A stretch of DNA of 64,000 nucleotides from Rhodovastum atsumiense (GTDB lineage Bacteria > Pseudomonadota > Alphaproteobacteria > Acetobacterales > Acetobacteraceae). Position 1 is the stretch's first letter. Each line of letters opens with the position of its first letter. Where the stretch lies: positions 5,811,501 to 5,875,500 of the forward strand of contig NZ_OW485601.1 of the NCBI RefSeq assembly GCF_937425535.1, in the 5' to 3' direction. A model generated the notes under the pieces. It was not told the origin of the DNA. It did not search any database and saw nothing but the letters and a program-made list of their open reading frames with translations. The position numbers were made by a program, and so were the translations under genes. Positions 1-64,000 of the stretch are shown in pieces.

Positions 1-324
1 GGGGGCGATCCGGTAGGACAGGGCGGTGGCATGGCGGAGGAAGCTGCCGGCCGCATAGCCCGCCAGCACGTGCACCGCGCCGGCCTGCACCCAGCCGCCC
101 AGCCTGGGGGCGTACAGGCAATGTGCGGCAGTGACCGCCAGGCGCGGCGCCAGCAGCACGGCGGTGCACCGCGCCGTCCCCGGGATCTGCAGGCGGGCCA
201 CCGCCGGCCAGGGCGGGCTGCGTGGATCCACCGGCAACCGCCGCTGCCCTTCGCCAAGGCCCGGCAACGGGAGCGGTCCGGCCGCCATGGCGGCCCGAAT
301 CCCCGCCAGCACCGCGATTGCCAT
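1..324 (-). CDS. Trypsin-like serine protease (3' part cut by window edge)
   Basis: Minus-strand reading from ATG at 324 is open to the window edge, giving 108 codons. It starts with a hydrophobic stretch (MAIAVLAGIRAAMA) that looks like the end of a signal peptide; a GTG at 330 is an alternative start. Residues about 45-70 read ARCTAVLLAPRLAVTAAHCL, the classic S1-family segment with the catalytic His in TAAHC and the paired Cys before it. The Asp and Ser of the triad lie outside the window. It follows the SDR gene on the same strand after about 77 bp, so co-transcription is possible. Family call is firm; substrate unknown. Confidence 0.7.
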   Translation of the reverse strand, partial: MAIAVLAGIRAAMAAGPLPLPGLGEGQRRLPVDPRSPPWPAVARLQIPGTARCTAVLLAPRLAVTAAHCLYAPRLGGWVQAGAVHVLAGYAAGSFLRHATALSYRIAP

Positions 325-401
325 GAGCACGACGGCAAGACAGGCCCACCGCCGCGGATCGCCCCCCCGGCCCGTGGCGGATCGGTGCGGCGGGGCTGCG
401 C

Positions 402-1187
402 TCAGATCAACACCTGGGTGTCGGCATCGACCGCCAGCGCCTGGCCGCTGATCGTCGCGCCGAAGGGGCTGCAGAGATAAAGCGCCATGTTGGCGATGTC
501 CTGCTGGGTGACGAAGCAGCGCAGGCTGGTGGTGGCGACCGCGCGCTCGGTCATTTCGTTCTCGGAAATCCCGTCGGCCCGGGCCTTGTTGCGGATGACG
601 CTGCGGATGCGCGGCCCGTCCACCAGCCCCGGCAGGATGGCGTTGACGCGGATGCCGTCGGGGCCGAGCTCGATCGCCAGCGTCTTGGTCAGTCCCACCA
701 CCCCCCATTTCGCTGCGGCATACGGGCTGCGCAGGCGGAAGCCGAACCGTCCCGCCGCCGAGGACAGGTTCACGATCGAACCACCGCCGGCCGCCCGCAG
801 CGCCGGCACCGCGCGCCGGGCGCAATGGAACATGGCGGCGAGATCGACCTGCAGCACCGCATCCAGCTCCTCCGGCGTCACCTGCTCGACCGGCTTGGTG
901 GGGCCGGCGATGCCGGCATTGTTGACCAGTACATCGAGCCCGCCGAGCCGGTCCAGCGCCGCGTCCACGAAGCCTTCCATGTCCTCCCGCCGTGCCGCGT
1001 CGGCCAGCCGGCCAGGATGGCCACAGGCAGCCAGCGCCGCCTCGTCGATGTCCGAAACGAACAGGCTGGCCCCACAGGCGGCGAAGCTGTCGGCCATCAC
1101 CCGGCCGATGCCGCCCGCGCCCGCGGTGATCGCCACGCGCAGCCCGGTCAGGTCCACCGGCAGCGGGGTCGTTGCACCCTGGATCAT
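402..1187 (-). CDS. SDR-family NAD(P)-dependent oxidoreductase
   Basis: 261 aa, the usual size of a classical short-chain dehydrogenase. The cofactor-binding motif TAGAGGIG is at residues 21-28, NNAG at 89-92, and the active-site Ser143, Tyr156 and Lys160 (YAAAK) are all present, so it should be catalytically active. The start at 1187 was chosen because AGGAGA lies just upstream and the beta-alpha-beta fold begins normally there; a longer upstream reading lacks family similarity. The acidic residue after beta-strand 2 (SDID) favours NAD over NADP, an inference. Substrate not predictable. It is divergent from the SPFH gene. Confidence 0.9.
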   Translation of the reverse strand: MIQGATTPLPVDLTGLRVAITAGAGGIGRVMADSFAACGASLFVSDIDEAALAACGHPGRLADAARREDMEGFVDAALDRLGGLDVLVNNAGIAGPTKPVEQVTPEELDAVLQVDLAAMFHCARRAVPALRAAGGGSIVNLSSAAGRFGFRLRSPYAAAKWGVVGLTKTLAIELGPDGIRVNAILPGLVDGPRIRSVIRNKARADGISENEMTERAVATTSLRCFVTQQDIANMALYLCSPFGATISGQALAVDADTQVLI

Positions 1188-1296
1188 TCTTGCGTCTCCT
1201 TCCCTGGCCGGCATGCTAGGATGCCCGCGAGCGGATCGTAAACGGGCGGGAATGCCGGGTTTGGTTCCCGCCACGCCTCGTGGAGACCGGCCTCGC

Positions 1297-2271
1297 ATGG
1301 AAATCGGCTTTGGCCTTGTCTGGGGCCTGGTTCTCGTCCTCGTGGTCATCACGGTGTTCGCCGGCACCAAGACGGTGCCGCAGGGACAGGTCTGGACCGT
1401 CGAACGCTTCGGCGCCTTCACCCGCCTGCTCAATCCCGGCCTGAACTTCGTGGTTCCGTTCGTCGACCGTATCGGCCACAGGCTGAACGTGCAGGAGCAG
1501 GTGCTCGACATTCCCGAGCAGAGCGTCATCACCCGCGACAACGCCACCGTCGCGGTCGACGGCGTGATCTATTACCGCGTGCTGGAGGCGGAAAAGGCGG
1601 CCTACCAGGTGGCCAACCTGCCGCTCGCGCTGTCCACGCTGGCCATGACCAATATCCGCGCGGTGATCGGCGGGATGGACCTCGACCAGGCGCTGTCCTC
1701 GCGCGAGCGCATCAACACCTCGCTGCTGGTGATCCTCGACGGCGCCACCTCCCCCTGGGGGGTGAAGGTCAGCCGCGTTGAACTGCGCAAGATCGAGCCG
1801 CCGTCGAACCTGATCCAGGCGATGAACCTGCAGATGACTGCCGAACGCGAGCGCCGGGCCACGGTGATGAAGGCGGATGGCGAGCGGGAGGCCGCGATCA
1901 TGCGGGCCGAAGGCGCCAAGCGGAGCCTGATCCTGGCCGCCGAGGGCCGGCAGGAAGCCGCGCAGCGGGATGCCACGGCGCGCGAGCGCCTGGCCGAAGC
2001 CGAGGCCTTCGCCACCCGCGCGGTGGCCGAGGCAGCGGCGCAGGGGGGCGAGCCGGCCCTGCGCTACTTCATCGCCGACCGCTACGTGCAGGCCTTCGGC
2101 GCGATCGCGACGGCGCCGAACGGACGGTTGCTGATCGTGCCGATGGAAGCCGCCGGGCTCGCCGCCGGGATCACCCAGGCGCTCGAATTGCTGCGAGGGG
2201 CGCCGCCGCGGCCGGCGGCACCCGGCTCGGTGCCCCAGGTCGGCCCCGTGCCGCCGGCCGCCACGCCATGA
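1297..2271 (+). CDS. SPFH/Band 7 membrane protein (stomatin-like, QmcA type)
   Basis: 324 aa. One N-terminal membrane helix (residues 5-22) is followed by the SPFH domain, which opens with VPQGQVWTVERFGAF and contains the typical LNVQEQVLDIPEQSVITRDN and RAVIG-DLDQALSSRE segments. Residues about 190-260 form a charged Ala/Glu/Arg-rich coiled coil (KADGEREAAIMRAEGAKRS). Such proteins form large ring assemblies in the inner membrane and are linked to protease control and membrane microdomains. The start is the ATG that gives the membrane helix directly. The NfeD-like gene follows after 10 bp; SPFH-NfeD pairing is a conserved arrangement and supports the call. Confidence 0.9.
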   Translation: MEIGFGLVWGLVLVLVVITVFAGTKTVPQGQVWTVERFGAFTRLLNPGLNFVVPFVDRIGHRLNVQEQVLDIPEQSVITRDNATVAVDGVIYYRVLEAEKAAYQVANLPLALSTLAMTNIRAVIGGMDLDQALSSRERINTSLLVILDGATSPWGVKVSRVELRKIEPPSNLIQAMNLQMTAERERRATVMKADGEREAAIMRAEGAKRSLILAAEGRQEAAQRDATARERLAEAEAFATRAVAEAAAQGGEPALRYFIADRYVQAFGAIATAPNGRLLIVPMEAAGLAAGITQALELLRGAPPRPAAPGSVPQVGPVPPAATP

Positions 2272-2281
2272 CACGCGCGCC

Positions 2282-2749
2282 ATGATCACGATCGAGCCCG
2301 CGCTGTTGTGGCTTGCGGCCGGGCTGACGCTGCTCGGCGCCGAGGTGTTCATCCCCGGCGCCTTTCTGATGTGGGTGGGGCTGGCCGCCCTGGGCACGGG
2401 CGGGCTGGTGCTGGCGGTCACGCCGGGCTTCGCGGTGCAGGTGTCCTGCTTCGCCGTGCTGAGCGCCGCCAGCATCGCCATCGCCCTGCGGCTGCGCCGC
2501 CGCCCGCGGGCGCGCCCGGGCGTGAACACGCCGGATTCGGGGCTGGTGGGCCGCACCGCGCAGGCCCTGTCCTTCCGCGGCCGGGAAGGGAGGGTCCGGC
2601 TGGGCGACAGCGACTGGCCGGCGCAACTTGCCGCCGGCGCCGCGGTGCCGGAGCCGGATGCGATCCTGCGCGTGGTCGGCGTGCGTGGTCTGGTGCTGGT
2701 GGTGGAACCCGCCAAACCCGCGGGGATGACCGAACCGTCACGTGCGTAG
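2282..2749 (+). CDS. NfeD-family membrane protein
   Basis: 155 aa with three predicted membrane helices (about residues 8-28, 32-52 and 55-72), the first carrying the family signature GAEVFIPGAFLMWVGLAALGTG. The C-terminal half, about residues 90-150, is a soluble beta-rich OB-fold-like domain beginning near LVGRTAQA. This is the short NfeD1b/YbbK-type partner of SPFH proteins without the ClpP-like protease domain. It sits 10 bp after the SPFH gene, so one operon. Function in the family: structural or assembly partner of the SPFH complex in the inner membrane. Confidence 0.88.
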   Translation: MITIEPALLWLAAGLTLLGAEVFIPGAFLMWVGLAALGTGGLVLAVTPGFAVQVSCFAVLSAASIAIALRLRRRPRARPGVNTPDSGLVGRTAQALSFRGREGRVRLGDSDWPAQLAAGAAVPEPDAILRVVGVRGLVLVVEPAKPAGMTEPSRA

Positions 2750-2810
2750 ACACGCTTCGAGACTTGATCGTGCCCCCGATCCGGGCCACCTCGGGGGCAG
2801 GAGGACTGAG

Positions 2811-3092
2811 ATGTCACGTACCCGCCCCGGCCCGCAGATCGAGATGACCCCCGATGGGCAGTTCATCGAACCGCCGCGCCCGCCGCTGGCCACGCGCGTG
2901 CTGGTCTATGCCGTGCTGGTGGCCTTCGTCGCCGGCGGCCTGGTGCTCGCCGGGCTGCTGGTTTCGGCGGCGATCGCCCTTGTTCCCATTGCCCTGGTTG
3001 CCGCCGGCATCGCCTATGCCGCCTGGCGCTGGCGGTTGTGGCAACTGGCCCGCGGCGCCGGCCGCCGTGGCCGGCAGATCTGGCGCCCCTGA
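2811..3092 (+). CDS. Small two-helix membrane protein, unknown function
   Basis: 93 aa. The start at 2811 is supported by AGGAGGACTGAG immediately upstream. A polar N-terminus (residues 1-30) is followed by two hydrophobic helices (about 33-55 and 57-72) and a very basic tail rich in Arg and Trp (WRWRLWQLARGAGRRGRQIW), which should stay in the cytoplasm. It lies 61 bp after the NfeD gene on the same strand and may belong to that operon. I recognise no family. Confidence 0.65.
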   Translation: MSRTRPGPQIEMTPDGQFIEPPRPPLATRVLVYAVLVAFVAGGLVLAGLLVSAAIALVPIALVAAGIAYAAWRWRLWQLARGAGRRGRQIWRP

Positions 3093-3098
3093 ACGGCA

Positions 3099-3121
3099 GC
3101 TCCCGGCCCCCAACCGGGAGC
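3099..3121 (+). terminator. Hairpin terminator after the SPFH-NfeD operon
   Basis: GCTCCCGG at 3099-3106 pairs perfectly with CCGGGAGC at 3114-3121 around a 7-nt loop, directly after the last stop codon of the plus-strand operon. It is followed by a C-run rather than a T-run, so terminator strength is uncertain. Confidence 0.5.
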
Positions 3122-3398
3122 GCACCCCCCTTCCCCGCCCGTTGACATCCGCCGGTGGACGGCAGCATTGCCGTGGGCGGAAATTTTGCGGAAAAATCCA
3201 TAAGTTATTTGACGTTATTTTTATGAATTCTATTAACACTGGCGCAAAATAACAAAATAACATGATATCGATATAAAACGAGATCAATATAAATCCGGTG
3301 ACAATCGGCATTCATTCCAGATTTACCCAATCACAGGATAAAAATCTTCTTGAAAATTCACCTCTGGAGCGTGCAACTTTGCGCACGCATTCCCGAGC
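3122..3398. other. Low-GC intergenic stretch
   Basis: No gene visible. From about 3180 to 3350 the DNA is strongly A/T-rich (runs such as GACGTTATTTTTATGAATTC and AACAAAATAACATGATATCG), in sharp contrast to the surrounding GC-rich DNA. It probably holds the promoter of the small orphan gene that follows; several TAT/AAT-rich -10-like hexamers are present and I cannot choose between them. Confidence 0.5.
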
Positions 3399-3404
3399 GT
3401 GACA

Positions 3405-3770
3405 ATGATCAATATTTCCGTGCTTGTTGTTTGGCTGAAGACCGTGCTGCTTACGGAGTACGCTGCCGCGGCCGCAATGGCGTTCGTCATCAGCGGCGGC
3501 TTCTATTACGCAGCCTCCTTGAGCGGAGTTGGTGTTCCCACGGGCTCCGTCGCCGTCGAACACAAATTGCCGGACATGAAGATCGGCGTCTACCGTCCCT
3601 TCGCTCCCACCCGGCCTGTCGACTTCAGCGAAGAGAACAGCGCGCATTACTGCGTCACGCCGGATTTCGAGAAATGCGCGACAACCGGCCCGGAGGTTGG
3701 TTCGATCGTGCGCTGGTGCCTGACCGAGGACAACCTGTCGTGCCAGCGCAGCGGGGCGAACCGGCGATAG
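3405..3770 (+). CDS. Orphan small protein with N-terminal membrane helix, unknown
   Basis: 121 aa from ATG 3405 (GTG at 3399 would add two residues; no clear ribosome site for either). Residues about 5-40 are hydrophobic and Ala-rich (one or two helices), the rest is polar with four cysteines in the C-terminal half (HYCV, KCAT, RWCL, SCQR), compatible with disulfides outside the cytoplasm. No recognisable family. It lies alone after the low-GC gap and converges on the DUF445 gene. Codon use is less GC-biased at its 5' end, which hints at acquisition, but this is weak. Confidence 0.5.
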   Translation: MINISVLVVWLKTVLLTEYAAAAAMAFVISGGFYYAASLSGVGVPTGSVAVEHKLPDMKIGVYRPFAPTRPVDFSEENSAHYCVTPDFEKCATTGPEVGSIVRWCLTEDNLSCQRSGANRR

Positions 3771-3780
3771 GGAGTCATCC

Positions 3781-3798
3781 CCGCCGCCACGGCGGCGG
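3781..3798. terminator. Symmetric hairpin between convergent genes
   Basis: CCGCCGCC at 3781-3788 and GGCGGCGG at 3791-3798 form a perfect GC stem between the two convergent genes ending at 3770 and 3808. It is likely a bidirectional terminator, although neither side has a T-run. Confidence 0.4.
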
Positions 3799-3807
3799 AG
3801 CCGGGCC

Positions 3808-5097
3808 TCAGAAGCTCACGCTCCCGAACAGGGCGTGCAGCACCACATAGACCGTCCCGCCCACCAGAAACCCGACGATCGTGCCGTTGATGCGCACGTA
3901 TTGCAGGTCGCGTCCGACCCGCAATTCCAGCTTGTCGGTCACCGTCTCGGCATCCCAGCGCGCCACCACGTCACCGATGAAGGTGGCGAGCTGCACCTGC
4001 GCGGCCGGCAGCAAGGTGCCGGCGACGCTGCCCGCGGCGGCCTGCAGCCGGGCGCGCACGTCCGGGTCATGCTCGATCATGGTGCCGAGATTGGCCAGCG
4101 CCCCCTCGATGAAGGCGACGGTATGGCCGTCCTGCCGCGTCACGTCCGTCTCGATGATATCGCGCAGGCGGTGCCAGACATCGGCGAGCCAGACACGGAT
4201 GGTCTCGTGCGCCACCACGCCGCGGATCGTCGCCCCGATCTCGGTGGCGCGGGCCGGGTCGGTCTCGATGCGGCTGATCTCGCGGCGCACCCATTCGTCG
4301 AAGGCAGCGCGCATCTCGGAGCTGTCGGGCTCCATGCGTGCCAGCTCGGCATTGATGGTGCCGATGACCTTGTGCGCCACCGCCGCGCCGATCGCCCAGC
4401 CGACCAGCTTTCCGCCCTGCTCGGCGACGCGATCCTCGATCGCCCGCTTCAGCGCGCCCTCGCGGCTGGTCAGCGTGGCCTTGAGGCTGCCGAGGATGAA
4501 GCTGAACACATCCTGGTGCTTGCCGCCTTCCACCAGCTTGCCCAGTGCCTGACTGACCAGGCGCCCGGCCCCGGGGCCGCCGAGCAGGCGTGGAGCAAGC
4601 CGCGCGAGCACATGCCGGGCCCGCCCGTCCTCGAGCGTGCGCAGGAAGCGCGGCAGCATGGCGGCCATCGCCTCGGCGGCGGGCCGGCGGGTGGCGGGAT
4701 CGGCGAGGAAGCGCCGCACGATGCCCGGCAGGTCGATCTGCTGCAGGAAGCGGGCGACGTCCTCGCGGGTGAACACATGCCCCGCGACGAAGCGGCCGAG
4801 CGCCCGGCCGAGCCGCTCCTTCTGGTTGGGGATGATGGCGGTATGCGGGATCGGCAGGCCGAGCGGATGGCGGAACAGCGCGGTGACGGCGAACCAGTCG
4901 GCGACGCCGCCGACGAACCCGGCCTTGGCGGAGGCCTGCAGGATGTCGGTGAACAGGCCGGGCGGCATGCGGTAGGTGGCCAGCGTCAGCAACGCCATGG
5001 CCACCAGCAGCCCGGTCGCGAGATTGCGATGTTCCTGCAGCGCGCGGCGCGCCGCGGCATCGGGATCAGGGCCGGGAGGCGGTGGGAGAACAGTCAT
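3808..5097 (-). CDS. DUF445 (YjiN-type) membrane protein
   Basis: 429 aa from ATG 5097. The N-terminal helix (about residues 24-42, LATGLLVAMALLTLATYRMP) leads into the family hallmark KAGFVGGVADWFAVTALFRHPLGLPIPHTAIIPNQK with RLGRALGRFVAGH. The middle is long, helical and charged, and the last 25 residues (IVGFLVGGTVYVVLHALFG) form a second membrane helix, so the body is probably cytoplasmic or periplasmic between two anchors. The family is widespread and uncharacterised. An in-frame start at 5163 is possible but adds no family-like sequence. Confidence 0.85.
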   Translation of the reverse strand: MTVLPPPPGPDPDAAARRALQEHRNLATGLLVAMALLTLATYRMPPGLFTDILQASAKAGFVGGVADWFAVTALFRHPLGLPIPHTAIIPNQKERLGRALGRFVAGHVFTREDVARFLQQIDLPGIVRRFLADPATRRPAAEAMAAMLPRFLRTLEDGRARHVLARLAPRLLGGPGAGRLVSQALGKLVEGGKHQDVFSFILGSLKATLTSREGALKRAIEDRVAEQGGKLVGWAIGAAVAHKVIGTINAELARMEPDSSEMRAAFDEWVRREISRIETDPARATEIGATIRGVVAHETIRVWLADVWHRLRDIIETDVTRQDGHTVAFIEGALANLGTMIEHDPDVRARLQAAAGSVAGTLLPAAQVQLATFIGDVVARWDAETVTDKLELRVGRDLQYVRINGTIVGFLVGGTVYVVLHALFGSVSF

Positions 5098-5222
5098 GTA
5101 TCCCCGACGCTGCTGCTGGAAAACTCGTGCTGCGACTGTGACGGATAGTACCGTCTCCGCCACAGCACCAGCCTTGATTTGCTGTCGCGATCAAACGCGC
5201 CAAGGCAAAGGGACGGCAGGGT

Positions 5223-5256
5223 TTGTCGATGGAGGACGGAGATGTTATAATATAAC
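5223..5256 (+). promoter_or_regulatory. Zur-like operator overlapping a consensus -10 promoter
   Basis: GTTATAATATAAC at 5244-5256 is a perfect 13-bp palindrome that matches the core of the known Zur box (TGTTATANTATAACA). Inside it, TATAAT at 5246-5251 is an exact sigma-70 -10 hexamer, with TTGTCG at 5223-5228 as a -35 match of four out of six at the ideal 17-bp spacing. Transcription should start about position 5258, which is the A of the next ATG. Zinc-loaded Zur bound here would cover the -10 box and shut off the ABC transporter. The match is seen in the sequence; regulation is inferred. Confidence 0.75.
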
Positions 5257-5257
5257 C

Positions 5258-5362
5258 ATGATCGATCCCCTGTCCTTGGCGTCCGGCCTCGCCCCGAGGC
5301 TGGCCCTGGCCCTGGCCTTGTGTGCCCTGCTGTGGCTGGGCGTCTGGTGGGTGCTCGCATGA
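5258..5362 (+). CDS. 34-codon membrane peptide leading the zinc ABC operon
   Basis: MIDPLSLASGLAPRLALALA... ending LWLGVWWVLA: a single hydrophobic helix (about residues 12-33) with almost no soluble part. Its stop overlaps the start of the ATPase gene as ATGA, which suggests translational coupling. The nearest Shine-Dalgarno-like run (GGAGGA at 5231-5236) is too far upstream, and the predicted transcription start falls on the ATG, so translation would be leaderless. It may be a real small membrane subunit or only a coupling leader; I know no homologue. Confidence 0.45.
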   Translation: MIDPLSLASGLAPRLALALALCALLWLGVWWVLA

Positions 5363-6105
5363 CGATCCCCTCCGCCATCGTGCTCGAGGACGTGACCTGC
5401 GTGCATGAACGCCGCCCTGCGGTGCATCACCTGTCCGGGCGGTTCGCGCCGGGCAGCCTGACCGCGGTGGCGGGCCCGAACGGGGCAGGCAAGACCACGC
5501 TGCTGCGCGCGCTCGCCGGGCTGCACCCGGTCGACCAGGGACGCATCGACCGGGGCGGGCTGGCGGCGGGCCAGATCGCCCTGTTGCCGCAGGCGGGCAC
5601 GCTCGACCGCAGCTTCCCGGTGACCTGCCATGACGTGGTGGCGCTCGGCGCCTGGACGCGCATCGGCCCGTTCCGCCGGTTGCCCTCCGATATCGCCGAC
5701 CGGGTCGCGACGGCGCTGCGCGAGGTCGGGCTGGCCGGCTTCGAGCGGCGGCTGGTCGGTTCGCTCTCGGCGGGGCAGTTCCAGCGCATGCTGTTTGCCC
5801 GACTCGCCCTGCAGGACGCCCCGGTGCTGCTGCTCGACGAGCCGCTGAACGCGGTGGATGCCCGCACCGCCGCGGACCTGATGGCCATGCTGCGGCGCTG
5901 GCATGGCGAGGGTCGCACCATCATCGCCGTGCTGCACGATCTTGACCTGGTGACGCGGGAATTTCCGGAAACGCTGCTGCTGGCGCGCGAGCAGGTGGCC
6001 TGGGGCCCGACCGCCCAGGTGCTGACCGCCGAGCATCGCCTGCGTGCCCGGCTCGCCGCCGAAGCCTGGGCCGGTTCGCCGGAACTCTGCCGCGACGCCG
6101 CCTGA
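5359..6105 (+). CDS. znuC: Zinc/manganese-type ABC transporter ATP-binding protein
   Basis: 248 aa. Walker A GPNGAGKT at residues 39-46, signature LSAGQ at 136-140 and Walker B VLLLDE at 156-161, with the D-loop NAVDA after it. The short ATPase plus a single hydrophobic permease is the layout of cluster 9 metal importers (ZnuBC/MntBC). Metal choice is inferred as zinc from the Zur-like palindrome upstream. The start overlaps the preceding small ORF (ATGA) and its stop lies one base before the permease start, so translation is coupled. Confidence 0.85.
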   Translation: MTIPSAIVLEDVTCVHERRPAVHHLSGRFAPGSLTAVAGPNGAGKTTLLRALAGLHPVDQGRIDRGGLAAGQIALLPQAGTLDRSFPVTCHDVVALGAWTRIGPFRRLPSDIADRVATALREVGLAGFERRLVGSLSAGQFQRMLFARLALQDAPVLLLDEPLNAVDARTAADLMAMLRRWHGEGRTIIAVLHDLDLVTREFPETLLLAREQVAWGPTAQVLTAEHRLRARLAAEAWAGSPELCRDAA

Positions 6106-6106
6106 C

Positions 6107-6967
6107 GTGATCGGATCCTTCCTGCTCGAGCCGTTCGCGCTCGGCTTCATGCGCCGCGCCCTGATCGGCTGCGCGGCGCTCTCGCTGGCCGGGCCGCCGC
6201 TCGGCGTGTTCCTGGTGCTGCGACGGATGAGCCTCACCAGCGACGTGCTGCAGCACGGCATCCTGCCCGGGGTGGCGCTGGGGGCGGTGCTGGGCGGGCT
6301 GTCGCTGTGGGCGATGGGGCTGGGCGGGCTGGGCGCGGGGCTGGCCCTGGCGCTGCTCGCGGGCTGGCTGTCACGCGCCACCGGCGGACGGGAGGACAGC
6401 CAGCTTGCCGGGCTGTATCTGATCGCGCTGGCGCTCGGCGTCGCCATCGTGTCCTCGACGCGCGGCATCGACCTGATGCAATTGCTGTTCGGCAGCGTGA
6501 TGGCGGTGGACGATCCGGCGCTGCTGCTGATGGCCTCGGTCGCCTCGGTGTCGCTGCTCGGGCTCGCGGTGATCTGGCGGCCGCTGGTGCTGGAAAGCCT
6601 CGATCCGGGGTTCCTGCGCGCCGTGGGCGGGCATGGCACCGCCTGGCACCTGGCGTTCATGGCCCTGGTGGTGCTGTGCGTGGTCGGTGGCTTTGCCGCC
6701 CTGGGCACGCTGATGTCGGTCGGGCTGATGATGCTGCCCGCGGTCGCCGCCCGGCATTTCGCCGCCGAACTGGCCGGGCAGGTGCGCGCCGCAGTGGCGC
6801 TCGCGCTGCTCGCCTCGGTCGCGGGGTTGCTGCTGTCCTACCACGCCGACCTGCCGGCCGGCCCCGCCATCATCCTGGCCGCCGGCGCGCTCTGGGCAGG
6901 CGGCATGCTCGCCGGCCCCCGCCACAGCCTGCGCGCCCGGCTGCACCGGCCGCATTACCGCGGCTGA
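6107..6967 (+). CDS. znuB: Zinc/manganese-type ABC transporter permease
   Basis: 286 aa from GTG 6107. About eight membrane helices; the family segments SLAGPPLGVFLVLRRMSLTSDVLQHGILPGVALG near the N-terminus and RHFAAELAG with VGLMMLPAVAARH in the C-terminal third mark it as an ABC-3 (ZnuB/TroC) permease. It forms the channel for the ATPase encoded one base upstream. No periplasmic metal-binding protein (ZnuA) follows: the next gene is an unrelated epimerase, so the binding protein must be elsewhere. Confidence 0.87.
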   Translation: MIGSFLLEPFALGFMRRALIGCAALSLAGPPLGVFLVLRRMSLTSDVLQHGILPGVALGAVLGGLSLWAMGLGGLGAGLALALLAGWLSRATGGREDSQLAGLYLIALALGVAIVSSTRGIDLMQLLFGSVMAVDDPALLLMASVASVSLLGLAVIWRPLVLESLDPGFLRAVGGHGTAWHLAFMALVVLCVVGGFAALGTLMSVGLMMLPAVAARHFAAELAGQVRAAVALALLASVAGLLLSYHADLPAGPAIILAAGALWAGGMLAGPRHSLRARLHRPHYRG

Positions 6968-7157
6968 AGCACGACGATCCGTCGCAAAAGCCGGGCGACG
7001 CAACCGTTTCCCAACGGGGACAGCCGGGGCGAGCCGATCATTACGGGCTCTTGGCATCCCGCCTTCCCCGATCGCATAACACGCCCTCCGTCGCGGACCT
7101 GCCCGGGTTCCGCCACGAAGCCGCGGCAGGCTGCCACGGCTGATCGAGGAGAACGAG

Positions 7158-8129
7158 ATGCACTGGCGCGGTCGCAAGGTCCTGGTGACGGGCGGAGCGG
7201 GGTTCCTCGGTTCCAATCTCTGCCATGCGCTGGCAACGCAGGGCGCGCGGGTGGTGGCGCTCGACGGCTTCCTGTTCGGCGGCGGCGCCAATCCCGCCAA
7301 TCTCGAGGGCGCCGAAGTCGAGCTGGTGCGGGCGGATATCCGCGATGTCGACCTGCGGCCGCTCTGCGAGGGGGCGGAAGTGATCTTCAATCTCGCCGCC
7401 CAGACCAGCCACATGGGCGGCCAACGCGACCCGCTGGCCGACATCGCGGTGAACGCGGTGGCGCAGGTGCGGCTGATCCAGGCGGCGCGCGAGGCGGCCC
7501 CGGACGCGGTGGTGGTGCACGCCTCTACCCGCCAGTTCTACGGACGCGCCCACCATTTGCCGGTCGACGAGGAGCATCCGGTCAACCCGCCGGATGCCAA
7601 CGGCGTCTCGAAATTCGCCGGCGAGCAATACTGGATGATCGAGCACCGGGTGAACGGCCGGCCGGTGGTCAGCCTGCGCCTGACCAATTGCTACGGGCCG
7701 CGCCTGCGCATCCGCGACGCGCGCCAGACCTTCCTCGGCATCTGGATCCGCTCGGTGCTGGAGGACCGGCCGTTCGAGGTGTGGGGCGGCGAGCAACTGC
7801 GCGACATGACCTATGTCGACGACGTGACCAACGCCTTCCTGCTGGCCGGCGCGACCCCCGCCTGCCACGGCCGGATCTTCAACATCGGAGGCTCGCCGCC
7901 GGCGAGTCTGAAGGAAATTGCCGACATCACCGTCCGGGTGGCCGGGGCCGGCGCGCGCTACACCATCCGGGAATTCCCCGCCGACCGGGCCCGCATCGAC
8001 ATCGGCAGCTACCATGCCGATGACCGGGCGTTCCGGCAGGCCACCGGATGGACCCCCGAGGTCGGGCTGGAGGACGGCATCCGGCGCTCGCTCGACTGGT
8101 TCCGGCCGCGCCTGGCGGCGTATCTCTGA
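7158..8129 (+). CDS. NAD-dependent epimerase/dehydratase (nucleotide-sugar type)
   Basis: 323 aa extended SDR. NAD-binding GGAGFLG at residues 12-18, substrate-side S123/T124, and LRLTNCYGPRLRIRD in the middle, typical of nucleotide-sugar 4-epimerases and 4,6-dehydratases. The usual catalytic Tyr of YxxxK is Asn148 (ANGVSK, Lys152 kept). I recall a subgroup with the same NGxxK motif, so this may be a lineage trait rather than damage, but the chemistry could differ. RBS GAGGAGAACGAG precedes the ATG. The aminotransferase follows after 13 bp, suggesting synthesis of an amino-sugar for surface polysaccharide. Confidence 0.82.
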   Translation: MHWRGRKVLVTGGAGFLGSNLCHALATQGARVVALDGFLFGGGANPANLEGAEVELVRADIRDVDLRPLCEGAEVIFNLAAQTSHMGGQRDPLADIAVNAVAQVRLIQAAREAAPDAVVVHASTRQFYGRAHHLPVDEEHPVNPPDANGVSKFAGEQYWMIEHRVNGRPVVSLRLTNCYGPRLRIRDARQTFLGIWIRSVLEDRPFEVWGGEQLRDMTYVDDVTNAFLLAGATPACHGRIFNIGGSPPASLKEIADITVRVAGAGARYTIREFPADRARIDIGSYHADDRAFRQATGWTPEVGLEDGIRRSLDWFRPRLAAYL

Positions 8130-8142
8130 AGAGGGCGATACC

Positions 8143-9267
8143 ATGACCTCCACGCCGCTCAGCGTGCCACAGGCCAATCCCGGGGCCGGATACCGGGCCC
8201 TGAAACCGGAGATCGACGCCGCGATCCAACGCGCGCTCGCGTCGGGATGGTATGTCCTGGGCGAGGAAGGGCGCGGCTTCGAACGGGAGTTCGCCGCCTG
8301 GCTCGGCATCCCCCACGCCGTGGGCTGCGGCAACGGCACGGATGCGCTGGCACTCGCCCTGCGGGCCTTGGGCATCGGGCCGGGCTGCGCCGTGGCCACC
8401 GTGTCGCACACCGCGGTCGCCACCGTGGCGGCGATCGAGATGGCCGGCGCCACCCCGGTGCTGATCGATATCGATCCACGCCACTACACGATCGATCCGG
8501 TCGAGCTGGACACCGTGCTGGCCCATCCGCCGGCCGGCCTGCCGCCGATCCGGGCGGTGATCCCGGTGCATCTCTACGGGCAGGCCGCGGATCTCGATGC
8601 GATCGCCGCCACCTGCGACCGCCACGGCGCCGCCATGATCGAGGATTGCAGCCAGGCGCATGGCGCGACGTTGCACGGGCGCACGGTCGGGACCTTCGGA
8701 CAGGTCGCCTGTTTCTCGCTCTATCCCACGAAGAACCTGGGCGCGCTGGGCGATGGCGGGGTGATCGCGACCGCCGACACGGCCCTGGCCGAACGCCTCG
8801 CAGCCCTGCGCCAGTACGGCTGGCGCCGGCACTACATTTCGGAGGATATCGGCGTGAACAGCCGGCTCGACGAACTGCAGGCCGCGATCCTGCGCGCCAA
8901 GCTGCCGCATCTGCACGCGCAGAACGCCCGCCGCGCCGCCATCGCCGCCCGCTACGACGCAGCCCTGGCCGGCACGGCGATCACGCCGCCGGCACGCCGC
9001 CCCGAGGCCGGCCACGTCTTCCACCAATACGTCATCCGCGTGCCCGACCGCGCGGCCTTGCAGGCCCGGCTGCGCGAGCGCGGCATCGGTACGGGCGTGC
9101 ACTACCCGGTGCCGGTGCACCTGCAGGCGGCCTATTGCGGCCGCGTCGCCCTGGGACCCGCCGCCTGCCGCGAGAGCGAACGCGCCGCGGCCGAAGTGCT
9201 GAGCCTGCCGATGTATCCGGAACTGACGGATGCCCAGGTGGACCAGGTCTGCACGGCCCTGACATAG
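8143..9267 (+). CDS. DegT/DnrJ/EryC1/StrS-family PLP aminotransferase
   Basis: 374 aa. Fold-type I sugar aminotransferase: CGNGTDALALALRALGIGPG at the N-terminal PLP-phosphate region, EDCSQAHGAT for the ring-stacking Asp, and SLYPTKNLGALGDGG with the Schiff-base Lys. C-terminal GTGVHYPVPVHLQ is also family-typical. These enzymes move an amino group from glutamate to a keto-sugar nucleotide. Start ATG 8143 follows AAGAGGGCGATACC. It pairs with the epimerase directly upstream; no glycosyltransferase or flippase gene is adjacent. Confidence 0.9.
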   Translation: MTSTPLSVPQANPGAGYRALKPEIDAAIQRALASGWYVLGEEGRGFEREFAAWLGIPHAVGCGNGTDALALALRALGIGPGCAVATVSHTAVATVAAIEMAGATPVLIDIDPRHYTIDPVELDTVLAHPPAGLPPIRAVIPVHLYGQAADLDAIAATCDRHGAAMIEDCSQAHGATLHGRTVGTFGQVACFSLYPTKNLGALGDGGVIATADTALAERLAALRQYGWRRHYISEDIGVNSRLDELQAAILRAKLPHLHAQNARRAAIAARYDAALAGTAITPPARRPEAGHVFHQYVIRVPDRAALQARLRERGIGTGVHYPVPVHLQAAYCGRVALGPAACRESERAAAEVLSLPMYPELTDAQVDQVCTALT

Positions 9268-9414
9268 CGCGGGGCGTTGCCCCGCACCCGACCAGGGCTT
9301 CGCCCTGGACCGACCAAGGGCTTCGCCCTTGGAACCCATAAATTTCTGTGCCGCGCAGCGAGACTGGGATCCAAGGGCCTTGTGGCCCTTGGCAGGTCCA
9401 GGGCGGAGCCCTGG
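9268..9414. repeat. Composite hairpin repeat, copy A
   Basis: A chain of short perfect palindromes: GGGGCGTTGCCCC (9271-9283), CCAGGGCTTCGCCCTGG (9292-9308), CCAAGGGCTTCGCCCTTGG (9314-9332), then the tag TGCCGCGCAGCG (9349-9360), arms CCAAGGGCC/GGCCCTTGG (9371-9392) and CCAGGGCGGAGCCCTGG (9398-9414). Related copies occur at 21144, 34280, 39772, 50414 and 55606. Here it lies between convergent genes and probably terminates both. Confidence 0.75.
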
Positions 9415-9486
9415 CCTTTCAAACGCCAGGGGCGGAGGCGATCACTCGCCCCCGCCCCTGCTGTCGTCGTGTCCGCCTGAGAGCGC

Positions 9487-11574
9487 TTACGCGCTCTTCG
9501 CCATGATCTCGTCGGCGATGTTCCGCGGCACCGGCTCGTAGTGGTTGAACTGCATGGTGAAGGACGCGCGGCCCTTGGTCATGCTGCGCAGGTCGGAAAT
9601 GTAGCCGAACATTTCCTTCAGCGGCACGTGCGCGCGCACCATGACGGTGGAGCCGGCGCTCTCCTGGTTCTGGATCATGCCGCGGCGGCGGTTGAGGTCG
9701 CCCACCACGTCGCCGACATGGTCCTGCGGCGTGGTCACTTCCACGTCCATGATCGGCTCGAGGATGATCGGCCCGGCCTTCTTCATGCCTTCGCGGAAGC
9801 AGGCCTTGGCGGCGATTTCGAAGGCCAGCGCCGAGGAGTCGACGTCGTGGTACTTGCCGTCCACCAGGGTGTACTTGAAGTCCACCGTGGGGAAGCCGGC
9901 CAGCACGCCGGTGTCGGCCTGCATCTTGATGCCCTTCTCGACCGCCGGGATGTATTCCCGCGGCACCGAGCCGCCGACCACCTTGTTCTCGAACACCACG
10001 CCGCCGTTGCGTTCCTGCGGCTCGAAGATGATCTTCACCTCGGCGAACTGGCCGGAGCCGCCGGTCTGCTTCTTATGGGTGTAGACCTCGGTGTGCGACT
10101 TGCTGATGGTCTCGCGATAGGCCACCTGCGGCGCGCCGATATTCGCCTCGACGCCGTATTCACGCCTCAGGCGGTCGATGATGATCTCGAGATGCAGCTC
10201 GCCCATGCCGGAGAGGATGGTCTGGCCGGTCTCCTGGTCGGTGCGCAGGCGCAGGCTCGGATCCTCGCCGGCCAGCTTCTGCAGGCCGATCGTCATCTTC
10301 TCGACCGAGTCCTTGGTGCGCGGCTCGACCGAGATGTCGATCACCGGCACCGGGAAGGCCATGCGCTCCAGCACCACCGGATCGTCCTGCGAGGCGAGCG
10401 TGTCGCCCGTGCCGGTGTCCTTCAGGCCGACGAAGGCGGCGATGTCGCCGGCCTCGACTTCCTTGATCTCGGCGCGCTTGTCGGCATGCATCTGGAACAT
10501 GCGGCCGACGCGTTCCTTGTGGCCCTTGGTGGTGTTCAGCAGCGTGTCGCCGCTCTTCAGCGTGCCGGCATAGACGCGCACGAAGGTCAGCGTGCCGTAT
10601 TTGTCGTTGATGATCTTGAAGGCCAGACCGGCGAAGGATGCCTTCGGGTCGGCCTTGATGCGGCGGCGCAGGCTCTCGTCCTGCTCCTCCTCGCCTTCCT
10701 CGCCGGCGACGGCGATGCCCGGGACGTCCAGGGGGCTCGGCAGGTAGTCGAGCACGGCGTCGAGCAGCGGCTGCACGCCCTTGTTCTTGAAGGCGGTGCC
10801 GCACAGCACGGGGCGGAAGGCGCCGCTGATGGCGCCGGCCTTGATGCAGCGCTTCAGCGTGGCGACGGCGACGTCACCATGCTCGAAATATTCCTCCATC
10901 GCCGCGTCGTCCACCGACAGTGCGGTGTCGAGCAGGGTCTGGCGGTATTCCTTGGCCTTCTCTTCCAGATCCGCGGGGATCGGCTCGTCATGGTACTTGG
11001 CGCCGAGTTCGCCGCCTTCCCAGACGATGGCCTTCATCTCGACGAGGTCGACGACGCCCACGAAGCGGTCCTCGATGCCGATCGGCAGCTGCAGCGGCAG
11101 CGCCACGATATCGAGCTTTTCCTTCAGCGTGTCGAAGGCGCGGTAGAAATCGGCGCCGGTACGGTCAAGCTTGTTGATGAAAATGATGCGCGGGACGTTG
11201 TAGCGGTCGGCGAGACGCCAGTTGGTCTCGGACTGCGGCTGCACGCCGGCCACGCCCTCGATGATGAACACCGCGCCATCCAGCACGCGCAGCGAGCGGT
11301 TCACCTCGATGTTGAAGTCGATATGGCCAGGCGTGTCGATGATGTTGATGCGGTGGTCCTTCCACTCGCACGTCACCGCGGCGGACGTGATCGTGATGCC
11401 ACGCTCACGCTCCTGCTCCATGTAGTCGGTCGTGGTGTTGCCGTCATGCACCTCGCCGATCTTGTGTGACACGCCCGTGTAATAGAGAATGCGCTCGGTC
11501 GTGGTGGTCTTCCCCGCGTCGATATGCGCGGTGATCCCGATATTGCGAATCCTCTCAAGCGGCGTTCCGGACAC
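9487..11574 (-). CDS. fusA: Translation elongation factor G
   Basis: 695 aa, full length. GTP-binding P-loop AHIDAGKTT at residues 16-24, switch [10 protein letters not shown], and [10 protein letters not shown] (G4) are present, followed by the domain II-V sequence up to [17 protein letters not shown]. It translocates tRNA and mRNA on the ribosome. Start codon is GTG 11574 behind GGAGG. In many alphaproteobacteria fusA sits in the rpsL-rpsG-fusA-tuf operon; here it stands alone with a 346-bp upstream gap, so it has its own promoter. Confidence 0.97.
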
Positions 11575-11920
11575 GGCAAACCTCCATTAGCCCATCGGGC
11601 ACAACCAACGACGGGCGCGGAGAGGCTTCCGCCCCTCGCGCCCGTCGGTGTCCGGCCCCACGAGCCGGTGCGATGTGGACCGTCAAATGCCCTCCTGCAC
11701 GCCGATTTGCAAGGGCCGCGTGAGGGTTGCGCCGCATGGTTGTCGCATGGCTGCACGGCATCGTGCCGGCGTCCTGTGCCGCCGGCCGCATTGTCGTGCG
11801 AAACCGTTTCGTGGCGGGCCCGACCCGCCTTGCGCTGGAATATGGGCATGGACATGCGCGCTTTCCATGCCCCGGTTCGCGTTGGCCCGGGACGGCGGGG
11901 CGGCGAGCCTCTGTGGCGGG
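11575..11920. other. Gap upstream of fusA with a large GC hairpin
   Basis: I see no gene in these 346 bp. A strong imperfect inverted repeat at 11610-11646 (arms GACGGGCGCGGAGAGG and CCCCTCGCGCCCGTC) lies about 35 bp before the fusA start and would fall in its 5' leader. It could be a terminator for readthrough from the gene upstream, or a leader structure. No promoter is obvious. Confidence 0.45.
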
Positions 11921-12718
11921 TTACTGCGGAGCCGGCCCGTCCGCCGGCGCCACGGCGCGGCCGCGCAGGCGGTAGGCCAGCAGTCCCAGCCACTCATGCG
12001 CGGCCGAATCCAGCAATTCCAGCCGGTCGGCCAGTTCCAGCGACAGCCGCCAGGCGAAATGCCGCCGCGTCCGATAGGCCGAGGGCCACGGCTCCACCTC
12101 CCAGCCGGCCGCGCGGAAGGTCGCGACCGCGCGCGGCATGTGCAGGGCCGAGGTCACCAGCAGCCAGGTCTCGCCCGGCCGGGGCCGCACCAGATCCCGG
12201 GTGAGCACCGCGTTTTCCCAGGTGTTGTCGGAGGCCGCCTCGTAGACGACCCGATCGGCCAGTCCGAAATCGGCGAAGAACAGCCGTGCCGCGTCCGCTT
12301 CCGTGGTGCCGCCCGGCGTCATCCACCCCATGCCGCCGGTGAACACCAGCCGCGCCTCGGGATGCTGCCGGGCCAACGCGACGAAGGTGGTCATGCGCTC
12401 GGCGGCGGAATTGAGGCCGGGGGTGCCACGGTCCCCGGCGATCCAGGGCCGTACCGCGCCGCCGAGCACCACGATTCCGTCCACCCTGGCCGGCGCCTCG
12501 TGCCGCTGTGGGTACCAGTCCTCGAGCGGCCGGGCGATCCACTGGTCGACCGGCAGCGCCAGCAGCAGCGCCTGGCAGCCGATGCCGCTCACCAGCAGCA
12601 CGCGCGCCAGGATGGCCCGCCGGGCGAACAGACAGACCAGCCCGGCCAGGGCGATGAGCGTGAGGGCCACGCTCGGGCGGGCGAGCGCGTTGGCGAGGTA
12701 ACCCAGGAAGGCTGACAT
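11921..12718 (-). CDS. YdcF/ElyC/SanA-type DUF218 membrane protein
   Basis: 265 aa. Two N-terminal membrane helices (about residues 14-32 and 35-55) precede the DUF218 domain, which begins with DGIVVLGGAV and contains RLVFTGGMG, E-A-S-DNTWENAV and LVTSALHMPRAV, all typical of the family. Members act in cell-envelope metabolism (lipid carrier and peptidoglycan related), but the reaction is not settled. ATG 12718 is chosen because the first membrane helix starts just after it. It is divergent from the ROK-type gene. Confidence 0.83.
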   Translation of the reverse strand: MSAFLGYLANALARPSVALTLIALAGLVCLFARRAILARVLLVSGIGCQALLLALPVDQWIARPLEDWYPQRHEAPARVDGIVVLGGAVRPWIAGDRGTPGLNSAAERMTTFVALARQHPEARLVFTGGMGWMTPGGTTEADAARLFFADFGLADRVVYEAASDNTWENAVLTRDLVRPRPGETWLLVTSALHMPRAVATFRAAGWEVEPWPSAYRTRRHFAWRLSLELADRLELLDSAAHEWLGLLAYRLRGRAVAPADGPAPQ

Positions 12719-12818
12719 GGCCGGGACATAGCACCACCCGCGCGCCGGGTGAATCTCCATCGGCAACGATGCCCCCGGCGCATGCAACCCGAGGCTCCGC
12801 CCGCCGTTGGCCCGGGCA

Positions 12819-13889
12819 ATGCCGTCCTCAACATCAGGCGATCCGGCGTCACCGATCGCCACGCATGGCGGATCGGTCCTGCCCGCCGTCTGCGTCGATG
12901 CCTACAACGCCGAGCTGCGCAGCGACGAGGGCTTCCTCGGCGACCGCGCCAGCCGCGGCGCGTTCCGCGACACGCTGGAGTCCTGGCGGGAGCGGCTGCG
13001 GACCGCCGGCGAGGATCCCTTCGGCGACACCCCCACCGAAACCATCGGCAAGTCCACGCTCGATCGCGTGCTTGCGGACGGCGACCCCAATGCCGCCGGC
13101 GTCGTGCAGGCCGCCATCGAGGCGTTCGCGCAGGAATTCGCCGGCGTGATCCGCCACCTGCTGCGCACGCCCGACTGGCAGGGCACCCCGCGCATCGTGG
13201 TCGGCGGCGGGCTGCGCGGGGGACGAATCGGCGAGCTGGTGATCGGCCGGACCGCCGTGCTGCTGAAGGGCGAGCGCTGCGAGGTCGACCTGCTGCCGAT
13301 CCGCCACGATCCCGACGAGGCCGGCTTGATCGGCTGCGCGCACCTCGCCCCGACCTGGCTGTTCGCCGGGCATGACAGCATCCTGGGCGTCGATATCGGC
13401 GGCACCAACATCCGCGCCGGGCTGGTGGAGCTGCGGCTGGACCGGGGCCCCGACCTCGCCCGCACCCGGGTGCGCGAGCCGCTGCTGTGGCGGCACCGCA
13501 AGGACCAGCCGGGCCGCGAGCAGGCAGTGGAACGGCTGGCGGAGATGCTGCGGACGCTGATCGAGCGCGCCCACAAGAAGAAGCAGATGCTCGCGCCGTT
13601 CATCGGCATTGGCTGCCCCGGCCTGATCCGGCCGGATGGCAGGATCGCCCGTGGCGGCCAGAACCTTCCCGGCGATTGGGAGGCGGAGGACTTCAACCTG
13701 CCGGCGCGGCTGCGCGAAGCAATCCCGGCGATCGGCAGCCACGAGACGGTGTGCCTGCTGCACAACGATGCCGTGGTGCAGGGGCTGTCGGAGGCGCCCT
13801 TCATGCGCGACGTGCCGCAGTGGGGGGTGCTGACCATCGGCACCGGGCTCGGCAATGCCCGCTTCACCAATCGCCCCCGTCCCCCCTGA
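12819..13889 (+). CDS. ROK-family kinase-like protein with swapped halves
   Basis: 356 aa from ATG 12819 (TTG 12807 also in frame). The nucleotide-binding DIGGTN that opens a normal ROK kinase is at residues 192-197, followed by GIGCPGLI, QNLPGDWE, HNDAVVQG and finally GTGLGNARF, where the protein ends. The segment that should come next in ROK proteins instead lies in front: RIVVGGGLRGGRIGELVIG and DPDEAGLIGCAHLA (residues about 125-177) match the ROK C-terminal IVLGGG and AGLIGAA motifs. Thus all parts of the actin-like fold are present in permuted order. Sugar specificity unknown. I recall similar proteins in other alphaproteobacteria, so it is not an assembly error. Confidence 0.78.
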   Translation: MPSSTSGDPASPIATHGGSVLPAVCVDAYNAELRSDEGFLGDRASRGAFRDTLESWRERLRTAGEDPFGDTPTETIGKSTLDRVLADGDPNAAGVVQAAIEAFAQEFAGVIRHLLRTPDWQGTPRIVVGGGLRGGRIGELVIGRTAVLLKGERCEVDLLPIRHDPDEAGLIGCAHLAPTWLFAGHDSILGVDIGGTNIRAGLVELRLDRGPDLARTRVREPLLWRHRKDQPGREQAVERLAEMLRTLIERAHKKKQMLAPFIGIGCPGLIRPDGRIARGGQNLPGDWEAEDFNLPARLREAIPAIGSHETVCLLHNDAVVQGLSEAPFMRDVPQWGVLTIGTGLGNARFTNRPRPP

Positions 13890-13894
13890 AGGTG

Positions 13895-14950
13895 CTACGG
13901 CCGCGCTGTTGGCACGAAGCGCTGCACCCGCCGGCCGGCATCGACTTCGGTCGTGAACACGTCTCCCCGGCTGTCCACGGCGATGTTGTGCAGCCAGTGG
14001 AACTGCCCCGGCTGCCGCCCCGGCCGGCCGAAGGCGCCGAGCACCGTGCCGTCGGCGCGGCGGAGGATGTGCACCTGCCCGTTGCCGCCATCGGCATCCA
14101 GCAGGAAGCTTTGCGCCGCGTCCGGCCACACGCCCAGGTCCCACACGCTGCCCAGGCCGCGCGTCGCCGGTGCGATCCGCCATTCGGCCACGAAGGTGCC
14201 GTCGTGGCGGAACACCTGCACGCGGTCGTTCTGCCGGTCGCACACATAGACCAGCCCATCGCGGGCGAGCTTCACGCAATGCACGGGATTGCCGAAATTC
14301 GACGAGGGCGCCGCCGCCGGGTCGTAGCTGCGCCGCTGGTCGACGGGACGACGGCCATAGGCGCCCCAATGCCGCCGGTAGGCACCGGTTTCGGCGTCGA
14401 AGACGATGACACGGTGGTTGCCGTAGCCATCGGCGACATAGACCTCGTTGGCCTCGATATCGACCGCGACATCGGCGGGGCGCGCCAGCCGGGTGACGTC
14501 GTTGCTGTCGACCTTGCCGCCGGGATGGCCGATCTGCAGGACGAAGCGCCCGTCAGCGGTGAATTTCAGCACCTGCCCGTCCTGCGGGCCGTTGCCGCCG
14601 AGCCAGACGAAGCCCCGCGGATCGACATGGACGCCGTGCTCGTTGCCGAACCAGTCATAGCGCGGCCCCTGCCCGCGCCATGGCCCGCCCCAGGCCTGCA
14701 GCAGCCTGCCCTCGGGATCGAATTCGATCACCGGCGGCGCGGCCGGCTGGCCGGCCGGGACGCTATGGGGGCGGTGGATGATCCAGACATGGTCGCGCGC
14801 ATCGGTCGCGACCCCCGACACCTCGCCCAGCACCCAGCCATGCGGCAGCGGCTTCGGCCAGGACGGGTCGACCTGCAGATGCGGGGCCTCCGCCGCCCGG
14901 GCGCCGGCACCGAGCAGCAGCACCATGAACAGGATCAGAAAATGTCGCAT
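13895..14950 (-). CDS. Exported NHL-repeat six-bladed beta-propeller protein
   Basis: 351 aa. An N-terminal signal peptide (RHFLILFMVLLLGAGARA) is followed by repeated blades of the NHL type: GVATDARDHVWIIHRP, GVHVDPRGFVWLGGN, DVAVDIEANEVYVADGYGNHRV, CVKLARDGLVYVCDRQNDRV and NIAVDSRGDVFTTEV. Its blades resemble those of peptidylglycine alpha-amidating lyase-like proteins. It lies 20 bp after hyuB on the same strand, so it is probably the last gene of the hydantoinase operon, and it ends only 5 bp from the convergent ROK gene. Function unknown. Confidence 0.8.
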   Translation of the reverse strand: MRHFLILFMVLLLGAGARAAEAPHLQVDPSWPKPLPHGWVLGEVSGVATDARDHVWIIHRPHSVPAGQPAAPPVIEFDPEGRLLQAWGGPWRGQGPRYDWFGNEHGVHVDPRGFVWLGGNGPQDGQVLKFTADGRFVLQIGHPGGKVDSNDVTRLARPADVAVDIEANEVYVADGYGNHRVIVFDAETGAYRRHWGAYGRRPVDQRRSYDPAAAPSSNFGNPVHCVKLARDGLVYVCDRQNDRVQVFRHDGTFVAEWRIAPATRGLGSVWDLGVWPDAAQSFLLDADGGNGQVHILRRADGTVLGAFGRPGRQPGQFHWLHNIAVDSRGDVFTTEVDAGRRVQRFVPTARP

Positions 14951-14970
14951 GGGCCTTCCCAAACGATGCC

Positions 14971-16704
14971 CTACACCCCGCCACGCAGCCGCGCCGTCGC
15001 CGCCGCATCGATCCGCCCCTCGGCATCGACCGCCACGCCGTAGGCATCGCGGGCGACGTCCGGGCTGATCACGCCGTCGCGCAGGTCGCGTTGCACCAAT
15101 GCAGGGTCGCGCGCGCGCGGGTCGCCCATGCCGCCGCCGCCCGGCAGCAGCAGCAGCAGGCGGTCATTGTCCGGAATGACCTGGAAGCCCTTGGGCCGCA
15201 GCCGTGTGCCGGATTTCAGCATCACCACGCCCGGCGCGCCGTCGCCGCCGCCCTCGCGGCCCTTCGCCGGGTGGCCGACGCGATCGAAGACGGCATTCAC
15301 CGCGAATTCCAGCTCGCCCTTGGTGCCGATCTCCATCACCTGCCCGCATCCGCCACGGGTCCGCCCGGGACCGGCGCTGTCGGAGCGCAATTCCTTCTTC
15401 CAGAAGATCACCGGCGCCACGTTCTCGGTCGCCTCCACCGGCATGGTCCGCACGCCCGAGGGGAAGGCGGTGCCGTCCAGCCCGTCCGCCGTGGGCCGCG
15501 CGCCAGTGCCGCCGGAATTGAAGGTGATGACCTCGAAATCGGCCACCACCCGACGGTTGGCGCGCGCCTGGCCGGAAACCTGCGCGCCGCCCCGCAGCGG
15601 CGGGTTCCACAGGCAGGAACTGCCCTCGGCGGCGACGCGATCCGGCACCACCTGGTGCAGGCAGCCCATCATCAGGTCGGGCAGCAACTGCCCGATCACG
15701 TGCCGCACCGCCACCGGCGAGGGCCGCGGTGCGTTCAGGATGCAGCCGTCCGGGATCTTCATGCGGAAGGGCGCCAGCGAGGCCCAGTTGTTCGGCACTT
15801 CGGGCGCCACCACCACCTTGATGCCGAAGCAGGCATAGGCCCGGCAATAGGCGGGGGGCACGTTGATGCCACGCTGCGACAGGCCGGAAGTGCCGGCGAA
15901 ATCCACCTCGATCGCGTCGGGCAGGATGGTCATGGCGGCGCGCAGCGTCACCGGTTCCTCGTAGCCGTCGCTGCAGATCGCGGCGGCGAAGGTGCCGTGG
16001 CCCAGCCTGGCGATCTCGGCCAGCGTGGCCCGCCGGCTGCTGTCGAAGATGAATTCCGCCAGCGCGTCGAGATCCTCGAGCGCGAACTCGTCCATCATCC
16101 CCGCGAGCCGCCGCGCCCCGGCGTCGTTGCAGGCGCACAGCGAATAGATGTCGCCTTCCAGCTCCACCGGCAGCCGGGATCCCGCGCGGACGAAATCGAA
16201 GAAGGTCTCGTTCGGCCGGCCCTGGTCAAAGCATTTGACGATCGGGATGTACAGCCCTTCCTCGAAGACGCTGCGCCCGTCCGGCCCCATGCCGAGCCCG
16301 CCGACATCGATGACATGGGCGGTGTTGGCGAACAGCCCGACCATGCGGCCGCGATGGAAGGCCGGCGACACCACCGTCAGGTCGTGCAGGTGCCCGGTTC
16401 CGAGCCACGGATCGTTGGTGATGTAGTGATCGCCCGGACGCATGGTCGCGGCCGGGAACTTGGCCAGGAAATGCCCGACGCTCTCCATCATCGAGTTGAC
16501 GTGGCCGGGCGTGCCGGTCACCGCCTGCGCCAGCATCCGTCCCTGCAGATCGAAGATGCCGGCGGAGAGATCCCCCGCCTCGCGCACGGTGGTGGAGAAG
16601 GCGGTGCGGATCATGGTCTGCGCCTGCTCCTCGACCACGGCGATCAGGCGGTTCCACATCACCTGCCGGCGGATGCCGGCCAGAGCGCCATCCAGCGGTG
16701 CCAT
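14971..16704 (-). CDS. hyuB: Hydantoinase/oxoprolinase subunit B
   Basis: 577 aa, normal for HyuB/5-oxoprolinase beta. Family segments seen: RTAFSTTVREAGDLSAGIFD, HVNSMMESV, GDHYITNDPWLGTGHLHDLTVVSP, DFAGTSGLSQRGINVP and VFDRVGHPAKGREGG near the C-terminus. With HyuA it hydrolyses N-methylhydantoins, 5-oxoproline or related amide rings with ATP; substrate cannot be fixed. Its ATG shares a base with the hyuA stop (TGATG), so the two are translationally coupled. Confidence 0.9.
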   Translation of the reverse strand: MAPLDGALAGIRRQVMWNRLIAVVEEQAQTMIRTAFSTTVREAGDLSAGIFDLQGRMLAQAVTGTPGHVNSMMESVGHFLAKFPAATMRPGDHYITNDPWLGTGHLHDLTVVSPAFHRGRMVGLFANTAHVIDVGGLGMGPDGRSVFEEGLYIPIVKCFDQGRPNETFFDFVRAGSRLPVELEGDIYSLCACNDAGARRLAGMMDEFALEDLDALAEFIFDSSRRATLAEIARLGHGTFAAAICSDGYEEPVTLRAAMTILPDAIEVDFAGTSGLSQRGINVPPAYCRAYACFGIKVVVAPEVPNNWASLAPFRMKIPDGCILNAPRPSPVAVRHVIGQLLPDLMMGCLHQVVPDRVAAEGSSCLWNPPLRGGAQVSGQARANRRVVADFEVITFNSGGTGARPTADGLDGTAFPSGVRTMPVEATENVAPVIFWKKELRSDSAGPGRTRGGCGQVMEIGTKGELEFAVNAVFDRVGHPAKGREGGGDGAPGVVMLKSGTRLRPKGFQVIPDNDRLLLLLPGGGGMGDPRARDPALVQRDLRDGVISPDVARDAYGVAVDAEGRIDAAATARLRGGV

Positions 16705-18779
16705 CAGCCTTCTCCCCGCACCAGTTCGATATAGCCGAGACCGTTCACCCGTGCCGACCAGCCCGGCCCGACCAGCGTCGAGGTCTCGTCCTCCGCGATG
16801 ATCGCCGGCCCTTGCAGCGTGGCGCCGGGCGCGAGCCGGGCCCGGTCGTGCACCGCCCATTGGCTGACCTCGCCGCTCGCGGTGTCGCGCACTGCCTGCC
16901 AGCCAACCGACGCCGCCGGGGCGGCTTCTTCCGGCGCGACGGGCGCGGCCGCCGGCGCGGGAATGGTCGCGACCAGCACGGCATAGCTCATGATCTCGAC
17001 ATCGGATCCGGGCACCGGCCGGTCGTAGAAGCGGGCATATTCGGCGTCGTAGGCGGCACGGATCGCCGGCACGTCCCCGGCCGTCAGGCTGCGCGCGGGC
17101 AAGGGCACCGGGATTTCGTGGCCCTGGCCGACATAGCGCATATAGGCCAGCCGGTGCTGGCGCGTCGGCGCGCCGAAGCTGCCCTCGGCCACCACCGCCT
17201 CGGCCTCGGCCGCTATGTCGTCGAACAGGGCGTTGACCGCGACGATGTCGAAGCTGGCCAGACGCTGGTACAGGCTGCGCACCACCTCGTAGCCGACCGG
17301 CGCCACCAGGAAGCCGATGGCGCTGCCCACGCCCGCGCCGGTGGGCACCAGCACGCGGTCGATGCCGACCCGCTCGGCCACGCGATAGCCATGCACCGGC
17401 CCGCCGCCGCCGAAGGCGATCAGCGTGCGCCCGTCATAGGTCTTGCCGGATTCGATCGCGTGGACCCGCGCGGCGTTGGCCATGTTCTCGTCGACCATCT
17501 CGATCACACCGAGCGCCGCCAGCGCCGGCGGCAAGCCGAGCTTTTCGCCGACCTCGGCGGTCAGGGCCGCTTCCGCCGCCGCCACATCCAGCGGCAGCCG
17601 CCCGCCGGCGAAGCGCGCCGGATCGTAGCGGCCGAGCACCAGGTTGGCATCGGTCACCGCCGGCCTGCTGCCGCCGCGCCCGTAGCTGGCCGGTCCCGGA
17701 TCGGCGCCCGCGCTCTCCGGCCCGACCGCGATGCGGCCCATCGCGTCGACATGCGCCAGCGAACCGCCGCCCGCGCCGATCTCCACCATCTCGATCACCG
17801 GGATGCGCAGAGGCAGGCCGGAACCCCGCCGGAAACGTCCGACGCGCGCCACCTCGAAGGTCCGCGCCGTCTGCGGCTGGCCGTCATCGATCAGGCAGAC
17901 CTTCGCCGTGGTGCCGCCCATGTCGAAGGACAGGACGTTATCCAGCCCGCATTGCCGCGCGACATGGGCAGCGAACAGCGCGCCGCCGGCCGGACCGCTC
18001 TCGACCAGCCGGATCGGGAAGCGGCAGGCGGTGGCGATGGTGGTCAGCCCGCCGCCCGAGAGCATCAGGAAGATCGGCGCCACCAGCCCCATCCCGCGCA
18101 GTTCCTGCTCCAGCCGGGTCAGGTAGCTGGCCATCAGCGGTTGCACATAGGCATTGGCGGCGGTGGTGGAGAAACGCTCCCATTCGCGCATCTCCGGGCT
18201 GACCTCGCAGGACAGCGAGACCGGCACGTCCGGCATCGCGTCCGCCAGGATCTCGCGCACGCGGCGCTCATGCGCAGGATTGACGAAGGCATGCAGGAAA
18301 CCGACCGCGATGCTTTCCACGCCTTCCCGGCGCAGGACCGGCACCAGCGCGCGCACCGCGTCCTCGTCGAGCGGCAGCAGCACGTTGCCTTCGTTGTCCA
18401 GCCGCTCCGGCACCGGCAGGCGCAGGTGCCGCGGCACCAGCGGCTGCGGCAGCACGATGTTGAGGTCGTACTGGTCGTAACGACTCTCGTTGCCGAGCGC
18501 GAGCACGTCACGGAAGCCTTCGGTGGTCAGCAGCGCGGTGCGGGCGCCCTTGCGTTCGATGATGGCGTTGGTGGCCAGCGTGGTGCCGTGGACCAGCAGG
18601 GCGATGTCGGCGGCGGTGAGTCCGGCGGTCGCCAGCACCTGCCGCACCCCCGCCAGCACGCCCTGTTCAGGCGCAGCAGGGGTGGTCAGGACCTTTGCGG
18701 TGGTGCGGCGCCCGTCATGGTCCAGGGCGAGATCAGTGAAGGTGCCGCCGATATCGACGGCAAGCCGGGCTGAGGGCAT
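16704..18779 (-). CDS. hyuA: Hydantoinase/oxoprolinase subunit A (ATP-dependent)
   Basis: 691 aa. N-terminal ASKHA phosphate-binding loop RLAVDIGGTFTDLAL (residues 5-19), then LLVHGTTLATNAIIERKGARTALLTTEGFRD, YVQPLMASYL, SFDMGGTTAKVCLIDDG and ALIAFGGGGPVHGYRVAERVGIDRVLVP, in family order. It binds ATP and forms the ring-opening amidohydrolase with HyuB. The gene follows oxyR on the same strand after a 70-bp gap containing a hairpin, so it probably has its own promoter. Confidence 0.92.
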   Translation of the reverse strand: MPSARLAVDIGGTFTDLALDHDGRRTTAKVLTTPAAPEQGVLAGVRQVLATAGLTAADIALLVHGTTLATNAIIERKGARTALLTTEGFRDVLALGNESRYDQYDLNIVLPQPLVPRHLRLPVPERLDNEGNVLLPLDEDAVRALVPVLRREGVESIAVGFLHAFVNPAHERRVREILADAMPDVPVSLSCEVSPEMREWERFSTTAANAYVQPLMASYLTRLEQELRGMGLVAPIFLMLSGGGLTTIATACRFPIRLVESGPAGGALFAAHVARQCGLDNVLSFDMGGTTAKVCLIDDGQPQTARTFEVARVGRFRRGSGLPLRIPVIEMVEIGAGGGSLAHVDAMGRIAVGPESAGADPGPASYGRGGSRPAVTDANLVLGRYDPARFAGGRLPLDVAAAEAALTAEVGEKLGLPPALAALGVIEMVDENMANAARVHAIESGKTYDGRTLIAFGGGGPVHGYRVAERVGIDRVLVPTGAGVGSAIGFLVAPVGYEVVRSLYQRLASFDIVAVNALFDDIAAEAEAVVAEGSFGAPTRQHRLAYMRYVGQGHEIPVPLPARSLTAGDVPAIRAAYDAEYARFYDRPVPGSDVEIMSYAVLVATIPAPAAAPVAPEEAAPAASVGWQAVRDTASGEVSQWAVHDRARLAPGATLQGPAIIAEDETSTLVGPGWSARVNGLGYIELVRGEG

Positions 18780-18801
18780 GCGGGGCGGAATCCGTGACGG
18801 T

Positions 18802-18823
18802 GGGCGGTCAAAGTGAACCGCCC
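18802..18823 (-). terminator. Hairpin after oxyR
   Basis: GGGCGGT (18802-18808) pairs with ACCGCCC (18817-18823) around an 8-nt loop, in the 70-bp gap between the oxyR stop and the hyuA start. Likely the oxyR terminator; no T-run follows. Confidence 0.4.
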
Positions 18824-18849
18824 GCGCGCCGCCCTGGCAAGGCCCGTGT

Positions 18850-19791
18850 TCACCCGGCCGTGACTGCCGCTTCCACCACCTGGCTGATCATCGGCGCCAG
18901 GCCACGGTATTCCCCGGCCCGTGCCGCATGTGGCCGCCAGGCCAGGCCAAGCGTCCGCCAGCCGCCGGACCCCGCCAACGGCCGCAGTTCCACCGCGGTC
19001 CCGGTCGTCACCCCCGCCTCCACCGCGATGCGCGGCAGCAGCGTCACCCCGAGTCCCCCGGCCACCATCTGCACCAGCGTGTGCAGGCTGGTCGCCACGA
19101 AGCCGTCGGGATCGGTCGGGTCGCGCGCGGGGCCTTCGCCACGGGCATAGCCGCAGACCTGCAGCGCGTGCTCGCGCATGCAATGGCCATCTTCCAGCAG
19201 CAACAGGCGCTCGTTGTGCAGCGTCGCCACCGGCACGGTGTCGCGCGCGGCCAGCGGATGGCCCGGCGGCAGCGCCGCGAGGAACTCGTCGCGCACCACC
19301 GGCAGGGTCTCGCCCCCGTCCACCGCCACCGGCAGCGCCAGCAGCAGCAGGTCGAGCCGGCCGTCGCCCAGGCGGGCCACCAGCCGATCGGTAATGTCCT
19401 CGCGCAGGAACAGTTTCAGCCGCGGATAGGCGCTGCGCAGGGCCGGCATCAGCCGCGGCAGCAGGAACGGCCCGATGGTCGGGATCACGCCGAGCCGCAG
19501 CGTGCCGCTCATCGGCGCCTGCGCCGCCGCCGCCGCTTCCACCACCGCTTCCAGCGAGGTCAGCGCCACCCGGGCGCGGGCGGTGATCTCGCGCCCGAGC
19601 GTGGTGAACACCACCCGCTTGCCGCCGTCGCGGTCGAGCAGGCGCGCATCAAGCTGGCGTTCCAGGGCCAGGATGCCGGCCGAGAGGGTGGATTGCGTCA
19701 CCGCGCAGGCTTCGGCGGCCCGGCCGAAATGCTGGTGTTCGGCAAGCGCCAGAAGGTAGCGGAGTTGCTGTGGGCTGGGCAGGGGCGTCAT
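18850..19791 (-). CDS. oxyR: LysR-type peroxide sensor OxyR
   Basis: 313 aa. N-terminal winged helix-turn-helix (residues about 5-65, LRYLLALAEHQHFGRAAEACAVTQSTLS) and a LysR effector domain. The redox pair is kept: Cys204 and Cys213 in LLEDGHCMREHALQVC, nine residues apart as in E. coli OxyR (Cys199/Cys208). Hydrogen peroxide would form the disulfide and activate transcription. It faces ahpC-ahpD across a 124-bp intergenic region, the expected target. ATG 19791 gives the normal N-terminus for the DNA-binding domain. Confidence 0.93.
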   Translation of the reverse strand: MTPLPSPQQLRYLLALAEHQHFGRAAEACAVTQSTLSAGILALERQLDARLLDRDGGKRVVFTTLGREITARARVALTSLEAVVEAAAAAQAPMSGTLRLGVIPTIGPFLLPRLMPALRSAYPRLKLFLREDITDRLVARLGDGRLDLLLLALPVAVDGGETLPVVRDEFLAALPPGHPLAARDTVPVATLHNERLLLLEDGHCMREHALQVCGYARGEGPARDPTDPDGFVATSLHTLVQMVAGGLGVTLLPRIAVEAGVTTGTAVELRPLAGSGGWRTLGLAWRPHAARAGEYRGLAPMISQVVEAAVTAG

Positions 19792-19915
19792 CGATACAGT
19801 CGATAGAAACAACAAGAATTATTCATTAGCACGTAGAATGCCGCTTTGCGATATCCCCGGCTGGCCGGGGGGACGCCCCACCCCGCCGGCCCATGCAACA
19901 GACAAGGATGGCAGG
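19792..19915. promoter_or_regulatory. Divergent oxyR/ahpC control region
   Basis: The 124 bp between the two starts are AT-rich near oxyR. ATCGATACAGTCGATAG (about 19789-19805) and AGAATTATTCATTAG (about 19814-19828) contain ATAG/ATTC-type half-sites spaced about one to two helical turns apart, as expected for OxyR tetramer binding, but they do not give a clean match to the E. coli ATAG-N7-CTAT pattern. I assign the region, not exact sites. Confidence 0.45.
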
Positions 19916-20491
19916 ATGCTCACGGTCGGCGACAAGTTCCCCTCCTTCACCCTCACCGCCGTCAAGGGCGGCCCGGATGGGTTGGGCGGGCCCGGCAAGT
20001 CCTTCACCGAGATTTCCGATCAATCCGATGTCGGCAAGTGGAAGATCGTCTTCTTCTGGCCCAAGGATTTCACCTTCGTCTGCCCGACCGAAATCGCCGC
20101 CTTCGGCAAGCTGGCGGGCGAGTTCGCGGACCGCGACGCGGTGGTCTGGGGTGTTTCCACCGACAGTGAATTCGTGCACCTGAACTGGCGCGTGCACAAC
20201 GACGACATCCGTGACCTGCCGATCCCGATGCTCGCCGATATCAAGCGCGAGCTCGCGGAAGCGCTTGGCATCCTCGACAAGACCGCCGGGGTGGCGCTGC
20301 GGGCCACCTTCATCGTCGATCCCGAGGGCACCATCCAGTGGGTGGCGGTGAACGGCCTGAATGTCGGCCGCAACCCGCAGGAAGTGCTGCGTGTGCTGGA
20401 CGCGTTGCAGACCGACGAGCTGTGCCCCTGCAACTGGGAGAAAGGCAAGGAGACGCTGCAGCCGCAGAAGCTGTTCGAGAAGGTGGCCTGA
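19916..20491 (+). CDS. ahpC: Alkyl hydroperoxide reductase AhpC (peroxiredoxin)
   Basis: 191 aa. Peroxidatic Cys56 lies in FTFVCPTEI; the C-terminal resolving region DELCPCNW has Cys170 and Cys172, the three-cysteine arrangement known from mycobacterial AhpC, which is reduced by AhpD rather than AhpF. ATG 19916 follows GGCAGG and fits the family N-terminus [11 protein letters not shown]. It detoxifies peroxides and peroxynitrite in the cytoplasm. It is divergent from oxyR and followed by ahpD, so the locus is self-contained. Confidence 0.96.
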
Positions 20492-20544
20492 GCCACGGCT
20501 TCGCGATCCGTCAGGAGCGTCCCTTCCGTCACCGGGAGGGTCCT

Positions 20545-20569
20545 GGGGAGGGGGCATGTCCCCCTCCCC
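20545..20569 (+). terminator. Ten-bp perfect hairpin between ahpC and ahpD
   Basis: GGGGAGGGGG (20545-20554) pairs with CCCCCTCCCC (20560-20569) around CATGT, followed by GTCTTTCC. It could be a partial terminator or an mRNA-stabilising structure that sets the ahpC:ahpD ratio, since ahpD lies only 41 bp further on. Confidence 0.6.
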
Positions 20570-20610
20570 GTCTTTCCATGCCCCCATCTTTTCATGCAAG
20601 GACGACCAGG

Positions 20611-21141
20611 ATGTCTCTCGAAGCCCTGCGCAACCAGCTTCCCGAGTATGCGAAGGACCTGAAGCTCAATCTCGGGTCGCTCGCCACCGAGCCCGTCCTT
20701 TCGGCGCAGCAGCGGGCCGGCACCTTCATCGCCAGTGCCCTGGCCTCCCGCAACGCCGAGGTCACACGCGCGTTGGTGGCGGAATTCGGCCCGCAGATCA
20801 GCCCCGAGGCGTTGACCGCTGCCAAGGCGGCCGCTGCCATCATGGGCATGAACAACGTCTATTACCGGTTCACCCATCTGGTCGGCGGCGAGTATTCGCG
20901 GCTGCCGGCCCGGCTGCGCATGAACGTCATGGCCAAGCCGGGAGTGGAAAAGGCCGATTTCGAGCTGTGGTCGCTCGCGGTGTCGGCGATCAATGGCTGC
21001 GGCATGTGCATGGAGGCGCATGAGCGCGTGGTGATAGAGGCCGGGCTCAGCCGCGAGCAAGTACAGGCGGCCGTGCGCATCGCGGCAGTGGTGCATGCGG
21101 TGGCGGCCACGCTGGACGGCGAAGCGGCCCTGAGCACCTGA
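20611..21141 (+). CDS. ahpD: Alkylhydroperoxidase AhpD
   Basis: 176 aa, the full length of AhpD. The catalytic residues of the M. tuberculosis enzyme are at the same numbers: Glu118, Cys130 and Cys133 (NGCGMC) and His137; His132 of that enzyme is Met here. AhpD uses the Cys pair, with lipoamide-linked electrons, to reduce AhpC. ATG 20611 follows CAAGGACGACCAGG. It is the second gene of the ahpCD unit next to oxyR. Confidence 0.95.
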
Positions 21142-21143
21142 AA

Positions 21144-21180
21144 CCGGGATCCAAGGGCCTTTGGCCCTTGGTGGAGGTCC
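21144..21180. repeat. Composite hairpin repeat, copy B, first part
   Basis: Contains GGGATCC, arms CCAAGGGCC/GGCCCTTGG and GGTGGAGGTCC, the reverse complement of the right part of the copy at 34280-34357. It stops exactly at 21180, where a transposase remnant begins, and the rest (GGGGTCCGGGG...) resumes at about 21416. The repeat has therefore been split by an insertion. Confidence 0.75.
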
Positions 21181-21414
21181 CTACGGGAGTCGCGCAATTC
21201 CGGAACGATTTGCCAGTTTTCAACCGAGCAGGATCTGGTCGAGGCGGATGAGACCATGATGCATGGTCCTGGGTCCTGGGGGTTTGTATCCGCGGGAGGT
21301 GTATCCGGACCAGCCACCGAGGCGGGCGACGATCCAGGCGAACCAGGCGAGTTGGGTTCGTCGTATGGATTGCGCAGCTTGTCTGTGCGTCCTTGCAGGA
21401 TGGCGGCGATCAAC
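21181..21414 (-). pseudogene. Decayed C-terminal tail of an IS4-family transposase
   Basis: On the minus strand the DNA reads ALIAAILQGRTDKLRNPYD, then in another frame LAWFAWIVARLGGWSGYTS, GYKPPGPRTMHHGLIRLDQ, then ILLG, a TGA where Trp is expected, and KLANRSGIARLP before a TAG at 21181-21183. This is the typical C-terminal end of IS4-family transposases, broken by one frameshift and one nonsense codon; the N-terminal three quarters are absent. It lies inside a composite hairpin repeat and next to a younger IS of a different group. Confidence 0.72.
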
Positions 21415-21435
21415 GCGGGGTCCGGGGCAACGCCC

Positions 21436-22797
21436 CATAGGCGTTAGGATAGCGCCTGTGGGGCATAATTGACCTGCCTTTGTCGGCGTCGTGGGGGATC
21501 GGCGAGTTTGCGATGGACGCTGGCGGCGTTGGCGAGGAGCTTGAGCAGCCCGATGGCACCGAGCACGGCCTGGAGCAACGTGCGCAGGACCATTTTGGAG
21601 CTGCGCCACAAGGATGGGGCGGCGTTGGCTTCACTGAGGTCCTGAGGGGAAAAAGGCCAGGAAATCCCGGTTCACCGTGTCGCAGAGCAGCGCCAGGATG
21701 AGATGGGCATGGAGCCAAACCTGTCCGCCGGTCTGGGTGTGGGTTGGAAGGCGGTCGATGTGCAGCAGCGATTTGAGCCGCTTGAAGGCGAGTTCGATTT
21801 GCCAGCGCAGCGGGTAGGTGGTTAGCACTTCCGTGGCCGGGATCTCGCTGGGGAGGGTGGTGCCCAGGATGAGGAACTCCGCTGCGATGAGACTGCGGGG
21901 GTCGGGCGTGGTCTGCTGGCGGCTGGCTTTCTGTAACAAGCGCTTGCGATTGGCCGCGGCCTTTTCTGCGGGCAGGCGCAGCGCCACCACCCGCAACGGC
22001 AGCAGGGGGCGATCGCGGCCCGTCACAGCGTTGACGAGAACGCTGCCTACCTCGCCCGGCTGGGAAATCTGCTGCAGCAAGCGGATCAGGTCGAAGGGAT
22101 CCCCTGTGTCATCGCGCAGGGGCAAGGTGTTCCAGCGCATGCGGACGATGAAATCGGCGCCCCCCTCGCCAGCCTGCTGCAGGTAGCGCGCCAGTTCGGG
22201 ACCATTGCAGAAGCCACGATCGCCCAGACGGAGTTCACCCGGCACCGGAGCGCCTCGGCTGAACCGTTCGCCTTCCTTGGCATCGGTCAGTTCCAGATGC
22301 GTAAACCCGCCCGCGGCAAGGTCGTAGACCGCGTGCACCCGCCAATCGGTCCCCTTGCTGCCAGGTTGGCTGAGGCTGGTGCTGTCGACAATGCGCAGGT
22401 GTCGCCCGGCCCACAGCGGTGAGTGCGCCGACCGGCCGTGTTCCAGCTGAGACCTCACGATCGCCCGCAGAAAATCGACGGACTGATGCAACCGATCGTG
22501 CAGCGATGGGCCGCTCAGCTGGGCCACCCCCACCAACTCAGCCCAGGCCGCCGTCTCCTGGATCGACAGCCCCCCCGGACCGCGCGCCAGCGCCAACCGC
22601 AGCAAGCTCTCCGCATCCCGCACACCGCGCAGCCGGAGAAGCGCCTTCGTCTCACGCGCCAATCGCGACAGATCCAGATCGCGCGGCAACCGCGACCGAA
22701 CCAAGGCCCAGTCATCCGCATGGGGAGATGCAAATGTCTGCATCTCCCTCATAAAATAAGCCAAACCCCTCAGCGCAAGAATATCCTAACGCCTATG
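21436..22797 (-). mobile_element. IS4-type insertion sequence, 1362 bp, with target duplication
   Basis: The ends are perfect 16-bp inverted repeats, CATAGGCGTTAGGATA at 21436-21451 and its complement at 22782-22797. Both are flanked by the same 11-bp sequence GGGCAACGCCC (21425-21435 and 22798-22808), a target duplication of the size usual for IS4 elements. The target was the palindrome of a composite hairpin repeat. The element carries one transposase on the minus strand with an apparent frame change near its 3' end. Perfect ends and duplication indicate a recent insertion. Confidence 0.9.
21631..22752 (-). CDS. IS4-family DDE transposase (frame break near C-terminus)
   Basis: 373 aa from ATG 22752 (TTG 22764 also possible). 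DDE residues are visible: VDSTSL (first Asp), LGDRGF (second Asp) and LRWQIELAFKRLKSLL (Glu of the YREK-like motif). The frame stops at 21631 shortly after DFLAFFPSGPQ. Reading on in the +1 frame from the TTTTTCCCC run (about 21647-21655) is open for 67 codons (QDLSEANAAPSLWRSSKMVL... to NYAPQALS) and ends in a TAA inside the inverted repeat. Either a one-base mutation or a +1 programmed shift at CCC-T joins the two parts. Confidence 0.85.
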   Translation of the reverse strand: MREMQTFASPHADDWALVRSRLPRDLDLSRLARETKALLRLRGVRDAESLLRLALARGPGGLSIQETAAWAELVGVAQLSGPSLHDRLHQSVDFLRAIVRSQLEHGRSAHSPLWAGRHLRIVDSTSLSQPGSKGTDWRVHAVYDLAAGGFTHLELTDAKEGERFSRGAPVPGELRLGDRGFCNGPELARYLQQAGEGGADFIVRMRWNTLPLRDDTGDPFDLIRLLQQISQPGEVGSVLVNAVTGRDRPLLPLRVVALRLPAEKAAANRKRLLQKASRQQTTPDPRSLIAAEFLILGTTLPSEIPATEVLTTYPLRWQIELAFKRLKSLLHIDRLPTHTQTGGQVWLHAHLILALLCDTVNRDFLAFFPSGPQ

Positions 22798-22866
22798 GGG
22801 CAACGCCCCGGCGGGCCGGGTGTCGTGAATGGAACCCGTCTGGCAACGGCGCGTCTGCATACGTTG

Positions 22867-23718
22867 ATGCGCATCCATCATCTGAATTGCGGTTCGATGT
22901 GTCCCTATGGCGGGTGGCTGTTCGACGGCACTACCCCCGGGCTCGGACCGGCGCGGTTATGCTGTCATTGCCTGCTGATCGAGGCGCCCGGTGGTCTGGT
23001 GCTGGTCGACACCGGCTTCGGCACTGCGGATGTGACCCGTCCGGTGCCCCGGCTGAGCCGTTTTTTCCTGGCGCTCGACCGGATCACGCTGGACCGGCGC
23101 GACACCGCGCTGGAGCAGGTGGCCGAACTGGGATTCCATCCTGGCGACGTGCGGCACATCGTGCTGACGCACCTGGATTTCGATCATGCCGGCGGCATCG
23201 CCGATTTCCCGCACGCGACGGTTCACGTCATGGCGGAGGAAGCCGCGGCGGCGCGGTCCCGGCGGGGCCTGCTGCGGCGGCGGCGCTACCGTCCGGCGCA
23301 GTTCCGTGCGGCCCGGTCCTGGCGCGAATATGCCATGCCGGCGGGGGAAAGCTGGTTCGGCTTTGCCTCGGTGCGGGCGCTCACCGGGTTGCCGCCCGAG
23401 ATCCTGATGGTGCCGCTGCCCGGCCACTCGCCCGGGCATGCGGGGGTGGCGGTGCGCACGCAGGGGCGCTGGCTGTTGCATGCCGGCGATGCCGTGTTCC
23501 ACCAGGGGGAACTGGCCGACGGCCCGTCCCCGGCACCGCTGGCGCTGGCCTATCAGTGGCTGATGCGGACCGACCGCAGGGCGTGGCGGCAGAACCGGGA
23601 GCGGCTGCGGACGCTGGTCCATGCCCAGGGCGACGCGGTGTCGGTGGTGTGCAGCCATGATTTCCATGACCTGCTGCAACGCCAGCGCGAAGCGGAAACC
23701 CTGAAGGCGGGGGCCTGA
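22867..23718 (+). CDS. Metallo-beta-lactamase-fold hydrolase
   Basis: 283 aa. The metal motif is THLDFDHAGG (His102, Asp104, Asp106, His107), with Asp in place of the second His of HxHxDH; further ligands are the His in LPGHSPGH, the Asp in HAGDAV and His in VVCSHDFHD. The layout resembles quorum-lactonase and related cytoplasmic hydrolases, but the substrate cannot be named. The start at MRIHHLNCG lies only 58 bp from the IS duplication, so the native promoter has probably been displaced or replaced. Confidence 0.83.
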   Translation: MRIHHLNCGSMCPYGGWLFDGTTPGLGPARLCCHCLLIEAPGGLVLVDTGFGTADVTRPVPRLSRFFLALDRITLDRRDTALEQVAELGFHPGDVRHIVLTHLDFDHAGGIADFPHATVHVMAEEAAAARSRRGLLRRRRYRPAQFRAARSWREYAMPAGESWFGFASVRALTGLPPEILMVPLPGHSPGHAGVAVRTQGRWLLHAGDAVFHQGELADGPSPAPLALAYQWLMRTDRRAWRQNRERLRTLVHAQGDAVSVVCSHDFHDLLQRQREAETLKAGA

Positions 23719-23724
23719 GCCGCG

Positions 23725-24204
23725 TCAGCGTTCCTTGCGTCCCCTCTCGGGCCAATCCCCCGAGACCGGCATGAAATCACGCTGTCGTTCGAGGTCAGCC
23801 AGTTCCACCTCCGCGGCCTGCTGCTGGCGGAGCAACGCGGCGAGTTCCTGCTCCGCCTGGCTGACCTGATCACGCAGGGCGGCGAGAGTGACATTTGCCA
23901 CTTCCACCTGGACGCGCAGATCCCCCGCCTGGTCTTCCAGCCGGGTTGCCATGGAGACGCCAGCCGGTGCGACAGGCGCGGAGGCATGAGGCACCGATGC
24001 CGCTTGGGACACTGGTGCGGACCGGTCACCGGCGATGATGAGCACGCCGAGAAATGCCGTGAAGGTGCAGCCGAGGAAGGCGGCACCATAGGTCGCGGCG
24101 CGCAGCAGCAGGCGCCGTCGATGCGCGGCGATGCGGGGGAATGGGGCTCGTCGGCTTGGCGCGCCCGAAAGGCTTGATTCACGCGCAATCAACATTCTGT
24201 CCAT
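23725..24204 (-). CDS. Membrane-anchored coiled-coil protein, unknown
   Basis: 159 aa. A basic N-terminus (RRAPFPRIAAHRRRLLLR) precedes one membrane helix (about residues 37-58, TYGAAFLGCTFTAFLGVLIIAG), a short Ala/Pro/Val linker, and a C-terminal coiled coil (about residues 85-145) rich in Gln, Glu and Leu (LRDQVSQAEQELAALLRQQQ). No enzyme motif. No clear ribosome site precedes ATG 24204; ATG at 24195 is an alternative. It is convergent with the metallo-hydrolase gene, 6 bp apart. No family recognised. Confidence 0.55.
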   Translation of the reverse strand: MDRMLIARESSLSGAPSRRAPFPRIAAHRRRLLLRAATYGAAFLGCTFTAFLGVLIIAGDRSAPVSQAASVPHASAPVAPAGVSMATRLEDQAGDLRVQVEVANVTLAALRDQVSQAEQELAALLRQQQAAEVELADLERQRDFMPVSGDWPERGRKER

Positions 24205-24352
24205 GCATGGTGATGCCGGATGGCATCAGGCGAAATCCATGCACGACAAATATCGCAATCGCAAAATAAGATCAAAACTGAAATTAAATCGAATAGATTG
24301 AAAATTAATCCAAATTGTTCACCTTATGCGTTTTGTACGGCAGCCAACAGGG

Positions 24353-24682
24353 TCAGTTCTGCCCGGATTTTGTCCTGAAGACCCCGAAAGGCGGAATGTT
24401 GGGTTGGGAAGTTCCCCCGGACTCATTGGTTCCACCCGGGGCGGCCACGCCGGCAGGTGGCTGTGGCGTCGACACCGGCACGCCGATTTCCGAAGCGAAC
24501 GAATAGGGCGCAGCCCTGTCCAGGCCGCCCCGCGGGTCCATCGCGGGGCGATGCGCGGAAGAGATGCCAGAAGATGTATTGGTGCCGACACCGCCAAAAA
24601 CCATGTCGACTTGCTCTTCATTCAATTTGAGAAGGTTGTTGATGAGAGATAGTTGAGCAAAGTTCAAGGTAGAATTCTTCAT
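24353..24682 (-). CDS. Small secreted-peptide precursor with double-glycine leader
   Basis: 109 aa. The start at 24682 is set by GGAGG six bases upstream (ACGGAGGAATCAC). Residues 1-30 (MKNSTLNFAQLSLINNLLKL then NEEQVDMVFGG) fit the leader of peptides cut by C39 peptidase-type ABC exporters: Leu at -12, hydrophobic residues at -7 and -4, Gly-Gly at -2/-1. The core after GG is Gly/Pro/Ser/Thr-rich (VGTNTSSGISSAHRPAMDPRGG...) and ends with PNIPPFGVFRTKSGQN. No transporter or modifying enzyme is next to it. It could be a bacteriocin-like or signalling peptide; the leader is the evidence. Confidence 0.55.
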   Translation of the reverse strand: MKNSTLNFAQLSLINNLLKLNEEQVDMVFGGVGTNTSSGISSAHRPAMDPRGGLDRAAPYSFASEIGVPVSTPQPPAGVAAPGGTNESGGTSQPNIPPFGVFRTKSGQN

Positions 24683-24933
24683 GTGATTCCTCCGTGCTTT
24701 GGTGAGCGTATCATTTTTTTTACTATTTGCCACTTACAATCAATGCACAACGGAGCAAAGCAAACATATTTTGTTGTAGTCGATCCGCACAATGCAGACA
24801 TTCACACGAATTACCGCAGGCTACACTAGCTTATTGGGATCCATGACGCATGGGATAACCGTGCCGCACCTTGTTCTCACAGGCCCGGATCGTTCAACGA
24901 CCCGGGCCCGCAGAGTAAGGCGTGCCGCCGGCG

Positions 24934-25827
24934 TCAGGCGGCGGATGAGGCCGGTGCGGCGGCACCGTGGCGGTCGAGGAAGCCGGTGATGGCGCCGATC
25001 ATCGCTGCCGGCGCGTCGACCCGGACCGAGTGGCTGCTGTCCTCGAAGATATGCAGTTCCGATCCGGGAAGCAGCCGGTGGATTTCCTCGGAGAATTCCG
25101 GCGGGCAGATCCAGTCGTGCCGTCCGGCCAGGATCAGCGTCGGCGCGGTGATGCGGGCGAGTTCGGGTCGCAGGTCGTAGGTTTCCATCCAGCCCCCCGG
25201 CGCGAAGGCGCGGTTCAGGGCGGCGGGGGCGAGGATGCCGCGATTGCGGGTGCGGGATGCCGCCGCCGCATCGTATTTCAGCGAATAGAGCGGCCCCATG
25301 ACATCATAGAAATCACGCAGCTTCGCCTCGGTATCGAGTTCGCCTTTCCACAGCATGTCCGCCATGCGCTGCTGCGCCGGCGTGCCGCGCGCGGCCACGA
25401 TCTCGGCGGCGCGCGGGCGGAACCCCCCGTGGGCTGCGGTGACGATCAGCACCAGATGTGACACGGCCTCCGGGTAACGGGCCGCGTGGGCCATGGCGAC
25501 CATGCCGCCGTAGCTGGTGCCGATCGAGACGATCGGGCCAAGCCCGAGATGCCGGCGCAGCGCCTCCATGTCCTCCACGTTCTCGTCGAGTGTGTAGCGG
25601 GCCGGGTCGCCGGTGGCGGAGCGCCCCTGGCCGCGATGGTCGAAATAGACCAGCTGCATGCGCGCGGCGAGCGGGGTGAAGGCGGGCTTGAAGCCGGAAT
25701 GGTCGCTGCCGGGACCGCCATGGATCAGGAAGCCGACCGGGCGCTCGACCATGCGGTCGCCCTCGGGGACCAGCCCCATGCCTTCGATGTCAAAATAGAG
25801 TTCGGTGTCGCGGATACGGGCGCGCAT
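24934..25827 (-). CDS. Alpha/beta hydrolase (prolyl aminopeptidase-like)
   Basis: 297 aa. Oxyanion motif IHGGPG (residues 35-40), DHRGQGRS, nucleophile elbow GTSYGG (Ser105), acid in LILAGRHDW and catalytic His in EDSSHSVRV, all in normal order. The HGGPG and DHRGQGRS pattern is shared with proline iminopeptidases and related hydrolases; substrate not certain. ATG 25827 follows GAGGAATCTCC. It is divergent from the acyl-CoA dehydrogenase gene. Confidence 0.87.
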   Translation of the reverse strand: MRARIRDTELYFDIEGMGLVPEGDRMVERPVGFLIHGGPGSDHSGFKPAFTPLAARMQLVYFDHRGQGRSATGDPARYTLDENVEDMEALRRHLGLGPIVSIGTSYGGMVAMAHAARYPEAVSHLVLIVTAAHGGFRPRAAEIVAARGTPAQQRMADMLWKGELDTEAKLRDFYDVMGPLYSLKYDAAAASRTRNRGILAPAALNRAFAPGGWMETYDLRPELARITAPTLILAGRHDWICPPEFSEEIHRLLPGSELHIFEDSSHSVRVDAPAAMIGAITGFLDRHGAAAPASSAA

Positions 25828-26100
25828 GGAGATTCCTCGGGTCGTAGGGGGCGATGATGCGGCCGGGAGCACGGGCTGCAAAGCGCGCCGGTCGCGCCTC
25901 TGCCGCGAACCGCCCTCGGGTCGGGAAACCGCTGCGTCAGGCCACGCGACGGAAGGAATGCGGCAGGGCCGGGCGGGTCTTGCCGGGATTGCCGCGGGGG
26001 GACCAATCTGGCCGCAACGCAGACCCGCACGGGCAGGGAGGAGCAGGATGCGATCGGTGGGAACGACGCGGCGCGGGCGCATGGGCGGGGGCCCAAGGCC

Positions 26101-27246
26101 ATGGATTTCGGGCTGACCCCGGAGCAGGTCGCCTTCCAGGAGACCGCGCGGGACTTCGCCCGCGAGCGGCTGCTGCCGCAGGCGGGCGACTGGGACGAGG
26201 CGCACCATTTCCCGGCCGAGGCCCTGCGTGAGGCGGCCTCGCTCGGCTTTGCCGGCATCTATGTGCCGGAAGCGGCCGGCGGCACCGGATTGTCGCGGCT
26301 GGATGCCGCGATCATCTTCGAGGAACTGGCCGCGGCCGATCCCTCCACCGCAGCGTTCCTGTCCATCCACAACATGGTGGCCTGGATGATCGCGCGCTTC
26401 GGCGACGCGGCGCAGCAGGAGCGCTTCCTGCCGGACCTGCTGAGCGGCGCGCAGTTTGCCAGCTACTGCCTGACCGAGCCCGGCTGCGGCAGCGACGCCG
26501 CCGCGCTGCGCACGCGCGCTGACCGGGAAGGCACCGCGCAGTACCGGCTGAACGGATCGAAGGCGTTCATCTCCGGGGGCGGCGTGTCCGGGCTGTACGC
26601 GACCATGGTGCGCACCGGCGGCGAAGGACCGCGCGGCATTTCCTGCGTGCTGGTGGAAAAGGGCCGGCCGGGGCTGTTGTTCGGCAAGCCGGAGAAGAAG
26701 CTGGGCTGGAACAGCCAGCCGACCACCATGGTGACCTTCGCCGATTGCCTGATCCCGGTGGAGAACCGGCTGGGCGCGGAAGGCGATGGGTTCCGGTTCG
26801 CGATGATGGGGCTGGATGGCGGGCGCATCAACATCGCCGCCTGCAGCCTGGGCGGGGCACGCGCCTGCCTGGAAGCGGCGACCGCCTATGTGCAGCAGCG
26901 CCGGGCCTTCGGCCAGGCGCTGGCCGAGTTCCAGGGGCTGCAGTTCCGGCTGGCGGACATGGCGACCGAGCTGGAGGCGGCGCGGCTGATGGTGCATCGC
27001 GCCGCGGCTGCGCTCGATGCCGGGGCGGCGGACGCGACGCTGCGCTGCGCCATGGCCAAGCGCTTCGCCACCGATGCCTGCTTCCGCATCTGCGACGAGG
27101 CGCTGCAACTGCATGGCGGCTACGGCTACATCCGCGAGACGCAGGTCGAGCGCTACCTGCGGGACCTGCGCGTGCACCGCATCCTGGAAGGCACCAACGA
27201 GATCATGCGCGTGATCATCGCGCGCAAGCTGCTGGAGGGATCATGA
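26101..27246 (+). CDS. Acyl-CoA dehydrogenase, isobutyryl-CoA dehydrogenase-like
   Basis: 381 aa. FAD/substrate segments YCLTEPGCGSDAA and LNGSKAFISGGG, then GWNSQPTTMVTFADCLIPVENRLG, LDGGRINIAACSLGGA and the catalytic Glu in ILEGTNEIMR. These match ACAD8-type isobutyryl-CoA dehydrogenases closely (SIHNMVAWMI, KEKK-GWNSQPT pattern). It would oxidise isobutyryl-CoA to methacrylyl-CoA in valine breakdown. Its stop overlaps the next gene (ATGA), a 3-hydroxyisobutyrate dehydrogenase of the same pathway, which supports the assignment. Confidence 0.9.
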   Translation: MDFGLTPEQVAFQETARDFARERLLPQAGDWDEAHHFPAEALREAASLGFAGIYVPEAAGGTGLSRLDAAIIFEELAAADPSTAAFLSIHNMVAWMIARFGDAAQQERFLPDLLSGAQFASYCLTEPGCGSDAAALRTRADREGTAQYRLNGSKAFISGGGVSGLYATMVRTGGEGPRGISCVLVEKGRPGLLFGKPEKKLGWNSQPTTMVTFADCLIPVENRLGAEGDGFRFAMMGLDGGRINIAACSLGGARACLEAATAYVQQRRAFGQALAEFQGLQFRLADMATELEAARLMVHRAAAALDAGAADATLRCAMAKRFATDACFRICDEALQLHGGYGYIRETQVERYLRDLRVHRILEGTNEIMRVIIARKLLEGS

Positions 27247-28136
27247 GGATCGCGTTCATCGGCCTGGGCAACATGGGCCAGCCCATGGCGGCGAATCTGG
27301 TCAGGGCCGGGCATGACGTGGCCGGCTGCGACATCGCCGCGGCCAATGTGGAAAAGCACGTGGCCCAGGGCGGCCGCGCCGCGGCGACCATCGAGGCGGC
27401 GGTGGACGGGGCCGAGGCGGTGATCACCATGCTGCCGGCCGGGCGCCACGTCGCCGAGGTGGTACCGCGCGTGCTGCGGGCGGCGGTGGGATCGCCGCTG
27501 CTGATCGACAGCAGCACCATCGACGTCGCCACCACGCGGGAGATGGCGCGACAGGCCCAGGCGCGGGGGATCGAGATACTCGATGCCCCGGTCTCGGGCG
27601 GGGTGCGCGGGGCGATCGCCGGCACGCTGACCTTCATGGTAGGTGGCGGCGAGGCGGCATTCGCCCGGGGCCGGACGCTGCTGCAGGCCATGGGCAAGAC
27701 CGTCGTGCATACCGGCGGGCCGGGCGCGGGGCAGGCGGCGAAGATCTGCAACAACATGATCCTCGGCATCTCGATGATCGCGGTGTCGGAAGCCTTCGTG
27801 CTGGCCGACCGGCTGGGACTCGATCGGCAAAAACTGTTCGAGGTGGCATCGACCTCCTCGGGCCAGTGCTGGGCGCTCACGTCCTATTGCCCGGTTCCCG
27901 GGCCGGTGCCGTCCTCCCCGGCCAACAGTGGCTACCTGCCGGGCTTCGCCGTGCCGCTGATGCTCAAGGACCTGGCGCTGGCGCAGGAGGCGGCGGAGGC
28001 CGGCGGCGCGGCCACGCCGCTCGGGGCCCATGCGGCGCGGATCTACGCGGCCCTGATGGAGGCGGGATACGGCGACCGCGACTTCTCGGTCACCTACGAG
28101 TATCTCGCGGAGCTGATGCGCGCGGACGCGCCGTGA
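27243..28136 (+). CDS. mmsB: 3-hydroxyisobutyrate dehydrogenase
   Basis: 297 aa. N-terminal Rossmann motif FIGLGNMGQPMAANL (GLGNMG at residues 7-12), substrate loop DAPVSGGVRGA, and catalytic Lys in GQAAKICNNM with LGISMIAVSEAF after it. The Pro-rich loop SYCPVPGPVPSSPANSGYLPGF is typical of bacterial MmsB. It converts 3-hydroxyisobutyrate to methylmalonate semialdehyde with NAD. The start overlaps the acyl-CoA dehydrogenase stop by four bases. The intermediate hydratase and hydrolase of the pathway are not in this window. Confidence 0.93.
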   Translation: MRIAFIGLGNMGQPMAANLVRAGHDVAGCDIAAANVEKHVAQGGRAAATIEAAVDGAEAVITMLPAGRHVAEVVPRVLRAAVGSPLLIDSSTIDVATTREMARQAQARGIEILDAPVSGGVRGAIAGTLTFMVGGGEAAFARGRTLLQAMGKTVVHTGGPGAGQAAKICNNMILGISMIAVSEAFVLADRLGLDRQKLFEVASTSSGQCWALTSYCPVPGPVPSSPANSGYLPGFAVPLMLKDLALAQEAAEAGGAATPLGAHAARIYAALMEAGYGDRDFSVTYEYLAELMRADAP

Positions 28137-28228
28137 GGCCATGCGGCTGGATGGGATGCGGCGGTCATCCTATCTAGCGGACCTGGCCATCTGGCCGATC
28201 CGGCGCAGGGGCGCCCGGGCGGGGGACG

Positions 28229-31200
28229 ATGAAGCACGCGGCAGTCACGCTGGACGACAAATGGCAGACCGGCGCGAGCCGCGTGTACCTCACGGCCACC
28301 CAGGCGCTGGTGCGGCTGCCGCTGCTACAGCGTCAGCGCGATCTTGCCGCGGGGCTGAACACCGCGGGCTACGTGTCCGGCTATCGCGGCTCGCCGCTCG
28401 GGCAGGTCGATATCCAGATGTGGGCGGCCCGTCCGCATACCGAGGCACATCACATCGTCTTCCGCCCCGGCGTGAACGAGGAACTGGCCGCCACCGCCAT
28501 CTGGGGCAGCCAGCAGGTGCCGCTGCTGCGGGGCGCCCGCTATGACGGGGTGTTCGCTTATTGGTACGGCAAGGGCCCGGGGGTGGACCGCTCTGGCGAC
28601 GTGTTCCGCCATGCCAATTACGCCGGCACGGCCCGCACCGGCGGGGTGCTGCTGATCGCCGGCGACGACCATGGCTGCAAATCCTCGACGGTGCCGCACC
28701 AGAGCGAGCCCGCCTTCGTCGCCGCCGGCTGCCCGGTGCTGGTGCCGGCCGACCTGCGCGACCTGCTGGAGCTGGGGTTGCACGGCTGGGCGATGTCGCG
28801 CTGGTCCGGGCGCTATGTCGGCTTCAAGACGGTGGCCGAGGTGATGGACAGCTCGGCCAGCGTCGCCTTCGACCTCGCCGGCTTCGCCGCGCGCGACCCG
28901 GACGGGCCGCATCCGAATGCCGGCATCCGCCTGCCCGACGCGCCGATCGAGCAGGAGGCGCGGGTGTTCGCGGTCGGGCTGCCGGCGGCGCAGGCCTATG
29001 CACGGGCGAACCGGCTGGACCGCATCGTGCTCGATCCGCCGGCGGCGCGGCTGGGCATCGTCACCGTCGGCAAATCCTATCACGACACCCGGCAGGCGCT
29101 GGCCGAGCTGGGCCTGGAAGACGGCGCGCGGGCGGGGATCCGGCTGCTGAAGCTCGCTTTGGCCTGGCCGGTTGATCCGGAGATCGTGCGGGACTTCGCC
29201 GCCGGGCTGCAGGAGATCGTGGTCGTCGAGGAAAAGGCGCCGCTGGTCGAACAGCAGGTGCGCGACATCCTCTACGGGCAGAGCCTGCGCCCGCGCGTGC
29301 TCGGCAAGACCGACGAGGCCGGCGCCCCGCTGCTGCGGCGGCATGCCGACCTGTCCGCGGCCGATATAGCACTGGCACTGGGGCCGCGCATCGCGCGCTT
29401 CGCCGACAGCGAGACGCTGCGCCGTCGTCTCGGCTTCCTTCGCGAGCAGGACGCGCAGCCCGGCCGCGCCGCGGCGGCGTCGCGCCGGCCGTTCTTCTGC
29501 TCGGGCTGTCCGCACAACACCTCGACGCGGGTGATCGAGGGCAGCCGGGCGCTGGGCGGCATCGGCTGCCACACCCTGGCGGTCTGGATGGACCGCAGCA
29601 CCGACACCTTCAGCCAGATGGGCGGCGAGGGCATGGCCTGGCTCGGCCAGGCGCCGTTCACCGAGGAGCGGCACGTCTTCGCCAACATGGGCGACGGCAC
29701 CTATTTCCATTCCGGGCTGATGGCGATCCGCGCCGCTGCGGCGGCGGGGGTGAACATCACCTACAAGCTGCTGTTCAACGACGCGGTGGCGATGACCGGC
29801 GGGCAGCCCGTCGAGGGTGGCCTGACCGTGCCGCAGCTCACCCGGCAACTGGCGGCCGAGGGCGTGGTGCGCATCGTCGTGGTCACCGACGAACCGGAAA
29901 AGCATGACCAGGCCGAGGATTTCGCCCCCGAGGTGGAAATCTATCACCGCCGCGACATGGAAGAGGTGGAACGCTCGCTGCGCGACACGCCAGGCTGCAC
30001 GGTGCTGATCTACGACCAGACCTGCGCGTCCGAGAAACGCCGCCGGCGCAAGCGCGGCACCCTGGCCGATCCGCCGAAGCGCGCCCTCATCAACCCCGCC
30101 GTCTGCGAGGGCTGCGGCGATTGCTCGCGGGCCTCCAACTGCCTTGCGGTGGTGCCGGTGGAAACCCCGTTCGGCACCAAGCGGACGATCGACCAGGCCT
30201 CCTGCAACAAGGATTTCTCCTGCGTCGAGGGTTTCTGCCCGAGCTTCGTCACCGTGCACGGGGCGCAGCCGGTGCCGCGCGCGCGCGTGACCCCCGAGGC
30301 ATCGGACCTGCCGCAGCCGACCCTGCCAGTGCTGGACCGCCCCTGGAACATCCTGGTCACCGGCATCGGCGGCACCGGCGTCGTCACCATCGGCGCCCTG
30401 CTCGGCATGGCAGCGCATGCGGAGGGGCGGCGCGTCACCGTGCTCGACCAGATGGGCATGGCGCAGAAGGGCGGCGCGGTGACCAGCCATATCCGCATTG
30501 CCCCCGCCGATGCTGCCCTGCACGGCCTGCGGCTGGGGCGCGGCACCGCCGACCTGTTGCTGGGCTGCGACCTGGTCGTCTCCGCCGCGCGCGAGGCGCT
30601 GGCGGTGCTGCGGCCCGGCGTGTCGCGGGTGGTGCTCAATACGTTCGAGATTCCCACGGCGGATTTCGTCAGGGATGCGGATGCGCGCCTGCCGGCGGCG
30701 GATCTGCGCCGCGCAGTGATCGCGGCGGCCGGGGAGGATGCCGTCATTCAGGTGAACGCCACCACCCTGGCCACCGCCCTGGTGGGCGATGCCATTGCCG
30801 CCAACACCTTCCTGCTGGGCTTCGCCTGGCAGAAGGGGCTGGTGCCGGTCGGGCAGGAGGCGTTGCTGCACGCCATCGCGCTCAATGGCGCGGCGGTCGC
30901 GGCCAACACGGCGGCGTTCATCTGGGGGCGGGCCGCGGCGGTCGACCTGAAGCGGGTGGCCTTGGCCGCCGGCATCACGCTGCCCCCCCCTGCCCCGCCC
31001 ACGCTTGATGAGATCATCGCCACGCGCGAGGCGCTGCTGACCGATTACCAGTCCCACCGCTTGGCGCGGCGCTACCTGGCGCTGGTCGATCGCGTGCGCG
31101 AGGCCGAGGAGCAGCGTTTCTCCGGGGGCACCGTGCTGACCGAGGCAGTGGCCCGCGGCTATGCCCGGGTGCTGGCGGCCAAGGACGAATGGGAAGTGGC

Positions 31201-31660
31201 GCGGCTTTACGTCGATCCGGCCTTCGCCGCGACGCTGGCGGCGCAGTTCGGCGAGTACGAGCGGCTGGAATTCCATCTGGCGCCGCCTTTCCTCGGGGCG
31301 CGCGACCCGCATACGGGGCATCTGCTCAAGCAGAGCTATGGCGGCTGGATGATGGGGGTTTTCCGGGTGCTCGCGGCGCTGCGCTTCCTGCGCGGCACGC
31401 TGTTCGATCCGTTCGCCCGGTCCGCCGAGCGACGGGCGGAGCGGGCGCTGATCACCGAATACGAGGAGACGATCGAGGTCATCCTGCAGGAGCTGTCACC
31501 GGCGACGCTGCCGGTCGCGGTCGCGCTGGCCTCCTTGCCGGAACGCATCCGCGGCTTCGGTCACGTGAAGGAGCGCAGCATGCACGAGGCGGCGACGGAG
31601 CGGAGCCGTCTGCTCGAACGGCTGCGTCCTCCGGCGGCATCTGCGCTGGCCGCGGCGTAA
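28229..31660 (+). CDS. Indolepyruvate ferredoxin oxidoreductase, fused subunits
   Basis: 1143 aa. N-terminal pyrimidine-binding TPP domain (GYVSGYRGSPLGQVD, FRPGVNEELAATAIWGSQ), TPP/pyrophosphate domain near residues 480-530 (FANMGDGTYFHSGLMAIRAA, TYKLLFNDAVAMTGGQP), a Cys-rich cluster (CEGCGDCSRASNC ... CNKDFSCVEGFCPSF), then the gamma domain with GIGGTGVVTIGALLGMAA at about 710. This single-chain form combines IorA and IorB functions. It decarboxylates aryl or branched 2-oxo acids to acyl-CoA with ferredoxin. RBS GGGGGAC. It may belong with the valine genes upstream. Confidence 0.9.
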   Translation: MKHAAVTLDDKWQTGASRVYLTATQALVRLPLLQRQRDLAAGLNTAGYVSGYRGSPLGQVDIQMWAARPHTEAHHIVFRPGVNEELAATAIWGSQQVPLLRGARYDGVFAYWYGKGPGVDRSGDVFRHANYAGTARTGGVLLIAGDDHGCKSSTVPHQSEPAFVAAGCPVLVPADLRDLLELGLHGWAMSRWSGRYVGFKTVAEVMDSSASVAFDLAGFAARDPDGPHPNAGIRLPDAPIEQEARVFAVGLPAAQAYARANRLDRIVLDPPAARLGIVTVGKSYHDTRQALAELGLEDGARAGIRLLKLALAWPVDPEIVRDFAAGLQEIVVVEEKAPLVEQQVRDILYGQSLRPRVLGKTDEAGAPLLRRHADLSAADIALALGPRIARFADSETLRRRLGFLREQDAQPGRAAAASRRPFFCSGCPHNTSTRVIEGSRALGGIGCHTLAVWMDRSTDTFSQMGGEGMAWLGQAPFTEERHVFANMGDGTYFHSGLMAIRAAAAAGVNITYKLLFNDAVAMTGGQPVEGGLTVPQLTRQLAAEGVVRIVVVTDEPEKHDQAEDFAPEVEIYHRRDMEEVERSLRDTPGCTVLIYDQTCASEKRRRRKRGTLADPPKRALINPAVCEGCGDCSRASNCLAVVPVETPFGTKRTIDQASCNKDFSCVEGFCPSFVTVHGAQPVPRARVTPEASDLPQPTLPVLDRPWNILVTGIGGTGVVTIGALLGMAAHAEGRRVTVLDQMGMAQKGGAVTSHIRIAPADAALHGLRLGRGTADLLLGCDLVVSAAREALAVLRPGVSRVVLNTFEIPTADFVRDADARLPAADLRRAVIAAAGEDAVIQVNATTLATALVGDAIAANTFLLGFAWQKGLVPVGQEALLHAIALNGAAVAANTAAFIWGRAAAVDLKRVALAAGITLPPPAPPTLDEIIATREALLTDYQSHRLARRYLALVDRVREAEEQRFSGGTVLTEAVARGYARVLAAKDEWEVARLYVDPAFAATLAAQFGEYERLEFHLAPPFLGARDPHTGHLLKQSYGGWMMGVFRVLAALRFLRGTLFDPFARSAERRAERALITEYEETIEVILQELSPATLPVAVALASLPERIRGFGHVKERSMHEAATERSRLLERLRPPAASALAAA

Positions 31661-31664
31661 TCGC

Positions 31665-32453
31665 TCAGCCATCGGCGAGAACGTGCAGGGCCATGAGCAA
31701 CGGCTCTCCCGACACGGTGAGAATCCCCTCGAAGGCCCCGACGGCCACGGCCAGCAGCACGATGACACCGGCCAGCACCGTCAGGCCCGGCATCAGCATC
31801 CCCCTCCGCCCGTCCTGGCGCAGCGCCACCCGCCCCAGGGCTGCGGCGACGAGTGTCAGCCAGCACGCGAGCCCCCCGGCCTGCCGGTGGGGGATGGCGC
31901 TGCCGACCGCCTGTTCGACCGCCAGCCGGGCTTCGGCAAGCCCATGCATCCGGCTCTGCGCCTCGTCGATGACCGGATTGCCCGGGCCGAGGCGCAGAAG
32001 GCTGGTACCGAGCACGCCGTGCAGGGTGGTGGCATCACGGGTCTCGCCCCGCAACGCGGCGTCGAGGGAGGGGAAGGTGTCGCGGATCAGCACGGCGGTG
32101 GTTCGGAACAGCAATTCGCGCGCCTCGGTGGCGGGCGGGCCGAGCCGGCGCAGCACGCGATCGAGGTCCTGGATCTCCACGGCCAGGTGGCGCACGTCAC
32201 GATCCGCGGCGACGCAGCCGGTCCGCAGCGAGATGACGCTGATGCCAAGCCCCAGCACGGCCAGCACCAGGACGAGGCCCAGGCCCCGGCGCAGCGCCTC
32301 GCGCGGTCCGGGCCAGCCGGGGGTGGCCGGAACCCGCCCGTGCGGAACCACACCGCCGAGGAGAAAGGTGATGACAGCCCCAAGCGTGGGCAGCCCGCCG
32401 GATTGCCCGGAATGTCCCCGGACAGGTTTCAGGGCAGCATGGCGGAGGAACAA
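31665..32453 (-). CDS. DUF4239-like membrane protein
   Basis: 262 aa as read from ATG 32453, but the first about 40 residues are not family-like and a later non-ATG start is possible. About four membrane helices: one at residues 56-75, then a soluble charged loop (VEIQDLDRVLRRLGPPATEARELL), two helices near 195-240 and the terminal motif GILTVSGEPLLMALHVL, as in DUF4239 bestrophin-like proteins. It is convergent with the oxidoreductase gene, four bases apart. Function unknown. Confidence 0.6.
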   Translation of the reverse strand: MFLRHAALKPVRGHSGQSGGLPTLGAVITFLLGGVVPHGRVPATPGWPGPREALRRGLGLVLVLAVLGLGISVISLRTGCVAADRDVRHLAVEIQDLDRVLRRLGPPATEARELLFRTTAVLIRDTFPSLDAALRGETRDATTLHGVLGTSLLRLGPGNPVIDEAQSRMHGLAEARLAVEQAVGSAIPHRQAGGLACWLTLVAAALGRVALRQDGRRGMLMPGLTVLAGVIVLLAVAVGAFEGILTVSGEPLLMALHVLADG

Positions 32454-32803
32454 CGGGAGCTGGGTCCTTGCAGAAAAGCCGCAACATTTCGAAATGTAAC
32501 GGCATATGAAGGCGACCTAAACGCCATGACCATAAGGGTATGTACGTATCATTGCTGCCAAGGATGGGGTGCCGACAGGCGCCCTGTCGGAAGAGAATTC
32601 ACAAAACCAGTGACCTGCACTTGCCTTCGCGCCGTTTTTCACGATGCGATCACGTGTCGGGGCAATTCGACAGCGCATCAACCGATGATATTCAGGATCG
32701 CAAGAAATTGATTACCGCCGGTTGTAAAAAGCAGATGTAGTTCCGCAGGTCCTGCCGAACCTGCGACCGTCCTCGCGGTTTGGCCTGGGGGAATGGGACA
32801 GCG
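32454..32803. other. Intergenic region before the sensor kinase
   Basis: No gene seen in 350 bp. CCGACAGG (32572-32579) and CCTGTCGG (32583-32590) form a tight perfect hairpin, and GCAGGT/ACCTGC arms lie near 32746-32766. The DNA is less GC-rich than the flanks and must hold the promoters of the two divergent genes, but no clear sigma-70 or EcfG-type site is visible. Confidence 0.4.
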
Positions 32804-34270
32804 ATGCCGATCGAGCCGACCGAAGCCATGCATGCGCGGTCAGAGGCCCTGCTTGCTGTCATCTCGACACCCGGCGGCCCGGGCGGCGAGGTGCCCGATC
32901 CCGCCGTGCTGCTGCGCATCGTCGAGCAGGCCCCCGTCGGCGTCGCCGTCCTGCGTGGGCCGGCGCATCGTCACGTCTTCGCCAATGCCGCTTACCGCGC
33001 CATCCCGGGCCTGACCGAGCCGGTGACCGGATGCACCATCGCCGAGGTCTTCCCCGGCCTGACGGCGGAAGACCTGGCGCTGCTGGAGAAGGTGCACGTC
33101 ACCCGGACCGCCGTGTGCCTGCTCGCCCACCAGGCTCCCACCGGCGGCATCGGTCCACCGACTTGGTGGAACATCCAGTACCATCCGCTCGCCGATGGCG
33201 TGCTGATCATCACACAGGACGTCACGCGCGAATTGCAGACCGCCAGGGAAACCGCCGCGTTGCGCGACAGCGAGAGACGGTTGCGGCTGGCACTGGACGC
33301 CTCGGGCACCGGCGAATGGAGCATCCGGCCAGCCTCCGGCCGCTTCACCGCCTCGGCGCTGACACGCCGCCTGCACGGCCTGCCCCTCGAAGGGGCGCTC
33401 GACCTCGCCACCCTCCTGCACGCGGTGCATCCCGACGACCGCACCACCGTCGCCGGGGCGCTGGCGGTGGCAGGGCAGGACGACCCCGATACGGACGGCC
33501 GGTTCTTCGAAATCGGCTACCGCGTCAACCTGCCCTCTGGCCCATGCCGCTGGATGACGGCACGCGGACGCTGGCTGCCCGATCCGATCGGCACGGACGG
33601 CACGCTGACCGGCGTGGTCTGGGACGCCACGGCGCGGCTTCAGGCGCAGCAGCAGGTGGCGCTGGCCGAAAAGGATGCACTGATCGCAAAAAACGATCTG
33701 CTGCTCCGCGAAGTCAATCATCGCGTGAAAAATTCACTGCAGATGGTGGCCAGCCTGTTGAAGCTGCAGATCAAGCGCCAGGACGAGGCACGGGTGCGCC
33801 ATGCCTTCGAGGACGCGGTGGCCCGCATGGGCGCGATCGCCCAGGTCCACGAACAACTTCATAACGGCCAGGATCCGCGCCGCATCGAATTCGGCGCCTA
33901 TCTGCGCGGATTGTGCGAACAGTTCACCCGCATCGCCGGCGGCACGCTCTGCGACATCCGCACGGATTGCATCGAGATCCCGACCGATATCGCGGTGCCG
34001 CTCGGGCTGCTCGCGACCGAGCTGGTGACCAACGCGCTGAAATACGCGCAGGCCGGCCGGGAACCGGAAGTGCGGCTGCGACGCCGGCGCAACGGGGACA
34101 TGATGCTCAGCGTGCGCGATTTCGGGCCGGGACTGCCCAACGACGCCAAGGGCGGCGGAGGGTTGGGGATGCGATTGATCGAATCACTGTCCCGTCAGAT
34201 CGGGGCGACCACGCGCGCTCATCGCGCCCGGCCGGGGACGTGCTGGAACATCTTGCTGCCCTTGCCCTGA
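32804..34270 (+). CDS. PAS-domain sensor histidine kinase (HisKA_2/HWE type)
   Basis: 488 aa, soluble. Two PAS domains (about residues 33-145 and 155-280) precede the dimerisation/phosphorylation helix LLREVNHRVKNSLQMVASLLKLQ with phospho-acceptor His306, then a HATPase domain with LATELVTNALKYA (N-box) and DFGPGLP (G1). The EVNHRVKN form marks the HisKA_2/HWE class common in alphaproteobacterial light and general-stress signalling. No response regulator is adjacent. ATG 32804 follows GGGGAATGGG. Signal unknown. Confidence 0.88.
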   Translation: MPIEPTEAMHARSEALLAVISTPGGPGGEVPDPAVLLRIVEQAPVGVAVLRGPAHRHVFANAAYRAIPGLTEPVTGCTIAEVFPGLTAEDLALLEKVHVTRTAVCLLAHQAPTGGIGPPTWWNIQYHPLADGVLIITQDVTRELQTARETAALRDSERRLRLALDASGTGEWSIRPASGRFTASALTRRLHGLPLEGALDLATLLHAVHPDDRTTVAGALAVAGQDDPDTDGRFFEIGYRVNLPSGPCRWMTARGRWLPDPIGTDGTLTGVVWDATARLQAQQQVALAEKDALIAKNDLLLREVNHRVKNSLQMVASLLKLQIKRQDEARVRHAFEDAVARMGAIAQVHEQLHNGQDPRRIEFGAYLRGLCEQFTRIAGGTLCDIRTDCIEIPTDIAVPLGLLATELVTNALKYAQAGREPEVRLRRRRNGDMMLSVRDFGPGLPNDAKGGGGLGMRLIESLSRQIGATTRAHRARPGTCWNILLPLP

Positions 34271-34279
34271 CCGCCGCTG

Positions 34280-34357
34280 CCGGGGCGTTGCCCCGGACCC
34301 CACCAGGAGGCTTTGCCTCCTGGACCTCCACCAAGGGCCTGTGGCCCTTGGATCCCA
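34280..34357. repeat. Composite hairpin repeat, copy C (most complete)
   Basis: Three tandem palindromes separated by short linkers: CCGGGGCGTTGCCCCGG (34280-34296), arms CCAGGAGG/CCTCCTGG about 34302-34322, and arms CCAAGGGCC/GGCCCTTGG about 34330-34350, ending GGATCCC. It lies between convergent genes and serves as the reference for the split copy at 21144-22810. Confidence 0.75.
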
Positions 34358-34364
34358 TTCGGTT

Positions 34365-35882
34365 TTAGCCCAGGCGACCGCCGAACTCCTGGGCGGCGAC
34401 ACGGCGCAGCGTGTCGATGCTGCGGAACAGCCGCACCAGACGCTTGCGCTCCCGCTCGCCAAGGCCGGCCAAGGCCAGGTGATTGCCGATCACACGACCG
34501 GCTTCCAGGTCGGCGAGCTGCTGGCGCGCCCGCATCGCCGTGAGGATGGCGAAATCCTCGGCCAACATGACACCGAAGCCATCGCTGACCCGCCCGGCCG
34601 CGATCAGCGCGCGCAGGCGCTCCAGCGTGCCGGTGGCGTGGATGCCATTGCGCAGCGCCAGCGTGCGGATCAGGCCGACCAGCGGCAGCGTCGCCCGCAG
34701 CTTGAGGTCGATCTCGTGATGGTGCTCGGCCCCGGGCTCGCCGAGCAACTGGCCGAACAGGCCGAGCGGCACGTCATGGCGCACATGCTCCCAGGAAAGC
34801 TGCTTGAGGTAGTTGGGCTGCTCGGCACAGACCTCCAGCACCGCATGGCGCAGCGCCTCGCCCAGCTCCACCGCCCCACCGACCGCGCGGAAATCGAGGA
34901 AGATGTCGGCCCACATCACCGATTGCAGGCTGCGCCGGTGCGCCCAGCCCGCGACCTGGGCCCGCCATTGCGAGATCGACTTCCGCCACACCGGGTTGGT
35001 CGCCATCACATGGCCACGGCAGAGCGGGAAGCCGGCGGCGGCCAGGGCCCGGGTGAAGCGCTCGGAGAACTCGATGAACCAATGGTCGACCAGGCCGTGC
35101 AGCTCGTCGGGATAATCCTCCAGGATCAGGCCATTGTCCTGGTCGGGATGCAGGAAGCTCTCGTGCCGCCCGCCCGAGCCCATCATCAGCACGGTGAAGC
35201 GGACCGGCGGCTCGCCCCAGCCGGCCTCGCCCATGGCCCGGACGATGCCCTCGGACAGCCGCGCCACCAGCGCATCGATCATGCCGCCGATGCCCGCCTG
35301 CACCGCGACCGGGTCCTGGCCGTCGCGCAGCAGCGCCGCCCACAACCCGGCCCGGTCCGCCCAACCGGGCAGGCCGACCCGGTCCACGAAGGCCGCCACC
35401 GGCGCCAGCATCGGCGTGAGCGCCGCCTCGGCGGTCAACAGCCCGTCCGGGCGCCCGTCGGCATCGACCACGCCGAGCGCCCGCCGCCCCTCCCGCCGCA
35501 GCCGCGCCGCCGCCTGGTGCAGCGGCTCGCCGGCGCCGATCAGCGCGGCCGGCCCCTGCATGACCCGCTCGACCGGGGTCGCCGGATCGACGTGGAACAT
35601 CGCCTCGCGCACCAGCGTGTCGGAACAGAGCAGGCCGATGGCACGGCCGTCGGCACCGGCGACCAGACAGGCCGGCGCGTCGGAGCGGCGCAGCACCGCG
35701 ATCGCGCCCCGCAGCGGCGTGCCGGCCGGCACCACCGAGGGATCGGGCATGGCGGCCTCGCCGACGCTGCGGGTCAGCCAGGACAGCAGGGCGCTCGGCG
35801 CGAAGGCCGGAATGACCCCACCCGGCGCGGGCGCCAGGGTGGGGTCCGGTGCCGGGTGGTCGGCGGAGGGCGCCTCGGCCAC
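34365..35882 (-). CDS. DUF294 putative nucleotidyltransferase with CBS pair
   Basis: 505 aa. Residues about 30-165 form two CBS-like repeats (PAGTPLRGAIAVLRRSDAPACLV, EPLHQAAARLRREGRRALGVVD). The DUF294 nucleotidyltransferase domain starts near 225 with the signature MGSGGRHESFLHPDQDNGLI, followed by the DUF294_C substrate-binding domain to the end. The family resembles GlnD-type nucleotidyltransferases and is thought to modify proteins or sense nucleotides. Start is GTG 35882, three bases after the CBS-BON gene, so translation is coupled to it. Confidence 0.85.
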   Translation of the reverse strand: MAEAPSADHPAPDPTLAPAPGGVIPAFAPSALLSWLTRSVGEAAMPDPSVVPAGTPLRGAIAVLRRSDAPACLVAGADGRAIGLLCSDTLVREAMFHVDPATPVERVMQGPAALIGAGEPLHQAAARLRREGRRALGVVDADGRPDGLLTAEAALTPMLAPVAAFVDRVGLPGWADRAGLWAALLRDGQDPVAVQAGIGGMIDALVARLSEGIVRAMGEAGWGEPPVRFTVLMMGSGGRHESFLHPDQDNGLILEDYPDELHGLVDHWFIEFSERFTRALAAAGFPLCRGHVMATNPVWRKSISQWRAQVAGWAHRRSLQSVMWADIFLDFRAVGGAVELGEALRHAVLEVCAEQPNYLKQLSWEHVRHDVPLGLFGQLLGEPGAEHHHEIDLKLRATLPLVGLIRTLALRNGIHATGTLERLRALIAAGRVSDGFGVMLAEDFAILTAMRARQQLADLEAGRVIGNHLALAGLGERERKRLVRLFRSIDTLRRVAAQEFGGRLG

Positions 35883-35885
35883 GCG

Positions 35886-36602
35886 TCAGGCCGCGAAGGA
35901 GCCGGGGAACAGCGGATAGGGTTCTTCCGACAGCACGATCATGTGGTTGCGCACCGACTTCACCCCGGGCACGCCCTGGGCGACCAGTTCGAGCGCGCGC
36001 AGCTCTTCCGGGGTCGCCACCAGACCCCACAGATGCACGACGCCGTCAGTGACCACCACGGTGTTCTCGGCGCGGCGGCTCCAGGTTTCGCGGCCCAGTT
36101 CGGTGAGCAGGGCGGCGCGGATCGAGGCATCATCGGCATGCACCGGGGCGGACGCGTCGGTCTCCTGCGAGGCGAAGGCGCGCAGCAGGTTGGAGCGGCT
36201 GACGATGCCGACCAGCTTGCCATCCTGCAGCACCGGCACCCGCTTGATACGGCGCGCCTCCATCAGGTCGGCGATGTCGCTGATTTCGGTGTCGATGGTC
36301 ACGGAGACAACGTCGCGCGTCATCACGTCGCGGGCGAAGACGCCGTGGGAGCGGACGTAATCCTCGGCCAGGGTGGCGGTGCCGGTGAAGAACTCGCGCC
36401 AGCCGCCGCGCCGCTTCTGGGTGCCGAGTTCCACCCGGCGCATCAGGTCGCCTTCGCTGACCACGCCAACCAGGGCGGCATCCTCGTCGACCACGGGCAC
36501 GCCGGAGATGCCCCGCGCCAGCAGCAGCTTCACCACCTGCAGGACGGGAGTGTCCGGGCCGACGGTCACGACCTCACGGGTCATCACATCGCCTGCTTTC
36601 AT
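35886..36602 (-). CDS. CBS-BON domain protein
   Basis: 238 aa. Two CBS motifs: residues 1-60 (MKAGDVMTREVVTVGPDTPV, RGISGVPVVDEDAALVGVVSEGDLM) and 90-150 (ARDVMTRDVVSVTIDTEIS, RIKRVPVLQDGKLVGIVSRSNLLR); then a BON domain, residues 158-225 (IRAALLTELGRETWSRRAENTVVVTDGVVHLWG, VPGVKSVRNHM). Such proteins bind adenine nucleotides and are often induced by low oxygen. AGGAGG stands seven bases before ATG 36602. An FNR-like box lies 57-70 bp upstream. The DUF294 gene follows in the same operon. Confidence 0.9.
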   Translation of the reverse strand: MKAGDVMTREVVTVGPDTPVLQVVKLLLARGISGVPVVDEDAALVGVVSEGDLMRRVELGTQKRRGGWREFFTGTATLAEDYVRSHGVFARDVMTRDVVSVTIDTEISDIADLMEARRIKRVPVLQDGKLVGIVSRSNLLRAFASQETDASAPVHADDASIRAALLTELGRETWSRRAENTVVVTDGVVHLWGLVATPEELRALELVAQGVPGVKSVRNHMIVLSEEPYPLFPGSFAA

Positions 36603-36658
36603 GGCTGCCTCCTGTCAATATTTGGCACCATAGCACGATGGGCCACCGCGGCACGGCA

Positions 36659-36672
36659 TTGATCTGGATCAG
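36659..36672. promoter_or_regulatory. FNR/FixK-like box between CBS-BON and Usp genes
   Basis: TTGATCTGGATCAG differs by one base from the FNR/FixK consensus TTGAT-N4-ATCAA. Its centre at 36665.5 would place a class II start (-41.5) near 36624, about 22 bp before the CBS-BON ATG, with TATGGT on the minus strand (36633-36628) as a possible -10. The rest of the 318-bp gap (36603-36920) holds no gene; the site is about 250 bp from the Usp start and may or may not serve it. Confidence 0.65.
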
Positions 36673-36920
36673 CCGCCGCGGCAGCTCGCCCCTGTTGTAT
36701 CGCCAATCGGGCGAGGCTGTCGCGCCGGCCCGGCCCGGTTCCACCCGGCCATGATCCGGACGCAGGGCAAGGCGTGCGCCCGATCTTCGCGGCACGCGGG
36801 GGTGGTCTGCCCTGGCCGGAGGAAGCGGCATCCGGGCGCGACAGCCAGGGACTTTCGTGCTTGACTTGGCGCCAGCCCGGGCCGGCACGCCGCGCGGCGC
36901 TGCCGGCGAAGGAGAGGAAG

Positions 36921-37787
36921 ATGTACAAGTACCTCCTGGTCCCCGCCACTGGCTCCGCCACCGACGAGACCGTGTTCGAGACGGCGCTGCTCGCCGCCCG
37001 CCCCTTCTCTGCCCATCTCGAGTTCCTGCACGTGCGGGTCGACGTCACCGAGGTGGTGATTTCGATGTCGACCGGAGGTTTCGGTGGCGGCGTGGCGATG
37101 CGGGGCATGGTCGACAAGCTCGACGCGGAAGCGCGGCAGGTCGAGGCGCGTGCACGCCAGGAGGTCGGTCGGTTCTGCGAACGGCATGGCATCCCCCGTG
37201 GCACCCCGCACCCGGGCGAGGGTCTGTCCGCCGAGTTCACGGTAGAGACCGGCAGCGACGCGCAGTGGATCTCCGAATACGGCCGCTTCGCCGACCTGGT
37301 GGTGGTGGGCCACGCCCAGCCCGGGCGCGAGGTAGCGATGGAGGTGCTGGAAGCAGCGCTGATGGATACCGGGCGGCCGCTGCTGATTGCCCCGCGGAAG
37401 GTGCCGCAAACATTGCCCGGCACCGTGGTCATCGCCTGGAAGGACACGCCCGAGGCCGCTCGCGCGGTGGCCGCCGCGCTGCCGCTGATCGAGCGGGCCG
37501 AGCGCGTGGTGATCGTGACGGTGGTCGAGGGCGACGAGTCGCGCGAGCACAGCTCCGACCGGCTGCTGCGCACGCTGCGCTGGCACAATGCCAATACCTG
37601 CGTCCGCCAACTCGGGCGCGAGGGACGCCGGCCGGTGGAGGTGCTGCTGGCCGAGGCCGGACAATTGCAGGCGAGCCTGATCGTGATGGGGGGCTACAGC
37701 CACAGCCGCCTGCGCGAAGTGGTGTTCGGCGGCTTCACCCGCCACATCCTCTCCGGCATCGACGTGCCGGTGCTGATGGCGCACTGA
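36921..37787 (+). CDS. Universal stress protein, tandem Usp domains
   Basis: 288 aa. Two UspA-like domains: residues 1-150 (MYKYLLVPATGSATDETVFE, FADLVVVGHAQPG) and 155-288 (PGTVVIAWKDTPEAARAVAAALPL, LIVMGGYSHSRLREVVFGGFTRHIL). The second has the GxxG-x9-G-S/T-like ATP-binding loop; the first is less conserved. Start ATG 36921 is preceded by AAGGAGAGGAAG. FtsH follows after 29 bp on the same strand, and CBS-BON lies on the other side of a shared control region, a typical low-oxygen/stress cluster. Confidence 0.88.
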   Translation: MYKYLLVPATGSATDETVFETALLAARPFSAHLEFLHVRVDVTEVVISMSTGGFGGGVAMRGMVDKLDAEARQVEARARQEVGRFCERHGIPRGTPHPGEGLSAEFTVETGSDAQWISEYGRFADLVVVGHAQPGREVAMEVLEAALMDTGRPLLIAPRKVPQTLPGTVVIAWKDTPEAARAVAAALPLIERAERVVIVTVVEGDESREHSSDRLLRTLRWHNANTCVRQLGREGRRPVEVLLAEAGQLQASLIVMGGYSHSRLREVVFGGFTRHILSGIDVPVLMAH

Positions 37788-37816
37788 ACTCCCCCCCACG
37801 GCGCCGGATCGGTCGC

Positions 37817-39667
37817 ATGCAGAAGCTGCCTTTCGTCCAGATGCTGTGGATGGCGGCCATCGTGATGCTGTCGCTCGGCCTGGTCGGTCAGTTCGGGCTG
37901 GGGGCGGTCACCGAGCCGATTCCCTACAGCCGGTTCGAGCAACTGCTCGCAGACGGCAAGGTGGCGAAGGTCACGGTGGCCGGCGACACGATCCGCGGGG
38001 AGCTGCGCGAGAAGCTGCCCAACGGTGCCACCAGCTTCACCACCCAGCGGGTGCCGGTGGACATCGCCGCTGAGCTGTCGAAGCACGGCGTCGAGCAATA
38101 CAACGGGGCGCCCGGCATGGGGCCGGTCGCGACGGCGCTGTCGTGGATCATGCCGCCGCTGCTGTTCGTGGGGGTCTGGCTCGCCGCCTCCCGGTTTCTC
38201 GCGGGCGGGCGCGGCGGCGGCGGCATGCTCGGCGGCGGGCTGCTCTCGGTCGGGCGCAGCCGCGCCAAGCTGATCGCCGAGACCGATGTGAAGACCTCCT
38301 TCGACGATGTCGCCGGCGTCGACGAGGCCAAGGAGGAACTGCGGGAGATCGTCGATTTCCTGCGCCGGCCGGAGGAATTCACCCGCCTCGGCGCGCACAT
38401 GCCGCGCGGCGTGCTGCTGGTCGGGCCGCCGGGCACCGGCAAGACGCTGCTGGCGCGTGCGGTGGCCGGCGAAGCCGGGGTCGCCTTCTTCTCCACCAAC
38501 GGCGCCGAATTCGTCGAGATGTTCGTGGGCGTCGGCGCCGCGCGCGTGCGTGACCTGTTCGAGCAGGCGCGCGAGAGTGCTCCCTGCATCATCTTCATCG
38601 ACGAGCTGGATGCGCTCGGGCGGGCCCGGCATGCCTCGCCGATCACCGGGCAGGACGAGAAGGAGCAGACGCTCAATCAGTTGCTGGCGGAGATGGACGG
38701 GTTCGACCGGGCGGTGGCGATCGTCATCCTGGCGGCGACCAACCGCCCGGAGATCCTCGACCCCGCCTTGCTGCGCGCTGGCCGCTTCGACCGGCAGGTA
38801 CTGGTGGACCGGCCGGAGAAGAAGGGGCGCATCGACATCCTGAAGGTCCACCTCAAGGGCCTGGCCCTGGCGCATGACGTCGACCTTACGGAGCTGGCGG
38901 CGTTGACCCCGGGCTTCACCGGGGCGGACCTGGCCAATCTCGCGAACGAGGCAGCGGTGCATGCCACGCGGCGCGGCGCCGATGCCATCGGCATGGGGGA
39001 TTTCACCGCGGCGGTGGAGCGCATCATCGCCGGGCTGGAAAAGCGCTCGCGCGTGCTGATCCCGCGCGAGCGGCGCACCGTCGCCTTTCACGAGATGGGG
39101 CATGCCCTGGTGGCACTGGCCCTTCCCGGGGCGGATCCGGTGAGCAAGGTCTCGATCATCCCGCGCGGCATCGGCGCGCTCGGCTACACCCTGGCACGCC
39201 CCACCGAGGACCGTTTCCTGATGGGCCGCGCGGAACTGGAGGCGAAGCTTGCGGTGCTGATGGGGGGGCGGGCCGCGGAGATGCTGACCGGGCCGGACAT
39301 CTCGACCGGCGCGGCCGACGACCTCGCCAAGGCGACCGACATCGCCCGTGGCATGGTGCTGCGCTTCGGCATGGACGCGAAGCTGGGCCCGGTTGCCTGG
39401 GACACCGAGGAGGGTCGTTTCCTCGACCAGCCCGGTGCCTTCTGGCGTCCCCGCCGGTTCTCCGAACAGACCGCAAGGGAGATCGACCAGGCGGTGCAGG
39501 CGACCTTGGAGCGCGCGCTCGATCGGGCGCTCGCGGTGTTGCGGCGCAACCGCACGAAGCTGGATGAAGGGGCGGAGAGCCTGCTCGCGCACGAGACGCT
39601 GGGCGCCGAGGAGCTGCCGCAACCGGTGCCCGAAGGTGGCGGCGAGGTCCGCCTCGCGGAAGGATAA
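37817..39667 (+). CDS. ftsH: FtsH-family AAA membrane metalloprotease, paralogue 1
   Basis: 616 aa. Membrane helices at about residues 8-28 and 108-130 flank a periplasmic domain; AAA Walker A GPPGTGKT at 203-210, Walker [11 protein letters not shown] at 258-267, and the zinc motif HEMGH at 425-429 with GAADDL further on. FtsH degrades membrane and short-lived proteins using ATP. The motif is HEMGH where the housekeeping enzyme usually has HEAGH. The C-terminus (about residues 520-616) differs from the second copy at 61972. It lies 29 bp after the Usp gene and may be co-expressed with it under stress. Confidence 0.92.
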
Positions 39668-39679
39668 GCCGCGCAGTGG

Positions 39680-39763
39680 TAGGGCGGACGCAGTCCGCCA
39701 ACGCGGGTCGGCCAGCTCGCGGTGCCTTGCAATGGCGGATTGCGCTTCGCTGATCCGCCCTAC
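39680..39763. repeat. GGCGGAT-type inverted repeat pair
   Basis: A short palindrome AGGGCGGACGCAGTCCGCC (39681-39699) and a longer one at 39731-39763 with arms GGCGGAT / ATCCGCC around TGCGCTTCGCTG. The same unit occurs inverted at 55391-55421 and direct at 55557-55587. Probably a terminator-like interspersed element. Confidence 0.65.
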
Positions 39764-39771
39764 TCCTGCTG

Positions 39772-39870
39772 TGCCGCGCAGCGCGAATGGGTTCCAGGGG
39801 CCTTGTGGCCGTCGCGCGCAAGCGTGCCTGCGCACGACGCCGGGTCCGGGGCAGCGCCCTGGCCTTGCTT
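39772..39870. repeat. Composite hairpin repeat, copy D (diverged)
   Basis: Starts with the shared tag TGCCGCGCAGCG (39772-39783), then GCGAATGGGTTCCAGGGGCC, and ends GGGTCCGGGGCAGCGCCCTGG. The order of elements is that of copy A at 9349-9414 with more mutations. It lies between ftsH and the convergent hybrid kinase gene. Confidence 0.6.
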
Positions 39871-39875
39871 TTCTT

Positions 39876-42800
39876 TCAGTTCAAAGCTGTCAATTCCGCC
39901 ACCACGCTGGTCAGTTCGTGGGCGCGGCAGGGTTTGCGCAGCAGGCGGAAATGGCGTGTGGCAGTACCGCCGAGTTCGGCATCCGCGCCGTCCCCGGCGT
40001 AGCCGGTCAGCAGCACGCAGGGCAGTTCGGGGCGTGCTTCCCGGGCCGCGCGGATCAAGGCGAGTCCGTCCATCTCCGGCATGGCCAGGTCGGTCACCAT
40101 GACCTCGACCGGCATGCGCGCGAGCAATTCCAGGGCGGCCTTGGCGCCGGGCGCGACCTGCACGGCGAAGCCGGCGTCTTCCAGCGCGTCGGTGACGGTC
40201 ATGCGCACCAGTTCGTCGTCATCGACCACCAGCACCCGGCGTGGTGCCGCGTCGTCCGAGGCGGTGGCGGGGCCGGGCCGTGCGGTCGTGCCGGCATCGG
40301 TGGCAGCGAGGGCCTGTGGCAGCCACAGCGTGACGGAGGTGCCGCGCCCCGGGGTGCTGTCGATCGCCATGCGCCCGCCCGATTGTTCGGCGAAGCCGCG
40401 GGCCATGGCCAGGCCAAGTCCGGTGCCCTGCCCGCGCGGCTTGGTGCTGAAGAACGGTTCCTCGGCATGGGCGAGCGTCCTGGCGTCCATGCCGGTGCCG
40501 GTATCGGTGACGCAGAGGCGGATTTCCGGCGGCGAGGCGGCGCCGGGATCGGTGGCCGCGGCGAAACGGATGATGCCGCCGTCCGGCATGGCGTCGCGGG
40601 CATTGGCCACGAGGTTGACCAGCACGGTCTCAAGCTGCCCCGGATCGGCCAGCACCGGCGGCAGTCCCGGTTCCACCACGACGTCGATCCGGAAGCCCGG
40701 CCCGAGCCGGTGCACCAGCATCGCGCGCAGTTCCTCGAACAGGGCGGCGACATCCACCGGGGCGGCCTGCAGTTCGTCGCTGCGGGCGAAGGCGAGCAGG
40801 CGTCGGGCGATCGCCCCGGCACGGGTGGCGGAGCGTTGCACCAGTTCCACCTGCTGGCGCACCATGGCAGCGTCGCCGGGATGGCGGGCGATGGTGTCGG
40901 CGGCGCCGGCGATCGCCTGCAGCACGTTGTTGAAATCATGGGCAATGCCCCCGGCGAGCTGGCCGAGCGCCGACAGCCGTTCGGTGTGGGCGAGCCGGGC
41001 CTGCACGTTGCGCCATTCGGTGATGTCGCGGCCCTCGGCGATCAGGGTCAGGACCTGCCCCGTCTGCGGGTCGTGCAGCGGCTTGAGCGAGAAATCCACG
41101 TCGAGCATGCCGCCGTCACCGCCGCGCAGTTCCACCTCGTGGTGCACGAGCGTGCCGGAGGCCGCGGCGGCAATCGCCTCGCGCAACCAGGGCCGGGTGG
41201 AGTCGGGCCACCAGGGGGTTTCCCAGAACGGACGGCCGATCACATCCCCGATCCGCAATCCGCCCGCTTCCAGCGCTGCCCGGTTCGCTTCCAGCACGCG
41301 GCCGTCGGGGGAAAGCAGCAGGGTGAACTGGAACTGGGCGTCGAAGATGGCACGGAAACGGGCCTCGGTCTGGCCCAGGGCGACGGCGCTGGCGTGCACT
41401 TTCCGCGCCAGCGCCTCGCGCGCGGCGACCGCGTCGGTGACATCGGTGGCAATGCCGATCCAGCTTGTGACCACGCCGTCGGGGTCGCGATGCGGCACGC
41501 CGCGCACGCTGAACCAGCGCCAGCATCCGTCGGCACGGCGCAGGCGATATTCCAGCCGGTAGGGACGCTGGGCGCGGATCGCGGCGGCACGGGCGACGAT
41601 GACGCGCGGATGATCGTCCGGGTGCATCGTCTGCAGCCAGGCCTCGCCCTGCAGCGCGGCAGGCACCAGGCCGGTCAGCTCGGCGAGGTAGCGGCTGGTG
41701 AAGACGGTGCGGCCGGTCGCGTCGCTGATGAAGACGATGCCCGGCACCGTGTCGGCCAGCGTGCGGAACTGCGCCTCGCTGGCGCGCAACGCCTGTTCGG
41801 CGTGTTTGCGATCGGTGATTTCCTCGGCGGTGACGCTGTAGCCGGCGACCGTGCCGGTGGCGTCGTGATGGGGAAACCAGTTCACCAGCCAGGTGCGGAC
41901 GACGCCGGGCTGGGCCGGGGTTTCGCCGTTGATCTCCAGGCTGCGGGCCGGCTCCCCGGTGTCGGTGACGCGGGTGAGCAGGGCCTCGATGGCAGGGGCG
42001 AGGTCGGGAACGATCTCATCGATGTGCCGGCCAAGATGGGCGGATTCCGGCACGCCGTTGATCTCGGCCATGCGCGCGTTGATGCGCTGGTAGCGCAGGC
42101 CGACATCGAGCACGCACAGCCCGACCGGCGCGGCGGCGTAGGTCGCCTCCAGCTCCTCCAGCCGCTCGCGCGCCAGGTCCTCGGCACGGTGACGGGCGGT
42201 GACGTCGAAGCAGGCGGCGACGAGGCGGTGGCCCTTGCCGGGCGGCGGCGGCTCGGCCTCGCCGTGGATGGCCATCCAGAGGATGCCGCCATCGACCGCG
42301 AGCAGGCGGATCTCGGTATCGATCGATCCACCGCTGAGGGCCAGGCGGCCGAGCGTGGCCGCCAGGGGGGAGCGGTCGGCGGGATGCACGCGGCGCAGCA
42401 GGGTCGCCAGGTCGCGCCGGTCGCCGGAACGCAATCCCCACAGCTCGGCGAACTTGCCCGAAACCGCCGCCTCCGCCAGCGGATCGCCGAGATCGAGTTC
42501 GATGGCGGCGAGCCGGGCGGCGCGTTCCAGGCGGCGCAACCGCCTTTCGCTCTGGCGCAGGGCTTCCAGCTCTTCCTGCTCGGAGGTGACGTCGCGGCCG
42601 ATCCCGACCATGCGGACCGGGCGCCCCGCCTCGTCGCGCACCACCACGCCGCGGCTCGCGGTCCAGCGCATCGTGCCGTCCGGGCGGCGCAGGCGGAACC
42701 GGATGTCGTAGGAGGCGCGGCCGGCGATCGCCTGGTCCATCGCCGCCTGCACCCGGTCGCGGTCATGCGGGTGAACCTGGGCGAGAAAGCCCTGGATGCT

Positions 42801-43004
42801 GTCGCGGAAACCGCCTTCCGGCAGGGCGAGCGCACTGGCGAGTGCATCGGACCAGATGATGCTGCCGCTGTCGATGTCCCAGTCCAACACGGACAGCTCG
42901 CCCCCCTCCAGGGCGAGGCGCATGCGTTCTTCCTTGGCAACGAGGATTGCGAGAGTAATATTGGCCTCGTCGCGCGTGGCGTTCGGCGGACAGACCCGGG
43001 ACAT
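39876..43004 (-). CDS. Multi-PAS hybrid sensor histidine kinase with receiver
   Basis: 1042 aa, soluble. About five PAS/PAC units cover residues 25-670 (for example VLDWDIDSGSIIWSDALA, FRLRRPDGTMRWTASRGVV, PVGLCVLDVGLRYQRINARM, YRLRRADGCWRWFSVRGVPH). The HisKA phospho-acceptor is in LGQLAGGIAHDFNNVLQAIAG, followed by HATPase motifs NLVANARDAMPDG and GTGLGLAMARGF. A C-terminal receiver (from about 925: RVLVVDDDELVRMTV, phospho-Asp in VMVTDLAMPEMDG, Lys in LLRKPC) completes the hybrid. It needs an external output protein; none is adjacent. Input unknown, possibly redox or small molecules by PAS chemistry. Confidence 0.9.
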   Translation of the reverse strand: MSRVCPPNATRDEANITLAILVAKEERMRLALEGGELSVLDWDIDSGSIIWSDALASALALPEGGFRDSIQGFLAQVHPHDRDRVQAAMDQAIAGRASYDIRFRLRRPDGTMRWTASRGVVVRDEAGRPVRMVGIGRDVTSEQEELEALRQSERRLRRLERAARLAAIELDLGDPLAEAAVSGKFAELWGLRSGDRRDLATLLRRVHPADRSPLAATLGRLALSGGSIDTEIRLLAVDGGILWMAIHGEAEPPPPGKGHRLVAACFDVTARHRAEDLARERLEELEATYAAAPVGLCVLDVGLRYQRINARMAEINGVPESAHLGRHIDEIVPDLAPAIEALLTRVTDTGEPARSLEINGETPAQPGVVRTWLVNWFPHHDATGTVAGYSVTAEEITDRKHAEQALRASEAQFRTLADTVPGIVFISDATGRTVFTSRYLAELTGLVPAALQGEAWLQTMHPDDHPRVIVARAAAIRAQRPYRLEYRLRRADGCWRWFSVRGVPHRDPDGVVTSWIGIATDVTDAVAAREALARKVHASAVALGQTEARFRAIFDAQFQFTLLLSPDGRVLEANRAALEAGGLRIGDVIGRPFWETPWWPDSTRPWLREAIAAAASGTLVHHEVELRGGDGGMLDVDFSLKPLHDPQTGQVLTLIAEGRDITEWRNVQARLAHTERLSALGQLAGGIAHDFNNVLQAIAGAADTIARHPGDAAMVRQQVELVQRSATRAGAIARRLLAFARSDELQAAPVDVAALFEELRAMLVHRLGPGFRIDVVVEPGLPPVLADPGQLETVLVNLVANARDAMPDGGIIRFAAATDPGAASPPEIRLCVTDTGTGMDARTLAHAEEPFFSTKPRGQGTGLGLAMARGFAEQSGGRMAIDSTPGRGTSVTLWLPQALAATDAGTTARPGPATASDDAAPRRVLVVDDDELVRMTVTDALEDAGFAVQVAPGAKAALELLARMPVEVMVTDLAMPEMDGLALIRAAREARPELPCVLLTGYAGDGADAELGGTATRHFRLLRKPCRAHELTSVVAELTALN

Positions 43005-43185
43005 CGGTTTCGCTCAATTCAATATTGCACGCTATTCGAGCGGACCAGCCAATGTTAGTCACGAGATCGTGCGAAAGACCTTAGTCCAGAACCAAAAACC
43101 ACCACCTGGAACGGCGCGCGCGACTTTCTGTTGTATCTCTGATCTAGGCACTTCTTGCCGGTTGCAGCGCCGGGGAAGCGGCAAT

Positions 43186-43238
43186 CCCCGGTCCATCCCT
43201 GCCGCCCGTGCCACGGGCGGGATGGGCATGGACCGGGG
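43186..43238 (-). terminator. Long hairpin terminator after purU
   Basis: Outer arms CCCCGGTCCAT (43186-43196) and ATGGACCGGGG (43228-43238) are perfect; inner arms CCGCCCGTG (43202-43210) and CACGGGCGG (43212-43220) stack inside. It starts 20 bp past the purU stop on the minus strand. The remaining gap to the kinase gene (43005-43185) shows no gene. Confidence 0.65.
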
Positions 43239-43257
43239 AAAAGCGGGCGATGTCGCT

Positions 43258-44118
43258 CTATTCGGCGAACACCACCGTGCGACGGCCGTTCAGCAGCACC
43301 CGGTCTTCCAGGTGATGCCGCAGGGCACGCGCGAGCACCCGCCGCTCGATGTCGCGGCCCTTGCGCACCAGGTCATCAGGCGTGTCGCGATGGCTGATGC
43401 GTTCGACGTCCTGCTCGATGATCGGCCCCTCGTCGAGGTCGGAGGTGACGTAATGCGCGGTCGCGCCGATCAGCTTCACGCCGCGCTCATGCGCCTGATG
43501 GTAGGCACGCGCGCCCTTGAAGCCCGGCAGAAACGAATGGTGGATGTTGATGCAGCGGCCCGAGAGCTTGGCGGACAGCCCGTCCGACAGGATCTGCATG
43601 TAGCGCGCCAGCACCACCAGATCGATCTTCTGCTCGCGGATCAGGCTCCAGAGCTGGGTTTCCTGCTCCATCTTGGTCATCCGCGTGACCGGCAGGTAAT
43701 GGAACGGCACGCCATCGAAATCGAGATGCTCGTAGCTCTCGCGCGGATGGTTCGAAACGATGCCGGCCATTTCCATCGGCAGCTCGCCGATGCGCCAGCG
43801 ATACAGCAGGTCGGCGAGGCAATGGTCGAACTTCGAGACCAGCACCATGACGCGCTTCCTGCGCGACACCGGCTGCAGCGCCCAGTTCATGTCGTACTCG
43901 CCGGCGATGCGGCCGAAACCTTCCAGCAGGTTGTCGAATACCGCCTTCTCGATGCCGTTGAAGCACACGCGCATGAAGAAGCGGCCGCCGACCGTATCGT
44001 CGAATTGCTGTGCGTCGAGGATGTTGCAGTGATGCTCGAAAAGGTAAGTTGAAACTCCGGCCACGATTCCAGGGCGGTTCGGGCAGGACAGTGTCAGGAC
44101 GTACTGAGCGTCGGGCAT
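43258..44118 (-). CDS. purU: Formyltetrahydrofolate deformylase
   Basis: 286 aa, standard length. N-terminal ACT domain ([34 protein letters not shown]) and a formyltransferase-like hydrolase domain with [39 protein letters not shown] and [16 protein letters not shown], giving the catalytic Asn-His-Asp triad. It releases formate from 10-formyl-THF, balancing one-carbon pools and supplying formate for PurT. ATG 44118 follows GGAAAGGCGCGTC. It is divergent from the ttr-type operon with 200 bp between. Confidence 0.95.
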
Positions 44119-44270
44119 GACGCGCCTTTCGGTGGACGGAGTGAAAAACGACGGGCCGGCGACAGCACCGGCCATGATCTTGCGCGGGCGACTTGTAACC
44201 TTGCGTCGCACAAACCGCCACCTGGGCCGCGCCGGCCCGGTCACGGGGCCGAATGTTGCTGCTTTCTCAT

Positions 44271-44284
44271 TTGACATGAGTCAA
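44271..44284 (+). promoter_or_regulatory. FNR/FixK-like palindrome upstream of ttrB
   Basis: TTGACATGAGTCAA is a perfect inverted repeat (TTGAC-N4-GTCAA), a common variant of the FNR/FixK/Dnr site. Its centre at 44277.5 is exactly 41.5 bp before the A of the ttrB ATG, so a class II start would coincide with that ATG or the true start codon lies further in. Anaerobic activation of the operon is the natural reading. Confidence 0.7.
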
Positions 44285-44318
44285 CGCCGCTGCGCCGGGA
44301 CCGGGGCAGCTTGCGGCC

Positions 44319-44990
44319 ATGGCAGCGAACTCCCTCCCGGGCCGGACGCGGCGCAGCCTGTTCCGCGGGGGGACCGCCGCGACGCAGGCCGCCGGTCCTG
44401 CCGCCCCTCGTCCGCCGGTGGCCACGGACGCGCCGCGCTGGGGCATGGTCATCGACCTTGCCCGCTGCATCGGCTGCCAGTCCTGCACCCTCGCCTGCGC
44501 CGAGGAGAACGGCCTGCCCGCGGGCGGCGCGCTGACCTCTGTCCCGGTCCGCGAGGTCGCGCGGCACGGCGCCCCCCGCCTGGAGATGCTGCCGCTGCTG
44601 TGCAACCACTGCGCCGAGGCCCCCTGCATCCCGGTCTGCCCGGTCGGCGCCAGCGTCCAGCGGCCCGACGGCATCGTGCTGGTGGATGCGGATGCCTGCA
44701 TCGGCTGCGGCTATTGCGTGCAGGCCTGTCCGTATGACGCCCGCCGCCTGGACGCGGAGACCGGCACGGCGGATGCGTGCAGCTTCTGCGCCCACCGCCT
44801 CGATGCCGGGTTGCTGCCCGCCTGCGTGGAGAGCTGCACCGGCGGCGCGCGCATCTTCGGCGACCTCAACGATCCGGTCAGCGCGCCCAATCGTGCCCTG
44901 GCCGGGCGGGAGGCACGGGTGCTGCAACCGGCCCGGCGCACTGCGCCACAGGTCTTCTATTTCGGCCTCGCCACGGCGCAGGAGGACTGA
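44319..44990 (+). CDS. ttrB: Tetrathionate reductase-like iron-sulfur subunit B
   Basis: 223 aa. Four Cys groups bind four [4Fe-4S] clusters: CIGCQSCTLAC, CNHCAEAPCIPVC, CIGCGYCVQAC and CSFCAHRLDAGLLPACVESC. The segment MVIDLARCIGCQSC and the C-terminal GGARIFGDLNDP ... PQVFYFGL match Salmonella TtrB closely from memory. The N-terminus has a twin-Arg (TRRSLF) but no proper hydrophobic region, so export may depend on TtrA. No clear Shine-Dalgarno precedes ATG 44319; ATG at the GMVIDL residue is an alternative. First gene of a B-C-A operon. Confidence 0.85.
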   Translation: MAANSLPGRTRRSLFRGGTAATQAAGPAAPRPPVATDAPRWGMVIDLARCIGCQSCTLACAEENGLPAGGALTSVPVREVARHGAPRLEMLPLLCNHCAEAPCIPVCPVGASVQRPDGIVLVDADACIGCGYCVQACPYDARRLDAETGTADACSFCAHRLDAGLLPACVESCTGGARIFGDLNDPVSAPNRALAGREARVLQPARRTAPQVFYFGLATAQED

Positions 44991-44993
44991 CCG

Positions 44994-45986
44994 ATGCCGG
45001 CGTCTCCCCTGGTCTGGCAGGTCTGGACGGCACAGTTCCTGTTCCTGGCCGCGACGTCGTTCGGGGCGTTCCTGCTGGCCTTGCCCGGACGCGCCTTCGG
45101 GCATCCGCACTGGCAGCGTGTCTCGCGGCTGGGACTGCTGGTGGCGCTGGCCTGCGGCGTGGCCGCACCGGTAGCATTGCTGGCCGGTCTGGCCCAGCCC
45201 GCACGGGCCTTGACCATCTACGCGCGCGGCAACGGGTCGTCCGCGATGACCTCGGTCGCCTGGATGCTTCCCTGCTATCTTGGTGCGCTGGTGGTCTTCG
45301 CCTGGACCACGCTGCGCCGCGACCTCGCCGCGGCGGAAGGCCCCGGGCTGCGGGCGAAGCTGCACCGGATCGCCTCGCTCGGCGGCGGTGGCGCGCCGCG
45401 GCTGCGCCTGCTGGCCATGATCGCCGCCGCCGGCTGCGGCCTCGGCCTGCTGATCTGCGGCGCCAGGGTGCTGACCGCGGTGCCGGCACGGGAGCTGTGG
45501 AACACGCCGCTGCTGCCCTGGATCTTTGCCGTCGCCGGCCTCGCCGGCGCGCTCGGGCTGGCGCTGGTGCTGGACCGAAGCTGCGCCCCGGCCGGCAGCC
45601 GTACGCTCTGCGAGCCGCGGATGACGGCGCTGCTGGCGTGGGGCACGGTGGCGGCGCTGGCGATCTTGGCCGGGCTCGGCTGGGGGTGGATGGGGGGATC
45701 CCCGGTCGTGACCGCGCTGGCGGGGGCAGCGGGCCTCGCCTTGCTGCCGGCGTTGCTCCGCGCGGGCTGGTTGGTCGGCGGCATCGCCGCGGCAAGCGGC
45801 TGGGGGATGGACTGGGTCGTGCTGGCCGGTGGCCAAAGCCTTCCGGGGTCATCCGTCGCGGATCTGCTGCCTGATCTGCCGGCGTTGTCCGGCCTGCTCG
45901 GCGCGACCGGGCTGCTGCTGTTCCTGGTGATCGCATTGGCCGGATCCTTGCCGGTGCTGGGTCCGCATCGTCCCGGAAGGGCGTGA
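44994..45986 (+). CDS. ttrC: NrfD/TtrC-type quinol-oxidising membrane anchor
   Basis: 330 aa with about nine hydrophobic helices, opening VWQVWTAQFLFLAATSFGAFLLALPG as in NrfD/PsrC/TtrC proteins. These subunits take electrons from quinol and pass them to the iron-sulfur subunit. Length is close to Salmonella TtrC (about 340). Gaps to ttrB and ttrA are 3 and 4 bp, so all three are translated together. Sequence divergence makes exact subtype uncertain. Confidence 0.8.
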   Translation: MPASPLVWQVWTAQFLFLAATSFGAFLLALPGRAFGHPHWQRVSRLGLLVALACGVAAPVALLAGLAQPARALTIYARGNGSSAMTSVAWMLPCYLGALVVFAWTTLRRDLAAAEGPGLRAKLHRIASLGGGGAPRLRLLAMIAAAGCGLGLLICGARVLTAVPARELWNTPLLPWIFAVAGLAGALGLALVLDRSCAPAGSRTLCEPRMTALLAWGTVAALAILAGLGWGWMGGSPVVTALAGAAGLALLPALLRAGWLVGGIAAASGWGMDWVVLAGGQSLPGSSVADLLPDLPALSGLLGATGLLLFLVIALAGSLPVLGPHRPGRA

Positions 45987-45990
45987 GCGC

Positions 45991-48660
45991 ATGGCGTTTC
46001 GTCGCAGTTTGCTGAAGGCCGGCGCCGCCGGGGCCGGTCTCGCCGCCTTCGCCGCCGGCACCGCGGAGACCGGGCGCCGCCTGGTTTCCGGCCTCGCCGC
46101 CCCCCGCCCCGCCGGGCGGGCGCCGGCCCCCGAGGCCGTGGTCGATCCGCTGACAGGCGAGGTCACGCCAAACCCTGAGCAGTACGTGGCGCAGACGCTC
46201 TGCCAGGGCTGCGGCGCCGGCTGCGGCCTGCGGGTGCGGGTGGAGCGCGCCACCGGCCGCGTGCTGCGCGTCGGCGGGAACCCCTGGCATCCGCTTGTGG
46301 CCGATCCGCCGCTGCCCGACGCCACCACGCCGCGCGAGGCGCTGCGGCTGCTGTCGCGCCATCACGAGACCGGGCTGACCTATCGCGCAACGCTGTGTGG
46401 CCGCGGCGCCGCGCTGCCCGCCCAGGCCGCCGATCCCGGGCGCGTGCTGACCCCGCTCAAGCGGGTGGGGCCGCGCCATGCCGGGCGTTGGCAGGCGATC
46501 AGCCTCGAGCAGCTCATCCGCGAGGTGGTGGAGGGCGGCGACCTGTTCGGCGAAGGGCCGGTCGCGGGGCTGCGGGCCCTGCGCGACGATGCCCCGATCG
46601 ACCCGGCGCGGCCACATCTGGGACCGCGGGCGAACCAGTTCGCCTGGCTGGGCACGGCCGAGCCCGGGCGTCTTGGGTTGGTGCGCCGTTTCGTGCGCCA
46701 GGGTTTCGGCAGCGTCAATCTCCTGGCCACGGACACGTCCCCCTCCTGGCCCGACATTGGGCAGGCTGCCTACGTGATCGTCTGCGGCGGCGGAACGGGC
46801 GATTCGTTTCGGCCGATGCTGCGTCGCCTCGCCGCGGGCCGTGCCACGGGGCGGCTCGATTATGTCGTCGCCGCACCGGTGCTCGGGACCTTCGACAATG
46901 CCGCCGCCGGCGCTCATGCCGGCTGGCTGCCGATCCGGCCCGGCACCGAACTGGCGCTGGCGCTCGGCATGATCGGTTGTATCATCGCGCAGGGGCGCTA
47001 CGACGCAGAGTACCTGTCGCGCCCCCATGCGGCGGCCGGGACCGCGAGCTTTTCCAACGCGACGCATCTGGTGATCTGCGAGCCCGGCCATCCGCGCGAG
47101 GGCAGCTTCCTGCGCGCCTCCGATCGCGGCCACACCGCAGCCGACGAGGACGATCCCTGCGTGGTCGAGGACGCCGCCGACGGCACGCTGCGGCCGGCGA
47201 CCGTGGTGCCGCGCGCCGCGCTGTTCGTCGATCGCCGCGTCGGTGGGCTGCGCATCCGTTCCAGCCTCGACCTGCTGCGCGAGAGCACGCAGGCGCAGCC
47301 GCTTGCGGCCTTCGCCGCCATCTGCGGCGTGCCGGCCGAGGCGCTTGCGGCGCTGGCCCGGGACTTCACCAGCCATGGCCGGCGCGCGGTGATGGTGCCG
47401 GGCATCTCCGGTACCGCCAATGGCAGCCTCGCGACCTTCGCGCTGATGACCCTGAACACGCTGATCGGCAACATTGGCTCTCCGGGTGGGATGCTGCCCG
47501 ATGGCGACGCCTTCCCGGCCGAAGCCGCGGGACCGCGCTATGACCTCGCCACCTTTCCGGGCATGCGCGTGGCCTCTGGCGTGGTGTCATCCGCCGTCCC
47601 GGCGGAGTGGCTGGCGGCGTCGCTGCAGGGCACGCCCTATCCGCTGGGGGCGCTGGTCCTGTGGGGCGCGCCGCCGCTCGACGGCACGCCCGGATTGCGC
47701 GCGGCCCTGGCGAGAGATCTGGCCGACCCGAAAAAACTGCCCTTGATCGTGGCGATCGACCGTTTCGCCGACGGCAGCTCCGCCTTCGCCGACTACATCG
47801 TCCCGGACAGCATGGGACCTGAAAGCTGGGGCTGGGCCGCGCGCACACACACGGCCGGCTGGCCGGTGGTGTCGCCGCGCACCGCAACCAGCGCCGATGG
47901 CGCGCCGGTGACCCTGGAAAGCTTCCTGATCGGCTGCGCCAAGGCCCTGGGGCTGCCCGGGTTCGGGACGGCGGCGATCCGGGATGCGGCCGGCGCCGCG
48001 TATCCGCTGGTCCGCGCCGCCGATTGGTATCTGCGCGCCGGTGCCAATATCGCCTTCGCGGCCCCATCCGTGCCCGATGCCGGCGATGACGATCTGTGGC
48101 TGACCGGCCTTGATCGCCTGCGCCCGGAGCTGGAGGCCACGCTGAAACCCGGGGAATGGCGCAAGGTGGCGGGCGTGCTGGCACGCGGCGGGCGCTTCGC
48201 CGATCCGGGCACCGCGACGGCCGTGCCGCGCCAGGTAAACATCTGTCACGAAAACCTCACCTGCCCGGCCGGGGTGCCGCGCTGGGTGCCGCCCTCCTTC
48301 GCCGACGGCACGGCGCTGCAGGTGCCGTATCCGCCGGCGCAGTGGCCGTTCCTGCTGGTCAGCCAGCAGGACCCGGTGCCGGCAGCCGGCCGAACCGTAT
48401 TGCTTCACCAGGACGATGCCGCGCGGCTCGGGCTGGGCAGCGGCGACACCGTGCTCGTCGAGACGCCGGACGGCCGCATGACCGGGACCGCAGTGCTGCG
48501 CGCCGGCATCATGCGCGGGGTGATCGCACTGGCCGGCGATGACCTCTCCCCCGGGCCGGGCCTGCGCGATCCGACCCGGACGGGCGAATCGCTCTGGGTC
48601 GACCCGGCCAGCGGGAGCGTCGTGCGACAGGGCTTGCCGGCACGGGTGATGCGCGCATAG
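45991..48660 (+). CDS. ttrA: Tetrathionate reductase-like molybdopterin subunit A
   Basis: 889 aa. Tat signal RRSLLKAGAAGAGLAAFAAG at residues 4-23 exports it folded. The [4Fe-4S] site is LCQGCGAGC (C-x2-C-x3-C) plus a later Cys in TLCGRGAA; molybdopterin-binding segments include MVPGISGTANGSLATFALMTLNTLIGNIGSPGG and the C-terminal beta-barrel LHQDDAARLGLGSGDTVLVETPDG. Gene order B-C-A is that of the ttr operon. It is about 130 residues shorter than Salmonella TtrA, so another sulfur or metalloid oxyanion is possible. No ttrRS two-component genes are present. Confidence 0.8.
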   Translation: MAFRRSLLKAGAAGAGLAAFAAGTAETGRRLVSGLAAPRPAGRAPAPEAVVDPLTGEVTPNPEQYVAQTLCQGCGAGCGLRVRVERATGRVLRVGGNPWHPLVADPPLPDATTPREALRLLSRHHETGLTYRATLCGRGAALPAQAADPGRVLTPLKRVGPRHAGRWQAISLEQLIREVVEGGDLFGEGPVAGLRALRDDAPIDPARPHLGPRANQFAWLGTAEPGRLGLVRRFVRQGFGSVNLLATDTSPSWPDIGQAAYVIVCGGGTGDSFRPMLRRLAAGRATGRLDYVVAAPVLGTFDNAAAGAHAGWLPIRPGTELALALGMIGCIIAQGRYDAEYLSRPHAAAGTASFSNATHLVICEPGHPREGSFLRASDRGHTAADEDDPCVVEDAADGTLRPATVVPRAALFVDRRVGGLRIRSSLDLLRESTQAQPLAAFAAICGVPAEALAALARDFTSHGRRAVMVPGISGTANGSLATFALMTLNTLIGNIGSPGGMLPDGDAFPAEAAGPRYDLATFPGMRVASGVVSSAVPAEWLAASLQGTPYPLGALVLWGAPPLDGTPGLRAALARDLADPKKLPLIVAIDRFADGSSAFADYIVPDSMGPESWGWAARTHTAGWPVVSPRTATSADGAPVTLESFLIGCAKALGLPGFGTAAIRDAAGAAYPLVRAADWYLRAGANIAFAAPSVPDAGDDDLWLTGLDRLRPELEATLKPGEWRKVAGVLARGGRFADPGTATAVPRQVNICHENLTCPAGVPRWVPPSFADGTALQVPYPPAQWPFLLVSQQDPVPAAGRTVLLHQDDAARLGLGSGDTVLVETPDGRMTGTAVLRAGIMRGVIALAGDDLSPGPGLRDPTRTGESLWVDPASGSVVRQGLPARVMRA

Positions 48661-48693
48661 GTGCAAGAACGTCACATTTGACGCGCCCCGTTT

Positions 48694-48712
48694 ATTTCAT
48701 TTAGAATGAAAT
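48694..48712. promoter_or_regulatory. Perfect 19-bp AT-rich palindrome, operator candidate
   Basis: ATTTCATTTAGAATGAAAT has 8-bp perfect arms around TAG, in the 171-bp gap between ttrA and the NnrU-like gene. It is AT-rich in GC-rich surroundings and not a terminator type. Shape and length fit a dimeric repressor site, for example of the Rrf2 (NsrR-like) class, but I cannot name the factor. Confidence 0.5.
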
Positions 48713-48831
48713 GACTTGCCGTTCGCAGGGCACGGCCGGCCTCGTTGCCAACCGCCCCGGGCAGCCGGCCTGTCTCACCCTGCCATGGCATTGCAGGACG
48801 GGCTCCAACGAGCTGAACGGAAGGATCCGAC

Positions 48832-49443
48832 ATGGCAATCGGTGTGGTGATCGGCACGGCCGCGTATGCGCTGGCCTGGGTGGTATTCGGGGCGGTGGTC
48901 TGGTTCCTGACGCAGGACAAGGCCGAGGCGCTGCTGGCGCGGGCCTTCAAACGCAACCAGCGATTGGCGCGGAACGCGATCGGGGCGGTGCTGCTCGGGA
49001 TCGTGCTGGTGGTCGGCGGGAAAACAGTTCCGGATCTGGAATGGCCGCGCCCCTGGCTGCTGCTGGTTCTGCAACAGGGGATCGGCATCGCCGGGCTGCT
49101 GGTGCTGCTGGCCGCGGCGCAGGCCCGCGATGTCTGGGCGCTGCTCGGCCTCCCCCTGGCCGGTGACGCCCAACCCGAACAGAATGCGCCATTCGTCGTG
49201 CGCGGCGTGCTCGCCTATGTGCGCCACCCCTTCAGCGCCGGCGCGATCCTGATCCTGGTGGCCCTGGTGCACGACCTGCGCTCGGCGGCCACGGCGATCT
49301 TCGCGATCATCGGCATCCTGGTCGCCTTGCGGCTGCAGGAGCGGGCATTGCTGCGCCGGTTCGCGGACTATGCCGCCTACCAGGCCCAGGTGCCGGCGTT
49401 GCTGCCCTGGCGTGGTCGCGCGTGGCGGCGCGCGGAAAGCTGA
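48832..49443 (+). CDS. NnrU/ICMT-like integral membrane protein
   Basis: 203 aa with about five membrane helices. The C-terminal part VVRGVLAYVRHPFSAGAILILV ... LRLQERALLRRFADYAAYQAQVPALLP carries the RHP and E-x-x-L-x-x-x-F-x-x-Y-x-x-Y-x-x-x-V-P pattern of isoprenylcysteine methyltransferase-fold membrane proteins, a group that includes NnrU (nitric-oxide response). Whether it methylates a small molecule is not known. AAGGATCCGAC precedes ATG 48832. It follows the ttr operon behind a palindromic operator-like site. Confidence 0.7.
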   Translation: MAIGVVIGTAAYALAWVVFGAVVWFLTQDKAEALLARAFKRNQRLARNAIGAVLLGIVLVVGGKTVPDLEWPRPWLLLVLQQGIGIAGLLVLLAAAQARDVWALLGLPLAGDAQPEQNAPFVVRGVLAYVRHPFSAGAILILVALVHDLRSAATAIFAIIGILVALRLQERALLRRFADYAAYQAQVPALLPWRGRAWRRAES

Positions 49444-49528
49444 GTCCTGATCGTCCCCGCCGGGCGTTGCGCCTGAGCGACGGCATGGGTTAGCTGCCCG
49501 GACTGATACGGGTAAGGATGCAGCCTCC

Positions 49529-50410
49529 ATGCCTCGTCGTCTCGTCGCCGTTCTCCTGGCGCTGGCGCTCGCCGGCGCAACCCTGGCCTCCGCCCGCGCC
49601 GCTGATCCCCTGGTCGCGGGGAGCTGGCTGGAAACGCGGCTGTCGGACGGGCCGGGAACGGGGAAAAGACTGGTCGTGCTGGATGTCCGCCCGGCCGCCG
49701 AGCACGCGGCCGGGCACGTGCCGGGGGCGGTCTCGGCCGAATACGGAACCGCGGGCTGGCTGGCCCGCCAACCCGGCGGCGCGGCCGGCGCCCTGCCCCC
49801 CATCGAGCAGATCGCCAGCACCATCGGGGCGCTGGGCGTCGGCAACGACGACCACGTGGTGATCGTGGCGGAGCACTTCCCGATGGCGGCTCGGGTCTAC
49901 TGGACCTTCAAGGTGCTTGGCCATGCCGAGGTCTCGGTGCTCGATGGCGGCTGGAATGCCTGGCGCGGCCCACAGGAACGCGGCCCGGTGCAGCCGCAGC
50001 CGGCACAGTTCACGCCCCAGTACAACCCCTCACTGCGGGCGAGCCTGACCGAGGTGGCTCTGGCCGCATCCAGCGGCGCGGCGACGCTGGTGGACGCACG
50101 CCCGCTGGCGCAGTGGAACGGCACGGCACGCTCGCCCGTGGTGCGGACCGGCGGGCACCTGCCGGGCGCGGTCTGGGTGGACCAGCAGGCGACACTGGCG
50201 CCGGATGGCCGGCTGCAGCCGGCGGAACACCAGGCGAAACTGTTCAGTTCCCTCCCGGCCAAGCCGGTGATCACCTATTGCAACACCGGTACCCTGGCAG
50301 CCGGGGACTGGTTCGTGTTGTCCGAAGTACTGGGCCGGCCGAATACCAGGCTGTACGACGGGTCCATGTCGGAATGGACCGCCGATCCCTCCAGGCCGGT
50401 GATTCGGTAA
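49529..50410 (+). CDS. Exported two-domain rhodanese (sulfurtransferase)
   Basis: 293 aa. A signal peptide (residues 1-24, LVAVLLALALAGATLASARA) sends it to the periplasm. The first rhodanese domain (25-150, VVLDVRPAAEHAAGHVPGA) is inactive, with VAEHF where the Cys loop should be; the second (165-290) has the catalytic loop Cys251 in ITYCNTGTLA. It would transfer sulfane sulfur from thiosulfate or similar donors to cyanide or thiols. It lies two genes after the tetrathionate-type reductase, which makes thiosulfate, so a joint role is plausible. Confidence 0.88.
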   Translation: MPRRLVAVLLALALAGATLASARAADPLVAGSWLETRLSDGPGTGKRLVVLDVRPAAEHAAGHVPGAVSAEYGTAGWLARQPGGAAGALPPIEQIASTIGALGVGNDDHVVIVAEHFPMAARVYWTFKVLGHAEVSVLDGGWNAWRGPQERGPVQPQPAQFTPQYNPSLRASLTEVALAASSGAATLVDARPLAQWNGTARSPVVRTGGHLPGAVWVDQQATLAPDGRLQPAEHQAKLFSSLPAKPVITYCNTGTLAAGDWFVLSEVLGRPNTRLYDGSMSEWTADPSRPVIR

Positions 50411-50413
50411 GTC

Positions 50414-50491
50414 CAGAAAGGCAAGGGCTCCGCCCTTGACCCGGCAGGGGTCAGGGGACCCCTGCACCCCATTCGCGCTGCGCGGCATAAG
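50414..50491. repeat. Composite hairpin repeat, copy E (inverted)
   Basis: Contains AAGGGCTCCGCCCTT, GCAGGGGTCAGGGGACCCCTGC-like arms (GGGGTC/GACCCC types) and the reverse-complemented tag CGCTGCGCGGCA (50476-50487). It follows the rhodanese gene and precedes the NUDIX gene by only 14 bp. Confidence 0.6.
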
Positions 50492-50504
50492 GCACGGACA
50501 CGCT

Positions 50505-51131
50505 ATGACCGAACCCGACTGGTTGACCTGGGCACGGGAACTACAGGCGATCGCACAGACCGGCCTCGCCTTTACCCGCGATCCCTATGACCGGGAACGC
50601 TACGAAACCCTGCGGCTGCTGGCGGCACGGGCGATGGCGGCACACACGGATGGCAATGTGCAGCGCATCGTCGACCTCTTTGCCGGGGAACAGGGCTACG
50701 CCACGCCGAAAGTGGACGTGCGCGCCGCCGCCTTCCGCGACGGACGCATCCTGCTGGTGCGCGAACTGGTCGATGCCGGCCGCTGGACCCTGCCGGGCGG
50801 CTGGGCCGACGTGAACCTCACCGGCGCCGAGAACGTCGCCAAGGAAGTGATGGAGGAGGCCGGCTACACAACCCGTGCGGTCAAGCTCGCCGCCGCCTGG
50901 GACCGGACGCGGCAAGGACATCCGCCCTCACCGTTTTCCTGCCTCAAGCTGTTCTACCTGTGCGAGATCACCGGCGGCACCGCTTCGGACAGCCTGGAAA
51001 CCCAGGGCGCGGCCTTCTTTGGCCCCGACGAGATCCCGGACGACCTCTCGCTCGGCCGCGTGCTGCCCGGGCAGATCCAGCGGATGTTCGAGCATTTCCG
51101 CCATCCGGAACTGCCGACCGACTTCGACTGA
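50505..51131 (+). CDS. NUDIX hydrolase (YjhB-like, with N-terminal domain)
   Basis: 208 aa. Residues 1-60 form the NUDIX_N-type helical domain (WLTWARELQAIAQTGLAFTRDPYDRERYE); the NUDIX domain follows with LPGGWADVNLTGAENVAKEV and MEEAGY, a Nudix box in which Lys replaces the usual Arg of REVxEExG, as is common in this subgroup. Family members cleave nucleoside diphosphate derivatives such as ADP-ribose or UDP-sugars. The ATG is 50505. It converges on the MFS gene five bases away. Confidence 0.85.
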   Translation: MTEPDWLTWARELQAIAQTGLAFTRDPYDRERYETLRLLAARAMAAHTDGNVQRIVDLFAGEQGYATPKVDVRAAAFRDGRILLVRELVDAGRWTLPGGWADVNLTGAENVAKEVMEEAGYTTRAVKLAAAWDRTRQGHPPSPFSCLKLFYLCEITGGTASDSLETQGAAFFGPDEIPDDLSLGRVLPGQIQRMFEHFRHPELPTDFD

Positions 51132-51135
51132 CACC

Positions 51136-52329
51136 TCACCCCGGGGCGTGGCGCCGCAGCCGCAAGGGCAGCAGCACCAGCGCCGGGGCATGCAGCACCG
51201 CCAGCACCAGCATCGCACCCGACAGGCCCACCCGGTCAGTGAGCCATCCCGCGAGCGGGCCGATTCCGGCGAACAGCAGGTTCGCCATCATGGCGCCGGA
51301 CGAGAGCAGCGTGGCGCGCAGGGCGGCCGGCAGGCGCGGCGTGACCCAGCCGCGCAGCACCGGGTCATAGAGCCCATGCATGGCGGAATAAAGCACAACA
51401 CCGGCGAAGCCGGCGACGACCGACCACGCCCCCAGCCCGGCTCCGCCCACCCCCCAGGCCAGGAAGAACAACCCCGCCGCGGCGGCGAAGACAGCCGCCC
51501 CGCGACCGGGCCGGCTGGTCGGGAACAGCGTGGCCGCCAGCGCCGCGAACCCGATCGAAAGTCCCACCGCCCCGGCATAGACCATGCCGTTCCAGGCGAT
51601 GCCGAAGCCCAGCCCGGCCAGCAGCGGCTGCAGGAAGAACAGCCCGACCCGCACCACCGAGTACACCGCCGCGAAGAACAGGAAGGCATCGGCGGCGAAA
51701 CGGTCGGCGCGCATGAAGCCGGCCAGTTGCCGCAACAGCGCCACCGGCCCGCCATGGCCCGCCACCGGCCGTGTCCGGGGCTCCGGCAACCCGAGCGCGA
51801 GCAGCCCCGCCGCGGTGACGCAACCGGCGGTGCAGAACCAGGTGACACCGGGGCCAGCCGCCGCGGCAACCAGCCCGCCCCCGGCGCCGGCCAGCGCCGC
51901 CGCGCAATTGCGCAATGCCCAGCCAGCGCCCTCCACCCGCGCATACCAGCGCTCCCGCCCGGAGGCCGCCAGCGCTTCGTAGACCGCGGCGCTGTCGGCG
52001 CCCGAGGCCAGGCTGAAGGCGACGCCGAGCAGGATTTCGGCCACCAGGAACACGCCGAAGGAACTGCCCAGCCCCATGGTCAGGTAGCCGAACCCGGCGA
52101 GGAAGCCGCTGAGCGCAAGGCACAGCCGCCGCCCCGCGAGGTCGGCCAGCAGCCCGGTCGGCACGTCGCTGAGCACCTTCGCCACGTAGTACGCGCTTTC
52201 CAGCGTCAGGATGCGCGTCATGTCGAGGCCGCACCCCATGTAGAACGGCACGGTCACCGCCATGTGGAAATACAGGTTGCGCAGCAGGCGGAAGCCGAGG
52301 AACAGGGCGACGCTGGAGAGAGGATGCAT
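51136..52329 (-). CDS. MFS transporter
   Basis: 397 aa, 12 predicted helices. The loop motif after helix 2-3 is DVPTGLLADLAGRRLCLALSG, a good match to the G-x-x-x-D-R-x-G-R/K MFS motif A, and PLAGWLTDRVGLSG stands in the second half. Subfamily resembles small drug/metabolite MFS carriers; substrate unknown. Start ATG 52329 (MHPLSSVALFLGFRLLRN) places helix 1 directly at the N-terminus. Divergent from recO. Confidence 0.83.
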   Translation of the reverse strand: MHPLSSVALFLGFRLLRNLYFHMAVTVPFYMGCGLDMTRILTLESAYYVAKVLSDVPTGLLADLAGRRLCLALSGFLAGFGYLTMGLGSSFGVFLVAEILLGVAFSLASGADSAAVYEALAASGRERWYARVEGAGWALRNCAAALAGAGGGLVAAAAGPGVTWFCTAGCVTAAGLLALGLPEPRTRPVAGHGGPVALLRQLAGFMRADRFAADAFLFFAAVYSVVRVGLFFLQPLLAGLGFGIAWNGMVYAGAVGLSIGFAALAATLFPTSRPGRGAAVFAAAAGLFFLAWGVGGAGLGAWSVVAGFAGVVLYSAMHGLYDPVLRGWVTPRLPAALRATLLSSGAMMANLLFAGIGPLAGWLTDRVGLSGAMLVLAVLHAPALVLLPLRLRRHAPG

Positions 52330-52412
52330 GACGGCACGAGGATGTTGCGGTCGCGATGCTGGCAGCGCCGACCGGGGGGCGGAACCCCGGCGCGGGCGGC
52401 GGCAGGGTTGAC

Positions 52413-53159
52413 ATGGAGTGGGACGCGCCGGCGATCGTGCTGGATGCTCGCCCCTTCGGCGAAGGCGATGCGATCGCAACCGTCATGACCGAGGCGCAGG
52501 GCGCGCATCGCGGCCTTGCCCGCGGCGGCACGGGACGGCGCGGCGCCGGCACCTGGCAGCCGGGCAACCTGGTGCAGGTGCGCTGGGTCGGCCGCACCGC
52601 CGACCAGCTCGGCAGCTTCAGCGCCGAGCTGGTGCATCCCGCTGCCGCCCTCGCCATGGATGACCCGCTGCAACTGGCGATGCTGAGCGCGGCCTGCGCG
52701 GTGGCCGAGGGGGCGCTGCCCGAACGCGAATCGCATCCCCGCGTGTTCGCCGGCCTGCTGGCCCTGATTGCCCGCCTTTCCACCGGCGCGCCCCTGCTCG
52801 CCGGGCTGATTCGCTGGGAAGCGGAGCTGCTGGCGGAACTCGGCTATGGGCTCGATCTGTCCTCCTGCCCGGTGACCGGCGCGAGCACCGGGCTTGCCTG
52901 GGTTTCGCCACGCACCGGCCGGGCGATCTCCGACGAAGCCGCGGGCCCCTGGCGGTCGCGCCTGTTGCCGCTGCCGTCGCTGCTGACCCGGGAGAGCAAC
53001 AGTGACGGCGATGCCGCACAATGGCGCGACGGGCTGCGGCTGACCGGCCATTTCCTGGCCCGCGACGTGTTCGGCCTGCGCCACCGCCCGTTGCCCCAGG
53101 CCCGTCAGGCGCTGTACGAGCGCGTCACCCAGATGGGGGAGACCGATTCGGATGCCTGA
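52413..53159 (+). CDS. recO: DNA repair protein RecO
   Basis: 248 aa. N-terminal OB fold MEWDAPAIVLDARPFGEGDAIATVMTEAQGAHRGLARGG, then the helical domain with ALAMDDPLQLAMLSAACAVAE and RWEAELLAELGYGLDLSSCPVTG, which fits alphaproteobacterial RecO. It loads RecA with RecFR on gapped DNA. ATG 52413 follows GGCAGGG; an upstream in-frame ATG at 52356 adds only non-family sequence. It overlaps parC by 8 bp, a common alphaproteobacterial order. Confidence 0.93.
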   Translation: MEWDAPAIVLDARPFGEGDAIATVMTEAQGAHRGLARGGTGRRGAGTWQPGNLVQVRWVGRTADQLGSFSAELVHPAAALAMDDPLQLAMLSAACAVAEGALPERESHPRVFAGLLALIARLSTGAPLLAGLIRWEAELLAELGYGLDLSSCPVTGASTGLAWVSPRTGRAISDEAAGPWRSRLLPLPSLLTRESNSDGDAAQWRDGLRLTGHFLARDVFGLRHRPLPQARQALYERVTQMGETDSDA

Positions 53160-55368
53160 CGACCTGAGTGGCAAGATCGAGGACACCAAGCTCGCGGACG
53201 CGCTGAGCGAGCGCTACCTCGCCTATGCCCTCTCGACCATCATGTCCCGCTCGCTGCCGGATGTGCGCGACGGCCTCAAGCCGGTGCACCGGCGGCTGAT
53301 CTACGCCATGCACCAGTTGCGACTGGATCCCACCGCCGGCTTCAAGAAATGCGCCCGCGTGGTCGGCGACGTGATCGGTAAATACCACCCCCACGGCGAC
53401 GCCTCGGTCTATGACGCGCTGGTGCGGCTGGCGCAGGATTTCGCCGCGCGCTTCCCGCTGATCGAGGGCCAGGGGAATTTCGGCAATATCGACGGCGATA
53501 ACGCCGCGGCCATGCGCTACACCGAATCGCGCCTGACCGAGGTGGCGAAGGCGCTGCTCGCCGGCATCGACGAGGACGCCGTCGATTTCCGCCCGACCTA
53601 TGACGGCGAGGAAAGCGAGCCCGTGGTGCTGCCGGGCGGCTTCCCCAACCTGCTCGCCAACGGCGCCGCCGGCATCGCCGTCGGCATGGCGACCTCGATC
53701 CCGCCGCACAATGCCGGCGAGGTCTGCGCCGCCGCCATCGCGCTGATCCACAACCCCGAGGCCAGCACCGCCGAGCTGCTCAGGCACATGCCCGGCCCGG
53801 ACTTCCCCACCGGCGGCATCATCGTCGAGGAACCGGCCTCCATGCTCGCCGCCTACGAGCAGGGGCGCGGGGGCTTCCGCATCCGCGCGAAATGGGAGGT
53901 GGAGCGCGGCAAGCACGGCAACTGGGTGGTGGTGGTCACCGAGATCCCCTACCAGGTCCAGAAGGCCAAGCTGATCGAGCAGATCGCGCAACTGCTGGAA
54001 GAGAAGAAGCTGCCGCTGCTCGGCGACGTGCGTGACGAAAGCACCGAGGTGGTGCGGCTGGTGCTGGAGCCCAAGACCCGCGCGGTCGAGCCGGAAGTGC
54101 TGATGGCGACGCTGTTCCGCGCCACCGCGCTGGAAAGCCGTTTCCCGCTGAATATGAACGTGCTGACCGCCGACCGCACGCCGCGGGTGCTGTCGCTGCG
54201 CGAGGTGCTGCGATCCTGGCTGGACCACCGCCACGAGGTGCTGGTCCGCCGGGCGAAGCACCGGCTCGCCGCGATCGAGCGGCGGCTGGAAATCCTCGAC
54301 GGCTTCATCAAGGTCTTCCTCAACCTCGACGAGGTGATCCGCATCATCCGCACCGAGGACGAGCCCCGGCCGGTGCTGATGAAGACCTTCGACCTGACCG
54401 AGGTGCAGGCGGAGGCCATCCTCAACATGCGCCTGCGCTCGCTGCGCAAGCTCGAGGAGATGGAGATCCGCCGCGAGCACAAGTCGCTGTCCAAGGAACG
54501 CAAGGACACCCAGGCGCTGCTGGCCAGCGAGAAGCTGCGCTGGGAGCGCATCGCCGGCGAACTGGAGAGCATGCGCGAGAAGTTCGGCGGCGGCGCGCTC
54601 GGCACCCGCCGCAGCGTGTTCGGCGACGTGACCGCGGTGGCCGAGGTGGCGCCCGAGGCCTTCATCGAGCGCGAGGCGATCACCGTCATCCTCTCCGACA
54701 AGGGCTGGATCCGTGCCGTGCGCGGCCAGGTCGCCGATCCTGCTGACCTGCGCTTCAAGGAAGGCGACCGGCTACGTCTGCTGGTGCCGTGCGAGACCAT
54801 CGACCGGCTGTGCCTGTTCTCGACCAATGGCCGTGCCTACACGCTGCGTGCCGGCGACCTGCCGCGCGGGCGCGGCGATGGCCAGCCGGTCCGGCTGCTG
54901 GTGGAGATGACCAACGAGGACGACGTCACCGCGCTGTTCGTGCCGCGCGAGGGCCAGCGCTACCTGGTTGCTGCCAACAGCGGCCGTGGTTTCCTGGTCA
55001 AGGCCGAGGAGCTTTCGGCGGAGAAGCGCACCGGCAAGCAGATCCTGAACCTGCGCCCCGGCGAGGAAGCGGCGTTCTGCATCGCCGCCGAGGGCGACCA
55101 CGTCGCCGTCATCGGCGACAACCGCAAGCTGCTGGTGTTCCCGCTGGAGCAGATACCGGAACTGGTCCGCGGTGCCGGCGTGATCCTGCAGAAATACAAG
55201 GAAGGTGGCCTGAAGGACGTGAAGGTGTTCCGGCTGGCCGATGGCCTGACCTGGAAGCTGGGCGAAAAGGTCCGCACCGAGACGGCCTTGAAGGACTGGC
55301 TGGGGGAACGGGCCCAGGTCGGCCGCCTGCCACCCAATGGCTTCCCCCGGAGCGGCCGCTTCAGCTGA
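53152..55368 (+). CDS. parC: DNA topoisomerase IV subunit A
   Basis: 738 aa. N-terminal [27 protein letters not shown], catalytic Tyr123 in [20 protein letters not shown], and the C-terminal beta-pinwheel domain ([34 protein letters not shown]). With ParE it decatenates daughter chromosomes. In the quinolone-binding region the sequence is [10 protein letters not shown], so the position of E. coli ParC Ser80 is Ala and Glu84 is Asp; I believe this is normal in the lineage. Start ATG 53152 overlaps recO. Confidence 0.97.
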
Positions 55369-55390
55369 AAGGCAGCGCTCCACAGCAATC

Positions 55391-55630
55391 GTAGGGCGGA
55401 TAAGCGAAGCGCAATCCGCCATCGCAAGGCGCCGGTCTTGCGATGGCGGACAACATCCGCCCCACGTCAATCTGGTTCGTTGCCACGGCAGAGAAAATAA
55501 CGGGGTCCAAGGCCAGCGCCCGTCAATGGAGTGCGATCACCTTGCGGAGCGTTGCGATGGCGGATTGCGCTGCGCTGATCCGCCCTACACTTGCTGAAAA
55601 TGAGGTGCAGGGGCCTTGTGGCCCCGGATC
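55391..55630. repeat. GGCGGAT-type repeats plus composite hairpin copy F
   Basis: GTAGGGCGGATAAGCGAAGC with GCAATCCGCCAT (55391-55421) is the reverse complement of the unit at 39731-39763; a direct unit with TGCGCTGCGCTG at its centre is at 55557-55587. Between them are further CGATGGCGGA fragments. At 55606-55630 GCAGGGGCCTTGTGGCCCC is a piece of the composite hairpin family. The whole 263-bp gap between parC and smpB holds no gene. Confidence 0.65.
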
Positions 55631-55631
55631 T

Positions 55632-56117
55632 TCACCCGCGTTCGCGCATCAGCCGGGCCTTGTCGCGCTGCCAGTCCCTTGCGGCGATGGCGTGTCGCTT
55701 ATCCCCTTTGGTGCGTCCCTGCCCCACCCCAAGCTGCACCTTGGCGATGCCCCGGTCGCTGAAGTGAATGTCGAGTGGCACCAAGGTAATGCCATCCCGC
55801 GCGACGGCGCCCAGCAGCCGGCGCATTTCCTTGCGCTTGAGCAGCAGCTTGCGGGGGGCGCGCGGCTCGAAGCGTGAGAGCACGCCGCCCTGGTATTCCG
55901 GGATGTAACAGTTGAACAACCACAGCTCGCCTTCGCGTTCGCCGGCCCAGGCTTCGCCGAGCGTGGCGCGGCCGTGGCGCAGCGACTTCACTTCCGGTCC
56001 CTTCAGCACGATCCCGGCTTCCACCTGTTCCTTGATGGTGTAGTCGAAGCGTGCCTTGCGGTTCTGGGCGGCGATGCCGTGGGAGATCAGGGAGGATTTT
56101 TTCTTCGCGGTGGCCAT
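55632..56117 (-). CDS. smpB: SsrA-binding protein SmpB
   Basis: 161 aa. Family segments: IAQNRKARFDYTI-type N-terminus (AAQNRKARFDYTIKEQVEAG), LKGPEVKSLRHGRATLGEAW, CYIPEYQGG, RKLLLKRKEMRRLLG, and the basic tail KGDKRHAIAARDWQRDKARLMR. It brings tmRNA to stalled ribosomes in trans-translation. dapA lies upstream on the same strand, an arrangement common in alphaproteobacteria. The tmRNA gene itself is not in the window. Confidence 0.96.
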   Translation of the reverse strand: MATAKKKSSLISHGIAAQNRKARFDYTIKEQVEAGIVLKGPEVKSLRHGRATLGEAWAGEREGELWLFNCYIPEYQGGVLSRFEPRAPRKLLLKRKEMRRLLGAVARDGITLVPLDIHFSDRGIAKVQLGVGQGRTKGDKRHAIAARDWQRDKARLMRERG

Positions 56118-56134
56118 GGGGACAACCTAGCTCA

Positions 56135-56159
56135 GCCCCCTCCGCGTGTGGGAGGGGGC
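56135..56159 (-). terminator. Hairpin between dapA and smpB
   Basis: GCCCCCTCC (56135-56143) pairs perfectly with GGAGGGGGC (56151-56159) around GCGTGTG. It lies in the 77-bp gap between the dapA stop and the smpB start on the same strand, so it may separate the two transcripts or attenuate readthrough. Confidence 0.55.
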
Positions 56160-56194
56160 GATATGGCCGAAGGCGATGTGGCCGGCGGGGCCGG

Positions 56195-57073
56195 TCAGTT
56201 CAGCAGGCCGACCTCGGCCATGGCGGCGCGCACGCGGGCCCGGGTGGCCTCGCCGCAGGGGGCGAGCGGCAGGCGGCAGGTTTCCGCGGTGTGGCCGAGC
56301 AGGCTGGCCGCGTATTTCACCGGGCCGGGGCTGGTTTCCGTGAACAGGGCGTCATGCAGAGGCAGCAGCCGGTTCTGCAGCGCCATGGCCTCGGCGACCC
56401 GCCCGTCCTGCCAGGCGGCCTGCATCTGGCTACACAGGCGCGGGGCGACGTTGCCGGTCACGCTGATGCAGCCCGCCCCGCCGGCGGCAAGGAAGGCGAT
56501 GGCGGTATGGTCCTCGCCGGACAACTGGCAGAATGCCTCGCCGCAGGCGCGGCGGGTGTGCAGCGGCCGGGCCAGGTTGGCGGTCGCGTCCTTCACGCCG
56601 ACGATATTCGGGTGCTTCGCCAGCCGCGCCATGGTCTCGACGCTCATGTCGATCACGCTGCGCGGGGGGATGTTGTAGATGATGATCGGCAGGTCGACCG
56701 CGTCCGCGATCGCCGTGAAATGCAGATAGAGCCCTTCCTGGGTCGGCTTGTTGTAGTACGGCGTGACCACCAGGGCCGCGTCGGCACCGGCCTGCTTCGC
56801 ATGGCGGGCCAGGTCGATCGCCTCGGCGGTGCTGTTGCTGCCCGCGCCCGCGATCACCGGCACCCGGCCCTTCGCCACCGCGACCGTGATCTCCACCACC
56901 CGCTTGTGCTCTTCATGCGACAGGGTCGGGCTTTCGCCGGTGGTGCCCACCGGCACCACGCCGTGCGTGCCTTCGCGGATCTGCCAGTCGACGAAGCGCT
57001 CGAGGGCTTTCTCGTCCACGGCACCGTCCGCGCTCATGGGGGTGATCAGGGCGACGAGCGACCCTTTGAACAT
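56195..57073 (-). CDS. dapA: 4-hydroxy-tetrahydrodipicolinate synthase
   Basis: 292 aa. Active-site residues at the E. coli positions: Thr44-Thr45 (VGTTGE), Tyr133 (IIYNIPPR) and the Schiff-base Lys161 (IVGVKDAT). It condenses pyruvate with aspartate semialdehyde, the first step of lysine and diaminopimelate synthesis in the cytoplasm. It is divergent from the lytic transglycosylase gene and upstream of smpB. Confidence 0.96.
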
Positions 57074-57169
57074 GACGTTTGCTCCGGTGCGGTCGGGTAA
57101 TGGGGCGGGCAGCGCAAGCTAGGCGCGCAACTGATGCGCCGCAAGGCCGGGCCTTGTAGAACCATCTGC

Positions 57170-59131
57170 ATGTCTCCCCTTCGCCCCCGAGTCGTGTCGA
57201 TGGTCGCGTTGCTCATCCTGCCGTTGCTTCTGGTCCTCGCCACCCCCGCCCGGGCGCAGGAGGTGATGGCGCTGGTCCGCACCGAGCGCTGGGCCGCGGC
57301 CGATGCCGCCGCCGCCCGCCTGCCCGACCCGGTGGCGCGCAAGCTGGTCACCTATTTCCGGCTGATGACGCCGGGGGCAGCCGCGATCGGCGAGATCGAC
57401 GCCTTCATGGCGGAAAGCCCGGACTGGCCGCTGCAGGGCACGTTGTCGCGCCGGCGCGACGACGCGGTCGCGGTCGAGCCGGACGACAGCGTCGCCGCCA
57501 CCGCCTGCGACGGCGGCCGGTTCCTCCCCGTCGCCGCCCCCGCCGCGCTGCTGCGCTGCGCCGAGGGCTACAACCGGCTCGGCCGCGCCGGCGACGCGGC
57601 CAACGCGGCCCGGCAGGCATGGCTCGGCGGCATCACCGACAGCGCCGGGGAAGCCCGGTTCCTGCAGCGCTGGGGCAGCGTGCTCACCCGCGCCGACCAG
57701 TCCGCCCGGTTCGAGCGCCTGATCTGGAGCGATCTCGCCGCAGCCCAGCGCCAGGCGGCCCGGCTGGATGCCACCGAGCGCTCCGCCGCCGAGGCCAGGC
57801 TGGCGCTGCGACGCGACGATCCGGGCGCGCTGTCCCTGGTCGCGGCCTTGCCGGATGCCGCCCGCCAGGATCCCGGGCTGGTGCTGGAGCAGGCGCGCTG
57901 GCTGCGCCGGGCCAACCAGGACAGCGAGGCGGCGGCGTTCTGGAAGACCACCGTGACCGCCGCGGAGCGCCGCGCCCCGCCGGAACGCCTTGCCGCCTTC
58001 TGGGAAGAGCGCAACGTCATCGCTCGCCGCCGCCTGCGCCAGGGGGCCGCCGACGAGGCCTACGCCCTGGCGGCCGGGCATGCGCAGACCCGCGGCGAGG
58101 GCCTGCTCGACGCCGAGTTCCTGGCCGGCTTCATCGCCCTGCGCAAGCTCGGCAATGCCGGCGCGGCGGTGCCGCATTTCCGCACCCTCGCCGATGCCTC
58201 GGCCTCGGCGATCACCCAGGCGCGGGCGCATTTCTGGCTGGGCCGCGCCTTGGCCGCGCAGGGCAACGAGGCCGGGGCACGCGCCGAATATGGCATCGCC
58301 GCCGGCTATCCCTCGACCTTCTACGGCCAGCTTGCCATGGTGGCGCTCGGCCAGGATCCGGTCGCCCGCATCCGCGCCACCCGCGACCCGGCGGCCGATC
58401 CGCAGCGCGCGCTCGATTTCGCCAGCCGGGAACTGGCCCGCGCCGCCGCCTATCTGGTCGGCTGGGGCGAGCCGCGGCGAGCGCAGCCCTTCCTGTTGCG
58501 ACTGAACGACGTGCTGCCGGACGGCGCCGACCGGGCGCTCGCGGCCCGACTCGCCAACGGGTTCGGCCTGCCGGAAGTGGCCATCACCATCGCCCGCCGG
58601 GCCGGCCGCGACGGGCTGGCCCTGCTCGATGCGGGCTGGCCTGCCGCCGCCGAGATCCCCGCCGGAGCCGGCGTCGAGCCGGCGCTCGCGCTCGGCATCA
58701 TCCGCCAGGAAAGCAGCTTCGACACCGGCACGATCAGCCCGGCCGGGGCACGCGGGTTGATGCAATTGATGCCGGCCACCGCGACCCAGGTGTCCCGGCG
58801 GCTCGGCCTGCCGGCCTCGATCCCGGCGCTGAACGGGGATCCGCGCTACAATGTCCAGCTCGGCACCGCCTATCTGCGCCAGTTGCTGGACCGGTTCGAC
58901 AACAGCGTGCCGCTGGCGGTGGCCGCCTACAATGCCGGGCCGTCGCGGGTGGCCGAATGGCTCGACACCTATGGCGACCCGCGCGGCGGCAACGTCGAGA
59001 TGCTCGACTGGATCGAGCAGATCCCCTTCAACGAGACCCGCAACTACGTGCAGCGGGTGACCGAGAACCTGGTGGTCTACCAGGCGCAGCGGGGCGGGAC
59101 GGCGGTGCTGCCGATCGCGCAATGGCGGTGA
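57170..59131 (+). CDS. slt: Soluble lytic murein transglycosylase (Slt70-like)
   Basis: 653 aa from ATG 57170 (MSPLRPRVVSMVALLI), giving a clear signal peptide ending near TPARAQ; an ATG at 57134 is also in frame. A long Ala-rich alpha-solenoid U domain fills residues 25-480. The catalytic SLT domain starts about 490 with ALALGIIRQESSFDTG (catalytic Glu), AGARGLMQLMPATA and VAAYNAGPSRV. It cleaves peptidoglycan strands in the periplasm to 1,6-anhydro-muropeptides. Its position next to dapA and smpB is conserved in related bacteria. Confidence 0.92.
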   Translation: MSPLRPRVVSMVALLILPLLLVLATPARAQEVMALVRTERWAAADAAAARLPDPVARKLVTYFRLMTPGAAAIGEIDAFMAESPDWPLQGTLSRRRDDAVAVEPDDSVAATACDGGRFLPVAAPAALLRCAEGYNRLGRAGDAANAARQAWLGGITDSAGEARFLQRWGSVLTRADQSARFERLIWSDLAAAQRQAARLDATERSAAEARLALRRDDPGALSLVAALPDAARQDPGLVLEQARWLRRANQDSEAAAFWKTTVTAAERRAPPERLAAFWEERNVIARRRLRQGAADEAYALAAGHAQTRGEGLLDAEFLAGFIALRKLGNAGAAVPHFRTLADASASAITQARAHFWLGRALAAQGNEAGARAEYGIAAGYPSTFYGQLAMVALGQDPVARIRATRDPAADPQRALDFASRELARAAAYLVGWGEPRRAQPFLLRLNDVLPDGADRALAARLANGFGLPEVAITIARRAGRDGLALLDAGWPAAAEIPAGAGVEPALALGIIRQESSFDTGTISPAGARGLMQLMPATATQVSRRLGLPASIPALNGDPRYNVQLGTAYLRQLLDRFDNSVPLAVAAYNAGPSRVAEWLDTYGDPRGGNVEMLDWIEQIPFNETRNYVQRVTENLVVYQAQRGGTAVLPIAQWR

Positions 59132-59202
59132 CCGGCGCTGCCCCCGGCTTGCCGCCCCCGGGGGCGCGTGAGAGAATCGTTCCGGTACTGCAAGGCCATC
59201 CC

Positions 59203-59655
59203 ATGACCCTTCCGCGACTGGTGGCGACGTTTCTCGGCGCGGGGCTGTCGCCCGTGGCGCCCGGCACGGTGGGGTCGCTTGCCGCCCTGCTGCCCGGCGT
59301 GCTGCTGCTCTGGGCCTCGCCGGTCCTGCTGGCCGTAGCGGCGCTGCTGTCGATCCCGGCGGGATTCTGGGCGGTGCGGGCGGCGCGGGCCGAAAGCGAT
59401 CCGGGATGGGTGGTGATCGACGAGGTCGCCGGGCAGTGGATCGCCCTGCTGGCGCTGGCGCGTCCGGCCCCGCTCGGCATCCTGGCCTGTTTCCTGGCCT
59501 TCCGCCTGTTCGACATCCTCAAGCCCGGCCCGATCGGCTGGGCGGAGCGCCTGCCCGGCCCGGCGGGCGTGATCATGGATGACGTGCTGGCGGGGCTTGC
59601 CGCCGGCCTGCTGGTCAGCGCCGTGCAGCTGGCCCTGCCGGGATGGCTCGACTGA
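59203..59655 (+). CDS. pgpA: Phosphatidylglycerophosphatase A
   Basis: 150 aa. Family motifs ATFLGAGLSPVAPGTVGSLAA, VVIDEVAGQWIALLAL, FLAFRLFDILKPGPIGWAE and GPAGVIMDDVLAGLAAGL with the metal-binding acidic residues, plus about four membrane segments. It dephosphorylates phosphatidylglycerol phosphate in the inner membrane. Start ATG 59203 matches the family N-terminus; longer readings upstream run through the transglycosylase gene in another frame. Confidence 0.93.
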   Translation: MTLPRLVATFLGAGLSPVAPGTVGSLAALLPGVLLLWASPVLLAVAALLSIPAGFWAVRAARAESDPGWVVIDEVAGQWIALLALARPAPLGILACFLAFRLFDILKPGPIGWAERLPGPAGVIMDDVLAGLAAGLLVSAVQLALPGWLD

Positions 59656-59703
59656 CCTACCTTCTGCCCTGAGTATAAAGGGTCGGACAGGGGCCGGAGG
59701 GGA

Positions 59704-60207
59704 ATGATGATCGACGCGCGCGTGCTGGCGCAGGCCGAGGAGTTGCTGGCGGCGAGCCGGGCCGCCGGGGTGCGGATCGCCACCGCCGAAAGCTGCACCG
59801 GCGGGCTGATCGCGGCGACCCTGACCGCGATCGCCGGCAGTTCCGACGTCGTGGACCGCGGCTTCGTCACCTATTCCAACCAGGCCAAGACCGCGATGCT
59901 CGGCGTGCCGGCCGGGCTGATCGCCTCGGTTGGCGCGGTCAGCGAGGCGGTGGCGCGGCGCATGGCCGAAGGCGCCCTGACCCGTTCCTCCGCGCAGTTG
60001 GCCATCGCGGTGACCGGGATCGCCGGCCCGGGCGGCGGCAGCCCGGACAAGCCGGTTGGGCTGGTATGGTTCGGACTGGCGCGCACCGGGCGCTTCACCG
60101 CCTCGCTCCGCCATGTCTTCCCAGGCGACCGGCAGGCAGTGCGCGCCGCCACGGTGGCCGAAGCGCTGCTGCTGCTGCGCGCGGCCATCGGACCGGAGCC
60201 GGGTTGA
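59704..60207 (+). CDS. pncC: CinA C-terminal-family nicotinamide-nucleotide amidase
   Basis: 167 aa, the single-domain form. Motifs IATAESCTGGLIAATLTAIAGSSDVVDRGFVTYSNQAK, GAVSEAVARRMAEGAL, and AVTGIAGPGGGSPDKPVGLVWFG are those of PncC/YgaD amidohydrolases, with the catalytic Ser-Lys region in AESCTGG. It converts nicotinamide mononucleotide to nicotinate mononucleotide for NAD recycling. ATG codons at 59704 and 59707 are both possible. Confidence 0.92.
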   Translation: MMIDARVLAQAEELLAASRAAGVRIATAESCTGGLIAATLTAIAGSSDVVDRGFVTYSNQAKTAMLGVPAGLIASVGAVSEAVARRMAEGALTRSSAQLAIAVTGIAGPGGGSPDKPVGLVWFGLARTGRFTASLRHVFPGDRQAVRAATVAEALLLLRAAIGPEPG

Positions 60208-60345
60208 CGAATCCCCCGCCCCTTCCCAGATGGGGCGAGATCAAGCCCGGATCCGGGCCCCTCTGACGGCGAGGCGTCGCCGTGATGTCGGATCCTTTCA
60301 CCTGCCTTTGCGCCGACGGGCGCGATCGCATCTGGAGGGACGACA

Positions 60346-61338
60346 GTGCTCCCCGACCTGCCACTCCCGCTTCCCGACCTGTCGGCGCCGCTGCTCGGCA
60401 CGCCGGCCTGGACCTGGCTCGCCTTCGGCGGGCTGATCGTGACCCTGCTGGCGTTCGACCTCGGGGTGCTGCACCGGCGCAGCCGCGTCATCGGCGCCGT
60501 CGAGAGCCTGTGGATGAGCGCGGCCTACATCACCATCGCGCTCGGCTTCGGCGGCTGGGTCTGGTACCTGATGGGCCAGGAAGCCGCGCTGCTGTACACG
60601 ACCGGCTTCCTGGTCGAGAAGACACTGGCGCTCGACAACGTTTTCGTCATCTCCCTGATCTTCGCGCAACTGGCGATTCCGCCGGCGTTGCAGCACCGGG
60701 TGCTGTTCTGGGGTGTGCTCGGCGCCATCGTCATGCGGGCGGTGCTGATCCTGCTCGGCGCGACGCTGGTGACCCATCTGTGGTGGGTGCTGCCGGTCTT
60801 CGGCCTGTTCCTGATCTGGACCGGCGCGAAGATGCTGCTCTCGGGCGGCCAGGGACCGGAGCCGACCGGAGACGGGCTGCAGCGCTGGCTGCGGCGGATC
60901 CTGCGGGTGACGCCCGAGCCGCATGACGCCCGCTTCCTGGTGCGCCTGCCCGATGCCGCCGGACGCCGCGTGCTGTACGCGACCCCGCTGCTGCTGGCGC
61001 TGATCATGGTCGAGGCGGCCGACCTGGTGTTCGCCGTGGATTCGGTGCCGGCGGTGCTGGCCATCACCACCGACCCGTTCCTGGTGATCACCTCCAATGT
61101 CTTCGCCATCCTGGGCCTGCGGGCGCTCTATTTCGCGCTGGCGGCGAGCATCCGGCGGTTCACTGCGCTGGGCTGGGCGCTGGCGCTGGTGTTGATCTTC
61201 ATCGGCGGCAAGATCCTCTGGAGCCTCGGCATCGGCCATGTCGATCCGGCGTTGTCGCTCGGCGTCACCGTCGCCCTGCTCGCCGGTGGCGTTCTTGTGT
61301 CGCTGCTGCGCCGGTCTGACCGGCCGGCGGCCGGTTGA
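60346..61338 (+). CDS. TerC-family integral membrane protein
   Basis: 330 aa from GTG 60346 (GGAGGGACGACA upstream). About nine membrane helices; signatures VEKTLALDNVFVISLIFAQLAIP and LIMVEAADLVFAVDSVPAVLAITTDPFLVITSN match TerC/Alx, with acidic residues inside the membrane that bind metal. Family members export manganese or serve secreted metalloproteins, and are called tellurite resistance proteins for historical reasons. exoD follows after 10 bp. Confidence 0.9.
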   Translation: MLPDLPLPLPDLSAPLLGTPAWTWLAFGGLIVTLLAFDLGVLHRRSRVIGAVESLWMSAAYITIALGFGGWVWYLMGQEAALLYTTGFLVEKTLALDNVFVISLIFAQLAIPPALQHRVLFWGVLGAIVMRAVLILLGATLVTHLWWVLPVFGLFLIWTGAKMLLSGGQGPEPTGDGLQRWLRRILRVTPEPHDARFLVRLPDAAGRRVLYATPLLLALIMVEAADLVFAVDSVPAVLAITTDPFLVITSNVFAILGLRALYFALAASIRRFTALGWALALVLIFIGGKILWSLGIGHVDPALSLGVTVALLAGGVLVSLLRRSDRPAAG

Positions 61339-61348
61339 GGATTTCAGG

Positions 61349-61972
61349 ATGACCGCTGCCATCACGACCCCCGTCTCCATCCGCCTGGCCACGCTGGGCG
61401 AGACGCTGGAGGGCCATGAGGACGCCACCGTCGGCGACATCGTCGATGCGCTCGGTGATGCCGGGCTCGGCCTGATGCTGCTGCTGCTGGCGCTGCCGGC
61501 GATGATCCCGATCCCCGGCCTGCCGGTGGGCCTGGTGTTCGGCCTCGCCATGGTGGCGCTGGGCGCGCAGATGGCCAGCGGCGCGCACCGGCCCTGGCTG
61601 CCCGGCCGGCTGCGTCGCCGCCGCCTGCGCGGGCGGATGGTGACCGAGGCGATCCGCCGCAGCCTGCCCTGGGTGAAGCGGATGGAAGCCTGGCTGCGGC
61701 CGGGCCGCCTGCGCGACCTGACCTCCGGGCGGGTGCAGGCGGCGCTCGGCCTGCCGGTGGCGGTGCTGGGCCTCGCTTTGGCCGTGCCGATCCCCTTCGG
61801 CAACAACGCGCCGGGGCTGGCCGCGGCGGTGCTCGCCTGCGGGCTGCTGGTGCGCGACGGCGGTGCCGTCCTCGCCGGGCTCGGCCTGACCGTGCTGTCG
61901 GTGCTGGTGGTCGGCGCGCTGGTCGTCTCCGGCGCCCATGTCTTCGACGCCGCGCTCGCCCTGTTCGTCTGA
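61349..61972 (+). CDS. exoD: ExoD-family membrane protein
   Basis: 207 aa. TLGETLEGHEDATVGDIVDALGDAGLGLMLLLLALPAMIPIPGLPVG at the N-terminus and PIPFGNNAPGLAAAVLACGLLVRDGGAVL at the C-terminus are typical of ExoD, with about four membrane helices. In Sinorhizobium ExoD affects exopolysaccharide production and alkali tolerance; the direct role is unknown. It lies between terC and the second FtsH gene, and its stop overlaps the FtsH start (TGATG). Confidence 0.85.
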   Translation: MTAAITTPVSIRLATLGETLEGHEDATVGDIVDALGDAGLGLMLLLLALPAMIPIPGLPVGLVFGLAMVALGAQMASGAHRPWLPGRLRRRRLRGRMVTEAIRRSLPWVKRMEAWLRPGRLRDLTSGRVQAALGLPVAVLGLALAVPIPFGNNAPGLAAAVLACGLLVRDGGAVLAGLGLTVLSVLVVGALVVSGAHVFDAALALFV

Positions 61973-63810
61973 TGCCCGCGAAGAATCCCATGACCCGTCA
62001 CGCGAAAATCAACATCCTCTATTTCTTCGCCGCCGCCTTCGCGGTGCTGCTGGTGCACGAGCTGGCCATGTTCGGGGTGCAGACCCGCACCATCCCCTGG
62101 AGCGAGTTCGAGCAGCTGGTCAGCCAGAACAAGGTCGAGTCGGTGCAGGTCTCCGACCGGTTCGTGCAAGGCGCGCTGAAGGAGAAGCTGCCCAGCGGTG
62201 AGACCCGGTTCCAGACCACCCGGGTCGATCCGGACATCGCGGCGCTGCTGCAACCCCACGGCGTCAAAGTCACCGGGGTGATCGAGAGCACCTTCCTGCG
62301 CGACCTGCTCGGCTGGACCCTGCCGATCCTGCTGTTCATGGCGGTGTGGTGGTTCGTGATCCGCCGCATGGCCGAGCGGGGTGGCATGGGCGGCGGGCTG
62401 ATGTCGATCGGCAAGAGCCGCGCCAAGGTCTACATGGAAGCCAATACCGGCGTCACCTTCGAGGACGTGGCCGGCGTTGACGAAGCCAAGGACGAGCTGC
62501 GCGAGGTGGTGGATTTCCTGCGCGACCCGCAGCGCCATTCCCGGCTCGGCGGGCGCATGCCCAAGGGCGTGCTGCTGGTCGGGCCGCCGGGCAGCGGCAA
62601 GACGCTGCTGGCCAAGGCGGTGGCCGGGGAAGCGCATGTGCCGTTCTTCTCGATCTCCGGCTCGGAATTCGTCGAGATGTTCGTGGGCGTCGGCGCCGCG
62701 CGCGTGCGCGACCTGTTCGAGCAGGCGCGCCAGAAGGCCCCGGCCATCATCTTCATCGACGAGCTGGATGCGCTCGGGCGCGCCCGCAATGCCGGCTTCG
62801 CCGGCGGGCACGACGAGAAGGAGCAGACGCTGAACCAGTTGCTGGTGGAACTGGACGGTTTCGACACCACGACCGGGGTGGTGCTGCTGGCCGCGACCAA
62901 CCGGCCGGAAATCCTCGACCCCGCCCTGCTGCGCGCCGGCCGCTTCGACCGGCAGGTGCTGGTGGACCGGCCGGACAAGCCCGGACGGATCCAGATCCTG
63001 CAGGTGCATCTGCGGCGGGTGCGGCTCGCGCCGGAGGTGGATGCCGAGAAGATCGCGGCGCTGACGCCCGGCTTCACCGGCGCGGACCTGGCCAACCTGG
63101 TGAACGAGGCGGCGCTGCGCGCCACACGGCGCGGCGGCGAGGCGATCACCATGGCCGATTTCGACCATGCGGTGGAACGGCTGGTCGCCGGGCTGGAGAA
63201 GCGCAACCGGCTGCTCAACCCGCGCGAGCGCGAGATCGTGGCGTATCACGAAATGGGGCATGCGCTGGTGGCGCTGGCCCTGCCCGGCACGGACGTGGTG
63301 CACAAGGTCTCCATCATCCCACGCGGCATCGGCGCGCTCGGCTACACCATCCAGCGCCCGACCGAGGACCGCTTCCTGATGACGCAGGAGGAGCTGGAGA
63401 ACCGCATGGCGGTGCTGATGGGCGGGCGCGCCGCCGAGTTCCTGGTGTTCGGCCATCTCTCCACCGGGGCCGCCGACGATTTGCGCCGCGTCACCGACAT
63501 CGCCCGCGCCATGGTGGTGCGCTACGGCATGTCGGAGCGCCTGGGCAACGTCGCCTACGAGAAGGACCGGCAGGGCTTTCTCGGCCCCGGCGTGGCGATG
63601 CCGGCCGAGCGCGAATACGGGCCCGACACCGCCTCGGTGATCGACCACGAGGTGAAGGCGATCACCGACGCGGCCTTCGCGCGCAGCGTCGAGCTGCTGC
63701 GGGCCCGCCGCGAGGTGCTGGACCGCACCGCACGGCGGCTGCTGGAGCGGGAGACGCTGGACGAAGCGGAGCTGAAGGCGCTGGCCCAGCCCAGGCCGGC
63801 GGCGGCCTGA
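61972..63810 (+). CDS. ftsH: FtsH-family AAA membrane metalloprotease, paralogue 2
   Basis: 612 aa. Membrane helices near residues 14-34 and 110-130, Walker A GPPGSGKT at 204-211, Walker [11 protein letters not shown] at 259-268, and zinc motif HEMGH at 426-430 with GAADDL later. Like the copy at 37817 it has HEMGH instead of HEAGH, and long blocks are nearly identical ([34 protein letters not shown]), while the periplasmic and C-terminal parts differ. The start shares a base with the exoD stop; ATG 61990 is an alternative. Confidence 0.92.
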
Positions 63811-63825
63811 GCCGCCGCCGGAGCC

Positions 63826-64000
63826 TCACAGCAGCTTCAGCGCCAGGAACCCGCCGATGATGCCGGCGGCCGTGACGGTGGTGACCAGGGTCAGCCGGCG
63901 CTCGATGAAGTCGCGCACCGGCTCGCCGAACTGGCGCAGCAGCGCGGCCACCAGGAAGAACCGGGACGCGCGGGTCACGGTGCTGGCCAGCATGAAGACC
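63826..64000 (-). CDS. YqaA/DedA-like membrane protein (5' part cut by window edge)
   Basis: The C-terminal 57 codons read ASTVTRASRFFLVAALLRQF, GEPVRDFIERRLTLVTTVTA and AGIIGGFLALKLL before TGA at 63826-63828. The ARxxRFFLVAALLRxFG pattern and the final hydrophobic helix match the end of YqaA-type SNARE-associated (VTT domain) membrane proteins. It is convergent with ftsH, 15 bp apart. The remainder lies beyond the window. Confidence 0.6.
   Translation of the reverse strand, partial: VFMLASTVTRASRFFLVAALLRQFGEPVRDFIERRLTLVTTVTAAGIIGGFLALKLL

Follow-up and report, generated by a model that had tools for sequence, protein, structure and literature searches.

Does a gene in this stretch encode a sugar kinase of the ROK family whose two halves have changed places? 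The window, which is the whole 64,000-nucleotide stretch of Rhodovastum atsumiense DNA that was analysed, carries such a candidate at 12819-13889 on the plus strand; with its ATG start, it translates into a protein of 356 amino acids, and the start codon lies at about the same position in most relatives. A preliminary description made from the sequence had placed the GGG and AGLIG motifs ahead of DIGGTN, with GTGLGNARF near the chain end. The translation of 12819-13889 had this order: GGG at residues 129-131, DEAGLIG at 166-172, DIGGTN at 192-197, HNDA at 315-318 and GTGLGNARF at 341-349, followed by 7 residues and the stop codon. The features are listed below, with conservation counted over 47 distinct family proteins.

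12819..13889, plus strand: whole gene, putative circularly permuted ROK-like kinase of 356 amino acids (ATG start, motifs, ROK HMM)
12864..12965, plus strand: residues 16-49, conserved N terminus specific to the family, with the pattern H16-G...L21-P and G38-F-x-G41-D42-R-A-S...F49 (H16 in 46/47, G41 and D42 in 47/47)
13038..13355, plus strand: residues 74-179, corresponding to the last third of ROK proteins (hhalign, HMMER)
13203..13211, plus strand: GGG, residues 129-131 (47/47), which we take to be the glycines of the adenosine motif
13317..13334, plus strand: EAGLIG, residues 167-172, start of the equivalent of the last ROK helix (profile alignments; D166, L170 and G172 in 47/47)
13356..13379, plus strand: residues 180-187, linker between the former C and N termini (rotation optimum, cuts 180-188)
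13380..13853, plus strand: residues 188-345, corresponding to the first half of ROK proteins (HMMER to ROK 3-136, i-Evalue 4.2e-11)
13392..13409, plus strand: DIGGTN, residues 192-197, phosphate-1 motif (D192, G194 and G195 in 47/47; position 196 is T in 34 and S in 13)
13761..13769, plus strand: HND, residues 315-317 (each residue in 47/47)
13839..13853, plus strand: GTGLG, residues 341-345, phosphate-2 motif, with the chain end 11 residues on (47/47)

The probable next gene downstream was on the opposite strand. An NHL-repeat-like ORF was seen at 13895-14962, adjoining 14971-18779 on the minus strand, where inspection by eye showed two large ORFs that resemble genes for hydantoinase B and A. 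Four further ROK matches and one PF02685 glucokinase were found in the source genome (7.42 Mb), indicating that the permuted protein is not its sole candidate sugar kinase.

Correspondence of the two halves with ROK proteins

The Pfam ROK profile (PF00480) matched only the second half of the protein, aligning residues 189-348 with profile positions 2-138 of 294. The score of 36.2 bits passed the gathering threshold of 22.9 bits by way of the N-terminal half of the model only, and 22 of 24 members were matched at E 0.1 or better. An HMM was built from 25 ordinary ROK proteins, taken from 41 loci that did not overlap with those of the permuted family. Eight of the 25 (L048-L055) had been chosen for their likeness to the C half of the permuted protein, so that the C-half score was favoured and the N-half score was not. 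With this HMM, HMMER aligned ROK positions 212-298 with residues 85-178 (i-Evalue 2.9e-5) and ROK positions 3-136 with residues 188-345 (i-Evalue 4.2e-11). The two domains were found in swapped order in 46 of the 47 members at a domain i-Evalue below 1, and both were below 0.01 in 38; the remaining member (L044) gave no match with the ROK HMM.

A family alignment comprised 36 proteins at first and later 47. In profile-profile comparison, residues 74-179 of the N half aligned onto positions 210-308 of the 317-position ROK template with an hhalign score of 64.5, when the highest score among 200 column-shuffled N halves was 27.1. Reversed columns scored 18.4, the N half against the ROK N half 15.3, and the C half against the ROK C half 17.3. 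The C half aligned onto ROK 12-147 and the rotated family onto ROK 12-309. The family alignment scored 86.6 in natural order and 130.7 when rotated at residue 186, and a scan of 30 cut points peaked at cuts 180-188 with a score of about 130. The N half scored 24.2 against eight ROK proteins of one family only, which is within the full-set shuffle range (maximum 27.1), and 47.6 against the other 17.

Residues 1-73 had no significant ROK match of their own, so that position alone implies that they correspond to the hairpin and zinc region of ROK proteins; in the rotated alignment, residues 16-49 would take the place of the ROK beta-hairpin, ExGH and zinc region. Rotating single sequences hardly altered the PF00480 score in Pfam, and the N half was not recovered by Pfam or PDB phmmer searches with such sequences. 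One member (L006) matched no Pfam family in natural or rotated order. Among PDB sequences, the family profile in natural order gave no significant swapped match and a rotated 8-sequence profile gave nothing at E 0.01; the top PDB match of the natural-order profile was discounted because it was partly aligned to an apparent expression tag (HHHHHSSGLVPR). An AlphaFold2 prediction from two sequences (pLDDT 38.1, pTM 0.33) was uninformative as a structure model.

Taken with the order and chain ends common to the family, the swapped two-domain matches, the rotation scan and the shuffles support the circular permutation proposed in the preliminary description. Sequence comparison thus supports homology of both halves to complementary ROK parts in exchanged order, which is what marks a circular permutant. 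The first 180 residues, whose identity as an unrelated domain would have told against the proposal, were not wholly so, as 74-179 correspond to the last third of ROK proteins.

Distribution and architecture of the family

One architecture was common to the 47 distinct proteins, with lengths of 348-385 amino acids. GTGLGNA was present in 46 of them and the chain ended 5-38 residues after it (46 tails measured), showing that no second ROK half follows. These lengths, and the finding that the sole PF00480 match in the window was the gene at 12819-13889, also answer the concern that a second ROK C-terminal half might lie downstream. A lysine-rich tail, extending 30-38 residues past GTGLGNA, was seen in six members (L008, L030, L031, L032, L033 and L034).

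Relatives were sought in three overlapping genome draws. Eighteen of 385 genomes matched in the class draw, 16 with a nearly full-length relative, two of these with in-frame TAG stops, and 2 with a partial one only. The members with in-frame TAG stops (L017 and L021, from draft genomes) are either decayed genes or sequencing errors. The phylum draw (398 genomes) gave 57 matches, of which 22 were full length when read by eye (17 in the class, including G000, and 5 outside); the other 35 matched the C part only (widest 113-351, mostly about 187-351), as expected of ordinary ROK proteins. Twelve of 200 genomes matched in the order draw, 9 of them nearly full-length in one piece (including G000).

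Relatives were also found by tblastn in 207 plasmid records, 204 of them at a coverage of at least 80%, mostly from Rhizobium and Sinorhizobium. Roseateles was the single exception among the genera of these records; the other 206 belonged to Alphaproteobacteria by genus name, a class that we assumed for most of these genera. A scan of genome contigs returned one locus from a metagenome-assembled genome (L006), labelled Gammaproteobacteria, with 63% identity; the scan used exact short peptides and therefore says little on other phyla. The pSymB replicon of S. meliloti 1021 carried a family gene (L141, 52% identity) in an unannotated stretch, and no relatives were found in viral contigs and phages. 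Among the 60 plasmid matches listed, the annotation was 'ROK family protein', 'hypothetical protein', 'glucokinase' once, or none. The Pfam and NCBIfam models that were tried see half of the protein, and it is thus filed as an ordinary ROK protein.

The order of the halves was the same in 46 of the 47 members, in agreement with the earlier suggestion that similar proteins exist elsewhere and that the gene is probably no local accident. The literature searched likewise contained no account of a permuted ROK protein, in line with the suggestion that the family is probably undescribed. Since the same swapped design recurs across related bacterial proteins, the rearrangement is a natural one that has been stably kept, and an error is not the explanation.

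Two other accounts of the swapped order were weighed against these data. The N-terminal 180 residues could form a helper domain with no relation to ROK, leaving the C part as half a ROK protein that needs a partner chain, an account that would fit the recognition of the C part only by Pfam and the lack of a ROK match in residues 1-73. We consider it very unlikely, since both HMMER and hhalign (the latter compared with shuffles) match residues 74-179 with the last third of ROK proteins, the halves complement each other within one ROK fold, and the length range of the 47 proteins (348-385 amino acids) is narrow. Still harder to credit is a mis-called or broken pair of tandem ROK genes, in which a ROK C end would have been fused with the N end of the following gene. 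Genome G050, from the same class, does carry tandem ROK genes, and the permuted protein aligns across a junction there through its residues 123-277. This pair, which is without the zinc motif, lies on the minus strand (L137, G050:C99; also L023), and its second gene is split over two reading frames (L140 and L139). However, the swapped order is common to 46 of the 47 distinct proteins by HMM, with the GTGLGNA end in 46. PF00480 had a single match in the window, to which the ROK HMM added two weak ones (E 0.002 and 0.005). Across 44 neighbourhoods, a single other ROK match at E 1e-4 was centred more than 700 bases off (L111), and this long frame at L111 was taken as the permuted gene's own and not as a separate ROK gene. 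A miscall of tandem genes at 12819-13889 is refuted by the conservation of the family. The alignment across the G050 junction indicates that a duplication route to the permuted protein exists, and the pair illustrates this route without showing ancestry. The tandem ROK genes (L023/L137) were also tried as the nearest unpermuted relative, on the basis of an N-terminal likeness seen by eye, and were rejected because their profile scores were not above those of other ROK proteins.

Active-site motifs, probable fold and expression

Residues G41, D42, R57, W120, the GGG motif, D166, D192, N282, W287, H315, N316, D317, Q321 and T342 were invariant in all 47 proteins. Near-invariant positions (at least 95% of the 47) numbered 21 in residues 1-186 and 48 in residues 187-356, so that conservation is lower in the N half. 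ROK signatures, according to passages in PMC5458393, comprise DxGxT, a catalytic Asp, ExGH and a cysteine-rich zinc motif. The DxGxT nucleotide motif was kept, with Thr or Ser at position 196, and so was the catalytic Asp of the active-site loop (N316-D317, 47/47). The ExGH sugar motif was absent from the 47 proteins, in which the only candidate His was H16 (46/47) and Glu stood at position 13 in 1/47. The zinc motif CxCGxxGCx(E/D) was likewise absent, the pattern C.CG..G[CH] occurring in 0/47. The earlier statement that nothing essential is missing was correct for the ATP-site and catalytic motifs and too strong for the ROK ExGH and zinc motifs. The absence of the latter two suggests that the sugar pocket is probably remodelled, and makes catalysis on a hexose less than certain.

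PMC10031466 describes D6 of PsNagK as the metal residue, with phosphate held by T10 and T132 and with D105 as base. By motif, these residues would correspond to D192, T196 (Ser in 13/47), T342 and D317. D192 is accordingly a predicted metal-binding Asp and D317 a predicted catalytic base, and T342, the Thr of the phosphate-2 motif, may hold phosphate by analogy with PsNagK T132. The sugar residues of the GNE kinase are given in the relevant passages of PMC2742894 as N516, D517, E566, H569 and E588. E566, H569 and E588 have no certain equivalent in the permuted family; that D42 takes the place of E588 is a guess based on the alignment after rotation. The most likely role of the protein is that of a sugar 6-kinase, presumably acting on a hexose.

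We propose an actin-type fold in which the old ROK N and C termini, both in the small domain, would be joined by the short linker (residues 180-187), and the chain would be opened instead in the large domain, just past the GTGxG strand, placing the new ends there. Published ROK structures have the last helix in the N lobe (parts of PMC2742894 and PMC10031466), and the N domain of FnNanK is described in PMC5458393, as far as excerpted, as 1-118 plus 272-291, indicating that joining of the old termini through residues 180-187 is feasible. The usual two lobes would hold ATP-Mg between them; D317 would deprotonate the sugar 6-OH and D192 would hold the metal. A conserved new N-terminal segment (H16, F39-x-G41-D42) may replace the ExGH motif and zinc site in a remodelled sugar pocket, and a hexose would most likely be phosphorylated.

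Some lineages probably express the gene in the general stress response. The pattern GGAAC-N16/17-CGTT, which we take to be the EcfG-type general-stress promoter consensus, was searched within 150 bp upstream of 38 loci. Exact motifs were found in 11 of the 38, at -53 to -78 from the start codon (L010, L011, L014, L015, L026, L027, L028, L038, L041, L042 and L085). At one mismatch or fewer, 25 of the 38 loci carried the motif and 0.9 was expected by shuffling; the loci are related, so that the counts are not independent, and the 25 include a weak site of the gene at 12819-13889 at -35 and two sites at -119. The gene at 12819-13889 had no exact site, and its one-mismatch site at -35 is nearer to the start than the range of -53 to -78. 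The motif occurred upstream of 0/25 ordinary ROK genes at one mismatch or fewer, and in random 150-mers at 4/2413 (exact) and 57/2413 (one mismatch or fewer). With a looser first pattern, 13 of 36 loci had a site within 430 bases; 0.8 were expected, and the reverse strand gave 2. In a further scan of 11 loci, one had an exact site (L085, counted already), seven had a site with one mismatch and three had no site. Nothing usable was found in the literature on a link of the general stress regulon with ROK proteins or glucokinase.

Of the 40 gene clusters listed among the neighbours, none spans the family except the permuted gene itself; among them, a block of several genes recurred in six loci and an ABC-transporter-like ORF was present in seven, at a median distance of 5.5 kb. 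The trehalose phosphatase gene otsB was a neighbour in Rhizobium and Roseateles (adjacent in 3 of 44 neighbourhoods), and an NAGGN osmoprotectant peptidase gene was a neighbour in S. meliloti (1 of 44). A ferritin-like gene lay within about half a kilobase at L026 and L128, with a fragment at L123 and farther copies at L113 and L119. A sugar phosphate made at times of stress could supply osmolyte pathways such as trehalose. More tentatively, and with less than even confidence, we suggest that the permutation gave rise to a zinc-free clade, in which the N terminus (HG...LP, GFxGDRAS) forms the sugar pocket for a new osmolyte-linked substrate under general stress.

A permuted ROK derivative that is no longer a kinase would account for the lost ExGH motif and replaced sugar region, and for the absence of a metabolic operon common to the family among the clusters listed. 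ROK repressors are non-enzymatic, and the protein could similarly act as a sugar or ATP sensor or as a scaffold. However, both Asp residues, catalytic and metal-binding, were invariant in 47/47, as was the Thr of phosphate-2, and a non-enzyme would not need them. Pfam revealed no clear DNA-binding domain, the only candidate being a match to a TetR C-terminal domain in 1 of 24 members (E 0.049). Loss of kinase activity is thus unlikely in our view, although less so than the helper-domain and tandem-gene accounts. The protein very probably belongs to a family of actin-fold ROK kinases in which a natural circular permutation has been stably kept, with a remodelled sugar pocket and a likely activity on hexose.

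Comparison with known systems

The literature searched, which covered few subscription papers, contained no described circular permutant from the ROK branch within the actin/hexokinase/Hsp70 fold; permutation within kinase fold groups is treated in general only in passages of PMC1079889. With intact catalytic motifs in a stable family, the protein would allow a direct test of whether lobe closure depends on chain order, and would also allow one to ask how permutation changed the sugar site.

The permuted family resembles the ROK kinases (PF00480; glucokinase, NagK, NanK and fructokinase) in DxGGT, the catalytic Asp in ND, GTGxG, GGG and AGLIG, and both of its halves match them by profile. It differs in the reversed order of the halves, the absence of ExGH and CxCGxxGCx(E/D), and the presence of its own N-terminal HG...LP / GFxGDRAS segment. 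The best single-sequence PDB match was an inorganic polyphosphate/ATP-glucomannokinase (PDB 1woq, E 2.6e-4, C half), and the best partial NCBIfam match was polyphosphate-glucose phosphotransferase (NF045942, C half), whose 27.8 bits did not reach the polyphosphate/ATP glucokinase equivalog cut-off of 250; both of these, unlike the permuted family, have the conventional order of halves. ADP-dependent glucokinase and 2-dehydro-3-deoxygluconokinase have a ribokinase-like fold. A segment swap between these two related sugar kinases is reported in a passage of PMC2213659; the swap is like that of the permuted ROK proteins, but the enzymes are not ROK or actin-like. The zinc-free ROK kinase NanK of F. 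nucleatum (PMC5458393) offers a precedent for loss of the zinc motif, although, unlike the permuted family, it keeps ExGH and the conventional order.
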